NCBI RefSeq assembly: GCF_021390645.1
Contig: NZ_JAJEJT010000002.1
Span: 1,984,001 to 2,048,000, forward strand
Direction of reading: 5' to 3'
DNA: 64,000 nt
Source of the DNA: Paraburkholderia flagellata
Lineage (GTDB): Bacteria; Pseudomonadota; Gammaproteobacteria; Burkholderiales; Burkholderiaceae
The position numbers and the translations under genes are program-made. Below the pieces are notes generated by a model. That model worked only from the letters and a program-made list of their open reading frames with translations. It had not been told where the DNA came from and made no database searches. Shown in pieces: positions 1-64,000 of this stretch. Position 1 is the stretch's first letter. Each line of letters begins with the position of its first letter.

Positions 1-1197
1 GGCCCATGGCTTCCACGACGCGGCATCGAAGTTCAGGCCGAAGAACGCCATTGCCGTACCGTTGTCACTATCGATCTGAACCTTGTAGACGAGTTCGACC
101 GTCAGCACGAGCGCGCCAAGCAGGATCAGCGCCGCGCCCAGCCCAGACGCATAGGAAGGCATCATGCGGTGCAGCTTGCGCGCCGCAATGAGAGGAACCT
201 GCTTCATCAGCAGGCTCGACACGCCGCCCGGCACATACATCACCACCAGCACGAAGAAAAGGCCGAGGTACAGCAACCATGCCGGCGTGAGATTGGACAA
301 CGCCACCGCAAACAGCACGAACAGAATGGAGCCGATGATCGGCCCGAAGAAAAACGCCCCGCCGCCGATGAACGTCGCCAGCAGCACGCCACCCGACTGC
401 GCAGCGCCGACGTTCTCCGCCGTTACGATCTCGAAGTCGATCACCGAGAGGCCGCCCGCAATGCCCGCGAAGAACGCCGAAAGGACCATCACGAAAAAGC
501 GCACGCGCTGCGTGTTGTAGCCGACGAATTCCGCACGCTCGGGATTGTCGCGCACGGCGTTGGCAATGCGGCCGAGCGGCGTCTGCGTCCATGCGTACAT
601 GGCGATCATCGACACGAGGCACCACGCCGCGATCAGGTAGTACACCTGGATCGCCGGTCCATAAGTGATGCCGAGCACCGCATGGCCAACCGTGCGATTG
701 GTCGGCACCCCGCCTTCGCCGCCGAAGAACCCTGGAAACATGAGCGAACTCGCCGCCACCATCTCGCCGATGCCAAGCGTGATCATCGCGAAGGTAGTGC
801 CCGACTTGCGCGTGGTCACATAGCCGAACAGCACGCCGAACAGCATGCCTCCGAAGCCGCCCACCAGCGGCAGCAGCGAAACGGGCAACGGGAAATGGCT
901 CGCGCCAATCTGGTTGAGCACATGCGCCGCCACGAATGCGCCGAGCCCGGAGTACACCGCGTGCCCGAACGAGAGCATGCCGGTCTGTCCGAGCAGCATG
1001 TTGTACGAGAGCGCGAAGATAATCATGATGCCCATCTGCGAAAGCAGCGCGATGGCAAAGCCACTGGAAAACACGAGCGGCAGCACCAGCATCACGAACA
1101 CCGTGGCGCCCCAAATGATCCAGCGCAGCGAATGCGCGGTTCGCAGTCCGTGGCGTTGCATGGCCGAACCGGCGCTGGCCTGAATGAGCGGTTTCAT
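1..1197 (-). CDS. livM: Branched-chain amino-acid ABC transporter permease LivM (3' part cut by window edge)
   Basis: This is one of the two inner-membrane permeases of a HAAT-family importer. I translated it by eye from the ATG at 1197; 399 codons run to base 1 without a stop, so the C-terminus lies outside. The protein is very hydrophobic with many membrane segments and carries family-typical stretches such as LGQTGMLSFGHAVYSGLGAF. The start lies 3 bp after the livH stop, so the two genes are translationally linked. The livG/livF ATPases would be expected beyond the left edge. The substrate cannot be told from the permease. The antisense frame at 68-1306 is a shadow. Confidence 0.88.
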   Translation of the reverse strand, partial: MKPLIQASAGSAMQRHGLRTAHSLRWIIWGATVFVMLVLPLVFSSGFAIALLSQMGIMIIFALSYNMLLGQTGMLSFGHAVYSGLGAFVAAHVLNQIGASHFPLPVSLLPLVGGFGGMLFGVLFGYVTTRKSGTTFAMITLGIGEMVAASSLMFPGFFGGEGGVPTNRTVGHAVLGITYGPAIQVYYLIAAWCLVSMIAMYAWTQTPLGRIANAVRDNPERAEFVGYNTQRVRFFVMVLSAFFAGIAGGLSVIDFEIVTAENVGAAQSGGVLLATFIGGGAFFFGPIIGSILFVLFAVALSNLTPAWLLYLGLFFVLVVMYVPGGVSSLLMKQVPLIAARKLHRMMPSYASGLGAALILLGALVLTVELVYKVQIDSDNGTAMAFFGLNFDAASWKPWA

Positions 1198-1200
1198 CGT

Positions 1201-2148
1201 TCAGCCCTCCCGCTTGCCGAGCAACCCGCGCGGTCGCAGGATCATCATGAGCACCATCAGCAGGTAAGGCAGAATCGGTGCGACCTGCGATACCGGCATG
1301 CGCCACAGCGACGAGAGCGCCGTGCTGTCCGTCACCGTCACGCCGGCAAGCGAGAGCAGATCGGAGAGCGAAGCATCGATCGTGACGGCGAAGGTCTGCA
1401 TGATGCCGATCAGCAGCGACGCGATGAACGCGCCCGGCAGCGAGCCCATGCCGCCCACCACGGCGATCACGAATACGATGGTCCCCACCGACTCGGCCAT
1501 CGAAGGCGACGTGACGAACGCGTTGCCGCCGATCACGCCGGCTAAGCCCGCCAGCGCGGCGCCGCCGCCGAACACCAGCATGAACACGCGCTGCACGTTG
1601 TGGCCGAGCGCCTCGACCATTTCCGGGTGCGTGAGCGACGCCTGAATGACGAGGCCGATGCGCGTGCGCGTCAACACGAGATACAGCGCCGCGAGCATCG
1701 CGATCGAGATCAGCATCATGAAAGCGCGATACTTCGGAAATTCCGACGTGTACACCTTGAACAGCGCCCCGTTCAGTTCGGGCGGAATGGCGTACGGCAC
1801 CGCGGCGAGTCCCCAGACCAGCTTGACGCCCTCCACGATCAGATACGACAGGCCGAAGGTGAACAGCAATTCCGCTACGTGCCCGTACTTGTGCACGGCA
1901 CGCAAGCCGAAACGCTCGACGAGCGCGCCGACACAGGCAACGAGCACGGGCGCCACTACCAGGGCAGGCCAGAAGCCCATCTTGCTGGCAATGGTGTAGG
2001 CGAAGTAGGCCCCCAGCATGTAAAAGCTGGCGTGCGCGAAGTTGAGCACGCCCATCATGCTGAAAATCAAGGTGAGGCCCGATGAGAGCATGAACAGCAG
2101 CAGCCCATAGCCGATGCCGTTCAAGAGAGAGATGGTCAGGAATTCCAC
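1201..2148 (-). CDS. livH: Branched-chain amino-acid ABC transporter permease LivH
   Basis: This 315-residue integral membrane permease pairs with LivM in the inner membrane. It starts with GTG (MEFLTISLLNGIGYGL) and has an AAGGA-like ribosome site about 10 bases upstream. Family hallmarks are the early SGLTLIFSMMGVLNFAHASF segment and the later VIAVVGGMGSLPGAFIASLL segment. Length is normal for LivH, allowing for an insert of about 20 residues near 265-290. It lies 40 bp downstream of the binding-protein gene and 3 bp upstream of livM, so all three are one leftward operon. Family assignment is strong; the substrate is not determined. Confidence 0.92.
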   Translation of the reverse strand: MEFLTISLLNGIGYGLLLFMLSSGLTLIFSMMGVLNFAHASFYMLGAYFAYTIASKMGFWPALVVAPVLVACVGALVERFGLRAVHKYGHVAELLFTFGLSYLIVEGVKLVWGLAAVPYAIPPELNGALFKVYTSEFPKYRAFMMLISIAMLAALYLVLTRTRIGLVIQASLTHPEMVEALGHNVQRVFMLVFGGGAALAGLAGVIGGNAFVTSPSMAESVGTIVFVIAVVGGMGSLPGAFIASLLIGIMQTFAVTIDASLSDLLSLAGVTVTDSTALSSLWRMPVSQVAPILPYLLMVLMMILRPRGLLGKREG

Positions 2149-2188
2149 TGCCCGATGATCCTTGTGAAGTGTCGCAGCGAGAGCACGT

Positions 2189-3433
2189 TCAGCCCGGGCG
2201 CTTCATCTGGCAAGTGGTCGGCTGCGTTGCCGCGGTCGGCCCAAGCTGGACGTCGGTGCGCCAGCCATAGCCGGTGTTCTCCTGGTCGTACTTTACCGTT
2301 TTGCCGTCCGCCTTGATCCATGTCGCGATCACGAGCGACTGCTGCGCCTGGTGATCGGCGGCGCGCATCGTCACCGGACCGTTCATGCCGTCGACCGTCA
2401 TGCCTTCCAGGGCCTTGGCCACCTTGACGGGATCGGTCGACTTCGTTGCGTTCATTGCCTTGCTCAACATTTCGATGGCGGCATAGGCCGTCGCCAGGTA
2501 GTAGTCGTCGTTGTACTTCTTCTTGAATCCCTCGATGATCTGGCCAACCACCGGCGGGTTGTTCGCCGTGTTCGGGCCGAACACGCCCACGTATTTCACG
2601 TGGTCGGCGCCGGACGCGCCCATGGCCGTCGGCACGCCGGTCGTGCCTGCGTAATAGGTATAGAAGTTGGACGTCACGCCCGCGTCCTTGCTGGCCTTGA
2701 CGAGCAGCGCGAGGTCGCTGCCCCAGTTGCCCGTGATCACCGTATCGGCGCCGGATGCCTTGATCTTGGTGGCGTAAGGCGAGAAGTCCTTCACGCGCGC
2801 GAGCGGATGAAAATCGTCGCCGACGATCACGATATCCGGGCGCTTGTTCTTCAGGTCCTCGCGCGCCACGCGCGAGACGTCGTGACCAAACGAGTAGTCC
2901 TGATTGATGAGGTAGACCTTCTTGATGTCCTTGTCGCGGGCGAGGAACGTGGTGAGCGCATCCATCTTCATGTCGGCGTTCGCGTCGAAGCGGAAGTGCC
3001 AGTAGTCGCAGCGGGCGTTGGTCATGGCCGGATCCACCGCGGCGTAGTTCAGATAGACGATTTCCTTGCCCGGATTACGCGAGTTGTACTTGGCGACCGC
3101 ATCCTCCAGCGCGAGGCCTACCGACGACCCATTACCCTGCACGATATAGCGAATGCCCTGGTCGGCGGCCTGACTCAGCACGGTCAGGCTTTCCTGCGGT
3201 GAAAGCTTGTTGTCGAATCCCACCACCTCGAACTTCGTGCCGTTTGCCCAGTTATGCTCATTGGCGAATTCGGCCGTGTATTGCCAGCTGTGCAACTGAT
3301 TCGTTCCGAGAGATGCCATCAAGCCGGACAGCGGATCGATGAAGGCAATCTTGACAGTCTCCGCTTGCGCGGCCCCTGCTACCAACGCTGACGATACAAC
3401 CGCACCAACCAGCAACGAGCGCAACATCCTCAT
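2189..3433 (-). CDS. ABC transporter periplasmic substrate-binding protein, branched-chain amino-acid type
   Basis: This 414-residue periplasmic ligand-binding protein (Peripla_BP_6 fold) would deliver substrate to LivHM. I prefer the ATG at 3433 over an upstream in-frame codon because AGGAGA lies 8 bases before it and the protein then opens directly with a signal peptide (MRMLRSLLVGAVVSSALVAG) cut after AQA. The mature part shows the type I binding-protein pattern: VKIAFIDPLSG at the start, the VYLINQDYSFG strand and a YAAIEMLSKAM helix near the end. Ligands of this family include branched-chain amino acids, amides, urea and aromatic acids. Nothing here decides which. The 281-bp region upstream holds no convincing gene. 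Confidence 0.9.
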   Translation of the reverse strand: MRMLRSLLVGAVVSSALVAGAAQAETVKIAFIDPLSGLMASLGTNQLHSWQYTAEFANEHNWANGTKFEVVGFDNKLSPQESLTVLSQAADQGIRYIVQGNGSSVGLALEDAVAKYNSRNPGKEIVYLNYAAVDPAMTNARCDYWHFRFDANADMKMDALTTFLARDKDIKKVYLINQDYSFGHDVSRVAREDLKNKRPDIVIVGDDFHPLARVKDFSPYATKIKASGADTVITGNWGSDLALLVKASKDAGVTSNFYTYYAGTTGVPTAMGASGADHVKYVGVFGPNTANNPPVVGQIIEGFKKKYNDDYYLATAYAAIEMLSKAMNATKSTDPVKVAKALEGMTVDGMNGPVTMRAADHQAQQSLVIATWIKADGKTVKYDQENTGYGWRTDVQLGPTAATQPTTCQMKRPG

Positions 3434-3714
3434 GGACTGTCTCCTTTGTTTGGGCATTTCTTATCGTGCGTGAAAATTTCTGTCCGACCGTGCGATTTTT
3501 CGCTATATCAACACATTCCCGACGCGAATGACAGCACTCCAGGGAAATCGCTGAGGCGGTGAGGCATAGCGAGCCGCAGCGACTTGCTTACGGTTCGCTT
3601 GGGTCCGTTCGTGAGACTGAACGCCGCGTACGGCCGTTTTGATAATAGAAACCGGGTGGCCGCAGCGCGAGGCCGAATTTGAACAGAATCAGACGCGCGG
3701 CCCGTGCGAGGCGC

Positions 3715-4686
3715 TCAGGCGCGGCGCAAGCGAGGCTTGCCGCTCGTCGTTCGCCGCGCAAGCTCGAGAGAAGGCGAGCGCTCGGTAAGGGACGGCGCAA
3801 CATGATCCTCGGCGCGCTTCGCGAGCGTGAATTGCTGCCGGTACGCGACTGGCGTCAACGCTTTTGTGGCCTTGAACTGCCGGTTGAAGTTCGCGGCGTT
3901 GGGAAAGCCTGACCGGGCGGCGATAACGGAGACGGGCATCTGCGTGTCGGTCAACATCCGGCAGGCATGGCCGATTCGAACCCGCGCGATGTACTGCCCC
4001 ACGCTTTCGCCCGTGTGCTGCACGAAGTGCCTCGTCAGCGTGCGCTCAGAAAGACCCGCAGCCTTGGCGAGCGCCGAAAGCCGCAACGGTTGCGAGAACT
4101 GCGTTTCGATCAGCGCGAGAACGCGGTTCAACTGCTCAGGCTCATAGCCTGACGATGCGCCAACGCGGCCCTCGAACGCGCTGGGCGTCGCTAGCTGGGT
4201 GGCAGGCAAATCGGTCAACCAGACCAGGATATCCAGCACGGCAGCCAGACGCTCACGCGGCTGCGCCGACAATAGACGGTCCAGATAGCCGCGCATATGC
4301 GCTCCGGCGCCTTCTTCGAAAACCAGTCCGCAGGCCGCGCGACGCAACAGGTTGCGCAGGCTCGCATATTCGGGGCAAACGTCGGCGAGGCGCTGCACCC
4401 AGTTGCCTTCGAACCAGATGACGACGGCCACCTGCGAGTCCGCCGGGTCGATCGAGCGATTGGACGACCAGGTGTGCGGCATGTCCGGCGGGACGAGGAC
4501 GAGATCGTCGGCGCCATAAACGGTGACCGAGTCGCCGATATAACGCTTGCCCTGGCTGTTCATCGTCAGCGTGAGTTCGTATTCCGGGTGGTGATGCCAC
4601 TCGAATGGAATGCGCGGCAAGCGCCGGTGGTAAACCCGCACCGAACAGCTGCTGCCGAAGTCGACGTGCTCGTACGCTGCTTTCAT
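3715..4686 (-). CDS. AraC-family transcriptional regulator with N-terminal cupin
   Basis: This is a 323-residue regulator. The N-terminal part (about 1-110) is a cupin-like sensor with a FEWHHHPEYELTL histidine motif and PPDMPHTWSS. The C-terminal AraC double helix-turn-helix spans about 190-290 (LSALAKAAGLSERTLTRHF, then ISVIAARSGFPNAANFNRQF). The tail after about 290 is basic and rather long. It is transcribed away from the DUF1479 gene at 4786 across a 99-bp gap, the usual arrangement of a local activator and its target. The ABC importer downstream could also be a target. The inducer is unknown. Confidence 0.9.
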   Translation of the reverse strand: MKAAYEHVDFGSSCSVRVYHRRLPRIPFEWHHHPEYELTLTMNSQGKRYIGDSVTVYGADDLVLVPPDMPHTWSSNRSIDPADSQVAVVIWFEGNWVQRLADVCPEYASLRNLLRRAACGLVFEEGAGAHMRGYLDRLLSAQPRERLAAVLDILVWLTDLPATQLATPSAFEGRVGASSGYEPEQLNRVLALIETQFSQPLRLSALAKAAGLSERTLTRHFVQHTGESVGQYIARVRIGHACRMLTDTQMPVSVIAARSGFPNAANFNRQFKATKALTPVAYRQQFTLAKRAEDHVAPSLTERSPSLELARRTTSGKPRLRRA

Positions 4687-4785
4687 GGCCGAAACTACAA
4701 AAAGATTGACCCGATAATATCACTGCCCAAGGCCACGCCGGCGTACGCTCCTATCATTCGAAATCACCACGGTGGAGACAAGCAA

Positions 4786-6030
4786 ATGGCTTTGCATATC
4801 GACGACCTGCCAGCGGCTATCCGCCGGGCGAAGCAGGAACTGCGGGAGAGACTGCCCAACTACAAGGCCGTGTTCGCCGAGGTCGAATCGGCCATGCAAG
4901 AGGAGGCGCATCGCATCGCGCAGCTTCGCGACCGGGGTCAGCCCGTCATCCCCGAAATCGCGTTCGGGGACATCGCCGGCAATCGGGTTAGCGCGGAGCA
5001 GATCGCGCTCGTGAAGGCGCGCGGCGCCTGTGTTATTCGCCAGGTATTCGACCGCTCGCTCGTTGAGCAGTGGGACGCCGACATTGCGGACTATGTCGAG
5101 CGAAACGATCTCGACCGCAAGCTGCTCCATCGCGCCGAAGACAAATACTTCGGCCAACTGGCCTCGAGCAAGCCACAGATCTACGGCGTCTACTGGTCAA
5201 AGCCGCAAGTGCTCGCGCGCCAGTCGCAGGAACTGACGCAGGCGCGCGTGTTCCTGAACCGGCTATGGCTCACCGAGAGCGAAGGCCGCGTGCATTTCGA
5301 CCCGAATCATGTGCCGGCTTATGCAGACCGGCTGCGCCGCCGGCCGCCTGGCTCCGAATCGCTGGGACTCTCGGCCCACTGCGACGGCGGTTCGGTCGAG
5401 CGCTGGATCGAAGCGAACTTCCGCAACGTCTACCGCCACGTCTTCTCCGGAAACTGGCGCGACTACGACGCGTTCGACGCGGCGTGGCGCACTGACGTCG
5501 AAGAGATTCCATCACCCGCTGTCTGCTCGATGTTCCGCACGTTTCAGGGCTGGACGGCGCTCACGCAGCAAGGCCCAGGCGACGGCACGCTGCAACTCGT
5601 GCCCATTGCGAACGCGATGGTCTATATCCTGCTGCGCGCGCTGCAGGACGACATTGCCGACGACGACCTGTGCGGCGCGATGCCGGGCCGGGCGCTGTCG
5701 ATCAAGCCGGAGTATCACGCGCCGCTTTTCCACGCGCTTTCGTCGATTCCCCTGATGCAGCCAGGCGACACCGTCTTCTGGCATAGCGACGTCATTCATG
5801 CCGTGGAAGATGCGCATCGCGGCAAGGGCTATAGCAACGTGATGTACATCGCTTCGGCGCCGTCGTGCGCCAAGAACGATGCGTATCTTGCGCGGCAGCT
5901 GCCGAGCTTCCTCGAAGGCAAGAGTCCGCCCGATTTCCCGACGGACCATTTTGAAGTCGATTTCGCTGGCCGCGCAACGGTCGATGATCTGACGCCGCTC
6001 GGACGCACGCAGATCGGGATGAAGACCTAG
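4786..6030 (+). CDS. ybiU: DUF1479 family protein (YbiU-like), probable Fe(II)/2-oxoglutarate-type oxygenase
   Basis: This 414-residue protein is recognisable as the YbiU/DUF1479 family, of normal length. The ATG at 4786 follows GGTGGAG; a longer in-frame extension upstream is judged non-coding because it runs antisense through the araC gene. Residues compatible with a non-haem iron centre are visible: an H-x-D in LGLSAHCDGGSVERW and a distal histidine in FWHSDVIHAVEDAH, which is the pattern of 2-oxoglutarate-dependent dioxygenases. No reaction is established for the family as far as I know. The divergent AraC gene is the likely regulator. Its 3' end lies 13 bp from the convergent histidine-kinase gene. 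Confidence 0.88.
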   Translation: MALHIDDLPAAIRRAKQELRERLPNYKAVFAEVESAMQEEAHRIAQLRDRGQPVIPEIAFGDIAGNRVSAEQIALVKARGACVIRQVFDRSLVEQWDADIADYVERNDLDRKLLHRAEDKYFGQLASSKPQIYGVYWSKPQVLARQSQELTQARVFLNRLWLTESEGRVHFDPNHVPAYADRLRRRPPGSESLGLSAHCDGGSVERWIEANFRNVYRHVFSGNWRDYDAFDAAWRTDVEEIPSPAVCSMFRTFQGWTALTQQGPGDGTLQLVPIANAMVYILLRALQDDIADDDLCGAMPGRALSIKPEYHAPLFHALSSIPLMQPGDTVFWHSDVIHAVEDAHRGKGYSNVMYIASAPSCAKNDAYLARQLPSFLEGKSPPDFPTDHFEVDFAGRATVDDLTPLGRTQIGMKT

Positions 6031-6043
6031 TGCGGCTGCAACG

Positions 6044-7780
6044 TCATTCGGTCGTGTTGAGCGCGTTGCGCACCGCAACGGCAAGCTCGTCGAATCGATA
6101 AGGCTTGCTAATGAGCGCGACGCCTTCGTCGAGCTTGCCGTCGTGGAAAATGACGTCGCGCGTGTAGCCGGAGGCGAACAGGACCTCGGCGTAATAAGGC
6201 GGCCCGCTGGCAATGCGAGCGAGTTCGCTGCTTCTCACCGTGCCGGGCGTCACGACATCGGTGAACAGCAGGTCGAAGTGCTGGCCGCTCTGGATCAGCT
6301 TGAGCGCGCTCTCGCCGTCTTGTGCGGAGAGCACCTTGTAGCCGAGCTGCGCCAGCATTTCGATCGCGGCAATGCGAACTTCGGCGTCGTCTTCGACAAC
6401 GAGAATCGTCTCGCCGCCGCGCTCCTGTCTCGCAACGGTCGGCTTGTAAGCGTCGTATTCCGCTTCCAGGCTGCGCGGGAAATAGAGGCTGACCGTGGTG
6501 CCCTGGCCTTCCGTGCTTTCAATGAAGACGTGGCCCGAACTCTGCGCCACGAACCCATGCACCATGCTCAAGCCTAGCCCCGTGCCCTGACCCTCGGCCT
6601 TCGTGGTGAAGAACGGTTCGAACACGCGCGCTTTTACGTGGTCGGGCATGCCCCTGCCCGAGTCTGAAACGCGCAGGCGAACGTATTCGCCCTCGGGCAC
6701 ACCGTCGCGGCGCGCCTCTTCGTCGTCCTGTGCATCGACGTTCGCGAGACACACGCCGATGTGTCCGGGTCCGTCTATCGCGTCGCGCGAGTTGATGACC
6801 AGATTCAACAGCGCGCTTTCCAGCTGACTGCGGTCCGCACAAATGTTCCAGCTCTCTTGCGCCGGCACGATGGCAAGTTCGATCGTCTCAGGCAACGTGC
6901 GGTGAAGCATCTCGGCCATGCCTTCGACCAGCCGGAAGGGATTCAGAACGGCTGGCGCGAGCGGTTGCCTGCGCGCGAAGGCCAGCAATTGCGCGGCAAG
7001 CTTCGCGCCGCGCGACACCGCATTGCTGACCGCAGCCACACGCCGCTCGAGCGCTTCGTTGCCTTTCGTCGAAAGCTCGATGAGCTGCAGGTTGGCGGAG
7101 ATGACCTGCAAGACGTTGTTGAAATCGTGCGCCACACCGCCCGTGAGACTGCCGATCGCCTCGAGTTTTTGCGCCTGACGCAGCCGCTCCTCCATCGCGA
7201 CGCGCGCGCCCACTTCCTCGGCTACGCGCTGCTCGAGTGTCTGGGTCAGTTGCAGCAGCGCGTCTTCAGCTACCTTGCGCTGCTTTTCAGCCAGTTTCTT
7301 CGCCGTCGTTTCGAACACGATGGCGATGACGCCCGCCGGCCGCTCGTCGTCTTCGAAAACCGGGCTATAGCTCAGGTCCAGCCAGACGTCTTCGGCGTGA
7401 CCCTCGCGATACAGCACGAGCACCTTGTCCTGAAAGGTCAGGGTCCCGCCGGCGAGGCACGTATCGACGACATTCCGGTTGAACGCCGCCACCTCCGGCC
7501 AGCCGGTTTCGACCGGCTTGCCCAGCAGGAACGGATGCCGGCCGCCCGCGAAAAACGCATAGGCGTCGTTGTAGACCATCGTGCCTTCGTGGCCCCACAG
7601 CATGACGAGCGGCGAAGGCGAGGCGAGAAGCATGTTGATCGCGGCAACGAGGCTCGCCGACCAGGTTTCGCGCGGGCCGAGCGCCGTATTGCTCCAGTCG
7701 AATGCGGCGATGCGCTCCGCCATTTCACCCGGCCAACGGGTCGATGGGCGCTCGATTCGCGGTGGAACTTCCTTGTTCAT
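6044..7780 (-). CDS. Hybrid sensor histidine kinase (PAS-HisKA-HATPase-REC)
   Basis: This is a 578-residue soluble hybrid kinase when started at the ATG at 7780 (MNKEVPPR); a TTG at 7873 would add 31 residues. There are no membrane segments. The order is: a PAS-like sensor (FDWSNTALGPRETWSASL, a motif common to this kinase group), a coiled linker, the phosphoacceptor H-box GGVAHDFNNVLQVISANL, N-box LLNLVINSRDAIDG, G-boxes DSGRGMP and GTGLGLSMVHGF, then a C-terminal receiver (ILVVEDDAEVRIAA, acceptor Asp in FTDVV, Lys in ISKPYRF). There is no DNA-binding output, so signalling must pass onward, possibly to the small receiver just upstream. The stimulus is unknown. Confidence 0.9.
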   Translation of the reverse strand: MNKEVPPRIERPSTRWPGEMAERIAAFDWSNTALGPRETWSASLVAAINMLLASPSPLVMLWGHEGTMVYNDAYAFFAGGRHPFLLGKPVETGWPEVAAFNRNVVDTCLAGGTLTFQDKVLVLYREGHAEDVWLDLSYSPVFEDDERPAGVIAIVFETTAKKLAEKQRKVAEDALLQLTQTLEQRVAEEVGARVAMEERLRQAQKLEAIGSLTGGVAHDFNNVLQVISANLQLIELSTKGNEALERRVAAVSNAVSRGAKLAAQLLAFARRQPLAPAVLNPFRLVEGMAEMLHRTLPETIELAIVPAQESWNICADRSQLESALLNLVINSRDAIDGPGHIGVCLANVDAQDDEEARRDGVPEGEYVRLRVSDSGRGMPDHVKARVFEPFFTTKAEGQGTGLGLSMVHGFVAQSSGHVFIESTEGQGTTVSLYFPRSLEAEYDAYKPTVARQERGGETILVVEDDAEVRIAAIEMLAQLGYKVLSAQDGESALKLIQSGQHFDLLFTDVVTPGTVRSSELARIASGPPYYAEVLFASGYTRDVIFHDGKLDEGVALISKPYRFDELAVAVRNALNTTE

Positions 7781-7956
7781 GACGCGACTCTGCTCAGAGG
7801 AGACGGTGCGGGATTCCGGAACGACGATGTTCGTGGAGATTCGAAGCCGCCACGAGTGAGACAGTGTGCGCAATTATTGTTCCGGCTCCCCGCGGGCCTC
7901 GTCAAGCTGGCGACAACGCGCAACCGGCGCCAATACGTCAGCCGCTCGGACCGGCG

Positions 7957-8307
7957 TCACAGGCAGGCCAACAGGTCTTCGAGCCGCACCGGTTTCGTCA
8001 GACATTTGTCGAAACCGGCTGCTGCGGCCCTGGCCGCGATGTCCGGGTCGATGTGCCCCGATAGCAAAACGTACCGGGTATTCAAAAGAGCGGGGTTCCG
8101 CCGAAGCTGGCCCACCAGTTCGCCGCCGCTCATGTCTGGAAGTTTCCAGTCCACAAAGGCGAGTTCGGGAAGGAACGACCCAGCAACGAGCACGGCCTCT
8201 TGCCCATCTGCGGCGCATCGGGCTTGATGACCTTCGAACTCGACGAGCGCCGCCAGTGCATCTGCGACGTCGCGGTTGTCGTCGACAAGCAAGATTCGTT
8301 TTGGCAT
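7957..8307 (-). CDS. Single-domain response regulator (receiver only)
   Basis: This is a 116-residue receiver domain with no output domain. The start is set at MPKRILLVDDNRD (ATG 8307), which opens directly with the first beta strand; longer in-frame forms add unrelated sequence. The acidic pair is in LLVDDN, the acceptor Asp in LAFVDWKLPDMSG, a Ser in VLLSGH and the conserved Lys in CLTKPVRLEDLL. It lies just upstream of and in the same direction as the hybrid kinase, so the two probably form a phosphorelay pair. An adaptor or phosphate-sink role is as likely as direct regulation. Confidence 0.88.
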   Translation of the reverse strand: MPKRILLVDDNRDVADALAALVEFEGHQARCAADGQEAVLVAGSFLPELAFVDWKLPDMSGGELVGQLRRNPALLNTRYVLLSGHIDPDIAARAAAAGFDKCLTKPVRLEDLLACL

Positions 8308-8455
8308 CGGGCGCAAAAGCTGGCTGGAGCGGGGGCGCGACACAGACGCCTTGCCCCGTGGTTCGTCTTCGAGTGTACCCGGATTGAGCCACTTGCAGCC
8401 CTCACGCCGTCTCACTTCGGGGATCAAAGCTCGGGGACGACAACGGCGCAGGAGA

Positions 8456-11400
8456 TCAGCGCAGCGCGTCCAGCAACACCTGAACCGGGTGGCGCAACTG
8501 ACGCCCGCGCAAGCGCTTCACCTGGCAGCGGCACGAATAACCGGTAGCGAGCAGTTCTTCCGCCCCATGCGTCGCCGTCGAAGCCGCATCGACATGCCGT
8601 GCCCACGATTGCTCGAAGATCGCTTCCGAAGTCGCGCGATTGCGCGCCTCGTGGCCGTAGGTGCCCGACATGCCGCAGCATCCGCTAGCCGGCGTCGCGA
8701 GCGCGAGGCCCGCCGCAGCGAATACATCTTTCCACAAGAGCGTGGCGGCGCTAGCGTTGGTACGCTCGGTGCAATGCGGGAGCAGGCGGAATGAGCCGGA
8801 TGCCCGCGGCGTAGTTGCACGCGTGCGCAATGCGCCGAGCAGCCATTCCTGCGGCAGCAGGACCTCCGGCGCCGCCTCGATGTCTTCCACCTTGCGGTAC
8901 TCCTGGCGGTACACGAGCGTCATGGCCGGGTCGACGCCGACGAGCGGCACACCCGAGCTGGCAAGGGCGGCCAGTTGCGCCGCATTGCGACGCGCGGTGC
9001 GGCGAAACTGCGGCAGAAGCCCCTGCACGTGCAGCGGCTTGCCGTTTGGAGAATAAGGCGCGATGAATACTCTGAACCCAAGACGCGCGGCGAGTTCCAG
9101 AAACGCGGCGGCTATAGGCGTTTCGAAGTAACGCGTGAACGCGTCCTGCACCACGATCACGCTGCGCTCGCGCTCGGCTTTGGCAAGCATCGAGAGCCGT
9201 TTGGGCGTTGCGATCTGCGCTCCCGACTTGCGCAACACCTCCCGCCACGACACGCGGCTCAACAACGGGCTATCGACAAGGCCCACGCAGCGGGCAAGCA
9301 ACGATTTGATGAGACCCGCGCTCATCAGCGCGTTGTATACGCGACTCGCGCCGGGCACCGCCGCTACGCGCGGCACCGTGAATTCGAGCGCGCCGATCAA
9401 ATGGTCACGCAGCGGACGCAAATAGCGCGTGTGATAAAGCTCCAGAAAGCGCGAGCGAAACTCGGGCACGCTCACCTTCACGGGGCACTGCCCCGCACAT
9501 GACTTGCACGAAAGACAACCTGCCATGGCGTCGTAAACCTCATGCGAAAAGTCCTGCTCGCCTTGTCGTTTGCGCACACTATTGACGATGCGCACCGGCA
9601 ACGCCGCCGCAACCGGCACGGCGGTGAGATCCGCGCCGGCATCCTGTTGCAGACGCAACCATTCACGCATCAGCGAAGCCCGGCCCTTCGGCGAATGCAC
9701 GCGTTCGCGCGTGGCTTTCCACGACGGACACATGGCGTCGTCCGGGTCGAAGTTGTAGCAGGCGCCGTTGCCGTTGCAGTGAACGGCGTCGGCATTGGCC
9801 TGCCAGACGCGCTCGTCGATGCGCCGGTCCAACTCGCCGCGCAGTGTCGTCGCATCGATTTTCAACAGCGCCGCACTCGCGTTCGCAGGCGTCGCGATCT
9901 TGCCTGGATTGAGCTGATTGTGCGGATCGAATGCCGCCTTGAGCCGCTGCAACGCCGGATACAAAGGCCCGAAATACTCGGGCACGTACTCGGAGCGCAC
10001 GCCCTTGCCATGCTCTCCCCACAACAGGCCGCCATACTTCATCGTCAAAGCGGCCACGGCATCCGAAATGGGGCGCACGAGCGCGGCATCGTCGGGATTG
10101 CGCATGTCGAGCGCGGGGCGCACGTGGAGCACGCCCGCATCGACGTGGCCGAACATGCCATAACGCAAGCCAAAACCATCGAGCAGCGCGCGAAACTCAG
10201 CAATGTAGTCGGGGAGATTTTCCGGCGGCACGGCCGTGTCCTCCACGAAAGGCTGCGGGCGCCTCGCGCCGCGGGCGTTGCCCAGCAGGCCCACCGCGCG
10301 CTTGCGCATCGCATAGACGCGATTGATCGCCGCCTCGCCATCGGCAATCGTATGGCCGAGGCGCTTCACGCTCGTGTCCGCGTCCAGGTGCGCGGCGAAC
10401 GCCGCCACGCGCTCGCGCAATTCGTTCGCATCGTCGCCGCTGAATTCGACCATATTGATGCCGCTCGCACCGCCTTCGACGCCATCATCAGCGGGGAAAT
10501 ACTCGGCCACGCTTTGCCAGACGATATCCTCGCGCGCAAGCCGCAGCACCGTGGAATCCACGGTTTCGATCGAGAGCGGACGATGGGCCATCAGCGCGCG
10601 CGCGTCGCGCAGGGCATCCATGAAACCCTCGTAGCGGATATTGACGAGCACGGCGTGCTTTGGCACGGGCAGCACGTTCAGCGTCGCCTCGACGATGAAG
10701 CCGAGTGTGCCTTCCGAGCCGCACAGCACGCTATTGATGTCGAAGCGCCCTTCGCCGTCACGCAGATGGGCGAGGTCGTAACCCGTCAAGCAGCGGTTCA
10801 ACGCGGGAAAGCGCTCGCGTATCAGGTCAGCTTCGCGCTCGCTGATATCGCGCGCAGTGCGGAACACCTCGCCGACCTTATCCTCGCGCGCGCAAAGCGC
10901 GGCGAGCGCGGCGCGCTCGACCGGCGCGCTCGACAGGCGCTCACCGCCGAGCAGGACCGTTTCCAGCGCGAGCACGTGATCGCGCGTTTTACCGTAGGTG
11001 CAACTGCCCTGCCCGCTCGCATCCGTGCTGACCATGCCGCCGATGGTCGCGCGGTTCGAGGTCGAAAGCTCCGGCGCGAAAAAGAGCCCGTGCCGCTTCA
11101 GTTCGGCATTGAGCTGATCCTTGACAACGCCCGCCTCCACTCGCGCCGTACGCGCAACCGGATCGATTTCGAGGATGCGGTTCATATGCCTCGACATATC
11201 GACGACGACGCCGTCGGTCAGCGACTGCCCGTTCGTACCCGTGCCGCCACCGCGCGCCGCGACCGTCACGCGGCGAAACGCGTCGCGACCGAGCATGCCC
11301 GCGAGTCGTGCGACGTCCTTCGCATGGCGTGGGAACACCACCGCTTGCGGATAGCGCTGGTAGATCGAATTGTCCGTGGCCAGCACCGTGCGCGTGGCGT

Positions 11401-11506
11401 GACTCGCATCCACCTCGCCCTCGAAGCCCGACACTTGCAGTTCATGCAAAAATTGATGGATCAGGGGGCTGCCGAATTCGCCGATGGTAAGCTGGGCAAT
11501 GGTCAT
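8456..11506 (-). CDS. ydiJ: D-2-hydroxyglutarate dehydrogenase YdiJ family (FAD-linked oxidase fused to Fe-S module)
   Basis: This 1016-residue fusion closely matches E. coli YdiJ in length and motif order. The N-terminal FAD/PCMH domain has RGGGTGTNGQSLTDGVVVDM and PELSTSNRATIGGM. The FAD-oxidase C domain has YGMFGHVDAGVLHVRP and the HGKG motif. Next come a cysteine-bearing linker (CNGNGACYNF), a 4Fe-4S motif (CLSCKSCAGQCP) and a CCG-type C-terminal domain (GCCGMSGTYGHEA). The family oxidises D-2-hydroxyglutarate to 2-oxoglutarate and passes electrons to the respiratory chain. I start at the ATG at 11506 (MTIAQLTIG). It is divergent from a GcvA-like LysR gene across 115 bp that contain an inverted repeat. 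Confidence 0.93.
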   Translation of the reverse strand: MTIAQLTIGEFGSPLIHQFLHELQVSGFEGEVDASHATRTVLATDNSIYQRYPQAVVFPRHAKDVARLAGMLGRDAFRRVTVAARGGGTGTNGQSLTDGVVVDMSRHMNRILEIDPVARTARVEAGVVKDQLNAELKRHGLFFAPELSTSNRATIGGMVSTDASGQGSCTYGKTRDHVLALETVLLGGERLSSAPVERAALAALCAREDKVGEVFRTARDISEREADLIRERFPALNRCLTGYDLAHLRDGEGRFDINSVLCGSEGTLGFIVEATLNVLPVPKHAVLVNIRYEGFMDALRDARALMAHRPLSIETVDSTVLRLAREDIVWQSVAEYFPADDGVEGGASGINMVEFSGDDANELRERVAAFAAHLDADTSVKRLGHTIADGEAAINRVYAMRKRAVGLLGNARGARRPQPFVEDTAVPPENLPDYIAEFRALLDGFGLRYGMFGHVDAGVLHVRPALDMRNPDDAALVRPISDAVAALTMKYGGLLWGEHGKGVRSEYVPEYFGPLYPALQRLKAAFDPHNQLNPGKIATPANASAALLKIDATTLRGELDRRIDERVWQANADAVHCNGNGACYNFDPDDAMCPSWKATRERVHSPKGRASLMREWLRLQQDAGADLTAVPVAAALPVRIVNSVRKRQGEQDFSHEVYDAMAGCLSCKSCAGQCPVKVSVPEFRSRFLELYHTRYLRPLRDHLIGALEFTVPRVAAVPGASRVYNALMSAGLIKSLLARCVGLVDSPLLSRVSWREVLRKSGAQIATPKRLSMLAKAERERSVIVVQDAFTRYFETPIAAAFLELAARLGFRVFIAPYSPNGKPLHVQGLLPQFRRTARRNAAQLAALASSGVPLVGVDPAMTLVYRQEYRKVEDIEAAPEVLLPQEWLLGALRTRATTPRASGSFRLLPHCTERTNASAATLLWKDVFAAAGLALATPASGCCGMSGTYGHEARNRATSEAIFEQSWARHVDAASTATHGAEELLATGYSCRCQVKRLRGRQLRHPVQVLLDALR

Positions 11507-11567
11507 GTCGCTCTCGAAGTCTCGCATCGGGCGCTATATGGCCCTTTCCGGCATGAAATTGTCGCTC

Positions 11568-11602
11568 CCCAACCGGCCGCGGGCAAACGTAAATTGGTTG
11601 GG
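11568..11602. promoter_or_regulatory. Inverted repeat between ydiJ and lysR
   Basis: Perfect 7-bp arms CCCAACC (11568-11574) and GGTTGGG (11596-11602) are separated by 21 bp in the divergent promoter region. This is a candidate site for the adjacent LysR protein or a weak hairpin. The arms lack the canonical T-N11-A form, so the assignment is tentative. Confidence 0.35.
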
Positions 11603-11621
11603 TTAATCATGAGGTTTATGA

Positions 11622-12539
11622 ATGAATTACCGCAAGCTCACGCCTTCCATGTCGCTGCTGCTCGCATTCGAAGCGTCCGCGCGCCATGAGAGCTTCACGC
11701 GCGCCGCCGAGGAACTGTCGCTCACACAAAGCGCTGTGAGCCGCCAGGTTCAGGCGCTCGAAGCGATGCTCGACCTTGCTCTCTTCACGCGCGAGGGCAA
11801 ACGCATCATCCCGACCGATATCGGCCGAGCCTATATGGCGGAGATCTCTCACGCGCTTACGCTGATCCGCAGCGCGACGCTGCAAGCCCTCACGGCGAAC
11901 GCGCCGAGAACGCAGTTGCGCGTCGCGACCTTGCCGACGTTCGGCGCCAAGTGGCTGTTGCCGCGTCTGCATCGCTTCTATCAAACGCACCCCGATCTGC
12001 AGATCGATCTCGACTCACGCATCGAGGCTGCCGATTTTTCGACCCAGGACCTCGACGCCGCCATCGTGGTGGGCGACGGCCGCTGGCCCGGCGTCACGGC
12101 GCACAGGCTCTACGCGGAAGAACTGGTGCTGGTTGGCAACCCCACTGCGTTGCCGTTCACGAAGAAGTCGAAGCGACGGGCCACCGCGCCGACCATCGAA
12201 TCGCTAGAGGGCCTCACGCTGCTGCGCGTGCGCAGCTTTCCCGACGCATGGCGCGAATGGTGCGCGCATTTCGGCTTGCCTCACGACGCGCTGCGTACGG
12301 GCCCGAGTTTCGAGCTGACCTCGCATTTGATCCAGGCGGTCGTCGCCGGTATCGGCGTGGGCCTCGTGCCGCGCATGCTGGTGGAAGACGAATTGAAGGA
12401 GAACCGGCTTCTCAGCCCGTTCGAAGCAGTGCAAAGCTCGCGCTCGTATTACCTGGTCTACCCGGAGCGTGCCCAGCGCCACCCCGTGCTGGTTGCGTTT
12501 CGCGACTGGCTGCTGGAGGAGCTTGCCGGGCAGCAGTGA
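11622..12539 (+). CDS. LysR-family transcriptional regulator (GcvA-like)
   Basis: This 305-residue regulator has an N-terminal winged helix (FTRAAEELSLTQSAVSRQVQALE, about 20-45) and a C-terminal LysR effector domain from about 95. The opening MNYRKLTPSMSLLLAFEASARH and the overall pattern resemble the GcvA branch of the family. It is divergent from ydiJ, so it is the natural candidate regulator of D-2-hydroxyglutarate oxidation. Its stop lies 18 bp from the convergent TPR gene. The inducer is not visible. The start is supported by TGAGG about ten bases upstream. Confidence 0.92.
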   Translation: MNYRKLTPSMSLLLAFEASARHESFTRAAEELSLTQSAVSRQVQALEAMLDLALFTREGKRIIPTDIGRAYMAEISHALTLIRSATLQALTANAPRTQLRVATLPTFGAKWLLPRLHRFYQTHPDLQIDLDSRIEAADFSTQDLDAAIVVGDGRWPGVTAHRLYAEELVLVGNPTALPFTKKSKRRATAPTIESLEGLTLLRVRSFPDAWREWCAHFGLPHDALRTGPSFELTSHLIQAVVAGIGVGLVPRMLVEDELKENRLLSPFEAVQSSRSYYLVYPERAQRHPVLVAFRDWLLEELAGQQ

Positions 12540-12557
12540 TTCAATGGCGCACGCTGC

Positions 12558-14111
12558 TCAAGCCCGCGTGAGATGGCTTTCTTTCATCGGATAGCGCGCG
12601 GCGAGCGCATCGAGCACGCGGTTTAGTACGTCGTCCCAATTGCCGCGCTCCGCTTGCGTGAAGAGACGCAAACCCGGATACCACGGGCTGTCGTCGCGAT
12701 CGCGCAGCCAACGCCAGCAGCCCGCAAAGCGGTTGAGTAGCCAAACGGGCTTGCCCATCGCCGCAGCCAGGTGCGCCACCGATGTATCGACCGAAATGAC
12801 GAGATCGAGTCCATCGATCAACGCGGCGGTATCGGCGAAGTCGCCGACTTCGTCCGTCCAGTCGGTGATTTCCTCGCGGTATGCCGGTGGCAATTGCTTC
12901 GATGCGTCGTCGGCTTTTTGCAGACTGATCCAGCGCGCGCCGCGCCAGGACAGCAGCTTCGCAAACGTATCGGGCGCGATGCTGCGTCGGCGATCCGCCG
13001 CCGTGCCCATGTGACCGCCCGCCCAAACAACGCCGATGCGCGGCTTCATGTCATCGCGAGGCGCAGCCAGCCGGTCGGCCCAGATGCGCGCGCGCTGCGG
13101 CTCGGCATGCAGATAAGGCACGCTCGCCGGAATGTTGTCGAGGCGCGTGCCAAGCAGCATCGGCAGCGAGAGCAGCGAACAGTAGGCGTCCCATGCGGCA
13201 AGGTCTGACGGCACGTCGTCGAGCAACACAATTTTCGGCCAACGCGTGCAAAGCGACTGTTCGAGCAACTGCCGCAACGGCTTGGGACATACGTAGCCAA
13301 CGCGCGTGCCGTGCGCGAGCGCAATGGGCAGATAGCGGCAGAATTGCAGCGCATCGCCAAAGCCCTGTTCGTGCAGCACGAGCAAACGGCGCTCGCCGGG
13401 AAGCGGGCCGCTTCGCCACTGCGCAATCGGCAATATCGGTGCGCCTGACGCCGCTGGCTGGTCGCCGACTTGAAAGCTCGCCCAACGCTGCTCGAAATGC
13501 GGCCATGCCGCTTCGTAAAGCCCCGCTGCCAGCAAAGCATGACCCAGGTTGCTGTGTGCTTCCAGATTGCGCGGCTCGAGCGCGATTGCACGCTCGAAAT
13601 GGGCGATGGCCGTGGCGAGATCGCCGAGATTCTTCGTGACTGTGCCGAGATTGTTATGCGCCGACGCGTGATTGGGCTGACGCGCGAGGGTTTGTCGGTA
13701 GCTATGCGCAGCCGCCTCGGGCTGATCGTCGAGTTGCAGGACGACGCCGAGGTTGTATGAAAGCAGCGACGTATCGACCGCTGGAAAGCGTTCGCGTGCG
13801 CGCCGCAGGCCCAGACGTGCCGTTTCGGCCGCCGCCGCGTAGTCACGCAGACGCATTTGCGTCACGCAAAGGCTGTTGCAGTACACGGGGTGCGGGAGGA
13901 CCTGAACTGCGCGCATGAGCCATATCTGGGCTTCGGCTGGCGAGCCCATTGCGAGCGCGATTAGTCCACGTCTGTGGAGCGCGTCGCTGTTGCGCGGATT
14001 CGCGGCGACTACCTTGTCGGCAAGCTCCAATGCGCGTTGCCAATCGCCTGCGGCGTAGGCGCGATCGGCGCCTTCCAGATATGACTGTGTGTGTTTGATG
14101 GGGGACGGCAC
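12558..14111 (-). CDS. Tetratricopeptide-repeat protein with C-terminal glycosyltransferase-like domain
   Basis: This is a 517-residue protein. I choose the GTG at 14111 (VPSPIKHTQSYLEG) because GAGG stands about seven bases before it; the ATG at 14189 adds a poorly structured tail. Residues about 10-190 are TPR units (for example ALELADKVVAANPRNSDALH and AIALEPRNLEAHSNLGHALL). The C-terminal half resembles heptosyltransferase-like folds: RIGVVWAGG, then DLVISVDTSVAHLAAAMGKP and PVWLLNRFAGCWRWL. Such TPR/glycosyltransferase-9-like fusions are common in Burkholderiaceae, and some sit in protein glycosylation loci, but no partner gene is adjacent. The substrate is unknown. Confidence 0.85.
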   Translation of the reverse strand: MPSPIKHTQSYLEGADRAYAAGDWQRALELADKVVAANPRNSDALHRRGLIALAMGSPAEAQIWLMRAVQVLPHPVYCNSLCVTQMRLRDYAAAAETARLGLRRARERFPAVDTSLLSYNLGVVLQLDDQPEAAAHSYRQTLARQPNHASAHNNLGTVTKNLGDLATAIAHFERAIALEPRNLEAHSNLGHALLAAGLYEAAWPHFEQRWASFQVGDQPAASGAPILPIAQWRSGPLPGERRLLVLHEQGFGDALQFCRYLPIALAHGTRVGYVCPKPLRQLLEQSLCTRWPKIVLLDDVPSDLAAWDAYCSLLSLPMLLGTRLDNIPASVPYLHAEPQRARIWADRLAAPRDDMKPRIGVVWAGGHMGTAADRRRSIAPDTFAKLLSWRGARWISLQKADDASKQLPPAYREEITDWTDEVGDFADTAALIDGLDLVISVDTSVAHLAAAMGKPVWLLNRFAGCWRWLRDRDDSPWYPGLRLFTQAERGNWDDVLNRVLDALAARYPMKESHLTRA

Positions 14112-14205
14112 GGGAAACCTCGATGAGTGAGTTTGGCCCGGACCATACCGCCGTCTCAAAACAAATCGCCCCGCGTCGCCTGCACGCAATGCGGGGCATC
14201 ACACC

Positions 14206-15552
14206 TCAGCGGCGAGCCTTCACCGCCGGCCCCCCCGCCACCAACGCCGCGCCGCTCACCACCAGCAACGCCGCGAGCAGATACAGCGCGTTGTCCATGC
14301 TGCCCGTGTGCGTCTTGATGAGCCCGATCGCCCACGGGCTCACAATGCCGCTCGTAATGCCGATACTGCTGATGAGCGCAATCCCGGCCGCTGCGGCCTT
14401 GCCCGAGAGATACGCCGAAGGCACCGCCCAGAAGATCGGCAACGCGGCGAAGATCAGCACCGCTGCGATCGACAGGATCGCCATCATCGCGGCGAAGCTC
14501 GCCAGATGCAGCGTGAGCAGCGCCAATGCGATGCCGCCGCCTATCGTGCACGCAGCGAAATGCCAGCGCCGTTCACCACGGCGGTCCGAGCGTCGCGCGA
14601 TCCACATCAGGCCCACTGCGCCCACCGCATTCGGAATGACGGTGTAGAGGCTGATCGCCAGCACGTCATGCACGCCGAAGTCGCGAATCATCAGCGGCAT
14701 CCAGAAGTTCAGCGTCAGCGACGCACACGTCAGCGAGAAGTAGATGAACGCGAACAGATACACGCGCGGGTTACGCAGCGCCGCGCCGAACGAACGCGTG
14801 GAATGCGCGTGATCGCCTTCGCCGTCGCGTTGCGCGAGAAGGTGGGCTTTCTCGGCATCGGTCAGCCACCTCGCCTTCTCGGGGCCGTCCACGAGCCAGA
14901 ACGTCGCCATGAGTCCGAGCAGCACGGCCGGCAGACCTTCGATCACGAACATCCAGCGCCAGCCGGCGAGGCCCGCCACGCCGGCCATGTCGCGCATGAT
15001 CCAGCCCGAGATGAGGCCGCCCAGCACGCCCGCCACCGCCACGCCGGCGAAGAAGATCGAGAACACGGCCGCGCGGCGGCGAGCCGGATACCAGTACGTG
15101 AGATAGAGCACGATGCCCGGAAAGAAGCCCGCCTCGAACACGCCCAGCAGGAAGCGCAGCGCATAGAACTGCGTGGGGCTCGACACGAACATCATGCTGG
15201 TCGAGGCAATGCCCCACAGCAGCATGATGCGCATGAACGTGCGGCGCGCGCCGAAGCGCGCAAGGAGCATGTTGCTCGGCACTTCACACAGCACGTAGCC
15301 CACGTAGAAGACAGCGGCGCCGAGGCCGTACATTGCGTCGCTGAAGCCCAGGTCATGCTTCATCTGCAATTGCGCGAAGCCGATGTTGATGCGGTCGAGA
15401 AACGACACGACGTAGCAAACGAACAGAAACGGGATGACGCGCGCCGACACCTTGCGATAGAGCGCGTCGTCTTGCTGCGTGGGATTCTGCGCGGACGTAT
15501 CAAAAGCGCGCGCGGCTTCGGACCCGCGGTCCGGGGCAATCGATTGGGGCAT
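14206..15552 (-). CDS. MFS transporter, anion:cation symporter (ACS) family
   Basis: This is a 448-residue, twelve-segment permease of the type that takes up organic acid anions such as phthalate, tartrate or glucarate by proton symport. The start at 15552 (MPQSIAPD) is supported by GGAGA 8 bases upstream. Family signs are the early segment FLFVCYVVSFLDRINIGFAQ and VPSNMLLARFGARR at the first cytoplasmic loop. No catabolic gene is co-transcribed, so the substrate is open; proximity to the mhp operon, which has its own permease, makes an aromatic or dicarboxylic acid conceivable. A good sigma70 promoter lies 129 bases upstream of the start. Confidence 0.9.
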   Translation of the reverse strand: MPQSIAPDRGSEAARAFDTSAQNPTQQDDALYRKVSARVIPFLFVCYVVSFLDRINIGFAQLQMKHDLGFSDAMYGLGAAVFYVGYVLCEVPSNMLLARFGARRTFMRIMLLWGIASTSMMFVSSPTQFYALRFLLGVFEAGFFPGIVLYLTYWYPARRRAAVFSIFFAGVAVAGVLGGLISGWIMRDMAGVAGLAGWRWMFVIEGLPAVLLGLMATFWLVDGPEKARWLTDAEKAHLLAQRDGEGDHAHSTRSFGAALRNPRVYLFAFIYFSLTCASLTLNFWMPLMIRDFGVHDVLAISLYTVIPNAVGAVGLMWIARRSDRRGERRWHFAACTIGGGIALALLTLHLASFAAMMAILSIAAVLIFAALPIFWAVPSAYLSGKAAAAGIALISSIGITSGIVSPWAIGLIKTHTGSMDNALYLLAALLVVSGAALVAGGPAVKARR

Positions 15553-15680
15553 CTGCCTGTCTCCAAACATGACTGCGGCTCACCCGGTCGGATCCGGGCA
15601 GACCGTTGATGCGCGGCGTCTTGCGCGCCTTGCGCGGCTCGCCGGGACGCGCGGTTCGCGCTTCTCCAGGCAGTGAGCCG

Positions 15681-15710
15681 ATCATAGGTGGGACAGGTTT
15701 AATTTGTCAA
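15681..15710 (-). promoter_or_regulatory. Sigma70-type promoter of the MFS gene
   Basis: On the minus strand a perfect -35 box TTGACA (15710-15705) is followed after 18 bp by TATGAT (15686-15681). It points at the MFS start codon at 15552 and implies an untranslated leader of about 120 nt. Confidence 0.7.
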
Positions 15711-15713
15711 TGG

Positions 15714-15725
15714 CGAATCGATTCG
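15714..15725. promoter_or_regulatory. 12-bp palindrome abutting the MFS promoter
   Basis: CGAATCGATTCG is a perfect palindrome 3 bp upstream of the -35 box. The position suits an activator or repressor site. No regulator gene is adjacent, so the binding protein is unknown. Confidence 0.35.
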
Positions 15726-15826
15726 TTTTACGCTAATGCGGGTTTGCCTTTAGATGACCGGTCGGCGACGCGTTCACGCACGGTTTCGTCACACAAAAGC
15801 CTTGTCGCCAGCGAATCCGGCGCGAG

Positions 15827-15852
15827 AAAAAAAAGCGCACCGTGAGGTGCGC
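15827..15852 (-). terminator. Rho-independent terminator of the mhp operon
   Basis: On the minus strand a GC-rich hairpin (GCGCACC, loop TCAC, GGTGCGC) is followed directly by eight T residues. It lies 32 bp after the mhpC stop codon and closes the mhpABDFETC transcript. Confidence 0.88.
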
Positions 15853-15883
15853 CGCATCGCTGCCGCAAGTGCTCGCGCGCGCT

Positions 15884-16753
15884 TCAGTGCTGCAGGAAAT
15901 CGATCACCATGCGGTTGAACGCCTGGGCGTGCTCCCACTGCGCCCAGTGGCCGCAACGGTTGAACACGTGCAGTTGCGCGTTCTGCATGCCGGCCAGCAG
16001 GCGCAGGCCGATGTCCATCGGCACGAAACGGTCGTCGCGGCCCCAGATCACGAGCGCGGGCGCGGCGATTTCGCCAAGGCGCGGGCCGTAATCGCTGAAC
16101 TGCTTCGGGAACGCGGCGAGGCTCTTCACGAAGTTTTCCAGGTGGTCGCGGCGCGCGAGCATGTTGTCGAGGCGCGTTTGCATCAGCTCGTCGGTGAGCG
16201 CGCTCGCGTCGTACACGAACACGTTCATCATGCGCTTGAGGTTTTCGATGGTCGGATCGCGATAGAGACCCTGCAGCAGCTTGATGCCTTCCGTGGGCAT
16301 CGGCACGAAGCTGCTTGGGCCACCGGTGCCGCCGCCCATCAGCACGAGCTTGCCCACGCGTTGCGGGTTCGCCAGCGCGAATGCAACGGCGCTATGCCCG
16401 CCCATCGAATTGCCGAGAATATGCACGCGCTCGATGTCGAGCACGTCGAGCAGCCCCTTGAGCACCCGGCCGTTCAGGTCCGAGCGCGAGCTCGTGCAAA
16501 CGATCGGGTCGCTCTTGCTCCAGCCCGGGCAGTCCATCAGGATCACGCGGTAGCCAGCCGCGACGAGCGGCTCGACGTTGCGGTTGAAGTTGGCCCAGCC
16601 GCTCGCGCCCGGACCCGAGCCGTGCAGCATCACGACGGTTTCGGCGCCAACGCCCGCGTCGTTGTAGTGAATCTGGAACTCGACCTCGCCGTCCTTCACG
16701 CGTGCGAACTTGCTCGTCGAGGCTTCGGTGATTGCTTGTGCCGTACCAGTCAT
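15884..16753 (-). CDS. mhpC: 2-hydroxy-6-oxonona-2,4-dienedioate hydrolase
   Basis: This 289-residue alpha/beta hydrolase cleaves the meta-ring-fission product of 2,3-dihydroxyphenylpropionate to 2-hydroxypenta-2,4-dienoate and succinate (fumarate from the cinnamate branch). It matches E. coli MhpC almost motif for motif: oxyanion region [17 protein letters not shown], nucleophile Ser in [11 protein letters not shown], Asp in [13 protein letters not shown], His in [15 protein letters not shown]. The start at 16753 is preferred because AAGGA lies at correct spacing; the ATG nine bases earlier is too close to it. It is last in the operon, 64 bp after mhpT, unlike E. coli where mhpC follows mhpB. 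Confidence 0.96.
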
Positions 16754-16817
16754 GATGACCATCCTTTAAAACGTAATAACCCATGGCGGAGAAGGCGCGC
16801 GCCTTCCCCCCTCAATT

Positions 16818-18065
16818 TCACGCGCCCTGCGCGCCCAATGCGCTGCGCTGCCTGAATGCGCCCACCACGCTCAGCGCGGCAAGCGCCGCGATCACAACGA
16901 GCGGAATGCTCGAGCCCACCAGCATCGACGGGCTTTGACCGAGTGCGAACAACTGGCCCGCCACGAGCGGCCCGAGAATCGAACCGAGACGCCCCACGGC
17001 CACTGCCGCGCCCACACCCGTGCCGCGTACTTCCGTGGGGTACGCATGCCCTGCGAGTGCGTAAAGCACCGACTGCCCGCCCACGATAAAGAAGCCGCAC
17101 AGCAGGCCGCCCACGGCCGTCGAGCCTGCGCCGCCCGCGCCCGCGAGGACGGTGAGCGCCACCACGACGCCGATGTACATGCCGATCACCGTGCCGCGGC
17201 GGCCAAAGCGATCCATGATCGTTGCGATCGCAACAGCGCCAATCCCGCCGCCGATGTTGAACAGCATCAGCACGAGGTTCGACTGCACGCGCGTGAGGCC
17301 GCGTGCAAGCACCATCGAGGGCAGCCAGTTCATCAGGAAGTACAGCACGATCAGCGTGCCAAGGTAGCTGATCCACAGCGCGATGGTCGTACGCGCACGG
17401 CCCTCGCGCCAGAGCGCTTCTGCCACGCTCGGCGCGCCTTCTTTCGTCACCGTCGAAGCCTGCGTAGCGACGAATTGCTGCGACTCGCGCAGGAACGCGC
17501 CAAGCAGCGGCACCATCACGATCGGGCCGAGCCCGCCAACGTAGAACACGTGGCGCCAGCTCGTGTCCCCCGTGCCGAGCATACCGATCACGGCAGCGAT
17601 CGCCGCGCCGAACGGCATGCCGCAGTACATCGCGCCGACCGCCGTGCTGCGCTGCTGCGGACCCGCGGCCTCCGAGCACAGCGCAATCAGGTTCGGCATG
17701 GCCGCGCCGAGACCGAGACCCGTGAGCAGACGCGCGACGAGCAGGCTTTCGAAATTCCACACCATGGTCGTGGCGAGCGAGAACAGCCCGAACAGCGTGA
17801 CCGACCACATGAGCACGCGCTTGCGGCCAAAGCGGTCGGCGAGCCGCCCGCCCAGCGCCGCGCCCGGCAAGAGGCCAATCGCACCCGCACTGAACGCCCA
17901 GCCCATTTGCGCCACGGCGAGATGAAACTCCTTCGCCATGCGCGGCCCCGCTACGCCCGCCGATTGCAGATCCAGCCCTTCGAGCAATGCAATCGCCAGA
18001 CACAGGGCGATGGTTGCCTTGCCGCTCGTTTCACTTCCTCCAGCACTACTGTTTCGCGACGTCAT
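16818..18065 (-). CDS. mhpT: MFS transporter for 3-(3-hydroxyphenyl)propionate-type acids
   Basis: This is a 415-residue inner-membrane permease of the aromatic acid:proton symporter family. The start at 18065 (MTSRNSSAGG) has GGAGA six bases upstream. Motifs include the acidic first helix IALLEGLDLQSAGVAGPRMA, typical of aromatic-acid carriers, the MFS loop motif GGRLADRFGRKRVL and a second-half GRLGSILGPLVAG segment. It sits inside the mhp operon between mhpE and mhpC, 96 bp after the mhpE stop, so import of the pathway substrate is the straightforward role. No HcaT-type cinnamate permease is present in the window, so it may also serve the hca branch. Confidence 0.92.
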   Translation of the reverse strand: MTSRNSSAGGSETSGKATIALCLAIALLEGLDLQSAGVAGPRMAKEFHLAVAQMGWAFSAGAIGLLPGAALGGRLADRFGRKRVLMWSVTLFGLFSLATTMVWNFESLLVARLLTGLGLGAAMPNLIALCSEAAGPQQRSTAVGAMYCGMPFGAAIAAVIGMLGTGDTSWRHVFYVGGLGPIVMVPLLGAFLRESQQFVATQASTVTKEGAPSVAEALWREGRARTTIALWISYLGTLIVLYFLMNWLPSMVLARGLTRVQSNLVLMLFNIGGGIGAVAIATIMDRFGRRGTVIGMYIGVVVALTVLAGAGGAGSTAVGGLLCGFFIVGGQSVLYALAGHAYPTEVRGTGVGAAVAVGRLGSILGPLVAGQLFALGQSPSMLVGSSIPLVVIAALAALSVVGAFRQRSALGAQGA

Positions 18066-18161
18066 AAAAAAGTCTCCATGTGTATATGCGAGCCACTCTT
18101 TTCGGCGGCTATATGTGGCAACGCCGCGCACCGCCCGAAAGGCGATGCGCGGCGCGCTTGA

Positions 18162-19187
18162 TCAGGACTGCAATGCTTCCTGGCGCTTCTTCAGATCGAG
18201 CGCCACGTCGACGATCATGTCTTCCTGGCCGCCCACCATCCGGCGCTTGCCCAGTTCGACGAGAATGTCGACTGTTTTCAGGCCGTACTTCTTCGCGGCC
18301 ACTTCCGAGTGGCGCAGGAAGCTCGAATACACGCCTGCATAGCCGAGCGCGAGCGTTTCGCGGTCCACGCGAACCGGCCGGTCCTGCAACGGGCGCACGA
18401 TGTCGTCGGCGGCATCCATCAGCGTGTAGAGGTCGGTGCCGTGGTTCCAGCCCATGCGTTCCGCCGCGCCGATGAACACTTCGAGCGGCGCATTGCCCGC
18501 GCCCGCACCCATGCCCGCAAGCGAAGCATCGATCCGGTCGCAGCCTTCTTCCACGGCAACGATCGAGTTCGCCACACCGAGCGACAGGTTGTGGTGCGCG
18601 TGCATGCCCGTTTGCGTTTCGGGCTTGAGCACGCCCTTCACCGCACGGAAACGGTCGCGCACGTCGTTCATCGTGAGTGCGCCGCCCGAATCGACCACGT
18701 AGATGCAGGTCGCGCCGTAGCTTTCCATCTTCTTCGCTTCGACGGCGAGGTTTTCCGGCGTGGTCATGTGGCTCATCATCAGGAAGCCCACGGTGTCCAT
18801 GCCCAGTTCGCGCGCATACTCGATGTGCTGCTTCGAAATGTCGGCTTCCGTGCAATGCGTGGCCACGCGCACGATGCGCGCGCCCGCGTTGTACGCAGCC
18901 TTCAAGTCGTGAATCGTGCCGATGCCGGGCAAGAGCAGCGTGGCGATCTGTGCGTGCGTGACCACGTCGGCCACGGCCTCGATCCATTCGAGATCGCTGT
19001 GCGCGCCAAAGCCATAGTTGAAGCTCGAGCCTTGCAGGCCGTCGCCATGCGCGACTTCGATGCTGTCCACCTTCGCGCGGTCCAGCGCGCGGGCGATGTC
19101 CTGCACGTTCTGGATCGAGTACTGGTGGCGAATGGCGTGGCTGCCGTCGCGCAGCGTGACGTCGGAGATGTAGAGTTTCTTGCTCAT
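18162..19187 (-). CDS. mhpE: 4-hydroxy-2-oxovalerate aldolase
   Basis: This 341-residue DRE-TIM metallolyase cleaves 4-hydroxy-2-oxovalerate to pyruvate and acetaldehyde and channels the aldehyde to MhpF, with which this family forms a complex. The opening [20 protein letters not shown] carries the D-R-x metal-binding and base motif, and [14 protein letters not shown] carries the His metal ligands. Length is normal. The start is clear: GGAGCG overlaps the end of mhpF, only 4 bp upstream, so translation of the two subunits is coupled. Gene order F-E is as in E. coli. Confidence 0.96.
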
Positions 19188-19191
19188 CGCT

Positions 19192-20142
19192 TTACGCTCC
19201 TTGAACGCTGAGCAGCGTCTGCGCCATGCGTTCGGCGGTGGCGAGCGCGGCGGAAGTCATGATGTCGAGATTGCCTGCATAAGCGGGCAGATAATGCGCG
19301 GCGCCTTCCACTTCGAGGAACACCGAAGTCTTCAGGCCGCTGAACTTGCCAAGGCCCGGAATGTTGAGCGGCGCGCTCGCGGGAATCTCGTCGAACTGCA
19401 CCTTCTGCTTCAGGCGATAGCCCGGCACATAGGCGTGCACCTTCGCGACCATCTCTTCGATGGACTGCTCGACCTTCTCGCGGTCGGCCGCCTCAGAAAG
19501 CGTATAAACCGTGTCGCGCATCATCACCGGCGGCTCGGCCGGGTTCAACACGATGATGGCCTTGCCCTTCGCGGCACCGCCCACCACTTCGATCGCCTTC
19601 GAAGTCGTTTCGGTGAACTCGTCGATGTTCGCGCGCGTGCCCGGGCCCGCCGACTTGCTGCTGATCGAAGCGACGATCTCCGCGTAATGGACCTTCGCGA
19701 CGCGCGACACGGCGGCGACCATCGGAATCGTGGCCTGGCCGCCGCACGTCACCATGTTGACGTTGAGCGCTTCGATATGCGCATCGATATTCACGACCGG
19801 CACGCAGTACGGGCCAATTGCGGCAGGCGTCAAGTCGATCACACGGATCGACGGCTTGAGCTTGCGCAGCAGCGCATCGTTCTTCACGTGCGCGCCAGCG
19901 GAGGTCGCGTCGAACACGAAGTCGATGTCGTCGAACACGGGCAGACGCGTGAGACCTTCAGCGCCTTCGTGCGTGGTCGCAACGCCAAGACGTGCGGCGC
20001 GCGCGAGACCATCGGAGTTCGGGTCGATGCCGACCATCGCCGCCATCTCCAGATGCTGGCTGTTGCGCATGATCTTGATCATCAGATCCGTGCCGATGTT
20101 GCCGGAGCCGATGATCGCGGCCTTGAGTTTTTCGGAAGCCAT
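19192..20142 (-). CDS. mhpF: Acetaldehyde dehydrogenase (acylating)
   Basis: This 316-residue enzyme oxidises acetaldehyde to acetyl-CoA with NAD+ and CoA, the last step of the pathway. It shows the N-terminal nucleotide-binding motif [14 protein letters not shown], the catalytic cysteine in [15 protein letters not shown] and the downstream domain that contacts the aldolase. Length matches E. coli MhpF. The ATG at 20142 is preceded by AGGAATTC and lies 13 bp after the mhpD stop. The tight junction with mhpE suits a heteromeric aldolase-dehydrogenase that hands over toxic acetaldehyde without release. Confidence 0.96.
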
Positions 20143-20155
20143 ATGAATTCCTGTA

Positions 20156-20944
20156 TCAGGCGGAGAAAGTCGCGCGAACGCTGCCGAGGCCTTCGATCTG
20201 CGCGGTGTACGTGCCGGGTTCCTTCACGGCGACCATGGGTCCGAGCGCGCCCGTGAGCACCACGTCGCCCGCACGCAGCGGCGTGCCGAGCTGGACCATG
20301 CGGTCTGCGAGCCACACGGCGGCGTTGAGCGGATTGCCCAGGCACGCGGCGCCGTTGCCGCGCGAGAGCACCTCGCCGTCACGCGAAAGTTCCATCGCGC
20401 AAGCGGTCAGGTCGATCTGCGAGAGCGGCACCGGGCGGCTGCCCACCACGAAGCGTGCGCTCGAAGCGTTGTCGGCCACCGTATCGACGAAGCGGATGTC
20501 CCAGTTCTGGATGCGGCTGTCCACCACTTCGATGGCCGCAAGTGCGTAAGCGCTGGCGCGCAGGATATCGACGAAGGTGTGCTTTTCGAACGTGAGGTCG
20601 TGCTCCAGCACGAGCGCGATTTCCGCTTCCACCTTCGGCTGGATCAGTTGCGAGAGTGGAATGGCTTCGGCATCGCCATAAGCCATCGAGGCAAACAGCG
20701 CGCCAAAGTCGGGCTGATCGACGCCCAGCTGCTTTTGCACCGCGAGCGACGTGAGGCCGATCTTGCGGCCCACGATACGCTCGCCAGTCGCCACACGCAG
20801 ATCGACGTTGGCTTGCTGAACTGCGTAGGCGGTGGCGATGTCATCTAAAGCGATTTCACCGCGCACCGGCTCGATCACGTTGCGCGACGCTTCGGCTTCG
20901 CGCAGGCGCGCGGCCAGTGCCGCGACGAGTTTCGAATCTGACAT
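20156..20944 (-). CDS. mhpD: 2-keto-4-pentenoate hydratase
   Basis: This 262-residue enzyme of the fumarylacetoacetase/hydratase fold adds water to 2-hydroxypenta-2,4-dienoate to give 4-hydroxy-2-oxovalerate. The start at 20944 ([18 protein letters not shown]) follows CCGGAGA at good spacing, better than an upstream in-frame codon that would overlap the mhpB stop. Family motifs include [19 protein letters not shown], the acidic metal cluster [14 protein letters not shown] and the C-terminal [11 protein letters not shown]. Size is close to E. coli MhpD. It lies between mhpB and mhpF. Confidence 0.94.
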
Positions 20945-20973
20945 GTTGATTCTCCGGAGTCCGTACTGATCTA

Positions 20974-21918
20974 TCAAGCCGCGTCAGGCGTGGCGTGCAT
21001 GGTGGCGAAACCCGCGATCCACTCGGGAATTTCGCGGTAGTAGTCGAGCGTCGCGCGATACGGGCCATAGGCGGCGAGCGCGCCGAACGCCGCGACCCAG
21101 GTGCGGATTTCATGGGCCGACTTGCCGCCGTCACGCGTAATGGCCGCGTTCGTCATGCCGTCCACGGAAGTCAACTCGCCCGATTCAAGGCGTGCGAGGA
21201 ATGCGCGATCCCATTCGGGATTGAGCGGATGCAACGGGCTGTCGCCCGCCGTGAAGGACTTCGCCGCGGCCACGGTACGCGCCTGGCGTGCGGCGCGCGA
21301 ATCGGCCGTGGGGTTGCGGCCCGCGATCAGGCGTTCGGCCACTTCGGGCGTCGCGCCGAACAGTTCCGGCACCGGCGGCTCGTGCGAAATGCCGCCCGAG
21401 CCCACCACGAGCACGCGCTTGTCGCTGCGCGAAAAGAAGCGGCCAATCGCATCGCCGAGCAGGCGAGCACGACGCAACGTCGCCATGGGGGGCGCCACGG
21501 AGTTGATGAACACGGGAATCACCGGATAGCGATCCAGGCCGCCGGTCAGCACTTCCAGCGCCTGCGCGCAGCCGTGATCGACCTGCATGCGGTACGAAAG
21601 CGCGACGTCGATATCGGCTTCGAGCACGTTTTCAGCGAGCTTGTGCGCGAGGTCTTCGGGCACTGGCAGCGTACCCGCCATGCTCTTGAAATCGCCGATG
21701 GCCTCGGCACGCGCGCCGATGCAGAACGGCGGCATCACGTCGTAGAAGAAGCCGTTGAAATGGTCGGGTGCGAACGCAACGATCAGATCGGGTTTGAACG
21801 CTTCTACACGTTCGCGCGCGGCGCGGCCTACGCGTTCGACTTCCGCCACCACTTCAGGCAGCGGATCGAAATAGCCATGCAACGGGGTGTGCGACAGACA
21901 TTCGAGGTGAATCGGCAT
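20974..21918 (-). CDS. mhpB: 2,3-dihydroxyphenylpropionate/2,3-dihydroxycinnamate 1,2-dioxygenase
   Basis: This 314-residue class III extradiol dioxygenase performs meta cleavage of 2,3-dihydroxyphenylpropionate and its cinnamate analogue using Fe(II). The start at 21918 ([15 protein letters not shown]) is preferred because CAGGAG stands seven bases before it; the ATG six bases earlier abuts the ribosome site. Family features include the N-terminal SHTPLHG with an active-site His, [15 protein letters not shown] and [14 protein letters not shown]. Length equals the E. coli enzyme. It directly follows mhpA, whose stop overlaps the area of the ribosome-binding site. Confidence 0.95.
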
Positions 21919-21920
21919 CT

Positions 21921-23771
21921 TCATGCTCCTGCTGTGCGCGCAACGGCCACGCCGCGCACGGGACGGTTTTGCGGGGCAGCGGCGCTTGCCTCACGCGAGA
22001 CGGCTTCCGTCATGCCGAGCTTGCCCGCGAGTTCGACAATCGCGTCCGATACCTGTTGCGGCGTGCACACGCCCGCGACGAAGCGGTCCGGGCGCAGCAG
22101 CACCACCGATTCGGGCATGCGGCTGAACCACTCCTTCAAGCGGCCCTGCACGTCGCCAAGCGCGAGCACGCCTTCGGGCACGTCGTCGGCGTATTCGAGT
22201 TGCACGTCGGGCTTCGCGAAGATGAAGCGCGCACCAAGACGCTCCCACAGCGCACGAGCCTGCGGCGTGAGACCAAAGGTCGGGTCCGCGCCCCAGGCGA
22301 GCACCGCGAAGCCATTGCCGATCGCGTCGTCGAGGCGCACCACGCGGCCATCGGCAAGACGCACGCGCGGCTGAATGAACATGCGGCCCACCGGCGAGGC
22401 CGCAAGCGGATCGCGGCCATAGGCGAGACGGCCGATCAGCGAGTCGCGCTTCTGGCTCATCAGGCCAAGCATGCGGCCCGGCGCCGAGTTGCCCGAGCGC
22501 TCCAGCAAGCTTGCGAGCCACCCACCCGTTTTCTGCGGCGGCGGCAGCAGCACGACGCCCGCTTCATAGCGCGGCATCGGCTTGAAGCGCATTTCCACGA
22601 AGTAGCGTTTGACCGAGGGGAACACATTCATCCAGCGCACGAACGTGTCGCGAAAGCGCGCACCAAAGCGCGTGGTGGGCGCGAAGATATCGCCTGCCAC
22701 TTCGGAAAGGTGGATCATCGAGCGCGCATGTGCGCGGCGCTCCACGGTATAGCTGTCGAGCAGGCGCCCGTCCGCGTGGCCCTTTGCGACCATCGCGAGC
22801 TTCCAGCCCAGGTTGTTCGCGTCGCGAATGCCGCTGTTGTAACCCTGGCCCTGCCACACGGGCATGATGTGCGCAGCGTCGCCTGCCAGCAAAACGCGGT
22901 CCACGCGGAACGTTTCGGCCAGACGCGCGTTGTGCGTGTACACGCGCTTGCGGATGTAGTCGACCTTGTCGGGATCGGCCACCACCTTGCGGATCAGCGC
23001 GGCCATGTTTTCGGGCTTCGAAAGCTCTTCTTCCGTCTCGCCCGGCATCACCATGAATTCGAAGCGGCGAATGCCGTGCGGCAGCGCTGCCGACACATAC
23101 GGCCGCTGATGATCGCAATGCATGTAGATATGCGGCGAGCCGATGGGGTCGTTGCGCACGTCCACCACGATCCATTGATTCGGCTTCGTGCGGCCTTCGA
23201 AGGGCACATTGAGCGCGCGGCGCACGAAGCTGTTACCGCCGTCCGCGCCCACCAGGTACGCTGCGCGGATCGAGCGGCGCTCGCCGTTCGCATCGCTCAC
23301 GTCGATCGTCACGCCATGCGCATCTTGTTCGAACGCGTTGACGGCGTGACCGAACAACACGTGCACATGCTCGAAGCGCGCGAGCCCCTCGTAGAGCACG
23401 CGGTCTGCGAGCGGCTGAATGAACGCGTTGCGCCGCGGCCAGCCGAATTCGTCGGTGCGCGGTTCGATCGAGGCGAAGCAATGGCCGTCCTTCGTGACGA
23501 AGCGCATCCAGTGGTCGGGCGTGGTGTGCGGCAGCAGGGCGTCGGCCAGACCGATCGACTGGAACACGCGCAATGCTTCGTCATCCAAACCAATTGCGCG
23601 CGGATAATCGATGATCTGGTCGAGCTTCTCGACAAGCGTGACACGCACGCCTTGCAGGCCGAGAATGTTGGCGATCATGAGGCCGACCGGACCCGCGCCG
23701 ATGATGGCGACGTCGGTGGCAATCTGGCGAGGGCGGACGGTATCCGCCTCGTGGGCGAGGGGGGTGTTCAT
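21921..23771 (-). CDS. mhpA: 3-(3-hydroxyphenyl)propionate/3-hydroxycinnamate hydroxylase
   Basis: This 616-residue FAD monooxygenase hydroxylates 3-(3-hydroxyphenyl)propionate at C2 using NADH and oxygen. The start at 23771 ([14 protein letters not shown]) has AAGGAGA five bases upstream; a longer in-frame form would begin inside the promoter. Motifs: the FAD dinucleotide fold [19 protein letters not shown], the DG-type region [16 protein letters not shown] and the second FAD motif [20 protein letters not shown]. The C-terminal thioredoxin-like part is as expected for the phenol-hydroxylase branch. It is first in the operon, 192 bp from divergent mhpR, with a palindrome close to mhpR. Confidence 0.95.
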
Positions 23772-23920
23772 GTGTCTCCTTCTCGCGCGGCTTATGGGGC
23801 CGCTGCGGATGCTGACAGGTGGTGCCTGAAAACGGATCACCCGGTTGGACGCTTTGTCACAGTCCGGTGAATGGAAGCGAGTCTAGGTTCCGCCCGATGC
23901 GCGCTCAACATTTTTAGAGA

Positions 23921-23941
23921 AATGTGCATAGAATGCACATA
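23921..23941. promoter_or_regulatory. Candidate MhpR operator (perfect 21-bp inverted repeat)
   Basis: The arms AATGTGCAT (23921-23929) and ATGCACATT (23933-23941) are perfect inverted repeats around the 3-bp spacer AGA. It sits 22 bp before the mhpR ATG and 149 bp before the mhpA ATG. As I recall, the E. coli MhpR operator is a palindrome with TGCAC half-sites of the same spacing, which supports IclR-type binding here. Such a site could serve activation of mhpA and autoregulation of mhpR. Confidence 0.72.
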
Positions 23942-23963
23942 GTTGATTTTTAAGGCTTTTTCT

Positions 23964-24767
23964 ATGACGAAGTATGCAAACGTGCGGGGGCTCGCGCGCG
24001 GCCTGCAGGTGCTCCAGGCGCTCAACGCCATGGAGAACGGGCGCGCCACGAGCCAGCAACTGAGCGAGGCAACGGGCCTGCACCGCACGACCGTGAGGCG
24101 CCTGCTGGAAACCCTGGTAGAGGAGAAGTTCGTGCGCCGCAGCGCATCCGACGACAGCTTTCGTCTGACGATGCACGTGCGCGGCCTGAGCGAAGGCTTC
24201 ACCGATGACGAACTGATCGCGACCATCGCGCCGCCGATCATGGCGCAAATGCTTCAGCGCACCGTGTGGCCATCGGACCTCACGACGCCCGATGGCGACT
24301 CCATGGTGATTCGCGAGACCACGCACCGCTTCAGCCCGCTTTCGTTTCACCGCGCGATGGTGGGCCGCCGCCTGCCGATCCTGCTCACGGCGGCGGGCCG
24401 CGTGTACTTCGCGATGTGCCCCGAGGCGGAACGAGAGGACATTCTCGAACTGCTGCGCGCCGGTGCCGGCGGCGAACAGCAGCAAAAACTCGCTGGCGAC
24501 AAGGCCTTTATCCGCAATCTCGTACGCCAGACCCGCACGGACGGCTTTGGCTCGAACCATGGCGACTGGGCGGATCAGCGCAAGATCGGTGCGCTCGCAA
24601 CGGCCATCGAGGCGCATGGGCGCGTGCTCGCGAGCCTGAACGTGATCTACCTGGAACAGGCCATCAATCCGGCGGAGGCGGTGCGGCGCTTCGTGCCCGA
24701 GTTGCAGCGCGCCGCGCAGGAAATGGTGGCGGCGTTAGAGGCGCAGGAAGAAAGCACGAAGCGTTAA
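23964..24767 (+). CDS. mhpR: IclR-family activator of the mhp operon
   Basis: This is a 267-residue regulator starting at MTKYANVRGLARGLQVLQAL; an ATT-like extension upstream is not needed. The N-terminal winged helix contains TGLHRTTVRRLLETLVEE, nearly identical to E. coli MhpR, followed by RRSASDDSFRLT. The C-terminal IclR effector domain has VIRETTHRFSPLSFHRAMVG, again close to MhpR. In E. coli the protein activates mhp genes with 3-(3-hydroxyphenyl)propionate. It is divergent from mhpA and preceded by a strong palindrome. Its stop codon shares the TTAA at 24764-24767 with the stop of convergent hcaR. Confidence 0.95.
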   Translation: MTKYANVRGLARGLQVLQALNAMENGRATSQQLSEATGLHRTTVRRLLETLVEEKFVRRSASDDSFRLTMHVRGLSEGFTDDELIATIAPPIMAQMLQRTVWPSDLTTPDGDSMVIRETTHRFSPLSFHRAMVGRRLPILLTAAGRVYFAMCPEAEREDILELLRAGAGGEQQQKLAGDKAFIRNLVRQTRTDGFGSNHGDWADQRKIGALATAIEAHGRVLASLNVIYLEQAINPAEAVRRFVPELQRAAQEMVAALEAQEESTKR

Positions 24768-25642
24768 GGCTCGTTCTCGCGCACGAGTTCGAACAACGCT
24801 TCGAGCTCCGCTGAATGCGGCTCTTTGCGCGACACCATCAGCAAGTCGATGGTGGGCGGCTCGCCTTCGAGCGGACGCGTGCAGATCGCGCTGCTCGTGA
24901 GCGACGAGACATACGCGGGCAACAGCGCATAGCCAAGCCCCATGCCCACGAGGTTCAGATTAAGCAGAATATTCGTCGCGACCTGCGCCACCTTGCGCTC
25001 GATGCCGTGCGCCTCGCAATACGCCTCGACCACGCTGTGCACTTGCCCAGAAAACTGCGGATGCGTGCTGATGAACGGCTCGCCGCTCAATTGCGCCGGT
25101 GCGATGCGCTTTTGCTTCGCGAGCGGATGACCGCTCGGGAGCACCACGACCAGCGGCTCGGTGAGCACGACTTCGCTGCGCAATTCAGGCGAAACAACGG
25201 GCCGCCGCATGAACGCCACGTCGATATCGCCGCGCAGTAGCGCGTCCTCCTGCTCGGCCGTTGGCAGGCTGCGCAACTCGACATTCACGTCGGGAAAGCG
25301 CAATCGCAAACGCGGCAAAATCACCGGGAAAACCCGGATTTCAGCGGCGGGCACAAAGCCGATCGTCACCGTCGCGCGCCCCTGCCCCACCTGACGCGCA
25401 CGCGCCACTGCGCGATCGGCCTGGGCCACCACGAGACGCGCCTCGGCGAGAAACACCTTGCCTGCGTCGGTCAATTCCACCTTGCGGCGCGTGCGCTCGA
25501 ACAGCGGCGTGCCCACTTCGTCTTCGAGATTGCGAATCTGCTGGCTCAGCGACGGCTGAGCCGTATGCAGACGCTGGGCCGCGCGCGTGAAGCTCAGCTC
25601 GTCGGCGACGGCAATGAAATAGCGCAGGTGTCTCAGTTCCAT
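24764..25642 (-). CDS. hcaR: LysR-family regulator of the hca operon
   Basis: This 292-residue LysR regulator is strongly similar to E. coli HcaR: the opening MELRHLRYFIAVADELSFTR, helix-turn-helix LHTAQPSLSQQIRNLEDEVG, then VTIGFVPAAEIRVFPVILPR and VATNILLNLNLVGMGLGYAL. HcaR activates the phenylpropionate/cinnamate dioxygenase genes in the presence of those acids. It is divergent from hcaE across 123 bp. Its gene ends tail to tail with mhpR, overlapping by 4 bp, so the regulators of the two pathway halves are back to back. Confidence 0.93.
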   Translation of the reverse strand: MELRHLRYFIAVADELSFTRAAQRLHTAQPSLSQQIRNLEDEVGTPLFERTRRKVELTDAGKVFLAEARLVVAQADRAVARARQVGQGRATVTIGFVPAAEIRVFPVILPRLRLRFPDVNVELRSLPTAEQEDALLRGDIDVAFMRRPVVSPELRSEVVLTEPLVVVLPSGHPLAKQKRIAPAQLSGEPFISTHPQFSGQVHSVVEAYCEAHGIERKVAQVATNILLNLNLVGMGLGYALLPAYVSSLTSSAICTRPLEGEPPTIDLLMVSRKEPHSAELEALFELVRENEP

Positions 25643-25765
25643 GCTCGAGTTATCGTTTCGAAGTCTTAGTGGCTACAAACAAAATATTTCACAACGGCAA
25701 AGCGAGCAACGATCATCCGTCTGCATTCCCGCCAAAAAGGCAATGCTGCCACGGAGGAGACTCGC

Positions 25766-27121
25766 ATGTCCGCAATCATCGACATCGATGCACTCGTCGA
25801 CGCGCAAAATGGCCGCGTCACGTCGTCCATCTATACCGACCCCGACATTTACGCGCTCGAACTCGAGCGCATCTTCGGCCGCTGCTGGCTGTTCCTCGCC
25901 CACGTCAGTCAAATACCGAAAGCCGGCGACTTTTTCAATACCTACATGGGCGAAGACCCCATCGTCGTGGTGCGTCAGAAGGACGGCTCGATCAAGGCCT
26001 TCCTCAATCAGTGCCGCCACCGGTCGATGCGCGTGAGCCATGCCGATTGCGGCAACACACGCGCGTTCACCTGCCCGTATCACGGCTGGTCGTACGGCGT
26101 GGACGGCGCGCTCATCGACGTGCCGCTCGAACCGCGCGCGTATCCGCAGGGCCTTTGCAAGGAGAAATGGGGCTTGCAGGAAGTCACGCGCGTGGCCGTC
26201 TACAAGGGCCTCGTGTTCGGCAACTGGGACGCGAGCGCGCCCGACCTCGAAACCTATATGGGCGACATCGCCTGGTATCTGGACGGCGTGCTCGACCGCC
26301 GCGAAGGCGGCACCGAGATCGTGGGCGGCGTACACAAGTGGGTGATCGACTGCAACTGGAAATTTCCGGCGGAGCAGTTCGCGAGCGACCAGTATCACGC
26401 GCTCTTCACGCACGCGTCCGCCATCGAAGTGCTCGGGGCGAAAGAAGGCGCCGCCGACAAGGCGCTCGGCGCGGGCCAAACTGCGCGCCCCGTGTGGGAG
26501 ACCGCGAAGGACGCGCTGCAATACGGCCAGGCGGGCCACGGCAGCGGCTTTTTCTTCACCGAGCAGCCCGACGCCAACGTTTGGGTGGACGGCGAAGTCT
26601 CGCAGTACTTCCGCGACACCTACGCCGAAGCCGAAGCGCGCCTCGGCAAGGTTCGAGCGATGCGTCTTGCGGGCCACAACAACATGTTCCCCACGCTTTC
26701 GTGGCTCAACGGCACGGCCACGCTGCGCGTGTGGCATCCGCGCGGCCCGAACCAGGTGGAAGTCTGGGCGTTCTGCATTGCCGACAAGGCCGCATCCGAT
26801 GAGGTGAAGGCCGCTTTCGAGCGCAGCGCGACGCGCGCGTTCGGGCCTGCTGGGTTTCTCGAACAGGACGATTCGGAAAACTGGGCCGAAGTGCAGAAGG
26901 TGCTGCGCGGCAGCCGCGCACGCAAAACGAAGCTCTGCCTCGAAATGGGCCTCGGCAACGAGCGCCTGCGCGAAGACGGCATACCTGGCATGACGAACTA
27001 CATTTTCTCGGAGACGGCCGCGCGCGGCATGTACCGCCGCTGGGCCGATTTGCTGATCTCCGAAACGTGGGACGAGGTGAACGAGCGCACCGCGCGCTAC
27101 GAGGCGGAGGTGCTCAAATGA
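25766..27121 (+). CDS. hcaE: 3-phenylpropionate/cinnamate dioxygenase alpha (large oxygenase) subunit
   Basis: This is a 451-residue catalytic subunit of a Rieske ring-hydroxylating dioxygenase that makes cis-2,3-dihydrodiols of phenylpropionate or cinnamate. The ATG at 25766 follows GGAGGAG. The Rieske [2Fe-2S] ligands are C83-x-H85 and C103-x2-H106 (CRHRSM and CPYHGW). The mononuclear iron ligands H211 and H216 lie in [11 protein letters not shown], with the third carboxylate expected near DDSENW. Length equals that of E. coli HcaE within two residues. It heads a tight hcaEFCBD operon and overlaps hcaF by ATGA. Confidence 0.96.
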
Positions 27122-27672
27122 ACGTCGTCGCTGAACTCGAACCGGTGTTGACGCCCACGCGCGTCGGTCTCGAACTCCATCACGAAATCGAGCAATTCCT
27201 TTTTGAGGAAGCCGCGTTGCTCGATGGCTGGCACTTTCGCGCATGGCTCGACCTCATGTCGAAAGATATCCGTTACACGATGCGCACGACGGTCAACGCC
27301 CAAACGCGCGACCGTCGGCGTGGCGTGCAGCCGCCCACCACGTGGATCTTCAACGACACGCATTTCCAGCTCGAACGCCGCGTGGCGCGCCTCGAGACCG
27401 GCATGGCGTGGGCGGAGGAGCCGCCCTCGCGCACGCGCCATCTCGTGACGAACCTGCGGGTGCTCACTACGGATGCGCCCGGCGAATACGAGGCGCATGT
27501 CAACTACGCGCTCTACCGCTCGCAGAAGGAGCGCGACGAGACGTTCTACGTGGGCCGCCGCATCGACTGCGTGCGCCGCGTGGAGGGCGCGCAAGGCTGG
27601 CAGGTGTGCCGCCGCGAGATCACGCTCGACCAGGCGGTGCTCACTTCCCATAACCTGAGTGTGCTTTTCTGA
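27118..27672 (+). CDS. hcaF: 3-phenylpropionate/cinnamate dioxygenase beta (small) subunit
   Basis: This 184-residue beta subunit has the SnoaL-like fold of ring-hydroxylating dioxygenases and supports the alpha trimer without a metal of its own. It starts with the ATG overlapping the hcaE stop (ATGA), which couples translation; longer in-frame forms run into hcaE. Family features are [19 protein letters not shown] near the N-terminus, [20 protein letters not shown] in the middle and the basic end of [15 protein letters not shown]. Length is slightly above the 172 of E. coli HcaF. The stop is 2 bp before hcaC. Confidence 0.94.
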
Positions 27673-27674
27673 TC

Positions 27675-27995
27675 ATGGCCCGTATTTTTGTCTGCCAGGA
27701 CGATGCGTTGTCCGACGGCGAAGCGATCAAGGTGGACGGCCCGTCCGCCGCGATCGCGGTATTCAAGGTGAACGGCGAGCTTTTCGCGCTGAACGACCGC
27801 TGCTCGCACGGCAACGCTTCGATGTCCGAAGGGTATATCGAAGACGATGGCACCGTTGAGTGTCCGCTGCATGCCGCGCGTTTTTGCCTGAAGACGGGCG
27901 CGGCGCTGTGTCAGCCTGCAACCGAAGCACTCAAGACTTTCCCTGTCACGCTCGTCGATGGCGCGGTTTTTGTCGACGTTCCGGAGGCCGCGTAA
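27675..27995 (+). CDS. hcaC: 3-phenylpropionate/cinnamate dioxygenase Rieske ferredoxin
   Basis: This 106-residue [2Fe-2S] Rieske ferredoxin carries electrons from HcaD to the oxygenase. The cluster ligands are C43-x-H45 and C63-x2-H66 ([13 protein letters not shown] and [11 protein letters not shown]). Size and sequence match E. coli HcaC. It begins 2 bp after hcaF, and its TAA overlaps the hcaB ATG in TAATG, so expression should be stoichiometrically linked with the neighbouring subunits. Confidence 0.95.
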
Positions 27996-28810
27996 TGAAC
28001 TGGCTCGATAACGAAGTGGCGTTGATAACGGGCGGCGGATCGGGACTCGGACTCGCACTCGTCGAGCGCTTTCTCGAAGAAGGCGCGCGCGTGGCGGTGC
28101 TCGAACGCTCGGCGGACAAGGTCGCCGCGCTGCGCGAACGCTTCGGCGCGCAACGTGTGGTCGCCGTGCAGGGCGACGTCACCTCGTATGCCGACAACGA
28201 ACGCGCGGTAAGCGCCGCCGTCGATGCGTTCGGCAAGCTCGATACCTTCATCGGCAACGCGGCGATCTGGGATCACGCTTCGAGCCTCGTCGATCTCTCG
28301 CCTGAGCAACTCGACAGCGGATACGAAGAGCTTTTCTCGATCAACGTGAAGGGCTATCTGCTCGGCGCGAAAGCGGCCGCTCGCGCGCTCATTGCGAGCG
28401 AAGGCAGCATGATCTTCACGCTATCGAATTCGTCGTTCTATCCGGGCGGCGGCGGTCCGCTATACACGGCGAGCAAGCATGCGGCCGTCGGCATCATCCG
28501 GCAACTGGCCTATGAACTTGCGCCCAAGGTGCGCGTGAACGGCGTCGGCCCTTGCGGCATGGCGAGCGATTTACGCGGCCCCGTTTCGCTCGGCCAGCAG
28601 GACCTGCGCATCATGGACTCGCGTTCGCCCGAAGCAATTGCGAGCATCCTGCCGCTGCAGTTCTTTCCGCAGCCTGCGGAATTCACAGGGCCTTATGTGA
28701 TGCTCGCTTCGCGCGCGAATAATCGCGTGTTGAGCGGCGTGATGATCAATGCGGACGCCGGTCTCGGCATTCGCGGCATTCGTCACGCGGCGGGTGGACT
28801 CAATCTGTAA
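27995..28810 (+). CDS. hcaB: 2,3-dihydroxy-2,3-dihydrophenylpropionate dehydrogenase
   Basis: This 271-residue short-chain dehydrogenase rearomatises the cis-dihydrodiol to 2,3-dihydroxyphenylpropionate or the cinnamate catechol with NAD+, delivering the MhpB substrate. The start is the ATG inside TAATG at the hcaC end; a longer in-frame form overlaps hcaC. Motifs: cofactor loop [15 protein letters not shown], the FIGNAAIWD strand, a structural Ser in [11 protein letters not shown] and catalytic Y-x3-K in [10 protein letters not shown]. It is 12 bp upstream of hcaD. All features fit the dihydrodiol dehydrogenase branch. Confidence 0.95.
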
Positions 28811-28822
28811 CGGGAACGCATC

Positions 28823-30049
28823 ATGAACGCTTCGACTATCGTCATCGTCGGCGCGGGTCAGGCAGGCGCGCTCGCCGCCGCCGAACTGCGCCAGCAAGGC
28901 TACGCGGGCCGCGTCGTGCTGATCGGCGAGGAAGCGCACGCGCCTTATGAGCGGCCACCGCTTTCGAAGGACGTGTTGCTCCAGCCGCAAACCGCGCGCT
29001 GCGCGATTCACGCCGAAGACTACTACGCGGACCAGAACATCGAGTTGAAGCTCGGTGTGGCCGTCACCGCGCTCGACGCACAGGCGCGCATCGTCACGCT
29101 CGCGAACGGAGAATCGATCGCCTTCGACGACTTGCTGCTCGCCACGGGCGCTCGCGTGCGCCGGTTGCCGATGCTCGATGCACTCGGCGAGAGCGTCTAC
29201 ACGCTGCGCACGCTACAGGACGCTCAACGCCTTGTTCCCGTGCTGCAAACGGGCAAACGCGTGCTGCTGGTGGGCGCAGGCGTGATCGGTCTCGAACTCG
29301 CTTCGAGCGCGATCGATCTCGGCGCGGACGTCACCGTCATCGAACAGGCATCGCGCGCGATGGCGCGTTGCGCGCCGCCGCTGCTCACCGAGCCTCTGTG
29401 CGAGGTGCATCGCGCGCGGGGCGTGACGCTGCATCTGGGCTCGCCACTCGCGTCGGCCATGCGCGAAGGCAACGAAATCGTGCTGACGCTCGAAAACGGC
29501 ACCAGCATTACCGGCGACGCGGTGATCTACGGCATCGGCGTCGAGCCCGACACCACGCTTGCGCGAGCAGCGGGCCTGCACCTGGACAACGGCATCGTGA
29601 TCGACGCGCAGTGCCGCACCTCGCACCCGCACATCTACGCAGCGGGCGACGCCGCCAGCCAGTGGGATGCGGCAAGCGGCCGCCACCAGCGCCGCGAGAC
29701 GTGGGAGAACGCGAACCGCCAGGCGCAAACGGCGGCGCGCGCGATGCTCGGCCTCGCACCCGAAGCGCTTGAAGCGGATTGGTTCTGGACCGATCAATGC
29801 GGCCTGAACATCCAGTTCGCCGGCGACATGGCCGCGCCTGAATGGCTCGCGCGCGGCAAGCTGGAAGCGCCGCCCTGCGTGCTGTTCGGTCTCGATGACG
29901 AAGGCGCGCTCGTGGGCGCGATCACGGTGAATCAGGGCCGCGACATGCGCAGCGCCAAGGCGTTGATCGGCAAACGCGCGCGTATTGCCCGCGAAATGCT
30001 CGTCGATCCCGCGCAGAACCTGCGCAATCTGGCGCGGGAATTTGCATAG
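28823..30049 (+). CDS. hcaD: 3-phenylpropionate/cinnamate dioxygenase ferredoxin reductase
   Basis: This 408-residue FAD-dependent NADH:ferredoxin reductase feeds electrons to HcaC. It has two dinucleotide folds: the FAD site IVIVGAGQAGALAAAELRQ at the start and the NADH site RVLLVGAGVIGLELASSAI near 150. The later FAD-contact motif is HIYAAGDAASQWD. The APYERPPLSKDVLL segment is typical of oxygenase-coupled reductases. Length is close to E. coli HcaD (400). It is last in the hca operon; I saw no clear terminator between its stop and the tRNA-Val promoter 46 bp downstream. Confidence 0.95.
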   Translation: MNASTIVIVGAGQAGALAAAELRQQGYAGRVVLIGEEAHAPYERPPLSKDVLLQPQTARCAIHAEDYYADQNIELKLGVAVTALDAQARIVTLANGESIAFDDLLLATGARVRRLPMLDALGESVYTLRTLQDAQRLVPVLQTGKRVLLVGAGVIGLELASSAIDLGADVTVIEQASRAMARCAPPLLTEPLCEVHRARGVTLHLGSPLASAMREGNEIVLTLENGTSITGDAVIYGIGVEPDTTLARAAGLHLDNGIVIDAQCRTSHPHIYAAGDAASQWDAASGRHQRRETWENANRQAQTAARAMLGLAPEALEADWFWTDQCGLNIQFAGDMAAPEWLARGKLEAPPCVLFGLDDEGALVGAITVNQGRDMRSAKALIGKRARIAREMLVDPAQNLRNLAREFA

Positions 30050-30095
30050 GCGCGTGCCCGAAAAAACCGCGTTTCACCCGATTCGAGAAAAGCGC

Positions 30096-30124
30096 TTGCA
30101 ACCGCGCGCGAGTGTCTCTATAAT
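30096..30124 (+). promoter_or_regulatory. Promoter of tRNA-Val
   Basis: TTGCAA (30096-30101) and a perfect TATAAT (30119-30124) are separated by 17 bp, with the tRNA beginning 12 bases after the -10 box. This is a near-ideal sigma70 promoter. Confidence 0.85.
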
Positions 30125-30136
30125 TCGCGCCTCGAC

Positions 30137-30213
30137 AGGCTCGTAGCTCAGTTGGTTAGAGCACCACCTTGACATGGTGGGGGTCGTTGGTTCGAATCCA
30201 ATCGAGCCTACCA
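30137..30213 (+). tRNA. tRNA-Val (anticodon GAC)
   Basis: This 77-nt cloverleaf has acceptor strands AGGCTCG and CGAGCCT pairing fully, U8/A9, D arm GCTC/GAGC, anticodon stem CCACC/GGTGG with loop TTGACAT (anticodon GAC at 30171-30173), T arm GTTGG/CCAAT with TTCGAAT loop, and an encoded CCA end. It is a single gene with its own promoter and terminator. No integrase or duplicated 3' end is visible nearby. Confidence 0.96.
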
Positions 30214-30265
30214 ACGAACATAGAAGCGAACATGCAGTAAAAGCTGTACCTTGCAGCATCTTGTG

Positions 30266-30305
30266 AATGACGCATTCCCTCGCGGGTCTGCGTCATTTTC
30301 TTTTG
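30266..30305 (+). terminator. Rho-independent terminator after tRNA-Val
   Basis: AATGACGCA (30266-30274) pairs with TGCGTCATT (30289-30297) around a 14-base loop, followed by a T-rich run. It lies 53 bases after the tRNA CCA end. Confidence 0.8.
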
Positions 30306-30436
30306 GCGCGTGCTAATCACACTCGCAGCTATCCATAGCGCGCCACCACACGCATAGCTTCGCAGAAATCGTCAGTTCTTCTCGCCGCGCAACGCTGCTT
30401 GAATGGGCGTTCCACGTCCAGCCGAGGAGACTTTCG

Positions 30437-31399
30437 ATGTCCGACGTTCAAACGCAGCGCCCCGCCGTTTCCGTTCCGTCTGCGCATCTGCATTCCGCCA
30501 CGGAGCAACACGCCGAGACCACGCTCGACCTCCATCAGGTCGCGGGCCGCATTGGCGCGCGCATCGACGGCGTGCGACTTCACGCCGATCTCGACAGCGC
30601 CACGTTCAACGCCATCAACGCCGCTCTGCTGCGTCACAAGGTGCTGTTCTTCCGCGGCCAGCAGCATCTCGACGACGCCTCGCAGGAAGCCTTCGCGCGG
30701 CGCTTCGGCGAGACGGTTGCGCACCCCACGGTGCCCTCGGTGGAAGGCGGCAGCCTGCTGGAACTGGATTCGCTGCACGGCGCGCGCGCCAACTCGTGGC
30801 ACACCGACGTCACTTTCGTCGACGCCTACCCGAAAGTTTCGATCCTGCGCGCCGTGGTGATTCCGCCATTTGGCGGCGACACGGTGTGGGCCAACACGGC
30901 CGCCGCGTATGCGCAACTGCCCGAGCCGCTGCGCGCGCTCGCCGACACGCTCTGGGCGCTGCACACGAATGCCTACGATTACGCGTCCACGCACGCGAAC
31001 GCCGACAGCACGCAGCTCAAGCGTTACCGCGAAGTCTTCACGTCGAAGCTCTACGAGACCGAGCACCCCGTGGTGCGCGTGCATCCGGAAACGGGCGAAC
31101 GCACGCTCGTGCTCGGCCACTTCGTGCAGCGGCTAAAGGGCCTTTCATCGTTCGATTCGGCGCATCTGCTGCAAGTGTTCCACGAGCATGTCACGCGACT
31201 CGAAAACACGGTGCGCTGGAGCTGGCAGGCGGGCGACGTCGCGATCTGGGACAACCGCGCGACGCAGCACTACGCGATCAACGACTACGGCGACGCGCGA
31301 CGCATCGTGCGACGCGCGACGGTGCGCGGCGAAGTGCCGGTGAGTATCGACGGACGCACGAGCGTGGTCGTGCGCGAGGAAGGCGCGACGCTGCAGTAA
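30437..31399 (+). CDS. TauD/TfdA-family Fe(II)/2-oxoglutarate dioxygenase
   Basis: This is a 320-residue cytoplasmic dioxygenase. The ATG at 30437 follows CGAGGAGA. The iron-binding facial triad is visible as H122-x-D124 in [14 protein letters not shown] and a distal His in [19 protein letters not shown], with the following arginines for 2-oxoglutarate. The family includes taurine, alkylsulfatase-type and 2,4-D dioxygenases and decarboxylating hydroxylases of amino-acid-like acids, so the substrate is not settled. No sulfonate transporter is adjacent. Its 3' end faces the DadA-family gene 24 bp away. Confidence 0.9.
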
Positions 31400-31423
31400 G
31401 CGCAGGCCTGTCAGTCTTCCTGA

Positions 31424-32671
31424 TCAGCGGCCCGGCGCAAAGGCGTCACCATCGATCGGCAGTTCGCGCTCCGCCAGCAAATCGGCGAGGAGTTGCGCGC
31501 TGCCTAGCGCGAGCGTGAAGCCGAGCGCGCCGTGCCCCGTGTTGAGCCACAGGTTGCGAAAGTGCGTGGCGCCGATCACGGGCTTGCTGTCCGGCGTGGC
31601 GGGACGCATGCCGGTCCACGTCTGAATGGCGTCGTAGTCGCCGGCGTTGGGGAAGGTCTCGCGCGCCTGGCGCGTGAGCAGCGCGATGCGGGCGTCGTCG
31701 GCGTGCGGGTTCATGCCCGTGAGGTCGACCATGCCCGCAATGCGCAGGCGCTCGCCAAGCGGCGCGTAGACGACCTTGTGATGCGCATCCGTGACCGAGA
31801 CGCGCGGCGCGCCCTGCGCGTTCGCGCTCGGGAGCGTGAGGCTATAGCCCTTGAGCGGATAGATGGGCACGTGCACGCCGAGCGAGGCAAGCATCGGCTG
31901 ACTCTGGAAACCCAGGCACACCACGAAAGCGTCGGCTTCGATGTCCCCTTGCGAAGTTTGCGCGGCGAGCACGCGCAAACCTTTCGTTCGTAGTCCGGAG
32001 AACTCGGTGGCGAGTTGCAGATTCACACCGTCGCGCTGCGCCGCGTGGGCGAGGCCGCGCGTGAACTGATCGCAGTCGGCGGCCTCTTCGCCTGGCGTGT
32101 GGATGCCGCCCACGATCTCGCCGCCGATATGTGCAAGCGCCGGTTCGAGCGCCACACATGCCGCGCCGTCGAGCGCGTGCTGCACGCAGCCCAGTTCCGC
32201 CTGGTACTGCGCCTGGCGGCGCGCGCCGTCGAAGCCTTCCTGATCGCGATACACCACGAGTTTGCCGTTGCGCACGTAATCGAATGAAAGCGCTTCGCGC
32301 CCGGCCACTTCGTGCATGAGACGCTGGCTCAGAAAACCGAGCCCGAGCAGTTCAGCCGTGGTCGCACGGCTGCGCGCGCGCGTGCAGGCGCGCAGGAATG
32401 CGGCGCACCAGCGCCATTGGTGAGGATCGAGCCGGGGCACGAAACGCAGTGCGGCGTCGCGCGACAACAGCCATTGGGGCAGCTTGGGGAGCACCGAAGG
32501 GTCGGCGAGCGGCGCAACGTAGCTGTAGCTGAGCTGGCCGCCATTGGCGTGGCTCGTTTCGCGCGCCACGTCGGCATGGCGTTCGACGAGCGTGACCTCG
32601 TGTCCATCGCGGGCGAGCGCATACGCCGTGCTCACGCCAATCACTCCACCGCCCAAAACGCAAACTCGCAT
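31424..32671 (-). CDS. dadA: D-amino-acid dehydrogenase family (DadA-like) flavoprotein
   Basis: This is a 415-residue FAD oxidoreductase that deaminates D-amino acids to 2-oxo acids with respiratory acceptors. The start at 32671 opens with the FAD fold MRVCVLGGGVIGVSTAYALA. Family motifs are ETSHANGGQLSYSYVAPLAD, VYPLKGYSLT-type VPIYPLKGYSLTLP, WTGMRPATPDSKPVIG and LNTGHGALGFTLALG. It resembles E. coli DadA along its length. Burkholderia-type genomes often have several paralogues and no alanine racemase (dadX) is next to it, so it may not be the main D-alanine enzyme. The symbol denotes the family. Confidence 0.8.
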   Translation of the reverse strand: MRVCVLGGGVIGVSTAYALARDGHEVTLVERHADVARETSHANGGQLSYSYVAPLADPSVLPKLPQWLLSRDAALRFVPRLDPHQWRWCAAFLRACTRARSRATTAELLGLGFLSQRLMHEVAGREALSFDYVRNGKLVVYRDQEGFDGARRQAQYQAELGCVQHALDGAACVALEPALAHIGGEIVGGIHTPGEEAADCDQFTRGLAHAAQRDGVNLQLATEFSGLRTKGLRVLAAQTSQGDIEADAFVVCLGFQSQPMLASLGVHVPIYPLKGYSLTLPSANAQGAPRVSVTDAHHKVVYAPLGERLRIAGMVDLTGMNPHADDARIALLTRQARETFPNAGDYDAIQTWTGMRPATPDSKPVIGATHFRNLWLNTGHGALGFTLALGSAQLLADLLAERELPIDGDAFAPGR

Positions 32672-32801
32672 GATCCGTTGTTCTCTTTCGCTGACGGCCA
32701 AACCCTGACGGCCTATGCCGCCAGTCTCGCCGGGAACGATGGGGAACTCAATTGCGATTTGCGCGCGGGGTATAACTTCAGGTTAAAGCGTAAAGCGGAC
32801 G

Positions 32802-32830
32802 AAAGTTGTCCTTGCAACGGCAAGGACAAC
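32802..32830 (-). terminator. Terminator-like hairpin after the MCP gene
   Basis: The arms GTTGTCCTTGC (32805-32815) and GCAAGGACAAC (32820-32830) form a perfect 11-bp stem with a 4-base loop, followed on the minus strand by TTTC. It lies 16 bp after the stop of the chemotaxis gene. The T tract is short. Confidence 0.65.
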
Positions 32831-32845
32831 CCATCACGGCAGGGC

Positions 32846-34477
32846 TCAGGCCAGCGCCGGAGTGCTCCCACGCGCTGCGCGCGCGTCCGCCGGAGCGGCA
32901 TGTGCCGTTCGCGCGGCCACCTGCCCCGCGCCACCCAGATTGAACACGGCCACGGCCGCGCGCAGCAAATCGGCCTGCGATTCGAGCGACTGCGCCGCCG
33001 CCGCCGCTTCCTCCACGAGTGCCGCGTTGCGCTGCGTGACCTCGTCGATCTGCGCAATCGCGCGGTTCACCTGTTCGATGCCGTCGCTCTGCTCGTGCGT
33101 CGCGGTCTCGATCTCGCTCATGATCCCGCTCACGCGCGCCACCGCACTGCGCGCATCGTCCATGGTGCGGCGCGCGTCTTCCACGAGGCGCGCGCCCGCG
33201 CTGACGGTCGCCGCCGAGGCCGCGATCAGTTCCTTGATCTCCTTGGCCGCCGTGCCCGAGCGCTGCGCGAGGCTGCGCACCTCGCTCGCCACGACCGCGA
33301 ATCCACGCCCCTGCTCGCCCGCGCGCGCCGCCTCCACCGCCGCATTGAGCGCGAGGATGTTGGTCTGGAACGCGATGCCTTCGATGATGCCGGTGATCTC
33401 CTCCACCTTCTGCGACGAGGCCGTGATGTCGCTCATCGTCGCGTTCACGCGTGCCACCACTTCGGCGCCGCGCGTGACGGTTGCGAGCGCGGTCTGGGCG
33501 AGTCCGCTCGCTTCCTTCGCGCCGTCCGTGTTCTGGCGCACCGCGGCCGAAAGCTCCTCGATGCTCGCCGCCGTTTCTTCGAGCGCCGCCGCCTGCTGCG
33601 CCGTGCGGTCCGAGAGATCGACGTTGCCAGACGCAATCTGCTTCGCGCCCTGCGTGATTTCGTGCGTGCTGCCACGCACGCGCGAGACAGTGCCCACCAG
33701 GCCGTCGCGCATGGTCTGCAGCGCGCTCAGCAGTTGGCCCATTTCGTTCTTCGAGCGCACCCGCACGTCCACAGTGAGATCGCCCGCGGCGATGCGCTCG
33801 AAGTGCCGAATCGCATGGTTCACCGGCTTGACCACGGCGGCGGCGAGCCCCACGCGCGCAATCACGCCAATCGCCACGCCGACCACGCCGATCAGGCCGA
33901 ACACGATGAGCGAAACGCGAAAGCGCTGCGCAGCGGTGTCGGCATCCTGCTGCTGGCGCGCGGTCTGCCAGTCCTCGAGCGCTTCGATCGCCTTCGCGTA
34001 GGCGCCGTAATAGCGGTCGGCGGTTTCGCCCTGGATCGTGCGGAAGGTGTTGAAGTCGTTATCGACGAGCGACTTGTACTCCGGCTCGAGTGCCTGCGAG
34101 ACAAGCGCCTCGCGCGCGCTGCTCACGGCCTGGGCCAGGCGCGCCTCTTCGGGGTCGTCGAACGGGCCGGCGCTGTAGAGCGCGAACTCCTTGTTCGAAT
34201 TCACGAGCACCTGGTGCGCCTTGTCGAGCAAGCCGTCCGTGGCCTTGCCGACGCTGAAGAGCGTCTCGTAGCCGCCGAGCGCGAGGCGCACCTGGAGCAG
34301 GCGCTCGGAACTGGTCTTGAGGGCGTCGAGCGCCTGCGCGCCGCGCTGGGCGTCGTGCAGGCTGTCGTTGGTGATCTTGAGCGCGCCATACGACACGCCG
34401 ATCACCGTCAGCAGAAACGCGACGAAGATACCGATAACGAGCGTTAGCCCACGGCGAATGGTGATGTTTCCCAGCAT
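32846..34477 (-). CDS. Methyl-accepting chemotaxis protein
   Basis: This is a 543-residue transmembrane chemoreceptor. TM1 is at about 12-32 ([18 protein letters not shown]). A periplasmic four-helix-bundle ligand domain reaches about 190, TM2 ([19 protein letters not shown]) follows, then HAMP ([19 protein letters not shown]), then the cytoplasmic signalling domain with the hairpin [20 protein letters not shown] and [19 protein letters not shown]. Glu/Gln-rich methylation helices flank it. It ends in a low-complexity Ala-rich tail with no NWETF-like CheR/CheB tether. It is monocistronic, with a hairpin downstream. The ligand is unknown. Confidence 0.95.
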
Positions 34478-34808
34478 GAGGTCTCCGTTGCGTTTTTATC
34501 CTTCCAGCCGATGCGAATCTACGCGGCCCGACGCGCCTTCGCACCTCGTCTCGCCTAACGGCAGATGAAGCACGGCGCTGGATAGGGGAAATCCATGATG
34601 CCCGCAGGGCTACGTGCGGTTTGGCGGGGCTTCGTCCCAATGGGTGGGAAAAGCCCGTCTGAAAAGGGTTCGCGGCGATTTCTCGCGACTCGGCGCGGGC
34701 CACGGGAAGTCGGCTTGCGGGCTCTGTCAGACCAATTCGCGATTCGTGCTATCGTTTTGCCTTCCCCGATTGTTTTTCCTGGCCGCTTTGACGCGCGGCC
34801 CCGCTCCC
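34478..34808. other. Intergenic region between MCP and YeeE-family genes
   Basis: This 331-bp divergent promoter region has no convincing gene. Several frames are open but none has family-like sequence or a ribosome site. I see no consensus sigma70 or sigma28 promoter for either gene. Confidence 0.6.
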
Positions 34809-36032
34809 ATGTCCGACCTCTCCACGCCGCTCGCGCGCGCGCCGCGCCGACTCGACTCCATCAATCCCAAGCCGCTCGGCATCGCGCTCGTGCTCGTCGC
34901 GCTCGGCGCGATGTATCTCGCGCAGGCCGTGAGCGCGCGTCAGGCGGCGCTCTACGTGGTCGGCGCATTGCTCGGCATGACGCTCTATCACGCGGCGTTC
35001 GGCTTCACTTCCGCGTGGCGTGTTTTCATCGCCGACGGACGCGGCGCCGGCCTGCGCGCGCAGATGCTCATGCTCGCCATTGGCGTGCTGCTGTTCTTCC
35101 CGGCGCTAGCGGCAGGAACGCTCTTCGGCCATCCGGTCACGGGCCTCGTTTCGCCCGCGGGCACTTCGGTCATCGTCGGCGCGTTCATGTTCGGCGTCGG
35201 CATGCAACTGGGCGGCGGCTGCGCCTCGGGCACGCTCTATACCGTCGGCGGCGGCAGCACGCGCATGGTCGTGACACTCATCGCCTTTATCGTGGGCTCG
35301 GTGGTCGCCACGGCGCACATGCCCTTCTGGACGTCGATGCCGCAATTGAAGCCGTTCTCATTCGTGAACGCGCTCGGCGCCGCGCCCGCCATTGCGCTCA
35401 ACCTCGTGGTGTTCGCGCTCATCGCCGGGCTCACCGTGGTCGTCGAAAAGCGCCGCCACGGCCGCCTCGTCAACGAGCCGCGCGCGCCGCACACGTCGCC
35501 GTGGCTGCATGGCCCGTGGCCTCTGCTAGCCGGTGCGGTCGCGCTCGCGCTCCTCAATTTCGCGACGCTCGCGCTCTCGGGCAGGCCCTGGGGCGTGACC
35601 TCGGCGTTCGCGCTGTGGGGCGCCAAAGGTTTCGCTTCACTCGGCATCGACGTGGCGAGCTGGAAGTACTGGATGGCCGGCCCGAACGCCGCCGCGCTCG
35701 CCGCCCCGGCGAGCCACGATGTCACCACCGTCATGGACATCGGCATCGTGCTCGGCGCAATGGCCGCGGCGTCGCTCGCGGGCCGCTACGCGCCGGTGTG
35801 GCGCATCCCGCTGCGCTCGCTCGTGGCGGCCGTGATCGGCGGCCTGCTGCTCGGCTATGGCGCTCGTCTCGCTTACGGCTGCAACATCGGCGCGTATTTC
35901 AGCGGCATCGTCTCGGGTAGCCTGCACGGCTGGCTGTGGCTCGTCTGCGCGTTCGCGGGCAATGTACTTGGCACGAAGCTGCGCCCCTTGTTCGGCCTCG
36001 AAGTCGAGCGCGTGAAGCATACGGGTTGCTGA
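34809..36032 (+). CDS. YeeE/YedE family (TsuA-like) sulfur-compound transporter
   Basis: This is a 407-residue inner-membrane protein of the family whose characterised member imports thiosulfate. The start at MSDLSTPLARAPRRLDS is chosen by sequence; no strong ribosome site is visible, and an in-frame extension to 34614 lacks typical features. It is internally duplicated, with the Gly/Cys signature in both halves: MQLGGGCASGTLYTVGGGS and GYGARLAYGCNIGAYFSGI, the cysteines being the substrate relay in this family. There is no TusA-like sulfur carrier beside it. A bidirectional terminator follows 43 bp downstream. Confidence 0.88.
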   Translation: MSDLSTPLARAPRRLDSINPKPLGIALVLVALGAMYLAQAVSARQAALYVVGALLGMTLYHAAFGFTSAWRVFIADGRGAGLRAQMLMLAIGVLLFFPALAAGTLFGHPVTGLVSPAGTSVIVGAFMFGVGMQLGGGCASGTLYTVGGGSTRMVVTLIAFIVGSVVATAHMPFWTSMPQLKPFSFVNALGAAPAIALNLVVFALIAGLTVVVEKRRHGRLVNEPRAPHTSPWLHGPWPLLAGAVALALLNFATLALSGRPWGVTSAFALWGAKGFASLGIDVASWKYWMAGPNAAALAAPASHDVTTVMDIGIVLGAMAAASLAGRYAPVWRIPLRSLVAAVIGGLLLGYGARLAYGCNIGAYFSGIVSGSLHGWLWLVCAFAGNVLGTKLRPLFGLEVERVKHTGC

Positions 36033-36074
36033 AACGGCGTGCGGCTGCGCCGGTTCCAGCCGCTCAGAAACGAC

Positions 36075-36104
36075 AAAGGGCAAGGCTTGATGCCTTGCCC
36101 TTTT
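36075..36104. terminator. Bidirectional rho-independent terminator
   Basis: The arms AAAGGGCAAGGC (36075-36086) and GCCTTGCCCTTT (36092-36103) form a perfect 12-bp stem with a 5-base loop and T/A runs on both sides. It lies between the convergent YeeE-family and SYLF genes and can serve both. Confidence 0.88.
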
Positions 36105-36139
36105 ACATGATCCGGCGCTTTTTACCGGAGCGTGCCTCA

Positions 36140-36727
36140 TCAGATATTCAGACGCGTGACCTTGGTGCCCGCCAGCGAGACGTCGGCCATCAGACCCGCG
36201 TTGGTCAGCACGAAGGCTTCAACCGGGTGCGTGGCCGTGTTGGTGTCGATCACGCCGTTCGCGCCCACGGTCACGAGCGCGACCGAAGCGTCGGCGCCCG
36301 CTGCCCAGCCATCCGTCGCGCGGAATTTGTCGAGCGAGTCCTGCGTCATGAAGGCGAAGATGAGCGCCTTCGACTGCGCGCCGGCCTGCAGGCCGAACGA
36401 GCCCGACGCGGTGCTGTAGTAGCCGACAGTCGCGCCACCCACGCGCAACGCGCCCTCGCCATACTGCGCGCCGACGATGAAGCCGGCCTGCAGCACCTCG
36501 GGGAACACCAGCACGCCGCGCGACTTCGCGAGGAGTTCGTGCGAGCCCTTCACGGTCGAAAACAGCCGCGAGAGGGTGCCGTCCACAGACGCGTCGATCG
36601 ACTGCCGCTTGGACATATTCTGCGACGCGGTGGAATTCGTATTCGTGGTGGTGGTACAGCCTGCGAGCGTGAGACCGCCCGAGGCAAGGGTCACCGCCGC
36701 CGTTAGCATGAAGTTGCGTCGTTGCAT
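36140..36727 (-). CDS. SYLF-domain (YSC84-type) lipoprotein
   Basis: This is a 195-residue predicted outer-envelope lipoprotein. The start at 36727 (MQRRNFMLTAAV) follows GGAGATAACCAA. The signal has a double arginine followed by N-F-M, reminiscent of a Tat signal, and a lipobox LTLAGC with Cys at about 24. The mature part is the SYLF domain (GVLVFPEVLQAGFIVGAQYGEG, SGSFGLQAGAQSKALIF), a lipid-binding fold known from eukaryotic YSC84/SH3YL1 and widespread, poorly understood bacterial homologues. It is monocistronic, with a terminator downstream. Its function in bacteria is not established. Confidence 0.9.
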   Translation of the reverse strand: MQRRNFMLTAAVTLASGGLTLAGCTTTTNTNSTASQNMSKRQSIDASVDGTLSRLFSTVKGSHELLAKSRGVLVFPEVLQAGFIVGAQYGEGALRVGGATVGYYSTASGSFGLQAGAQSKALIFAFMTQDSLDKFRATDGWAAGADASVALVTVGANGVIDTNTATHPVEAFVLTNAGLMADVSLAGTKVTRLNI

Positions 36728-36924
36728 TTGGTTATCTCCACACGAATGAGAGTGCGGTGAAGATCGAGCAAACCGCATGCCCAACCTCTCCGCTTCCGTT
36801 GGCCAAAGCCCGCTTCGGGCGACAGCCACGTCGCCGTGGCTGGATTGTGCCCGAATTTCGTGTGGAGCATCTGTCAGAGAACAACGTCAGCAATCATGCC
36901 GCCCGGCGGACGGCGAATCGCCCC

Positions 36925-37866
36925 TCAGGGTTTGGTGGCCTGCCAGGACGAGTCGGGATCGAATGCCTTGATCGCCGCTGCCGTATGTGCGCCATTCGGT
37001 CCGAGGTTCTTCTGATAGAGCTGGCCGTCCTGGTTGATGATGAAGCTCATCACACCTGTTTTGCCGTACTGCGCCGGCCAGGCCACGAGCGCGAAACCGC
37101 CGCTCAGATCCCCATTCTCGAGATAGCTGCGAGCGCCGCCGCTAGCGTGCGACCCCTGTGCGGTGAGAATGCGGAAGTGATAGCCGTGATACCCGTCCTT
37201 CGGCGTGATCTTCGTGTTGCCCGGCATGGCTGCCGCGAGCGGTCCGAGCGGACTTTCGGTCTCGCCGGGCTCGACCGGCCAGTACAAACCGTCGTGCGTG
37301 CCCGGCGTGCTCAGGAGGCGCTGCGCGTAGTGCTGCGTGAGCTTGCGATAGTCGTTCTGCGCGTCGACATAGGCGAGCGACGTAAGCATGGCCGCACGCT
37401 CGTTGCGGCCAATGCGGCGCGTGAGAATTTCGCTCGCGCCTTCACGCGGGTCGAACTGCCAGCCCTTGCCCGACTGCACGATAGGGATGGGCAGCGTCCA
37501 GCCGCTTTCGCCCACCTCGACGTGAGCGCTCGCCTTGCCAGCAACAGGCGTGGCGTCGGGCACGACACGATGGCCCTTCGCCCAGGCGCCAAGGTAGTCG
37601 TCGACATCGTCACGACCGATGTTCTGTGTGGGGATGAACGTGGCGAAATCGTTGCCGAGCACATGCTTCATGGCGCCCTGGTCGTTGGTCGCGAGTGCGT
37701 CGGTGAACGCGTTCGCGGCAGCTTCGGGCGTGGCGTAGACGGCTTGCGCGTAGGCGGCGCCACCGAACTCAGCCGGCAGCAGCGCGGGAGCGCCAAAGAA
37801 CGCGAGTGCCGTGCCGAGCGCGAGCGCGTAGTCGTGCGGCAGGCGGCGTGCGGGAATGCGGATCAT
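36925..37866 (-). CDS. DUF2950 family secreted protein
   Basis: This is a 313-residue exported protein. The start at 37866 is supported by GAGGAG nine bases upstream, and the first about 40 residues form a signal sequence ending around AAYAQA. DUF2950 hallmarks include RIGRNERAAMLTSLAYVDAQ, DYRKLTQHYAQRLLSTPG, DGLYWPVEPGETESPLGPL and YGKTGVMSFIINQDGQLYQ. It begins 26 bp after the DUF3300 gene, and the two families habitually occur as a pair. A role in the cell envelope is inferred only from secretion; no biochemical function is known to me. Confidence 0.9.
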   Translation of the reverse strand: MIRIPARRLPHDYALALGTALAFFGAPALLPAEFGGAAYAQAVYATPEAAANAFTDALATNDQGAMKHVLGNDFATFIPTQNIGRDDVDDYLGAWAKGHRVVPDATPVAGKASAHVEVGESGWTLPIPIVQSGKGWQFDPREGASEILTRRIGRNERAAMLTSLAYVDAQNDYRKLTQHYAQRLLSTPGTHDGLYWPVEPGETESPLGPLAAAMPGNTKITPKDGYHGYHFRILTAQGSHASGGARSYLENGDLSGGFALVAWPAQYGKTGVMSFIINQDGQLYQKNLGPNGAHTAAAIKAFDPDSSWQATKP

Positions 37867-37892
37867 TTCTAGACTCCTCATGATATTCAACG

Positions 37893-39272
37893 TTATCGAC
37901 GGCCGAAGTGACGTCCGCCACCACCGCCACCGCCGCCGCCATGGAAGCCGCCACCACCGCCGCCACCGTTGAAGCCGCCACCGCCACCGTGGCTCTGGAA
38001 CGCGTCGCGGCTTTGCTGGCCGCGTTGTTGTTCGAGGCGCGCATTGGAGCCATCGCCAGCACCGCGTAACGCGTTGTCGCGATTCATGTTCTCTGCACGG
38101 TTGTTGAGATCGTTGCCGCGGTTCGCGTTTTGTGCACCGTTCTGCCCGCGGTTATTCAGCTCGTTGCCACGGTTTGCGTTTTGCGCGCCGTTCTGCCCGC
38201 GGTTGTTGAGTTCGTTGCCGCGATTGCCGTTCGGCCCGTTGCCGCCGTTGGCATTCGGCCGGCCGCCTTCCTGGATGCCTTGCAATCTCTGTTGAGCATT
38301 GCCGCTCATGTTTTCGCCAGTGCGGTTCTGCAAGGTCTGCATGGCCTGCGCGCGCGACTGGTCATAGCCGCGGTACTGGTTGTGCTGGGCGTTCAGGTTC
38401 GCGTTGTTGAAATTCTGGCGGCGCTCGACATTGGCGTTGCGATTCCAGTTCGCCGTGCCGTTGGTCGAGTTGATGCGGTTATTGACGTTGATGTTGTTAT
38501 AGCGATTGACGTTGATATTCACGTCATGGTTGTTCCAGTTGACGCCGCCCCACAACGAGTTCGCGACCGCGATGCCCGCACCGAACGCAAGCCCGCCCAC
38601 GAAGCCCGATGCAATGGCGTAACCCGGAGGCGGCGGCATATACACGGGCGGATAGGCCGGATACGGCCACGCGCCATAGACCACCGTGGGGTTATAGGTC
38701 GGCACATAGACCACCTGCGGATTCGCAGGCTCGATCACGATGGTCTGCGTGGTCGACGTGCTCGACGCCGGCTGGACCACGACCTTCTGCTGCTCGTTGG
38801 ACTTGAGGTTGCCCGCCTTCTGCGCCTGCACGCGCAGGCGCTGCACAGAATCCATCACATCGTTGGGCTGCGCGAGAAACGCGTTGCCGATCTGCTGAAC
38901 CCACTCGGGCTTCGAAGCCATGGTTTCGAGCACCTGCGGGAACGCCACGAGCGACTGCACGCTCGGGTCCCAAGGCTCGGAAGCCACGGCCTTCACCGCG
39001 TCGTCGCCCTTGAGGTTCGGGTTGGACTTCGTCCATGCGGCGGCGGCGGACACGTCTTGCGGGAACGTGGCGGCCATGAGCACCTGCGCGAGCAATGCGT
39101 CGGGATAGAGCGCGATCGGCGCGGTGAGTGAATCGAGCTGCTGGCTCGAAAGATGCGCCGCGTTTTGCGCGAGCGCGGCAGTGGGCCCAAGCGGCCCCAC
39201 GAAAAGCGGCGCGCCCGCGAGTGTGGCGCACACGAGCCAGGCAAGGCGCTGGCTTGCACCGGATGTTTTCAC
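37893..39272 (-). CDS. DUF3300 family secreted protein with Asn/Gly-rich tail
   Basis: This is a 459-residue exported protein starting with GTG after GGAGGACCATAAC. A signal sequence is followed by the DUF3300 domain at about 40-250 (LDSLTAPIALYPDALLAQVL, PWDPSVQSLVAFPQVLETM). A short hydrophobic loop (GYAIASGFVGGLAFGAGIAV) leads into an Asn-rich then Gly/His-rich low-complexity tail that includes a 17-residue repeat encoded by a 51-bp DNA repeat and ends in poly-Gly GRR. The tail suggests an extended surface or matrix contact, which is inference. It is the first gene of a pair with DUF2950. Confidence 0.9.
   Translation of the reverse strand: MKTSGASQRLAWLVCATLAGAPLFVGPLGPTAALAQNAAHLSSQQLDSLTAPIALYPDALLAQVLMAATFPQDVSAAAAWTKSNPNLKGDDAVKAVASEPWDPSVQSLVAFPQVLETMASKPEWVQQIGNAFLAQPNDVMDSVQRLRVQAQKAGNLKSNEQQKVVVQPASSTSTTQTIVIEPANPQVVYVPTYNPTVVYGAWPYPAYPPVYMPPPPGYAIASGFVGGLAFGAGIAVANSLWGGVNWNNHDVNINVNRYNNINVNNRINSTNGTANWNRNANVERRQNFNNANLNAQHNQYRGYDQSRAQAMQTLQNRTGENMSGNAQQRLQGIQEGGRPNANGGNGPNGNRGNELNNRGQNGAQNANRGNELNNRGQNGAQNANRGNDLNNRAENMNRDNALRGAGDGSNARLEQQRGQQSRDAFQSHGGGGGFNGGGGGGGFHGGGGGGGGGRHFGRR
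38101..38225. repeat. 51-bp tandem repeat inside the DUF3300 gene (about 2.4 copies)
   Basis: Units begin at 38101, 38152 and 38203 and encode the 17-residue unit NRGNELNNRGQNGAQNA on the minus strand, the last copy diverging. As an in-frame repeat it can expand or contract without breaking the gene. Confidence 0.8.
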
Positions 39273-39409
39273 GTTATGGTCCTCCCGGTTACGAACAACG
39301 GTTCTAATACGCGCAGGGATCGAACGTTCGCAAACCGCTAGCGATCGTCACAGTCTCGAAGCCGCTACGACGTGGCTACAAAAAATAAAGGGGCGAGACA
39401 CACAGTGTC

Positions 39410-39437
39410 AACGTAAGAAGTGTTGCAACACTACGTT
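39410..39437. promoter_or_regulatory. Nested inverted repeats upstream of the DUF3300 gene
   Basis: A perfect 14-bp palindrome AGTGTTGCAACACT (39419-39432) is flanked by AACGTA (39410-39415) and TACGTT (39432-39437). It lies about 140 bp before the DUF3300 start in a 227-bp gap and is a candidate operator. No dedicated regulator gene is adjacent. Confidence 0.4.
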
Positions 39438-39499
39438 TAAGCGACGTGCATCAACGAGACTGAAAACTACGTTGACCGTAACGATAGCGTGAATGCCGA

Positions 39500-40858
39500 T
39501 CAGACCGCGTTGGAGTGCGATTGCGACTCGTTTGCACGCAAATGCATACGTACAAAACCCACATGCTCGCGCAGCACGTAAAACGCATCGGCGTACGCGA
39601 GCGGCATGCGCAGCGTGTTGAGCGAGCGTTCGATTTCGTCGAGTTCCTCGACCAGTGCACGCCGCTCTTCTTCGTTCGTATGCTTGAGCGCGTCGCGCTC
39701 GATCGCGATGAGCGCGCCGTAATAGCGATAAATGCGCGAACGCACGCGCCAGCGATACATCGCCGGTATCGTGCGCAATGCGGGGATCACGAGCACGGCC
39801 AATGGCAGCAGAAGCACCAGCAAGCGGTCCGTCACGCTTGCAAGCCAGAACGGCAGCGCGCGATAGAGAAAGCTCTTGCCCGATTTGTAATAGCGCGTGG
39901 CGTCCTCGCTCACGCGGAAGTCGTGCACCGCCGGGCTCGGAAACTGGCCTTCGCTCTGCAGCAGTCCAGGCGCGCCGTTCACCTCGCCCGCCGCTTCGAT
40001 GAGCAGATCGGATAGCGCAGGATGCAGCGTGTCGCGTGCTACGAGTTCGACGGTCGGGCCGATCAGGTGCACCGTTTCGCGCGGCTGGCGCCGGCGCAAA
40101 TCGAGCACGCCAGGCGGCAGGTCGACGTTCTCCAGGTACGGAAAGAGCCGCGTATACGCAGCCGCTTCGTCGAAGCTCATGACCGAGATGCCGGGGATGT
40201 CGAGCAGGCGCAGCATCAGCCCACGCGTGGTCGAGTCACCGCTCAACATGGCGGCCTCGACGCGGCCGGAGACGAGCGCCGTGGCCGCGTCCATGCCGTC
40301 GAGCGGCAGGAATGTCGAGTCGCCGCCCGGGTCGATGCCATTCGCTGAGAGCAGCTTGAGCGCAAGCTCGCGCGTGCCGCTACCCACGCGGCCAATGGCG
40401 ATGCGCATGCCGTCGAGGTCCGAGAGCCGTGTGAGGCCCGAGCCGCGATAGAACACGACGATAGGCAGATAGGCCACGCTGCCGAGCGACATGAGCGAAC
40501 GCGTGTCTACGCCATCGGCCACGCCGCCCTGCACGAACGCGAGGTCCACGCGTTGCTTCGGATCGAGCAAGCGCAGCAGGTTCTGCACCGAGCCGTCCGA
40601 TTCGAGGATCTTGAGCGTGACGCCGTTGCGCGCGAGGATCGCGCGGTAGGCTTGCGCCATCTGCATGAAGGAGCTGTCGGCGGGGCCCGCGCTGATCGTG
40701 AGCGTGCGCGGCGGCGCCGGGTCGACGAGCCAGAGGACAAGACCGACGACCACCGCGCAGAACAGGGCCACGGGCAGCGTCGTCAGCGCAATATCGCGCC
40801 AGGCTGGATGTGCGTGGTCACGCAGAAAGTTGGGTGGCGGCGGTCGATATCGTCTCAT
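39500..40858 (-). CDS. TAXI-family TRAP-type solute-binding protein, membrane-anchored
   Basis: This 452-residue protein has an N-terminal membrane anchor (ALTTLPVALFCAVVVGLVLWL, about 25-46) and a TAXI-type periplasmic solute-binding domain at about 50-330 (LTISAGPADSSFMQMAQAYR, IAIGRVGSGTRELALKLLS). A further hydrophobic stretch (about 350-375) and a cytoplasmic helical tail of about 75 residues rich in Glu and Arg follow. Free TAXI proteins work with DctQM-type permeases, but none lies next to this gene. The anchored form with a cytoplasmic tail suggests sensing or an envelope role rather than simple transport; that is inference. Confidence 0.85.
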   Translation of the reverse strand: MRRYRPPPPNFLRDHAHPAWRDIALTTLPVALFCAVVVGLVLWLVDPAPPRTLTISAGPADSSFMQMAQAYRAILARNGVTLKILESDGSVQNLLRLLDPKQRVDLAFVQGGVADGVDTRSLMSLGSVAYLPIVVFYRGSGLTRLSDLDGMRIAIGRVGSGTRELALKLLSANGIDPGGDSTFLPLDGMDAATALVSGRVEAAMLSGDSTTRGLMLRLLDIPGISVMSFDEAAAYTRLFPYLENVDLPPGVLDLRRRQPRETVHLIGPTVELVARDTLHPALSDLLIEAAGEVNGAPGLLQSEGQFPSPAVHDFRVSEDATRYYKSGKSFLYRALPFWLASVTDRLLVLLLPLAVLVIPALRTIPAMYRWRVRSRIYRYYGALIAIERDALKHTNEEERRALVEELDEIERSLNTLRMPLAYADAFYVLREHVGFVRMHLRANESQSHSNAV

Positions 40859-40952
40859 GAGAACCCGGCGGCAAAGCGTCAGACTCCTGCAATTCTCATG
40901 ATGCCATTTTCGCGCCAGATCTGATCGCTGGCGTGGCCGCCTTGCCTGTAGG

Positions 40953-40979
40953 GCTTACGTAACGCGTGCTTGCGTAAGC
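40953..40979. repeat. Inverted repeat downstream of marR
   Basis: The arms GCTTACG and CGTAAGC are separated by 13 bp, just after the marR stop (40986, leftward). It could form a weak hairpin. There is no T run, so termination is doubtful. Confidence 0.4.
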
Positions 40980-40985
40980 GTCGTG

Positions 40986-41420
40986 TCAGCCCGCTGCGGC
41001 CTTCGTGAGTGCAAACAATTCGGTGCGCAGCGCCTTCGCGCGGTCGCGCTTCATGTGCTGCTCGAACTCGGCCTGCGCGTCGAGCCACAAAGCATGCGCC
41101 TTGTCGTAGCGGCGCAAGCCCGCAGCCGATAGCCGGTAGACCAGGGTGCGCGTGTCGTGTTCGGCCGCCGCCGTGAGAACGAGGCCATCGCGCTGCAATG
41201 GCTTCAACGCGCGCACGAGCGTCGTGCGGTCCATCACGAGGTCGTCGGAGAGTTCGGCGGCCGTGGCGTCGGGCCGACCCGCGAGGCGCGAGAGGATGGT
41301 GAACTGCGCGGCCGTCAGGTCAGCCTGCGAGAGGTGGCGCTCATAAAGCTGCGTGACGAAACGCGCCGCCTGCCGCAGCGCAAAACAGTTGCATTCCTCG
41401 CGTGTGATCCGCTTCGTCAT
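40986..41420 (-). CDS. MarR-family transcriptional regulator (thiolase operon)
   Basis: This 144-residue winged-helix dimeric regulator starts at MTKRITREECNCFALRQAAR; longer in-frame forms run back over the thiolase gene. The recognition region is LTAAQFTILSRLAGRPDATA then LSDDLVMDRTTLVRALKPL, with the wing RDGLVLTAAAEHDTRTLVYR. Two cysteines near the N-terminus (C-N-C) could be redox sensors; one is shared by the paralogue at 48725 (both have CFA-x-RQAAR). It lies 50 bp after the thiolase gene in the same direction. A palindrome upstream of that gene is its likely target. Confidence 0.9.
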   Translation of the reverse strand: MTKRITREECNCFALRQAARFVTQLYERHLSQADLTAAQFTILSRLAGRPDATAAELSDDLVMDRTTLVRALKPLQRDGLVLTAAAEHDTRTLVYRLSAAGLRRYDKAHALWLDAQAEFEQHMKRDRAKALRTELFALTKAAAG

Positions 41421-41470
41421 CGTGTTCCCCGCCTGTATCCCAGTCCAATTCGCCTCACGTGGCCCGGCCA

Positions 41471-42664
41471 TCATACTTTCTCGAGCGCGAGCGCGATACC
41501 CTGGCCGCCGCCGATGCAAAGCGTCACGACGCCGCGACGCAGCCCGTCGCGCTGCATCGACCATGCGAGGCGTGTGGTGAGAATCGCGCCCGTCGCGCCG
41601 ATTGGGTGGCCATGCGCGATCGCGCCGCCTTCCACGTTCACGATGTCCTCGGGAATGCCGAGCTGCCTCATGACCGCGAGCGGCACCGCCGCGAATGCCT
41701 CGTTGATCTCGAAGCGATCGACATCGGCAAGCGACCAGCCCGCGCGCCCCAACGCGAGTTGCACGGCGGGCACGGGGCCAAGGCCGAACATGCCAGGCTC
41801 CACCGCCGCCACGCCCCACGCCACGAGCTTCACCATCGGCGACAGCCCCTCGCTTTCAGCGAAGCCGCGCTCGGCCACGAGCATCGCGCTCGCCGCGCTG
41901 TTCAGGCCGGGCGCGTTGCCCGCCGTGATCGTGCCGTCAGGACGAAACGCGGGGCGCAGCTTCGCAAGCCCTTCCAGCGTCGTGTCGGGGCGCGGCGCTT
42001 CGTCGGTATCGATGCGCTCCACGCCCTTCTTGCCCTTCACTTCGACCGCGGCGATTTCTTCCTTGAAGCGTCCCGCTGCTTGTGCGGCGGCAAAGCGCTG
42101 CTGCGAACGCACAGCCCACTTGTCCTGCTCCGCGCGCGTGAGCGCGGACTGCGTCACGAGGTCTTCCGTATGCCAACCCGAATGCTGGCCCGAAAACGCA
42201 TCGACGAGACCATCGCGCAGCATGCTGTCGTGAATCTCGGCATTGCCCATGCGATAGCCCCAGCGGCCGCCGTCCAGCAGATAAGGCGCGCGGTCCATAT
42301 TCTCCATGCCGCCCGCGAGCGCGACGTCGGCGAGACCCAGCATCACCTCCTGCGCGGCGCTCGCAATGGCTTGCGCGCCCGACCCGCACACGCGATTGAC
42401 CGTGAGCGCGGGCACCTGGACCGGCACGCCGCCGCCAAGTTCAGCCTGACGCGCGGGATTCATCTTGTTGCCCGCCTGGATCACGTTGCCGAGCACCACG
42501 GACCCAAGCCGCGCGGGATCGAGCTTCGCGCGCGCGAGCGTTTCGCGCACGGCCGCCGCGCCTAGCTCCGTGGCCGCAACGCCCTTGAACGCACCGTTAA
42601 AACCGCCAATTGCCGTACGCACCGGCTGGCACAAAACGATCTCGCGCGAATTCAGCTTGCTCAT
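41471..42664 (-). CDS. Acetyl-CoA acetyltransferase (thiolase family)
   Basis: This 397-residue thiolase condenses or cleaves acyl-CoA with an active-site cysteine in VNRVCGSGAQAIASAA, His in GGAIAHGHPIGATGA and a second Cys in LCIGGGQGIAL. The start at 42664 (MSKLNSREIVLCQPVRT) follows AAAGGAGAG. The sequence is of the biosynthetic/degradative acetoacetyl-CoA type; specificity for acetoacetyl-CoA versus longer 3-ketoacyl-CoA cannot be told by eye. It heads a leftward operon with a MarR gene, 154 bp downstream of an AhpD-like gene. There is no phaB or CoA-transferase neighbour. Confidence 0.92.
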   Translation of the reverse strand: MSKLNSREIVLCQPVRTAIGGFNGAFKGVAATELGAAAVRETLARAKLDPARLGSVVLGNVIQAGNKMNPARQAELGGGVPVQVPALTVNRVCGSGAQAIASAAQEVMLGLADVALAGGMENMDRAPYLLDGGRWGYRMGNAEIHDSMLRDGLVDAFSGQHSGWHTEDLVTQSALTRAEQDKWAVRSQQRFAAAQAAGRFKEEIAAVEVKGKKGVERIDTDEAPRPDTTLEGLAKLRPAFRPDGTITAGNAPGLNSAASAMLVAERGFAESEGLSPMVKLVAWGVAAVEPGMFGLGPVPAVQLALGRAGWSLADVDRFEINEAFAAVPLAVMRQLGIPEDIVNVEGGAIAHGHPIGATGAILTTRLAWSMQRDGLRRGVVTLCIGGGQGIALALEKV

Positions 42665-42695
42665 GGACAACTCTCCTTTCGTATGCGCTGTTCCA

Positions 42696-42722
42696 CATAC
42701 ATTCTATGTATGCATATGCACA
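42696..42722. promoter_or_regulatory. Overlapping palindromes upstream of the thiolase-marR operon
   Basis: CATACAT/ATGTATG with a 3-bp spacer (42696-42712) overlaps TATGCATATGCACA (42709-42722). The second matches 13 of 14 bases of the perfect palindrome beside the other MarR gene at 49144-49157. It lies 45-58 bp before the thiolase ATG and is a probable MarR operator. Confidence 0.6.
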
Positions 42723-42818
42723 GTTTCAAATGCTTTTCTGGAACATGCGCTCGCGTGCGCTGGCACGATTGATGTCGTGTCAAGCGCACGCGGGGTGGGT
42801 AAAACCGTTTCCGTTACG

Positions 42819-43355
42819 TTACGGCGCGGCCGGGAAATCCAGCGTCGTGTCGTTGATGCGGTTCACGAGGTTCGTGAACGTAATCGACGTCACTGCCAGC
42901 GAAATTTCCACGATCTGACGCTCGGTATAACCGGCTTCGCGAATCGCGCTCACTTCCGCTTCGGGCAGCGTGCCGTGCGTGGTCACGAGCAGGCGAACGA
43001 AGTGCACGAGCGCGTCGCGCTTCGCGTCGCCGGTCGCATCGCCTGCGCGCACCGCCTTCATCGTTTCCGGCGCGAGGCCTGCGAACTTGCCCGCCAGCGT
43101 GTGCGCCGCAAGACAGTAATCACAACCCGCCACTTCGCTCACTGCGAGCTTGATCGCTTCGACGTCGGGCTTCGACAGCGTGCCGGCGGCGATCACGGCC
43201 TCGACGTTGAGCAGCGCGCCCAGCGCTTCGGGGCTATGCGTGCCGATCGTGGCGTATGCGTTGGGCACCTTGCCCACCGCCTTGCGGATCTTCGCAAAGA
43301 TTTCGGCGGCGGCGCCGGTGGCGGCTTCAGGCTTGATGGCGGAAAGACGGGACAT
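42819..43355 (-). CDS. AhpD-like carboxymuconolactone decarboxylase family protein
   Basis: This is a 178-residue alkylhydroperoxidase-fold protein. The start follows AAAGGAGC. The redox motif EVAGCDYCLAAHTLAG has the C-x2-C plus His expected for AhpD-type peroxidase activity, rather than true gamma-carboxymuconolactone decarboxylase. Residues before it (KVPNAYATIGTHSPEALGAL) are typical of the uncharacterised peroxidase-related group. It is divergent from an AraC regulator across 149 bp holding a palindrome. Likely role: peroxide or electrophile defence (inference). Confidence 0.9.
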   Translation of the reverse strand: MSRLSAIKPEAATGAAAEIFAKIRKAVGKVPNAYATIGTHSPEALGALLNVEAVIAAGTLSKPDVEAIKLAVSEVAGCDYCLAAHTLAGKFAGLAPETMKAVRAGDATGDAKRDALVHFVRLLVTTHGTLPEAEVSAIREAGYTERQIVEISLAVTSITFTNLVNRINDTTLDFPAAP

Positions 43356-43405
43356 GTTTTGCTCCTTTAACGTTGCATGGTCGCGAGCGGGTGTCTGTGT
43401 CGCGT

Positions 43406-43422
43406 TGCCATCGTCGATGGCA
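43406..43422. promoter_or_regulatory. Palindrome between the ahpD-like and araC genes
   Basis: Perfect 8-bp arms TGCCATCG and CGATGGCA surround one base, midway in the divergent promoter region. It is a candidate regulator site. AraC proteins more often bind direct repeats, so the binder is uncertain. Confidence 0.4.
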
Positions 43423-43504
43423 TGGATGCAGTGTATGCGCGCACCGTCGCGCTTTTAATGCCAGAATGGCGCGACTTCATGCTCAATCGTCTCACTCGCC
43501 CACC

Positions 43505-44440
43505 ATGGATCTGCTGAGCCGCCTTCTCGCGCTGATGCCCGTTGCCGGCCGCCTCGACGTGCGCTGCCATTTCGGCGCGCCCTGGCGCATCGATGAGCCG
43601 GGGGCGAAGGAGCGCGAGATCCGCTATCACGTGCTGGTTGCCGGGCGCGCCATCGTCGAGGACGCGCACGGCGCCCCCGTCGCACTCCATGCGGGCGACA
43701 TCGTGCTGTTTCCCTCGGGCAGCGCGCACGTGCTGCACGATGGCAGCGGCACGGCGCCCGCCGCCGTCGCGACACGCATGGAAAACGGCGTGACCGTCGA
43801 AACGAATGCGGGCAATGGCGCCACCGCCGACGTGTTGTGCGGCCGCTTCCTGCTGCCAGCCGTGCCGCAGCGCCTGCTGCGGGAGAATCTGCCCGCGCGG
43901 CTCGTCGTGCACAGCGCGCGCGATGGCGCGCAGCCGCCCGAGCGTCTCGTGCGCCTGATCGCGCTGTTGCGCGATGAAGCCTATGAGGCGGCGCCGGGCA
44001 GCGAGTCGCTCGTGAACCATCTTTCGGGCGCGCTCTTCGGGCTCACGCTGCGCTATGCCAGCGCCGGCGACGCCCCGCCGCGCGGCCTGCTCGCGCTCGC
44101 GCAGCGCCCTCGTCTGCAACCCGCCATCGACGCCATGTTCGAAGCGCCCGGCAAGCCCTGGACGCTGCCCGAGCTGGCCGAGCTTTGCCACATGTCGCGC
44201 GCGACTTTTGCGCGGCACTTCGACGAGGCCATCGGCCGCTCGGCCGCCGACGTGCTCACCGATATCCGCATGACGCTCGCGGGCCGCATGCTCGCGCAAG
44301 GCAACGAGAGCGTCGCGGAGATCGGCGAATTCGTGGGCTACCAGTCGGACGCCGCTTTCCAGCGCGGCTTCAAGCGCCACGTGGGCATGACACCCGCGCA
44401 GTGGCGCTCGCTTGCGCGCGAGACGGGTTCCAGCGCTTAA
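43505..44440 (+). CDS. AraC-family transcriptional regulator with cupin_6 domain
   Basis: This is a 311-residue regulator starting at MDLLSRLLALMPVAGRLDVR. The N-terminal AraC-type cupin (about 1-170) shows HVLVAGRAIVEDAHGAPVAL, HAGDIVLFPSGSAHVLHDGS and VLCGRFLLPAVPQRLLRENL. The C-terminal helix-turn-helix pair is at about 210-305 (LAELCHMSRATFARHFDEAI and IGEFVGYQSDAAFQRGFKRH). This subclass usually controls a single divergent oxidoreductase or peroxidase-like gene, here the AhpD-like protein. The inducer is unknown. Confidence 0.92.
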   Translation: MDLLSRLLALMPVAGRLDVRCHFGAPWRIDEPGAKEREIRYHVLVAGRAIVEDAHGAPVALHAGDIVLFPSGSAHVLHDGSGTAPAAVATRMENGVTVETNAGNGATADVLCGRFLLPAVPQRLLRENLPARLVVHSARDGAQPPERLVRLIALLRDEAYEAAPGSESLVNHLSGALFGLTLRYASAGDAPPRGLLALAQRPRLQPAIDAMFEAPGKPWTLPELAELCHMSRATFARHFDEAIGRSAADVLTDIRMTLAGRMLAQGNESVAEIGEFVGYQSDAAFQRGFKRHVGMTPAQWRSLARETGSSA

Positions 44441-44469
44441 GCTCGAGGCCATGGCTGCGTCCTCGCCTT

Positions 44470-45942
44470 TTAGCCGCCGTGCGCGGGCGTTTCCTGCGCG
44501 AGCACCACGTCGCCGCTCTGGCTCCATCCGCCGCCGAGCGACCGGTAGAGCGCCACCGCCGCGAGCGCGCGCTCGCGCTGCGCGTCGTTGAGCAGGTCCT
44601 GATCGGCGAGCAAGGTCTGCTGCGCGCTCAGCACGTCGAGAAAGTCCGCGGCGCCGCCCTTGTAAAGCTGGTTGGCAAGCTTGAGCGACTGCGCCGACGA
44701 AGCCAGCGCGTCGTTCAACTGCTGTGTCTGGCTTGCTGTGCTCACGAGATCGCTGCGGCTATCTTCCACTTCGCGCAAAGCCTGCAGCATGGTCTGCTGC
44801 AGATCCAGCTGCGACTCGCGCATGCGGCTCTCGCTCTGATCGATGTCGGCCGTGATGCGCCCCGCGTTGAAGATCGGGCTCGTCGCACCGATCGCCGCGC
44901 TAAAGAGATTGTCGGTGAGCGTGGGCATGCCGAGGTAGGACGCCGCGAGAATGCCGTCCGTGAGATTGAGCGTGAACTTCGGATAGCGCTCGGCGCGTGC
45001 CACACCCACCTCCGCCGCGCGCTGCTGCACGGTGGCGTAAGCGGCCTGTACGTCGGGGCGGCGCAGCAGGGCTTCGGAAGGCAGCATCTGCGGCACGCTC
45101 GCGGGCACGCCAGGAATGGGCGCCGTCTGCGCCAGGGCGAGCTGCGCCACGGACTCCGGCGTGCGCCCCGTGTACACCGCGATCAGATTCAACTGATGAT
45201 CGATGCTGGCCTGCGCGCGCGGAATGCGTGCTTGCAGTTCGCTTAGCTGCGTTTGCGCGCGCGCTACGTCGAGTTGCGTGGAAAGGCCGTATTTCAGGCG
45301 GTCTTGCGTGAGGAGCAAGGTGCGCTTGCGAATCTCCAGGTTGTCCTGAAGGATCCTCAGCTCTGCCTGCGCGTAGCGCAGATCGACATACGCCGACGCC
45401 GTATTCGCCGCCAGCGCGAGACGCACGGCATCGAGCGCATGCTTCTGGCCCACGAGGTTCGCTTGCGCCGCGAGCAGATCGAGCCGCTCGCCGCCGAATA
45501 CGTCGGGCGACCAGCTCAGCGCGAGACCCGCACCCGCCTGCTTCACGTAGCCGAGCGGCGGCGGCGTGTTCTGCCGCGTATAAGCGCCGTGCGCAGTGAA
45601 GTCGAGTTGCGGCAGCAGCGCCGCGTGCTTTTGCGTGGTGATCGCTTGCGCCTGCTTCACTCGCTCGGCGGCCGCCTGCAAATCGAGGTTGCCCTCGAGC
45701 ACCGTGGCGAGCAGCGCGTCGAGCGTCGGATCGCCGAACTGCGCCCACCAGGCGCGCGCTTCGATGGCATCCTGCGGCGCGTCGATACGCCATGCCACAG
45801 GCGCCGTTTCGTGCACCGTGGCGGGCAGGTCGGGATGCTGCGCCGGCTGCACCGCGCAAGCGGCGAGTACGGCCGCAGAAAGCAGGGAGAGCACGAGGCG
45901 CATGGGCTTCGATGAGCGCTCAGGGGTTGTCGGGGTTTGCAT
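44470..45942 (-). CDS. Outer-membrane efflux lipoprotein, NodT/OprM family
   Basis: This 490-residue TolC-type channel completes a tripartite pump with EmrA and EmrB. The start at 45942 follows GAGGTGC. The signal has lipobox LAAC (Cys about 32), so the protein is lipidated. Two OEP repeats follow: WWAQFGDPTLDALLATVLEG and the periplasmic helices around VKQAQAITTQKHAALLPQLD, then the second copy with LQQTMLQALREVEDSRSDLV. Length is normal. It lies 8 bp after emrB, third in the operon. Confidence 0.94.
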   Translation of the reverse strand: MQTPTTPERSSKPMRLVLSLLSAAVLAACAVQPAQHPDLPATVHETAPVAWRIDAPQDAIEARAWWAQFGDPTLDALLATVLEGNLDLQAAAERVKQAQAITTQKHAALLPQLDFTAHGAYTRQNTPPPLGYVKQAGAGLALSWSPDVFGGERLDLLAAQANLVGQKHALDAVRLALAANTASAYVDLRYAQAELRILQDNLEIRKRTLLLTQDRLKYGLSTQLDVARAQTQLSELQARIPRAQASIDHQLNLIAVYTGRTPESVAQLALAQTAPIPGVPASVPQMLPSEALLRRPDVQAAYATVQQRAAEVGVARAERYPKFTLNLTDGILAASYLGMPTLTDNLFSAAIGATSPIFNAGRITADIDQSESRMRESQLDLQQTMLQALREVEDSRSDLVSTASQTQQLNDALASSAQSLKLANQLYKGGAADFLDVLSAQQTLLADQDLLNDAQRERALAAVALYRSLGGGWSQSGDVVLAQETPAHGG

Positions 45943-45950
45943 GAAGCACC

Positions 45951-47537
45951 TCAATGGGCGTCGGGCGGCGGGGCGCCATTCGAAATCGGCTCCGAGAACG
46001 CCACGCTCGCAATGGCGAACAGGAAGCAAAGCGAGAGCACGAAGAACGTATCGGAGAACGTCATCACGAGCGCCTCGCGCAGAACCAGTGCGTGCAGTTG
46101 TGCGAGCCCGGCTTCGGCGGCATCGATTGCATTGCCCGCCACGGACGACCAGTACACAGTGCGGCCCGCCAGCAGCAATTGCACCTGCGGCGCGCCGCCA
46201 GTCACGCTCTCGTTAAGCCGCAGATAGTGGAAGTTGAGCCGGTCGTTGAGCATCGTCGCGCTTACGGCAATGCCGATAGCGCCGCCCAGATTACGCATGA
46301 GATTGAAGAGGCCGCTCGCCGACTTCAGCCGCGAAGGCGGCAGCGAGCCGAGCGACATGGTGACGATGGGCGGAATCGCGAATTGCTGGCCAATGCCGCG
46401 CAGCGCCTGCGGCAGGAGGAACTGCTGCCATCCCCAGTCGTGCGTGAGCGGCACATACAGATAGCAGCCAAGGCCGAAGAAGATCAGCCCGAACAGCATC
46501 AGCGCGCGCATGCTGAAATAGCGCGTAGCGTAGGCATAAGCGCCAAGCGCAAGCAACTGGAACACCCCCACCGAAAGCAGCGACAAGCCGATTTGCAGCG
46601 AGCTGTAGCCGCGCACTTCCGCGAGAAAGAGCGGCGTGAGATACACCGCCACGAAAATGCCGATGCCCGTGACAAAGGAGAGCAGACTGCCAATACCGAA
46701 GTTGCGCACGAGCAGCGCGCGCAGATCGACGATCGGGTCCTTCGCCGTGAGCGCATGCACGATGAAAAGAAAGCCGCAGATCGCCGAGATCCACGTACAG
46801 GCAACGATCACGTCGTCGCCGAACCAGTTCTTGCGCGGGCCTTCTTCGAGCACGTATTCGAGGCAGCCGAGAAAGCCGCACATGAGCACGATGCCGAGAT
46901 AGTCGCCACGTTTGAGAAGCGAAAGATCGGCCTTGTCGATGTTCACGTACTTGGGCACCAGCGCCGCCACCGCAATGCCCGGCACAAGGTTCAGATAGAA
47001 GAGCCAATGCCACGACCATTGATCGGTGATCCAGCCGCCAATCACGGGCCCGAGCGTGGGTGCGAGCGAAGCGAGCGCGCCGATGGTTGTGGAAGCAACG
47101 ATGCGCTGCTTGCCGGGAAAGAGCACGAAGGCCGTGGTGAACACTGTCGGGATCATCGCCGCGCCGAGCGCGCCTTGCAGGCCGCGAAACAAGATCATCG
47201 AATTGATGTCCCAGGCGAGGCCGCACAGCATGCTCGTGATGGTGAAGCCCACCGCGGAGGCCACGAAGAGCCAGCGCGTGGAGAACACCTTCGAGAGCCA
47301 GCCCGACATGGGGATCACCATGATCTCGGCAATCAGATAGGCCGTTTGCACCCACGAAAGCTCGTCCTGGCTCGCGGAAAGTCCGCCGCCGATATCGCGC
47401 AGCGACGAAGCGACGATCTGGATGTCGAGCGTGGCCATGAAGAAGCCGATGCACATCAGCGCGAAGGCGAAGGCGCGTTGCGCCATCGGCTGGAGATGCG
47501 GATTGACCGTCGGGTCGGCGCTGCTAGTGGCGTTCAT
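45951..47537 (-). CDS. emrB: DHA2-family MFS drug efflux permease (EmrB type)
   Basis: This 528-residue, fourteen-segment proton antiporter exports hydrophobic drugs through EmrA and the outer-membrane channel. Hallmarks are FFMATLDIQIVASSLRDIGG (motif D1-like), QTAYLIAEIMVIPMSGWLS and the motif C region TLGPVIGGWITDQWSWHWLF. The last periplasmic loop before the final segment is long, as in EmrB. It starts 13 bp after emrA and ends 8 bp before the channel gene. The specific drug is not predictable. Confidence 0.94.
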   Translation of the reverse strand: MNATSSADPTVNPHLQPMAQRAFAFALMCIGFFMATLDIQIVASSLRDIGGGLSASQDELSWVQTAYLIAEIMVIPMSGWLSKVFSTRWLFVASAVGFTITSMLCGLAWDINSMILFRGLQGALGAAMIPTVFTTAFVLFPGKQRIVASTTIGALASLAPTLGPVIGGWITDQWSWHWLFYLNLVPGIAVAALVPKYVNIDKADLSLLKRGDYLGIVLMCGFLGCLEYVLEEGPRKNWFGDDVIVACTWISAICGFLFIVHALTAKDPIVDLRALLVRNFGIGSLLSFVTGIGIFVAVYLTPLFLAEVRGYSSLQIGLSLLSVGVFQLLALGAYAYATRYFSMRALMLFGLIFFGLGCYLYVPLTHDWGWQQFLLPQALRGIGQQFAIPPIVTMSLGSLPPSRLKSASGLFNLMRNLGGAIGIAVSATMLNDRLNFHYLRLNESVTGGAPQVQLLLAGRTVYWSSVAGNAIDAAEAGLAQLHALVLREALVMTFSDTFFVLSLCFLFAIASVAFSEPISNGAPPPDAH

Positions 47538-47550
47538 CGCTGCGGCCCCT

Positions 47551-48636
47551 TCAATGCGCTTCGGAGAGATGCACCTTCACGGTCGCCGAAAGACCGGGCC
47601 GCAGCGCGCCTTCCAGGCCCGCCGGCGTCGTGGCGTCGATGCGGATGCGCACCGGCACACGCTGCACGATCTTCGTGAAGTTGCCCGTGGCGTTCTCGGG
47701 CGGCAGCACGCTGAAGGTCGCGCCCGTGGCGGGCGCGAGGCTTTCCACGGTGCCGTGCAGCGTACCGCTGGCTGCGTCGAGCGCCACGTCGGCGCGATCG
47801 CCCGCGTGCATCTTCTTCAGCTGGTCTTCCTTGAAGTTCGCGTCCACCCACAAACCCGTAGCTGGCACCACGGTTAGCAGCGGCGCGCCCACGTTCGCAA
47901 GCGTGCCCACGCGCGCTGTGCGGTTGCCGATGTAGCCGTCCACAGGCGCGGTCAGCGTCGTGTATTCAACGTTCAGTTGTGCCAGGCGCTGGTTGGCTTC
48001 GGCGGTTGTGACATGCGCTTGTGCGTCGTTGATCTGCGCAGCGAGCACATCGAGCTGACGTTGCGCCGCCAGCACCGCCGCACCGCTTTGCGCAACCGAT
48101 GCCTGAGCCTTCGCGTAGTCGGAATCCGCACGCTCGACGAGCTGGCTCGATACCGCATCGTCCTTCACCAGCTCGCGGTAGCGCGTCTGGTCCTGACCGC
48201 TGCGCGTGAGTTCCGCATTCGAAGCGCGCACTTCGGCCTGATGCTGGTTGATCACCGCTTCCTGCAACGTGCGCCTCGCCTGCAATTCGTCGACGGCGGC
48301 GCGCGCGCTCGCCAGTTCCGCGTTGGCCTGGGCGAGCTTCGCGTCGTAGTCGCGCGAGTCGAGGCGCAGCAGCACCTGGCCCGCGTGCACGCGCTGGTTG
48401 TCCTGCACGGGAATGTCCGAGACGAAGCCGCTCACACGCGGCGCCATCACGGTGACGTTGCCGCCCACGTAGGCGTCGTCGGTGGTCTCGACGAAGCGCA
48501 GCACGAAGAACCAGTAGCCGGCGGCAGCCGCCAGCACGAGAGCGACCGCGCCTAGCGCGAGACGCATGCGCGAGATGCGCGTACGCTCGCTCGCCTGCGC
48601 CGGCTCGACCGCGACGGGAGTGGAAGGACTCGACAT
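47551..48636 (-). CDS. emrA: Membrane-fusion (adaptor) protein, EmrA family
   Basis: This is a 361-residue periplasmic adaptor. The start at 48636 (MSSPSTPVAVEPAQ) follows AGGT; a long in-frame extension upstream is implausible. A single TM lies at about 27-47 (LALGAVALVLAAAAGYWFFV). Then come the biotinyl-lipoyl half (TTDDAYVGGNVTVMAPRVSG), the coiled-coil hairpin at about 90-210, and the second half with YTTLTAPVDGYIGNRTARVG and VDANFKEDQLKKMHAGDRAD. It heads the emrAB-channel run, 88 bp after marR. A MarR-like half palindrome lies in its leader. Confidence 0.95.
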   Translation of the reverse strand: MSSPSTPVAVEPAQASERTRISRMRLALGAVALVLAAAAGYWFFVLRFVETTDDAYVGGNVTVMAPRVSGFVSDIPVQDNQRVHAGQVLLRLDSRDYDAKLAQANAELASARAAVDELQARRTLQEAVINQHQAEVRASNAELTRSGQDQTRYRELVKDDAVSSQLVERADSDYAKAQASVAQSGAAVLAAQRQLDVLAAQINDAQAHVTTAEANQRLAQLNVEYTTLTAPVDGYIGNRTARVGTLANVGAPLLTVVPATGLWVDANFKEDQLKKMHAGDRADVALDAASGTLHGTVESLAPATGATFSVLPPENATGNFTKIVQRVPVRIRIDATTPAGLEGALRPGLSATVKVHLSEAH

Positions 48637-48646
48637 GACGTTTACC

Positions 48647-48660
48647 TGTGCATATACACT
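48647..48660. promoter_or_regulatory. MarR operator-like site upstream of emrA
   Basis: TGTGCATATACACT matches 12 of 14 bases of the perfect palindrome at 49144-49157. It lies 11 bp upstream of the emrA ATG, where bound repressor would block an internal emrAB promoter or its start. Confidence 0.55.
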
Positions 48661-48724
48661 ACTGAAGATGAAAAAACGCCGCGGTATGAAGCAACGCGAC
48701 GCAACCCGCAAATCCACTGCAGCG

Positions 48725-49150
48725 TTAAACAGCCCGTGTGATGCGAAACAGCTCGCGCCGCAGCCACGCGGCGCGTTGTGCGCCAAAGCGGCGCTCGAAT
48801 TCGTCCTGCGCCGCGCGCCAGTGTTCATGCGCCGCGTCTAGCCGCGAACGGCCCGCTTGCGTGAGCGCGAGCCGGCGGCGGCGTTCGCCGAAGTCCGGCG
48901 CATCGGCCACGAGAGCGCCGCGCAACAGCGGCCGCAAGGCCCGCACGAGCGTGGTGCGCTCCATCACCATCGACCGGCCGAGTTCCGCCATCGTGAGGCT
49001 CGACGCACGGCCCAGCGCACCGAGTATGCTGAACTGCGTGGGCGTGAGCCCCGCCGCGCTCAGGTGCCGCTCGTAAAGCTGCGACAGATGCCGCGCGGCC
49101 TGCCGTACGGCAAAGCAATCGTCGTGCTCGGGGGACTGATAGATGTGCAT
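48725..49150 (-). CDS. MarR-family regulator of the emrAB efflux operon
   Basis: This 141-residue winged-helix regulator begins MHIYQSPEHDDCFAVRQAAR. The start codon lies inside a 14-bp palindrome and no Shine-Dalgarno is visible; a GTG two codons earlier is an alternative. Recognition elements are LTPTQFSILGALGRASSLTM and MVMERTTLVRALRPLLRGAL. It is clearly paralogous to the MarR protein at 40986 (shared FA-x-RQAAR, QLYERHLS and RTTLVRAL), including one N-terminal Cys. It precedes emrA by 88 bp in the same direction, so it is the likely local repressor. Confidence 0.9.
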   Translation of the reverse strand: MHIYQSPEHDDCFAVRQAARHLSQLYERHLSAAGLTPTQFSILGALGRASSLTMAELGRSMVMERTTLVRALRPLLRGALVADAPDFGERRRRLALTQAGRSRLDAAHEHWRAAQDEFERRFGAQRAAWLRRELFRITRAV

Positions 49151-49157
49151 ATGCACA
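49144..49157. promoter_or_regulatory. Perfect palindromic MarR operator at the marR start
   Basis: TGTGCATATGCACA is a perfect 14-bp palindrome covering the marR start codon. With similar sites before emrA and before the thiolase-marR operon, it forms a small regulon motif. Confidence 0.65.
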
Positions 49158-49240
49158 GAGTAGTCGGCAATCGGGCCTCGAACAAGCCTTACGCGTGGCA
49201 TCACATTATGGACGCGGCGACAACAATCGCGGCCAGACTT

Positions 49241-50170
49241 TCAATTTGCCTTCATTTCGGAGGGCGCGTCGTGCGCCACGTTGTCGAAAAACGCCGTGGC
49301 GTGGTCGATGAACGCGCGCACCTTCGCCGGCAGCAGCGTGCGTGTGGTGTAGGCGAGGCGAATCTCGATCTGCATGTCGACGATGGGGTACGCGTCGAGC
49401 ACCGTCACGAGTTTGCCCGCCGCGAGTTCCTCCCTCACCAGCCCGGCGGGGAGAATGCCGATGCCGAAGCCCTCCAGCACCATCTCACGGTTGAACTCGG
49501 GGTTGTTCGATGCGATTTCATGGTGCAGCGGCACGACGACTTCCTCGTCGCCTACGCGAAACGCGATCGTGGGCTTGCGCATGGAAGGCGGCATCGGCAC
49601 GAACACGTGGTCGGCGAGGTCGGCGGGATGCTTTGGCGTGGAATGCGCTTCGAGATACGCGGGCGTCGTGACGAGCGCGAGCGGAATGCGCTCCAGCAGG
49701 CGCGTGACGGTCGATTCGTTGTTGAGCATGAACGGCAGCACGAGGCCGAGATCGTAGCCGTCCGCGATGAGATCGACGGGGCGCTCGGTGAGGATAACGT
49801 CGAGCGTCACCTTGGGATGCGCGCGCTTGAAGCTGGCGATGAGCGGCACGAGCCGATTGACGGTGGCCGTGGTGTGGGCGACCAGTCGCAGCACGCCGTT
49901 CGCTTCGCGCGTTTGCACGGTGGCGTCGGCCTCCAGTGCGTCGAGGTCGTCGAGCACGCGGCAGCAGCCTTCGTAGAAGCGCTCGGCCGCCTCGGTAAGC
50001 GACACCGCGCGCGTGCTGCGATGAAAGAGCCGGTTGCCAAGGCGCTTTTCGAGGCGCGCGATGGCGCGCGAAACGACGGGCGTGGTGAGGCTGTGCATGT
50101 CCGCGGCGCGCGTGAAGCTGCGCGCCTCGACGACGGAGCGGAAGATCCGCAGGCTGTCGATGTAATCCAT
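49241..50170 (-). CDS. LysR-family transcriptional regulator
   Basis: This is a 309-residue LysR protein of the DmlR/CrgA-like branch. The N-terminal helix-turn-helix is MDYIDSLRIFRSVVEARSFT and TTPVVSRAIARLEKRLGNRL, followed by HRSTRAVSLTEAAERFYEGC. The effector-binding domain (from about 92) includes RPVDLIADGYDLGLVLPFML, common in this branch. It is not divergent from an obvious target: it lies 90 bp beyond the start of the leftward marR gene, in the same direction. Its target and inducer are unknown. Confidence 0.93.
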   Translation of the reverse strand: MDYIDSLRIFRSVVEARSFTRAADMHSLTTPVVSRAIARLEKRLGNRLFHRSTRAVSLTEAAERFYEGCCRVLDDLDALEADATVQTREANGVLRLVAHTTATVNRLVPLIASFKRAHPKVTLDVILTERPVDLIADGYDLGLVLPFMLNNESTVTRLLERIPLALVTTPAYLEAHSTPKHPADLADHVFVPMPPSMRKPTIAFRVGDEEVVVPLHHEIASNNPEFNREMVLEGFGIGILPAGLVREELAAGKLVTVLDAYPIVDMQIEIRLAYTTRTLLPAKVRAFIDHATAFFDNVAHDAPSEMKAN

Positions 50171-50210
50171 GGTCGTGTGCAGGGGTGGCGTTGCCGTAGC
50201 TTAAAGCGTT

Positions 50211-50528
50211 TCAGCCGCCCTCGCCGAACACCTCCGCACAGAACGCGCGCCCCTCATCGGACAAACTCGCCGTCCCGGTCCCGTCTTCGGCCTGCGTCGT
50301 CACCACGAGCCCGCTGTCCACGAGCGCCGTCAATTGTCTGCGCAATCCGCTCATCGGCACGCCGGCCTGCTTCGAGAGTTTCGCGAGCGACCACGCGCGG
50401 CCCTCGCGCTCAGGCTGGTCGTGTTTCTCGCACTCCGCGCGCCACAACTGCTCCAGCACGGCAATCAACACCGGGTCGACCCCCGACTCGTCCGCGCCGG
50501 CGTCTTCGCGCTCTTCATCTGCATTCAT
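50211..50528 (-). CDS. Small winged-helix DNA-binding protein (MarR/ArsR-like)
   Basis: This is a 105-residue protein. The start at 50528 ([16 protein letters not shown]) has AGGAGA six bases upstream and lies 11 bp after the MocR-type gene stop, so the two are co-transcribed. After an acidic N-terminal tail, a helix-turn-helix is visible in [20 protein letters not shown] and [14 protein letters not shown], with a wing ([20 protein letters not shown]). It probably acts with or on the MocR/YdeP genes. The larger frame that includes it upstream is antisense-like noise. Confidence 0.8.
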
Positions 50529-50539
50529 CGTCTGTCTCC

Positions 50540-52012
50540 TCATGCCATCTTCGCGGCCATTTCGCCTAGCGTCTTCAGCGCGGCTTCGGTCTGCGCGTTC
50601 CATGGGTAGCTGTAGTTCAGCCGGATGTAGTGGTGATACTCGTTGCGCATCGAGAACATGTAGCCGGGCCCGATGGTAATGCCTTGCGCGAGCGCCGCCT
50701 GATAGAGCCGCATCGAGTCGACGCGCGGCGGCAGTTCCACCCACAGCACGTAGCCGCCTTGCGGCTCCGACGTGCGCGTGCCCGCGGGAAAGAAGCGCTC
50801 GACCATCGCCCGCATTAGCCGCGCCTGTTGCCTGTAGAAGCGCCGCACGCGGCGTAGATGGCGATCGTAGCCATCGTGGCGCAAGTAGTCGGCCAGCGCC
50901 ACCTGGGGAACCGAGGGGGTCGTGAGCGTGTTGAGGAACTTGAGCTTTTCGACCTGCGCGCGGTAACGCCCCGGCAGCGCCCAGCCAATGCGATACGAGG
51001 CCGAAAGGCTCTTCGAGAACGAGGCGCAATGCAGCACGAGGCCGCGCGTGTCGAACTGCTTGAGCGTGGAAGGCCGCGTCTGCCCGAAGTACAGCTCCTG
51101 ATAGACGTCGTTCTCAATCACCGGCAAATCGTGCGCCTCGGCAAGCGCCACGAGCCGCGCCTTGTGCGCGTCGGGCATGCGAAAACCGAGCGGATTCTGG
51201 AAGTTCGGCATCACCATGCAGGCCGCCACCTTCTGGCGCGCGAGCACCCGCGCGAGCGCGTCGAGGTCGATGCCGGTATCAGCGTGCGTGCTCACTTCGA
51301 TGGCGCGCATGCCCAGACGCTCGATGGCGTGCAGCATCGCGTAGTAGGTGGGCGATTCGACGGCCACCGTGTCGCCCGGCTTGGCCACGGCCTGCAGGCT
51401 CAGGTTGATCGCCTCGGTCGCGCCCACGGTGATGACGATTTCCTCGGGATCGACGCCTACGCCGTTTTCGGCATAGCGCCGCGCGATCTGGCGGATCAGC
51501 TCGGGGTTGCCGGGCGGCAGGTCGTCGATGAGGTTCCAGCTCGCATGGCGGCGCGCGATCGCGTTGGCGTACTGGTTGATGCGCCGCCAGGGGAACAGCG
51601 CCGGGTCCGGGTACGGCGAGCCGAGCGGCACGGCGTCCTGCGCGCCGATGCTGCGCAGCGTGGAGAGCACGAGCCGGCTCACGTCCACGTTGGCGGGCAC
51701 GGGGTGCCTCGGCGCGCTCGCGCGGCGCGGCTTGACCGCCGTCATGGCGTCCTTGTTCTGCGAGCCTTGTGCGCCCACCGCGCCGCGCCCTTGCGGCGCG
51801 CCCAAGCGCGCACGCACGAAATAACCCGATTGCGGCCGCGACTCGATCACGCTGCGGCTTTCCAGCAGCGCATAGGCGCGCAGCACCGTCTTGATGCTCA
51901 CGCCGTGCTGCTGGCTCGCGCGGCGCACGGAGAGAATGCGCTCGCCGGGGCCGAACACGCCGCGGCGCACGGCGGCTTCGATATCGTCGGCGAGTTGCTC
52001 GTAGCGGGTCAC
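50540..52012 (-). CDS. MocR-type regulator (GntR helix-turn-helix fused to PLP aminotransferase domain)
   Basis: This is a 490-residue fusion. I place the start at GTG 52012 ([20 protein letters not shown] follows the first residue), where the GntR winged helix begins; the frame extends 45 codons further without family-like sequence. The DNA-binding part is at about 1-75 ([20 protein letters not shown]). The fold-type I aminotransferase-like part contains [20 protein letters not shown] and a PLP lysine in [15 protein letters not shown]. MocR proteins sense PLP or amino compounds. It is divergent from the YdeP-type gene, its likely target, and is followed by the small winged-helix gene. Confidence 0.9.
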
Positions 52013-52202
52013 GTTCGGCTCAGGTCCTGGCGGGCGAAAGGGAGTCGGGCCACACGCGCGGCCGATCCCGGCAAGTCTATGACAAAACGCCGCAACTGTA
52101 CCCCTTGCTTTTTGGTTTTTCTGTGATCTCCGGGGGCACAGGAACACAGTAGCCTTGAGTCATCGGGCAGACCGCCCTGGAAGACGAAAAGCCAACCGCA
52201 TC

Positions 52203-54536
52203 ATGAAGAAGCCGCAAGGTCGCATCGAGCCGTATCACCACCCCGCCGCTGGCTGGGGCGCGCTCAAGCAGGTCGCCATCAACCTCATCAAGGAGAAGGT
52301 GACGGGCGGCAATTACCGCACCCTGCTCAAGCAGAACCAGCCCGACGGCTTCGACTGCCCCGGCTGCGCGTGGCCCGACCGCGAGCACGCGTCCACGTTC
52401 GAATTCTGCGAAAACGGCGTGAAGGCCGTGGCGGCGGAGGCGACCAGCAAGCGCGTGACGCCCCGGTTCTTCCAGGAGCACACCGTTAGCGAGCTGATGG
52501 CGCAATCGGACTACGAGCTGGAGCAGCATGGCCGTCTGACCGATCCGCTCGTCTACGACGCGCTGCAGGACCGCTACGTGCCGATCGAATGGAACGATGC
52601 GTTCAAGCTGATCGCGAAGCACCTCAAAGCGCTCGACGACCCGAATCGCGCCGCGTTCTACACGTCAGGGCGCGCGAGCAACGAGGCCGCGTTCCTCTAC
52701 CAGCTCTTCGTGCGCATGTACGGCACGAACAACTTCCCCGACTGCTCGAACATGTGCCACGAGGCCACGAGCCGCGGCCTGCCGGGCACGGTCGGCATCG
52801 GCAAGGGCACGGTCACGCTCGACGACTTCGAGCACGCCGACACGCTCCTCATCTTCGGCCAGAACCCGGCGACGAACCATCCGCGCATGCTCGGCGAGCT
52901 GCGCGAATGCGCGAAGCGCGGCGCGACCATCGTCTCGATCAATCCGTTGAAAGAGCGTGGGCTGGAGCGTTTCGCGAGCCCGCAGCACACGCTCGACATG
53001 CTCTCGCCCAAGGGTGTGCAAATCAGCTCCGTGTTCATCCGTCCGCGCGTGGGCGGCGACTTCGCGCTCATCAAGGGCGTGGCCAAGCGCGTGATCGAAC
53101 TCGATGACGAAGCGCTCGCGAACGGCACCGAACGCGTGCTCGACGTCGATTTCATCGCTGAGCACACGGTTGGATTCGACGCCTTCGCCGCCGACTTGCG
53201 CGCCGAATCGTGGGACACCATCGTGGCCGAAGCGGGTACGCCGATCGAAGAAGTGCTCAAGCTCGCCGATATCTACGTAAACGGCAAGGCTGTGATCTCT
53301 ACGTGGGGCATGGGCCTCACGCAGCACAAGAATTCGGTGCCGACGATCCAGTTGCTTTCGAACCTCATGATGATGCGCGGGAACATTGGCCGCCGCGGCG
53401 CGGGCCTGTGCCCCGTGCGCGGCCATTCGAACGTGCAGGGTGACCGCACGGTCGGCATCGAGGAAAAGCCCACGCAGGCGTTTCTCGACCGCCTCGGCAA
53501 GGCCTATGATTTCGAGCCGCCGCGCGAGCACGGCTATGACGTCGTGGAAACCATTCACGCGATGCTCGAAGGCCACGTGAAGGTGTTCATCGGCCTTGGC
53601 GGCAACTTTTCGATCGCCACGCCCGACACGCCGCGCACGTGGGAAGCCATGCGCGCGTGCGCACTCACGGTGCACGTGACGACGAAGCTCAACCGCAGCC
53701 ATCTGGTTCACGGCCGCGACGCGCTCATTCTGCCCACGCTCGGCCGCACCGAGATCGACCTCCAGAACGGCGTGCCGCAGGGCGTGAGCGTCGAGGACTC
53801 GATGAGCATGGTGCACATCTCGTACGGCATGAACCGGCCCGCTTCGACGAACCTGCTTTCGGAAATCGCGATCGTCGCGCGCATGGCGCACGCCACGCTC
53901 GGCAGCGACAAGGTGGACTGGCTCGACCTCGCCGCCGACTACGCGAAGATCCGCGACGGCATCGAGAAGGTGTTCGACGGCTTCGAGAACTACAACGAGC
54001 GCCTGAAGCACCCGGGTGGCTTCCACCTGGGCGTGGCCTCGCGCGATCGCGTGTGGAAAACGCCCAGCAACAAGGCGCAGTTCGTCGTGCACGCCATCGC
54101 ACTCGATACGCCCATTCACCGGGCGCGCGCCGAGCATGGTCCGCGGCTCATGACGCTCATGACCACGCGTTCTCACGATCAGTACAACACGACGATCTAT
54201 GGCCTCGACGACCGTTATCGCGGCGTATACGGCCTGCGCCGCGTGCTGTTCGCGAACCGCGAGGACATGGCGATGCTCGGCTTCGAACCCGGCCAGCACG
54301 TGGATATCACGAGCGTGTGGGACGACGGCGTGGAGCGCCATGTAGAGGACTTCATGCTCGTGGAGTACGACATTCCGCGCGGCTGCCTCGGCGCGTACTA
54401 CCCCGAGACCAATCCGCTCGTGCCGCTCTCGTCCGTCGCCGATGGCGCGGGCACGCCGACTTCGAAGTCGATACCGGTGCTGCTGAGCCCGGCGAAGGCG
54501 AACGCACCGGCCGACGCTGCGATCGCGGCAGCCTGA
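52203..54536 (+). CDS. ydeP: FdhF/YdeP-type molybdopterin oxidoreductase
   Basis: This is a 777-residue cytoplasmic enzyme (no signal peptide) of the molybdopterin bis-MGD family. It shows DGFDCPGCAWPDREHASTFE near the N-terminus, the YdeP mark in place of the usual four-cysteine Fe-S motif. Further motifs are AAFYTSGRASNEAAFLYQLF, FPDCSNMCHEATSRGLPGTV, DTLLIFGQNPATNHPRM and a C-terminal molybdopterin-dinucleotide domain (LMTTRSHDQYNTTIYGLDDR). Length is close to E. coli YdeP, which is linked to acid resistance. The reaction is unproven in the family. It is divergent from the MocR gene across 190 bp, with a hairpin downstream. Confidence 0.9.
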   Translation: MKKPQGRIEPYHHPAAGWGALKQVAINLIKEKVTGGNYRTLLKQNQPDGFDCPGCAWPDREHASTFEFCENGVKAVAAEATSKRVTPRFFQEHTVSELMAQSDYELEQHGRLTDPLVYDALQDRYVPIEWNDAFKLIAKHLKALDDPNRAAFYTSGRASNEAAFLYQLFVRMYGTNNFPDCSNMCHEATSRGLPGTVGIGKGTVTLDDFEHADTLLIFGQNPATNHPRMLGELRECAKRGATIVSINPLKERGLERFASPQHTLDMLSPKGVQISSVFIRPRVGGDFALIKGVAKRVIELDDEALANGTERVLDVDFIAEHTVGFDAFAADLRAESWDTIVAEAGTPIEEVLKLADIYVNGKAVISTWGMGLTQHKNSVPTIQLLSNLMMMRGNIGRRGAGLCPVRGHSNVQGDRTVGIEEKPTQAFLDRLGKAYDFEPPREHGYDVVETIHAMLEGHVKVFIGLGGNFSIATPDTPRTWEAMRACALTVHVTTKLNRSHLVHGRDALILPTLGRTEIDLQNGVPQGVSVEDSMSMVHISYGMNRPASTNLLSEIAIVARMAHATLGSDKVDWLDLAADYAKIRDGIEKVFDGFENYNERLKHPGGFHLGVASRDRVWKTPSNKAQFVVHAIALDTPIHRARAEHGPRLMTLMTTRSHDQYNTTIYGLDDRYRGVYGLRRVLFANREDMAMLGFEPGQHVDITSVWDDGVERHVEDFMLVEYDIPRGCLGAYYPETNPLVPLSSVADGAGTPTSKSIPVLLSPAKANAPADAAIAAA

Positions 54537-54550
54537 AGGGCGTTGCCTGG

Positions 54551-54580
54551 GCGGCTCCTTCGGCCATCGCAAGGAGCCGC
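54551..54580. terminator. Hairpin between convergent ydeP-like and cheY-like genes
   Basis: The 10-bp arms GCGGCTCCTT and AAGGAGCCGC are perfect around a 10-base loop. There is no T run, so intrinsic termination may be partial. It lies 14 bp after the ydeP-like stop and 35 bp after the cheY-like stop on the other strand. Confidence 0.5.
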
Positions 54581-54614
54581 GCGACGACCGCCGTGAGCGT
54601 GGTGAATCAGCCTG

Positions 54615-54980
54615 TCAGCCAGCGAGCTTTCGGAACGTTTCCAGCACCGCTTCACCCTTGAAGGGCTTCACGATCCAGCCGCGCACGCCGGCCGCCTTGC
54701 CGCGCTCCTTCATGGCAGGGCTGCTTTCCGTGGTCAGCATCACCACGTTCACCGCCGTGTTCGCCAGCTCGCTGCGGATCTTCTCGACCATCGTGAGGCC
54801 GTCCATGTTCGGCATGTTCACGTCGCTCACTACGAGCTTGACGCCCGGGTTCGAGCGCAGCTTCGCGAGCCCGTCCTTGCCGTCCACTGCCGTGTCCACG
54901 TCCAGGCCGTTCTTGCGCAGAAAGCCGGCCACCTCGTCGCGCACCGTGCTTGAATCGTCCACCACCAAAATCTTTGCCAT
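54615..54980 (-). CDS. CheY-like response regulator (last gene of chemosensory-like operon)
   Basis: This is a 121-residue receiver with no output domain. The start at MAKILVVDDSSTVRD (54980) fits AAGGAG at nine bases; the ATG three codons earlier abuts the ribosome site. All receiver residues are present: D8/D9, acceptor D53 in VVSDVNMPNMDG, T83/T84 in VVMLTTESSP and K105 in GWIVKPFKGE. It resembles the CheY proteins found with chemosensory kinases. It lies 40 bp after the larger CheX-like gene, so it is the likely phosphate acceptor of the CheA-like kinase and substrate of the CheX-like proteins. Confidence 0.93.
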   Translation of the reverse strand: MAKILVVDDSSTVRDEVAGFLRKNGLDVDTAVDGKDGLAKLRSNPGVKLVVSDVNMPNMDGLTMVEKIRSELANTAVNVVMLTTESSPAMKERGKAAGVRGWIVKPFKGEAVLETFRKLAG

Positions 54981-55020
54981 GCTGTTCATCTCCTTCGCGC
55001 CGCGTATGGCGCGTCTTTGA

Positions 55021-56007
55021 TCAAAATAATTCGAGTTCGCCGCTGGCCTGCTCTTCAACGGCAGCGGCCGCGGCCTGCGCGGCCGTCTCGTCAAACCCTT
55101 CGCGCGACCAGCCGAGGCTGAACACGAACCGTTGGTCTATCACCACTTCGCGGCCCGTATTCGGGCACGCGAGCCGGTACTTGATGCACAACTGCGGATT
55201 GTCGGAGCCGAACGACAAGTAGCGCCGCCGATGATTGATGAGCAGCGGCACCTGCACCTGCGCGCGGCCCCAACCCGCTTCGTCGGCAGCGCGTGCGTTG
55301 CCCAGATAGCGGTTGCGAAACGCACCCCACACGAGATTCGTGAGTTCGGCGAGCACGCCGTTCACGTCGCGGAAGTCGCTCGCTTCGTCGCGGCCCGCGC
55401 GCGGCGGCAGCAGTTCGATCAGCGGCGTCTCCTCGGTTTGCATCAGGAGCCAGCCGCGGCACCACGCCGTCTCGATCGGGATGAGCGTCAGCACTTCGCC
55501 GAAGATGATGCGGTCGCGCACGATGCTCGGCGTGTCCCAGTTCACTTCGAGACTGGGAAAGAGGCCGCGCAGACGCCCGAGCGTCATGTCGGTGATGCCG
55601 TCCACGAGCGGGTCCGGGTAGTCGTGCGAGAACACGTGCGCTTCGAGCGCCGCGATCAGCGTTTCAGGATCGCTTTCGTGCCAGCTCGCGCACGGCAAGC
55701 GGCGCAATGGTTCGGGCAATGCATCGGCGTGCTCATTGGCTGCGCGCCGCAACACGACCGGCAGTTCGGGGCGCTCGGCTTCGAGCGCGACGGCCACCGC
55801 CGCTGCCGCTTCGAACGAGCCGCCAAAGTCGTCGCCCAGCAGCACGCCGCCCAGATCGTAGTGCGTCTTCAGCGCCGCCGAGAGCGCTTCGCGCCGCACC
55901 GGCACGCACACGCAATCGTGTGCGGCTGCGGTTTGCGCAATCGCCTCGGCACGCGCCGTATCACTTTCCAGCAGCAACAGCTTGCTGACTGGCTTGTTCA
56001 CGTTCAT
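55021..56007 (-). CDS. Two-domain protein: degenerate receiver plus CheX-like phosphatase domain
   Basis: This is a 328-residue protein. The start at 56007 (MNVNKPVSKLLLLESD) follows AAGGA at five bases; a TTG seven codons earlier overlaps the previous stop. Residues about 8-125 look like a receiver whose key residues have eroded (ESD for the acidic pair; no Ser/Thr after PELPVVLRR; no conserved Lys). Residues about 150-310 resemble CheX/CheC and contain the phosphatase signature E-x2-N-x3-G (ELTNLVWG, E221/N224/G228), though the Asp/Ser four residues before the Glu is Gly. It ends with SGELELF, almost identical to the tail of the neighbouring gene. Function is inferred from motif and context. 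Confidence 0.8.
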   Translation of the reverse strand: MNVNKPVSKLLLLESDTARAEAIAQTAAAHDCVCVPVRREALSAALKTHYDLGGVLLGDDFGGSFEAAAAVAVALEAERPELPVVLRRAANEHADALPEPLRRLPCASWHESDPETLIAALEAHVFSHDYPDPLVDGITDMTLGRLRGLFPSLEVNWDTPSIVRDRIIFGEVLTLIPIETAWCRGWLLMQTEETPLIELLPPRAGRDEASDFRDVNGVLAELTNLVWGAFRNRYLGNARAADEAGWGRAQVQVPLLINHRRRYLSFGSDNPQLCIKYRLACPNTGREVVIDQRFVFSLGWSREGFDETAAQAAAAAVEEQASGELELF

Positions 56008-56024
56008 GTTTCCTTTCTCTGCAT

Positions 56025-56558
56025 TCAAAACAATTCGAGTTCACCTGCGCTGTCGTGTGCTTCGACGGCAGCGGTACTCGCCACGAAATCGAGCGGCGCC
56101 TGCGTGCACACGCACAGCGTGGCGCCGAGCCGCACGTCGTGATCGATCGTGAGCGCATACGACTGCACGTAATCCGGCTTCAATTCGCGCAGATACGGCA
56201 GGCATCCGCTGCTGAGCGCGTAGGGCGTCGACATGCCGAGGTCGGGAAAATGCTCGACCAGTTGCTGGTTCATCGCCCCGCAGCACAGGTTGCCGAACTC
56301 CATGAAGCATTCGGTGAGCGCGCGCGACGCATCGCCCACGTAGTAGCGCTGCGTGCGCTCGTCGTCTTCGAAGTGCAGGAGTAGCAGCAGGCGGAACTGC
56401 ATCGACGAAATCGTCAGGACGACCAGGTGCTCGCCGTGGGGCGCCTCGCCCGTACGAGGCTCGATTTCGCAACTGTGCTGGGCGTCGGTCACGAGCCGCA
56501 TGCGCGCGGCCGCGAAAAAAATCCGCTCGATGCTGTCCTTCGCGTGCGTGCCGATCAT
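56025..56558 (-). CDS. CheX-like CheY-phosphatase candidate
   Basis: This is a 177-residue single-domain protein. Its ATG overlaps the stop of the MCP-like gene (ATGA), giving translational coupling. It contains the CheC/CheX/FliY signature E-x2-N-x3-G ([16 protein letters not shown]87/N90/G94), with Glu instead of Asp/Ser four residues before. A hydrophobic strand [20 protein letters not shown] precedes it. The C-terminus is [10 protein letters not shown], sharing the last residues and nearly the last 18 bases with the next gene. The expected role is dephosphorylation of the CheY-like partner. The family call rests on the motif and location. Confidence 0.78.
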
Positions 56559-57316
56559 GCGTGCGCCCCGGCGCGCGTCGTTTCGAGCTGGTGATGCATC
56601 TGTTGCGACGATGCCTCCACGCTCGCGAGCGTCGCCGCGATCATCTTGCCGCCCGCCTGAATGTCCTGGAATGTCGCGGCCGTGATCAGGTCGTTGCGGT
56701 TCAGGCTGTCGCGATAGCTCTTCGAAAGTTCCTGCGAGCGCGTGGCGAGCGAACGCACCTCGCCCGCCACGATCGAGAAGCCACGCCCCGCCGCGCCCGC
56801 GCGCGCCGCTTCGATCGAAGCGTTGAGCGAGACGATGAGCACATGGCTCACGATCGACGACAGTTCCTGGTTCTTCTTGTGCATGTCGTTGTTCTGCGCC
56901 ATTAGCGAGATCATCTGCTCGTGCCAGCGCTCGAACGTCGACGACATGAGCTTCAGCCGCGAGGCCTCGCTCGCAATGCGCGCAGAGTGCTGCATGGCAT
57001 CGTCACGCTGCGCGCGCTCGCTGGCGAGCGCCGCTTCGAGCGCATCGGCCACGGACCGGCGCTGTGCGAGTTCTGCGCGCAACGATTCGATTTGCGCGAC
57101 CAAGGCTGCGTGTTCACGCGCCGCGTCTTCCTGCTGCGCCGTGTGGCGCGTTTCGGCCTGTGCAAGCGCGTGAGCGTGCGCCGCTTCCTGCGCACGCGCC
57201 GCATTTGCCGCCTGCGTTTGCGCACGCTTGTGCCACGCCGCGACCACGCCGGCTGCCAACGCGACGATAGCCGCGCCTTCGATTAAATACGGTAAGACCA
57301 CTGCCACCCCCGCCAT
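56555..57316 (-). CDS. MCP-like signalling protein lacking a sensory domain
   Basis: This is a 253-residue protein with a single N-terminal membrane segment (about 8-27, [20 protein letters not shown]), an Ala/Gln-rich coiled coil (about 30-125) and a compact receptor hairpin (about 150-195: [20 protein letters not shown] and [13 protein letters not shown]). The usual tip residues before SLNA (IAxQTN) are replaced by VSHVLIV, and only about 60 residues follow, so the methylation helices are mostly missing. There is no periplasmic domain and no HAMP. It starts 3 bp after the kinase stop and overlaps the CheX-like gene. Probably it is a scaffold or internal signal relay for the kinase (inference). 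Confidence 0.85.
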
Positions 57317-57319
57317 GCG

Positions 57320-59689
57320 CTAGCCCGCCAGCGCTTCCTCTTGCTTTGCCTGCGTTGCGTCCGCCATCTTCACTGCCCATTGCTGCGGCAAACGCACGAC
57401 GGTCTCGAAATGCCGGTAATCGGCGCCCCGGCGCTCGTCGGTGAAACGCAGTTCGATTGCACCGCCCTCGCGTTCGAGGAAATCGCGCACCGCGTCCATG
57501 CCCACGCCGCGGCCCGAGACTTCGGTCACGTTCGTGGCCGTCGAAAAGCCAGGGCGGAAAATGAATGCCGCGATCGCCTCGTCGCTCACCGCTTCATACG
57601 CCTGAAGCCAGCCGCGCTCCACCGCGATGCTGCGAATGCGCGCGAGCGCGAGGCCGCGGCCGTCGTCGGCGAGCGTCATGCACAGTGCGCCGTTGTGCAC
57701 GTTGACATCGATGTCGATGTGGCCCGACTCGTGCTTGCCAATTGCGCGGCGTTGCGCCGGCATTTCAATGCCGTGGTCGAGCGAGTTGCGCAGCAGATGC
57801 ATGAACACGTTCTTCACCGTGCCGGCAGCCTCGCTGCGCAGGCGATAACCGTTGTCCTCGATCTTCACCACCGGTTCGACCTTGCCGAGCTCCTGAGCCA
57901 GCGAGGGCAGCGAGCCGGTCACGCCCGCGAGCGCATCGGCCACCCGCTCGGTGCCGATCGCGTGCAGCGTGGTGCGCAGTTCGGCGCGCATCGCGCGAAG
58001 TGCGGGCAGGTCGTTGTCGTCGGTGCGATCGACAATGCGCAGCGTCTGTTCGATCAATTCGCGCGTGACGGTGAGGCTCGCCGTGCCGCTCGGCGCGCCA
58101 GCCGCACGCGGGCCGCGCCCAAGGCTCACCTCGTTGATGTTCGAATAGTGCTCGAGCGCCGCCTTCACACGCTCCAGATCGGCGATCAGCGCCTGCTGGT
58201 CCCACGTGTGGCTCGTGTCTTCGCGGCGCAGCGCGTCGTAGCGCTGCTCGACTTCGTGCACCACGCCCGTGAGATGCTGCAGGCTGTACGTGCGCGCGTT
58301 GCCCTTGATTGTGTGCATGTTGCGGAACAGCGCGGCGATCGCGCTCGTATCCGCGCAGTCGTGCTGGCGAATGATGTGCTCGTTCTCGTGAATGAAGCTC
58401 GTCGAACTATCGACGAAATGCTGGAACTTCTCCTCGCTCACCGCGAGAATTTCGCCGATCATTTCGAGGCGGCGCTTTTGCTCGCCGGCTTCGGCCGCGA
58501 GTTCGCGCAGCTCCGTCACGTCGCGCACGCACAGCATGAGGCGCACGACCACGTCGTTTTCGTCGGTGATCGCCGACCAGCTCAGGTCCAGCACCTTCGC
58601 ACGGCCATCCGGCAGCGTGCGCGTGATTTCATTCACGAGCAGGTGCTGATTGAACGCGAAGTTCACATCGTCTTCGCCAAGGCATGCGTGCACGGCGGCG
58701 TCGATCTGCGCGAGCGTGTCGGCGTCGAGATCCGTACGCGAAAACACCAGGTCCATCAGCGAGCGGCCCGCAATCTCGTTCGTTTCGAAGATTGCCTCCA
58801 GATACGCCGAATATTCGTTGTGAATCGTCGCGCCTTCGACCACCGTGAGAATGCCCTGCTGCATGTTCTGCAGCATCGCCTGAATGTCGGCGGTCTTGCG
58901 TTTGAGCTGCGCCGAACTGTGCTGGATCTTCTCGATCATGCCGTTGAAGGCGACGATCGAATGACCGATTTCGTCCATGCGGCCCACGGGCACGCGGCGC
59001 GTGAAGTCCTGGCTCGACGCGATTTCGCTCATCATGGCCTGCATGTGCGAAAGCGGGCGCGTGATCTGGCGGTACAGCAGCGCGCCGATCAGCGTGAGCA
59101 GCAGCACCGCGCCGCCCGTCACGCCGGCAATGGCGCTCGTCGTGGTGTCGAGCGTACTGTTGAGCGTGCGGATCGCGTCATCTTTCTGGCGGTTCTTTTC
59201 CACGCGCATCGTCGTGACGATACCTTCGAGTTCGTCGCGATACTGCGCGACGTTCGCGAAAAGATAGGCCTGTGCGAGTTCGTTCTTGCCGCCCGCCTTC
59301 ATCTTCGCTGTGTCATCGATCGCGGAGAAGTAGTTCGCGAGGCTTTCCTGCGCCTGCGAGACGAGGCCTTCCTGCGCGTGGCTCGCTGCCGCCTTGCGTT
59401 GCACGTCGAGCGCGGCGCGTAACGCCGCTTCCTTGTCCTTGAGCTCGTTCTGCGCGAGCGACGCGACCGTGGCGTCGGGTGCGTAGACGAGTGTCATGGT
59501 GGCGAGCTGCACGTCTTTCACGAGCGCCACGAGATCGGATGATGCGAGGGCGCTCGGCACAACGCCCTGGGTAACCTGGCGGACGTCGCTGGCGCTGTGG
59601 CGGGCCTGATAGGCCGCGTAGCCGCCGATGGCGGACAGCGCGACGAACATCAGGACGATGAGTAGCGTGATGCGGTGACGAATGGTCAT
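57320..59689 (-). CDS. Membrane-bound CheA-like histidine kinase with receptor-type sensor, HAMP, PAS and Hpt
   Basis: This 789-residue protein joins a chemoreceptor front end to a CheA-type kinase. TM1 is at about 8-27, a periplasmic four-helix-bundle region at about 30-185, TM2 at about 187-207, HAMP at about 208-260 and PAS at about 270-395. The Hpt-like domain has H459 in FRNMHTIKGNARTYS. A dimer/linker region precedes the CheA P4-type ATPase (N-box HLLRNSLDHGIEMP, G-boxes LADDGRGLALAR and FRPGFSTATNVTEVSGRGVG). It ends soon after, so the CheW-like P5 domain of CheA is absent, as is any receiver. It is first in a five-gene operon. Confidence 0.92.
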   Translation of the reverse strand: MTIRHRITLLIVLMFVALSAIGGYAAYQARHSASDVRQVTQGVVPSALASSDLVALVKDVQLATMTLVYAPDATVASLAQNELKDKEAALRAALDVQRKAAASHAQEGLVSQAQESLANYFSAIDDTAKMKAGGKNELAQAYLFANVAQYRDELEGIVTTMRVEKNRQKDDAIRTLNSTLDTTTSAIAGVTGGAVLLLTLIGALLYRQITRPLSHMQAMMSEIASSQDFTRRVPVGRMDEIGHSIVAFNGMIEKIQHSSAQLKRKTADIQAMLQNMQQGILTVVEGATIHNEYSAYLEAIFETNEIAGRSLMDLVFSRTDLDADTLAQIDAAVHACLGEDDVNFAFNQHLLVNEITRTLPDGRAKVLDLSWSAITDENDVVVRLMLCVRDVTELRELAAEAGEQKRRLEMIGEILAVSEEKFQHFVDSSTSFIHENEHIIRQHDCADTSAIAALFRNMHTIKGNARTYSLQHLTGVVHEVEQRYDALRREDTSHTWDQQALIADLERVKAALEHYSNINEVSLGRGPRAAGAPSGTASLTVTRELIEQTLRIVDRTDDNDLPALRAMRAELRTTLHAIGTERVADALAGVTGSLPSLAQELGKVEPVVKIEDNGYRLRSEAAGTVKNVFMHLLRNSLDHGIEMPAQRRAIGKHESGHIDIDVNVHNGALCMTLADDGRGLALARIRSIAVERGWLQAYEAVSDEAIAAFIFRPGFSTATNVTEVSGRGVGMDAVRDFLEREGGAIELRFTDERRGADYRHFETVVRLPQQWAVKMADATQAKQEEALAG

Positions 59690-59887
59690 GTCGAAATCCC
59701 CGGGCCTTCGTAGCCGGCCGCGCTATGGTTGCGCGGCTCGGGACACGTTGGCCAATTTATTCGCGGTGGATTATCGACGGTTAGGTATGACGAAATGATG
59801 ACTACGCATGAATCGGCCGGGTGCGCTGTGCGTTAGACAACACTTGAGAATTGCGGCCTGTTGTGCGCTGGGCGGCACGGATTGCGC

Positions 59888-60430
59888 TTAGTCGGGCACC
59901 GCTGGGTCGTCGAGAAACAGCACCATGAGTTCGTCGTCGGCATACACGCCGTCGATGCACAGGCCGCGCGGCTCGACTCCATAGCGCACGAAGCCGCATG
60001 AGCGATAGAGCGCCTGGGCGCGGGGATTCAACACACTCACCACGAGTTGCACTTGCAGCAAGCCGAGCGCGCGAGCGTGTGCGATGGCGGCCTCCATCAA
60101 TTGCCTTGCAATACCGGCGCCCCGCCATGCGGGATCGACAAAGACACCCCAGATGAGCCCCTTGTGCGCGAGCTTCTGGCGCGCGTCGCGCATGAGCCCC
60201 GTGATTCCAGTGAGCTTGTCGCCAGCGAATGCGCCGAATACGATGCGGTCGTTCGTGGCGCGAACCACGGCCCTGCTCTCTTCGGGCGTCCGCCTGGATT
60301 CTTCCTCGTAGGTCGGCACGATACCGGCCGGATAATTTTCGGTCGCGTACAAACGCATGGCGTGAAAAGCCTCGGCGTCTTGCTCGTTCAACGGGCGGAT
60401 CGTTGCATTCATTGGCTTCGTTTCGTTCAT
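59888..60430 (-). CDS. GNAT-family N-acetyltransferase
   Basis: This is a 180-residue acetyl-CoA-dependent acetyltransferase. The fold motifs are WGVFVDPAWRGAGIARQLME (motif A with R/Q-x2-G-x-A) followed by the beta-bulge strand QVQLVVSVLNPRAQALYRSC and the GF-x-RYG turn. The acceptor may be a small amine, an amino acid or a protein N-terminus; this cannot be told by eye. The start is either ATG 60430 or MNATIRPL six codons later; neither has a strong ribosome site. It is monocistronic, with 198 bp separating it from the kinase operon. Confidence 0.88.
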   Translation of the reverse strand: MNETKPMNATIRPLNEQDAEAFHAMRLYATENYPAGIVPTYEEESRRTPEESRAVVRATNDRIVFGAFAGDKLTGITGLMRDARQKLAHKGLIWGVFVDPAWRGAGIARQLMEAAIAHARALGLLQVQLVVSVLNPRAQALYRSCGFVRYGVEPRGLCIDGVYADDELMVLFLDDPAVPD

Positions 60431-60564
60431 GTGCAGTGCCTGGCAATGAAGAGAGAATGACTCATGCGACAGCCAAGCCTATCACGTCCCCCGGCCTTCT
60501 CGCCTTGCGCTAATATGGAACTTTCGCGTCGCATCATGCGCGCAGCATCACTCCGGGGTTTCTC

Positions 60565-61392
60565 ATGCCGCAAACCGTAACGCCCGACGCGCAACCCTAC
60601 TTCTGGCGCGATGCAGACCTGCCGTTCATCGAAGTGCGCGCAATCACCGACGGACGCAAGGTCAGCTATGGCCGTCACGCGCACAGCACGTTCTCGATCG
60701 GCGCGGTCACGGGCGGGCGCAGCACCTACCTGAACGGGAGCACGCTCTCTCACATCAGTGCGGGCGCGGTGGTGGTCATCAACCCGGAAGTCGTGCACGC
60801 ATGCAACCCAGTCGCAGACGAGCCCTGGGCCTACCGCATGTTCTATCTCGACACGGCGTGGCTCGCGAAACTGCAACACGATTTGGGTTTCGGCGCGCAC
60901 GAAGGTTTCCGCCCGTTCGAACAGACCTTGAGCTGGGAGCGTGACTTGTTCGACGGGCTCAACGGGCTCTACGAACTGCTCGTCGATCCGCATGAGTCAG
61001 CGCTGCGCAAGGAATGCGCGGTCGTAGCGTATTTCGCGAGGCTCCAGCAGTCCCTCAACCCTGCGCCGGCCAGCGTACGCGAACCGAACGAACGCCTCGC
61101 GCGCGCCGCAGAATTCATCGACGGCAATTACACCCGCACGCTCAAGCTCGAGGAGATTTGCGCCGCCGCCGATCTTTCGCCCTCGTATCTCATACGCGCG
61201 TTTCGCGAGCAATACGGCATGACACCGCACGCATATGTCGTGAACCGCCGCATCGAGTTCAGCCGTGCGCAACTGCGCCGCGGGCACACCATTGCGGATG
61301 TCGCGGCCGAGGCCGGTTTCGCCGATCAAGCGCATTTGCAGCGCGCGTTCCGTCAGTTCGTTGCCGCAACGCCGGGCCAATATCGCGGCTAA
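60565..61392 (+). CDS. AraC-family transcriptional regulator (LysE-associated)
   Basis: This is a 275-residue regulator. The N-terminal AraC_binding cupin at about 20-160 contains VSYGRHAHSTFSIGAVTGGR and VVVINPEVVHACNPVADEPW. The C-terminal helix-turn-helix pair is at about 180-275 (LEEICAAADLSPSYLIRAFR and IADVAAEAGFADQAHLQRAF, ending FVAATPGQYRG). It faces a LysE-family exporter with 16 bp between the stops. In this AraC group, adjacent LysE exporters are a recurrent pairing, so control of amino-acid export is the likely role. The inducer is unknown. Confidence 0.93.
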   Translation: MPQTVTPDAQPYFWRDADLPFIEVRAITDGRKVSYGRHAHSTFSIGAVTGGRSTYLNGSTLSHISAGAVVVINPEVVHACNPVADEPWAYRMFYLDTAWLAKLQHDLGFGAHEGFRPFEQTLSWERDLFDGLNGLYELLVDPHESALRKECAVVAYFARLQQSLNPAPASVREPNERLARAAEFIDGNYTRTLKLEEICAAADLSPSYLIRAFREQYGMTPHAYVVNRRIEFSRAQLRRGHTIADVAAEAGFADQAHLQRAFRQFVAATPGQYRG

Positions 61393-61408
61393 CGTAGCCG
61401 TCGCGCGT

Positions 61409-61996
61409 TCAGGCAAACACCAGCCAAAACGCACTGCCCGCAAGCAACAATGCCATGACGCGGTTCACGAACCGCACGCGCGACGGTTCGCGCAATGCCT
61501 GGCGCAACGACGCGCCTGCCCACGCCCAGCACGCAATCGACACATAGCACACGACGAAATAGATCGCGGCAAACTGCCAGACCAGCGCACTCTCGCCAGA
61601 AGCCGCATATAAGCCCATGCCCGCCACCGATGCGAGCCACGCCTTGGGGTTGAGCCATTGCATCGTGGCGCCGACCATCAGCGAGGGACCGCGCGACGCG
61701 TTCGGGGAGTCGATGCGGCCATCGTCGGCGGCGAGGCGATACGCAACGTACAGCAGGAAAGCCACGCCCGCCCATTCGATCGCGCGCGTGAGAAACGGCA
61801 AGCGCGCCAGCAATGCGTGCATGCCAAGTCCGATCAGCAGCAACAGACACGCGAAACCCACGGTCGCGCCGGTAACGTGGCGCAGGCTCGCGCGTAGCCC
61901 GTATCGCGCACCCGCGCTCAGCGCGACGATATTGACGGGTCCAGGGGTGATGGATGTGGCCAGCGCGAAGGCGGCCATCGACAAGGCAGTGCTCAC
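61409..61996 (-). CDS. LysE-family amino-acid exporter
   Basis: This is a 195-residue inner-membrane exporter with about six segments. I choose GTG 61996 (STALSMAAFALATSITPGPV follows the first residue) because GAGGA lies six bases before it; the ATG at 62017 has no ribosome site. The family signature SITPGPVNIVALSAGARYG is at the N-terminus, and GATMQWLNPKAWLASVAGMG is mid-protein. Substrates of the family include basic and neutral amino acids and homoserine lactone. It faces the AraC regulator tail to tail. Confidence 0.9.
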   Translation of the reverse strand: MSTALSMAAFALATSITPGPVNIVALSAGARYGLRASLRHVTGATVGFACLLLLIGLGMHALLARLPFLTRAIEWAGVAFLLYVAYRLAADDGRIDSPNASRGPSLMVGATMQWLNPKAWLASVAGMGLYAASGESALVWQFAAIYFVVCYVSIACWAWAGASLRQALREPSRVRFVNRVMALLLAGSAFWLVFA

Positions 61997-62167
61997 AGTT
62001 TTCCTCGCTACGCCCATTGGGGATCAGTAAGCGTCGAGGGTAGACGCGCGTGTCGCCGGCGTATTGAAGAAAATTGCCCCTGCCGGTGGTCGCGGCGCAA
62101 TGCGGCACAGCACGGAACTCGCGCTATCATTGCGCCGCACCGACGACACTATTTCCGGAACTGCAAC

Positions 62168-62941
62168 GTGAAAAAGATCCTTATCATCGGCATCGGCGCG
62201 GGTGACCCGAACTACCTGACCGTGCAGGCGATCGAAGCGCTCAACGCCGCCGACGTGTTCTTCGTGATGGACAAGGGCGCTGCCAAGGACAAACTTGTCG
62301 CGCTGCGCAAGGAAATCTGCGCGCGCTTTATCAAGGACCACGACTATCGAATCGTGGAAGCGACGAGCCCCGAGCGGCGCCGCGACGAGGGTCTCGATTA
62401 CAAGACCGCCGTGTACGAACTCAACCGCGACAAGCAGCGCGTATTCGAGCGCCTGATCGAAGAGGAATTGACGGACGGCCAATGCGGCGCGTTTCTCGTA
62501 TGGGGCGATCCATCGCTCTATGACAGCACGATCCGCATTCTCGATTCCATTCTTGCCGATGGCAGGCTGGCGTTCGACTTCGAGGTGATTCCGGGCATTA
62601 GCAGCGTTCAGGCGCTCGCGGCGAAGCATCGCGTGCCGCTCAACTTCATCGGCAAGCCGGTGAGCATCACGACGGGAAGGCGGCTCGCGGAGGGCGGCTT
62701 TCCGCAGGACGTGGAAAGCGCCGTGGTCATGCTCGACGCGCAAAACGCGTATGCGCAACTCGCGGGTGAGGACCTCGATATCTATTGGGGTGCATATGTC
62801 GGCACACCTGACGAGATCCTGATGTCGGGCCGCCTGGAAGACGTGAAAGACGAGATCGTCCGCGTTCGCGCACAAGCGCGCGAGGCGAACGGATGGATCA
62901 TGGACACGTATTTGCTGCGCAAACGCGGCGTGAAAGACTGA
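62168..62941 (+). CDS. cobF: Precorrin-6A synthase (deacetylating)
   Basis: This 257-residue SAM-dependent tetrapyrrole methyltransferase of the aerobic cobalamin pathway methylates at C-1 with loss of acetate. It starts with GTG. Motifs: KKILIIGIGAGDPNYLTVQA, the SAM-contact GAFLVWGDPSLYDSTIRIL and EVIPGISSVQALAAKHRVPL. Length is normal for CobF. It is alone: no other cob gene is in the window. The upstream 171 bp show no recognisable B12 box. Its 3' end has a short hairpin. Confidence 0.94.
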   Translation: MKKILIIGIGAGDPNYLTVQAIEALNAADVFFVMDKGAAKDKLVALRKEICARFIKDHDYRIVEATSPERRRDEGLDYKTAVYELNRDKQRVFERLIEEELTDGQCGAFLVWGDPSLYDSTIRILDSILADGRLAFDFEVIPGISSVQALAAKHRVPLNFIGKPVSITTGRRLAEGGFPQDVESAVVMLDAQNAYAQLAGEDLDIYWGAYVGTPDEILMSGRLEDVKDEIVRVRAQAREANGWIMDTYLLRKRGVKD

Positions 62942-62948
62942 AAGGAGC

Positions 62949-62970
62949 GCGCGAACAATGACGTTCGCGC
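62949..62970. terminator. Hairpin between cobF and the PepSY gene
   Basis: The arms GCGCGAAC and GTTCGCGC form a perfect 8-bp stem with a 6-base loop, 8 bp after the cobF stop. There is no T run, so its strength as a terminator is uncertain. Confidence 0.4.
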
Positions 62971-62996
62971 ACGTCGTCTGGTTCACCCGTCGGGGC

Positions 62997-63707
62997 TTAC
63001 GCCAGCCCTACGCACACCGCCACGATAATCGAGCCGAACAACAGCACAGCGCCCACCGTCTTGCGCCTGTTCAGCTCCGTCCAAAGAAGCACGCCTGTGA
63101 GCGACAGCAGAATGAGCGCCCCGGCGAAGCTGTCGATGAACAGCACCCAGCCCACGCTCATGCCCGTACCCTTGTGCAGGTTGGTGATCGTCGAGACGAG
63201 CGAGTTGTCGTTGCGCTTGAGCGTGAGCTTGTCGTTGCCCACCCAGTACTCGACCGCCACGCTCTCGCCGGGTGACGTGAACATCATCTGCCAATGCTCA
63301 GGCTGCACGACTTTGCGATCGCCCCACGCCACGTTGTGCTCGGGCTCCTTCTGCACGCGGCCCATGCGTGCTGGCAGCTTCAAATCAGGTTGCGATCGCA
63401 ACCATTTCACCATTTCTCGCGGCGTTTCGGGCGCTGGGTCTGGCACGGCGATCTGCACCGTCGAGACTTGCGGCGCGCCCGGCGAGATGCGCAGCGGCTC
63501 GGCGCGATGATTCAGCACGAACCCCGTTGCGCCGAACAGCAGGCCAAGCGCCGCGCCCCACAGACCCACCCAGCCGTGCACCTTGCGCAGCCACTTGATG
63601 AAGGTCGCGCGGCGCGAACGCTTTGCGCGCTCGTCGCGCTGTTCGGCGTCGAGAGGTGTGCGCCGCGTTGCCGGTGCATCGATCTCGGCGGTATCGGAAA
63701 AGCTCAT
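62997..63707 (-). CDS. PepSY-domain membrane protein
   Basis: This is a 236-residue inner-membrane protein. After a basic cytoplasmic N-terminus, TM1 ([20 protein letters not shown], about 45-65) leads to a periplasmic region with PepSY-like features ([20 protein letters not shown], about 140-165). Two segments near the C-terminus follow ([20 protein letters not shown] and [17 protein letters not shown]). The N-terminal HGWVG-x-WG is typical of PepSY-associated TM proteins near siderophore receptors. Its ATG overlaps the stop of the piuC-like gene (ATGA), so the two are co-expressed and probably iron-linked. Confidence 0.88.
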
Positions 63708-64000
63708 GTTTCACTCCAAAGTCGCAAAAGATTGTGGTAGCAGCCCACGAGGCTGCGCCGCGCCTGGGCGTCGGCGTCGCTTGCGTTCAGGCGCTGGATA
63801 GCGGTGTCCATGTCGAAGAGCAGAGCGCGCTTCGTGTCGTCGCGCACGAGGCTTTGCACCCAGAAGAAGCTCGCCACACGCGCGCCGCGCGTGACCGGCG
63901 TGACCTGGTGCAGGCTCGTGGCCGGATAGACGATCATGTCGCCCGCCGGCAGCTTCACTTGTTGCACGCCGTAGGTGTCTTCGACCACGAGTTCGCCACC
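63704..64000 (-). CDS. piuC: PKHD-type Fe(II)/2-oxoglutarate hydroxylase PiuC/YbiX (5' part beyond window edge)
   Basis: Only the last 98 residues are in the window, open to the right edge. The piece begins [17 protein letters not shown] and contains the distal iron His in [20 protein letters not shown], with the Arg expected to bind 2-oxoglutarate. The C-terminal region ([20 protein letters not shown]) is typical of PiuC/YbiX. The family accompanies TonB-dependent siderophore receptors, so a receptor gene would be expected just right of the window. It overlaps the PepSY gene by 4 bp. Confidence 0.9.

Follow-up and report, generated by a model that had tools for sequence, protein, structure and literature searches.

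Gene content and layout of the locus

The window, namely the whole 64 000 nt stretch of DNA analysed here, comes from a Paraburkholderia chromosome and includes an operon of five minus-strand genes in a compact arrangement. These genes encode a CheA-like membrane kinase (59689-57320, 789 aa), a sensor-less MCP-like protein (57316-56555, 253 aa), CheX-1 (56558-56025, 177 aa), CheX-2 (56007-55021, 328 aa counted from ATG) and a CheY-like single-domain response regulator (54980-54615, 121 aa). The kinase and MCP-like genes are 3 bp apart, the MCP-like and CheX-1 genes share a 4 bp ATGA overlap, and gaps of 17 bp and 40 bp precede the CheX-2 and CheY genes, respectively. Both the five-gene operon of the first-pass annotation and the close spacing that it described, including the ATGA overlap, are borne out by the reading frames, the Pfam domains of the window proteins and the measured junctions.

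Neither the five genes nor the seven neighbours scanned include a CheW gene, a sensory MCP, or CheR or CheB, the absence of which had been claimed. The domain search likewise found no GGDEF cyclase among the five operon genes. The seven places in the genome that encode a CheW domain all lie outside the operon, and a canonical CheB-CheY-CheZ set is also present in this genome.

A membrane kinase without a CheW domain

Matches to Pfam place a four-helix sensor (4HB_MCP_1, residues 1-159), HAMP (204-256), Hpt (432-510) and HATPase_c (626-757) in a single kinase protein, which also has hydrophobic segments at about 1-29 and at 183-207, together with a PAS-like linker. The putative phospho-accepting histidine, His459 in LFRNMHTIKGNARTY, has its codon at 58313..58315 on the minus strand (coordinate computed from the gene start). 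Among 22 aligned kinases, H459, N635, D675-G677, G679 and G726-M731 are invariant, and both Hpt and HATPase_c were found in all 22 orthologues. A CheW (P5) domain was found in none of the 22 (0/22) and is absent from the 16 families matched at E≤0.01.

These results confirm a sensor fused to a CheA-type kinase that has no CheW-like domain. The HAMP, Hpt and CheA-type ATPase that had been assigned also stand. The PAS assignment needs correcting, in that the window protein does not reach the threshold for this domain; PF00989 was matched in 4/22 kinases (E≤0.01). Pfam H-kinase_dim (P3) had no match in the 22 kinases; according to the available part of a survey (PMC10782961), HMMER often fails to detect it. 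The same part of the survey lists receptors, CheA, CheW and CheY in every system and the CheW domain as core in all CheA surveyed. As the survey recognizes CheA by HATPase_c together with CheW, a kinase lacking P5 falls outside its set.

The MCP-like and CheY-like proteins

The MCP-like protein has an N-terminal hydrophobic segment (1-29), a coiled coil, an MCPsignal match (144-235) and a conserved stretch of 10 residues, and this domain content agrees with the earlier description of an MCP without a sensor. Its tip has changed positions. In Tsr numbering, the residues at the I377, L380, N381, E385 and R388 positions are largely kept in the alignment of MCP-like proteins, and other residues stand at F373 and N376.

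The identification of a CheY-like receiver is upheld by a match to Response_reg (6e-24). The acid pocket (D8/D9) and the D, T and K hallmarks (D53, T83 and K105) are all present, with W102 at the Y106 switch position (E. coli numbering). The alpha4-beta5-alpha5 face is conserved yet unlike that of the flagellar CheY of this genome. Of the four core proteins, the operon CheY has diverged least, with a mean distance of 0.21 as against 0.44-0.60.

Two CheX proteins

The first-pass annotation listed a pair of CheX-like proteins, and both are present. CheX-2 matches Pfam CheX (1.7e-6, 28.4 bits versus a cut-off of 27) and includes E221-x2-N224 and P254, with E221 and N224 found in 69/69 sequences. 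The N-terminal part of CheX-2 (residues 8-125, approximately) looks receiver-like when the sequence is read by eye, although it gives no Pfam receiver match; this segment had been overlooked.

CheX-1 (E87-x2-N90 and P112) is below the Pfam CheX cut-off, matches no family in Pfam or NCBIfam and has no homologue detectable by sequence in PDB. Its assignment as a CheX-type protein rests on a profile comparison, in which the E-x2-N...P signature is in register with other CheX, and on an orthologue (55 % identity with the window protein), the predicted structure of which has CheX as its best Foldseek and VIA matches. In 121 aligned sequences, E87 and N90 are found in 120, and P112 and an E or D at position 83 in all 121. 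The predicted fold and signature are common to CheX-1 and the CheX of Borrelia and Thermotoga; however, the modelled orthologue is only 12-13 % identical to these, and the operon CheX have an additional C-terminal end.

A shared C-terminal tail

CheX-1 and CheX-2 both end in GELELF (codons 56028..56045 and 55024..55041, respectively, minus strand). The consensus for this six-residue tail is G-x-[LM]-[ED]-[LMF]-F, and it was found in 187/187 operon CheX proteins, a count that omits a weak CheX-1 match at a locus with no operon and no tail (L079). It was found in 0/30 control CheX loci from other genomes, which were returned from a phylum sample with matches in 80/249 genomes and include one locus with no readable CheX frame that was counted as lacking the tail (L191). 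In this genome, the tail pattern searched for occurs only in the CheX-1 and CheX-2 genes, and in the 120 loci described below no ORF other than the two CheX has it.

In AlphaFold models, the tail is predicted with higher confidence when CheY is present. Tandems account for only 5/52 rows, and the tail is no longer the end of the chain in the model with CheY, which alone may raise confidence. Two further residues in the model have values below 50, and these could lie in the tail. The tail may possibly recruit the CheX phosphatases. CheZ, the C-terminal end of which binds CheY, also has Phe as its last residue (VDDLLASLGF in this genome) but belongs to another family (Pfam CheZ), and the two end sequences are unlike. 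The tail is new relative to the earlier reading, as are the division into core and optional genes, the association with FliM and the analogy with PdcABC.

Distribution and flanking genes

The kinase, MCP-like, CheX-1 and CheY genes were found together in 118 of 120 Burkholderiales loci fetched (40 plus 80, partly overlapping); these counts are not independent, as some genomes are probably of the same species as named ones. As all of the loci were found through CheX-1, they say nothing on the occurrence of the other genes without it. The presence of CheX-2 is variable, as seen from the presence counts and a midpoint-rooted tree. Gene order was read for L004-L088, with 80 named loci scored for presence alone, and the order, the recurrence of which in related genomes had been a test set for the first-pass annotation, does recur in several genera. 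Given this recurrence and the gene set in 118/120 loci, the operon is not a chance arrangement. Individual loci include one with no kinase within the 10 kb stretch fetched (L080), one with a short kinase near the contig start (L072) and one with the kinase split over two reading frames (L085).

CheX-1 was found in 141/299 Burkholderiaceae genomes sampled, and the genera that carry it include plant-associated and clinical species. In P. xenovorans LB400, chromosome 2 carries the locus. Among 40 diverse loci, no flanking gene was widely shared beyond the five families and presumed shadow frames. The widest flanking clusters, named by eye, are a LysR-like regulator (13/40 loci) and an ABC-transporter-like ATPase (7/40). 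Shared neighbours were rejected as a pointer to output, as no output gene is among these clusters.

Comparison with known systems

The operon shares with canonical CheA-CheW-MCP systems the combination of Hpt and CheA-type HATPase, an MCP tip, CheY and a CheX-type phosphatase. It differs in having no CheW and no P5, a sensor inside the kinase, an MCP-like protein without one, and neither CheR nor CheB in the five genes. The nearest characterized analogue is PdcABC of Burkholderia thailandensis: there, too, a small response regulator is paired with its own CheC/CheX-type phosphatase, away from any canonical array. In the available part of a review, PdcA, a cyclase, is bound at its PAS domain and inhibited by phosphorylated PdcC, from which PdcB (CheC/CheX) removes the phosphoryl group. 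Unlike the operon, Pdc includes a GGDEF cyclase, and in that description it lacks both a kinase and an MCP.

No published system with the same five components, and no description of the operon or of ELELF, was found in the open-licence literature; this is weak evidence of absence, as subscription papers are mostly outside such a search. The available parts of PMC5789663, PMC3639386 and PMC12421958 have no bearing on the operon. In PMC8789113, a Vibrio cholerae gene of the CheX family, VC0377, was mutated in a motility suppressor. With its sensor in the kinase, no CheW and two phosphatase-like proteins that share a tail, the operon looks like an undescribed relative of chemotaxis systems.

Proposed mechanism and output

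Our preferred reading, to which we give a probability of roughly 55 %, is a CheW-independent chemosensory-like phosphorelay from the kinase to CheY, with tail-docked CheX, an MCP hub and an output that is likely swimming. A signal at the periplasmic four-helix sensor would reach the CheA-type ATPase by way of HAMP and the PAS-like linker. The ATPase would phosphorylate H459 of Hpt, and D53 in the CheY-like protein would then receive the phosphoryl group. CheX-1, with CheX-2 where present, would dephosphorylate CheY-P using the E-x2-N motif. The GELELF tails may be docking peptides, most likely for CheY itself, for which the C-terminal end of CheZ is a parallel. The MCP-like coiled coil may be a hub that holds the soluble parts at the membrane rather than a sensor, and the target of CheY-P would lie away from the operon, most likely in swimming motility. 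The earlier interpretation is supported in part, in that its kinase-fused sensor, its lack of CheW/P5 and of CheR/CheB, and its CheX pair are all retained.

Motility, most likely swimming, is favoured as the output because FliM was found in all 141 CheX-1-positive Burkholderiaceae genomes (141/141). This association is not corrected for phylogeny, several of the listed genomes that lack FliM are small, and CheX-1 was the sole marker for a positive genome. In the order sample, FliM was found in 17/17 CheX-1-positive genomes, a tally that counts the genome of L079 (G597), and most FliM-positive genomes lack CheX-1 (267 versus 17). FliM is also present in 3/4 of the CheX-1-negative same-genus genomes listed.

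A total of 112 regions upstream of the kinase were scored for FliA (sigma-28) sites, using TAAA-N14-16-GCCGATAA. The best score was 9, 10 and 11 out of 12 in 43, 11 and 1 cases, respectively; the numbers expected after mononucleotide shuffling were 21.1, 2.4 and 0.4. A FliA promoter was rejected, as the sites shown vary in place between related loci, and because the regions are also not independent, the scan was not used as evidence. The lack of a consistently placed FliA-type promoter counts against a swimming output, as does the difference of the alpha4-beta5-alpha5 face of the operon CheY from that of the flagellar CheY.

The same kinase-CheY-CheX chemistry could instead have a Pdc-like output, with CheY-P acting in trans on a diguanylate cyclase or another PAS-domain protein and so on c-di-GMP, biofilm or polysaccharide. 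We consider this unlikely, even with the B. thailandensis precedent for PdcC, PdcA and PdcB, a CheY face that is conserved but not flagellar, and the lack of a shared output gene in the flanks. There is no cyclase in the five genes, and the FliM association points elsewhere. Further, modules in other genomes of the family that we likened to PdcABC by eye are at separate loci, with receivers 29-34 % identical to the operon CheY (8 loci), and the four CheC-like proteins inspected lack the tail.

A role as an accessory to the flagellar array, in which the MCP-like protein would join or disrupt receptor arrays and canonical CheY-P would be depleted by the CheX proteins, tuning ordinary chemotaxis, would also fit the FliM association, the five largely kept tip positions, and a genome with CheB-CheY-CheZ and seven CheW-domain places. 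However, the tip differs at F373 and N376, the operon supplies a kinase of its own as well as a CheY that is its least diverged core protein, and the canonical pathway already has CheZ, making this reading improbable. It is even less probable that GELELF is a general C-terminal motif, such as a clamp-binding-like or protease-adaptor peptide, and not a CheY dock; by eye it resembles the clamp-binding consensus QLxLF, but it is common to two diverged proteins of one operon, restricted to them in this genome and in the 120 loci, and predicted with more confidence alongside CheY.

Implications

The available part of PMC10782961 counts the link that CheW and P5 make between receptors and CheA among the traits that define chemosensory systems. 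More tentatively than the phosphorelay itself, we suggest that the operon represents a distinct CheW-independent chemosensory class across Burkholderiales, in which the kinase is the receptor, an MCP stump serves as hub and one GELELF code recruits two CheX, giving the flagellar motor a second input. The operon is widespread in the family, judged by CheX-1, and yet undescribed in the literature searched. With the tail, it is simple to test how CheX phosphatases locate their substrate, and a conserved CheW-free operon that retains CheX, CheY and an MCP tip alongside chemistry of the CheA type would show which of these parts can work alone.

Organization of the operon

The five-gene leftward run proposed in the first-pass annotation was found at 59689-54615 on the minus strand, and encodes a kinase, an MCP-like protein, CheX-1, CheX-2 and a CheY-like protein. 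The tight spacing and ATGA junction it described are also present, with a 3 bp gap, a 4 bp ATGA overlap and gaps of 17 and 40 bp. Seven neighbouring ORFs contained no chemotaxis families in a Pfam scan, and no widely shared flanking gene was found around the fetched operon loci. In the window, the operon is adjoined by a molybdopterin oxidoreductase gene (52155-54536, plus strand), which lies beside the gene for a GntR-aminotransferase regulator (50540-52147); this neighbourhood is not widely shared among loci. Elsewhere in the window, a tRNA-Val at 30137 was called by both ARAGORN and Rfam, and ARAGORN called a tRNA-Ala (ggc) at 31642-31731 that is not listed by Rfam at gathering score.

The kinase and the MCP-like protein

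The kinase includes a 4HB_MCP_1 sensor, HAMP, Hpt and HATPase_c domains and two hydrophobic segments. Its best NCBIfam similarity, to CheA, is strongest across the ATPase region and lies far under the model cut-off. Hpt and HATPase_c were each detected in all of 22 diverse orthologues, and HAMP and 4HB_MCP_1 each in 21; neither H459 nor the nucleotide-binding motifs vary among the 22. The earlier claim that the kinase lacks a CheW-like domain extends to these orthologues, as none of the 22 matches CheW. A family search of the 9.0 Mb host genome placed CheW at seven positions, none of them inside the operon. GAF families were matched by two of the 22 kinases. In the best 120 matches listed, the named closest relatives of the window kinase are from Paraburkholderia, with some from Burkholderia sp. 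and Trinickia. In one locus, L085, the kinase is divided between two overlapping frames (4483-7645); an error in sequencing or disruption of the gene could account for this.

At its N-terminus the MCP-like protein carries a single hydrophobic segment, and an MCP tip is also present. In an alignment of 120 such proteins, the residues aligned with Tsr F373 and N376 are substituted and [15 protein letters not shown] is nearly invariant. Also nearly invariant is [10 protein letters not shown], downstream of the tip (56642-56671), with F216, Q217, D218 and Q220 kept in 119-120 of the 120. We take this motif to be reminiscent of FQDLTGQ of CheZ, though its glutamine is out of register.

Distribution and gene order

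The CheX-1 profile matched 141 of 299 Burkholderiaceae genomes (10/25 genera) and 17 of 399 Burkholderiales genomes (14/158 genera), and carriers include Paraburkholderia, Trinickia, Pandoraea, Cupriavidus, Ralstonia, Burkholderia and Caballeronia. In 38 of 40 fetched loci, genes for the kinase, MCP, CheX-1 and CheY were found together; L080 has no kinase within the 10 kb stretch and L079 only a weak CheX-1 match. Across 120 partly overlapping loci, all found via CheX-1, all five genes were present in 67, all but CheX-2 in 51, all but the kinase in one and only CheX-1 in one. The four core genes (all but CheX-2) are therefore present in 118, including 80/80 named loci. Their protein distances correlate (r 0.67-0.91, all exceeding 999 permutations; 38 loci).

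The expectation that the gene order would recur was borne out, Kinase-MCP-CheX-1-(CheX-2)-CheY being the commonest order among the loci read. CheY precedes MCP in six loci that form one clade, and the kinase is in last place in two, L076 (10595-13846, 1083 aa) and L077 (3895-7140, 1081 aa), where it has a longer front part. The presence of CheX-2 alternates across the tree.

The CheX proteins and their C-terminal tail

Both CheX proteins in the window end in GELELF. The general form, G-x-[LM]-[ED]-[LMF]-F, ends 187 of 6926 ORFs in the 120 loci, and all 187 are CheX-1 (119) or CheX-2 (68); a degenerate nucleotide pattern encoding the tail matched nowhere in the whole genome but in the CheX-1 and CheX-2 genes. 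The tail was absent from 30 CheX loci (29 readable) of other genomes in the phylum. The residues preceding it are variable.

In an AlphaFold model of CheX-1 alone, from an orthologue 55 % identical to the window protein, residues 170-179 have pLDDT below 50. In a tandem model of CheX-1 and CheY from the same locus, low stretches cover 167-173 and 183-190, and block 171-180 has a mean of 61, with a strand assigned to 177-178; here, tandems made up only 5 of 52 alignment rows and the tail is no longer the chain end. Two other residues in this comparison fell below 50 and could belong to the tail. The confidence change is a hint, not proof, that the CheX-1 tail might dock on CheY.

CheX-2 has a receiver-like N-terminal segment (55633-55986) in which no clear acid pocket was seen by eye. 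The CheX-2 frames of L056 and L057 are just 213 aa long and match from residue 128 on.

The CheY-like protein and the output

CheY is by far the most conserved component, with a mean distance of 0.21 versus 0.44 to 0.60 for the kinase, MCP and CheX-1. Of the 71 receiver places in the genome, the one closest to it, itself aside, is the CheY flanked by CheB and CheZ (43 %).

On a less favoured reading, the output might be c-di-GMP control, for which PdcABC provides a precedent: as described in a review, a small regulator and a CheC/CheX phosphatase can serve this purpose. Separate modules judged Pdc-like on visual inspection, with a response regulator, a CheC-like and a cyclase-like component, occur in other genomes of the family (L214, L211, L212 and L220); receivers of this type, compared in eight loci, share 29-34 % identity with the CheY of the operon. 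A flagellar output, the favoured but putative one, would be consistent with FliM being found in 141/141 CheX-1-positive Burkholderiaceae genomes versus 91/158 negative ones (Fisher p 8e-23, phylogeny ignored), and in 17/17 positive genomes of the order sample (including G597, which lacks the operon) versus 267/399 overall; however, most genomes of the order sample that have FliM are without CheX-1, a FliA promoter was not consistently placed in the upstream scan, and the output face of the operon CheY is unlike that of the genome's flagellar CheY.

Relation to known chemosensory systems

Searches of an open-licence literature library gave no description of the operon. According to the survey PMC10782961, every chemosensory system has a receptor, CheA, CheW and CheY. 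As CheA is recognized there via HATPase_c and CheW, a kinase lacking P5 falls outside that set by definition, and the operon is not counted as a member. Despite failing this definition, the operon probably works like a chemosensory system.
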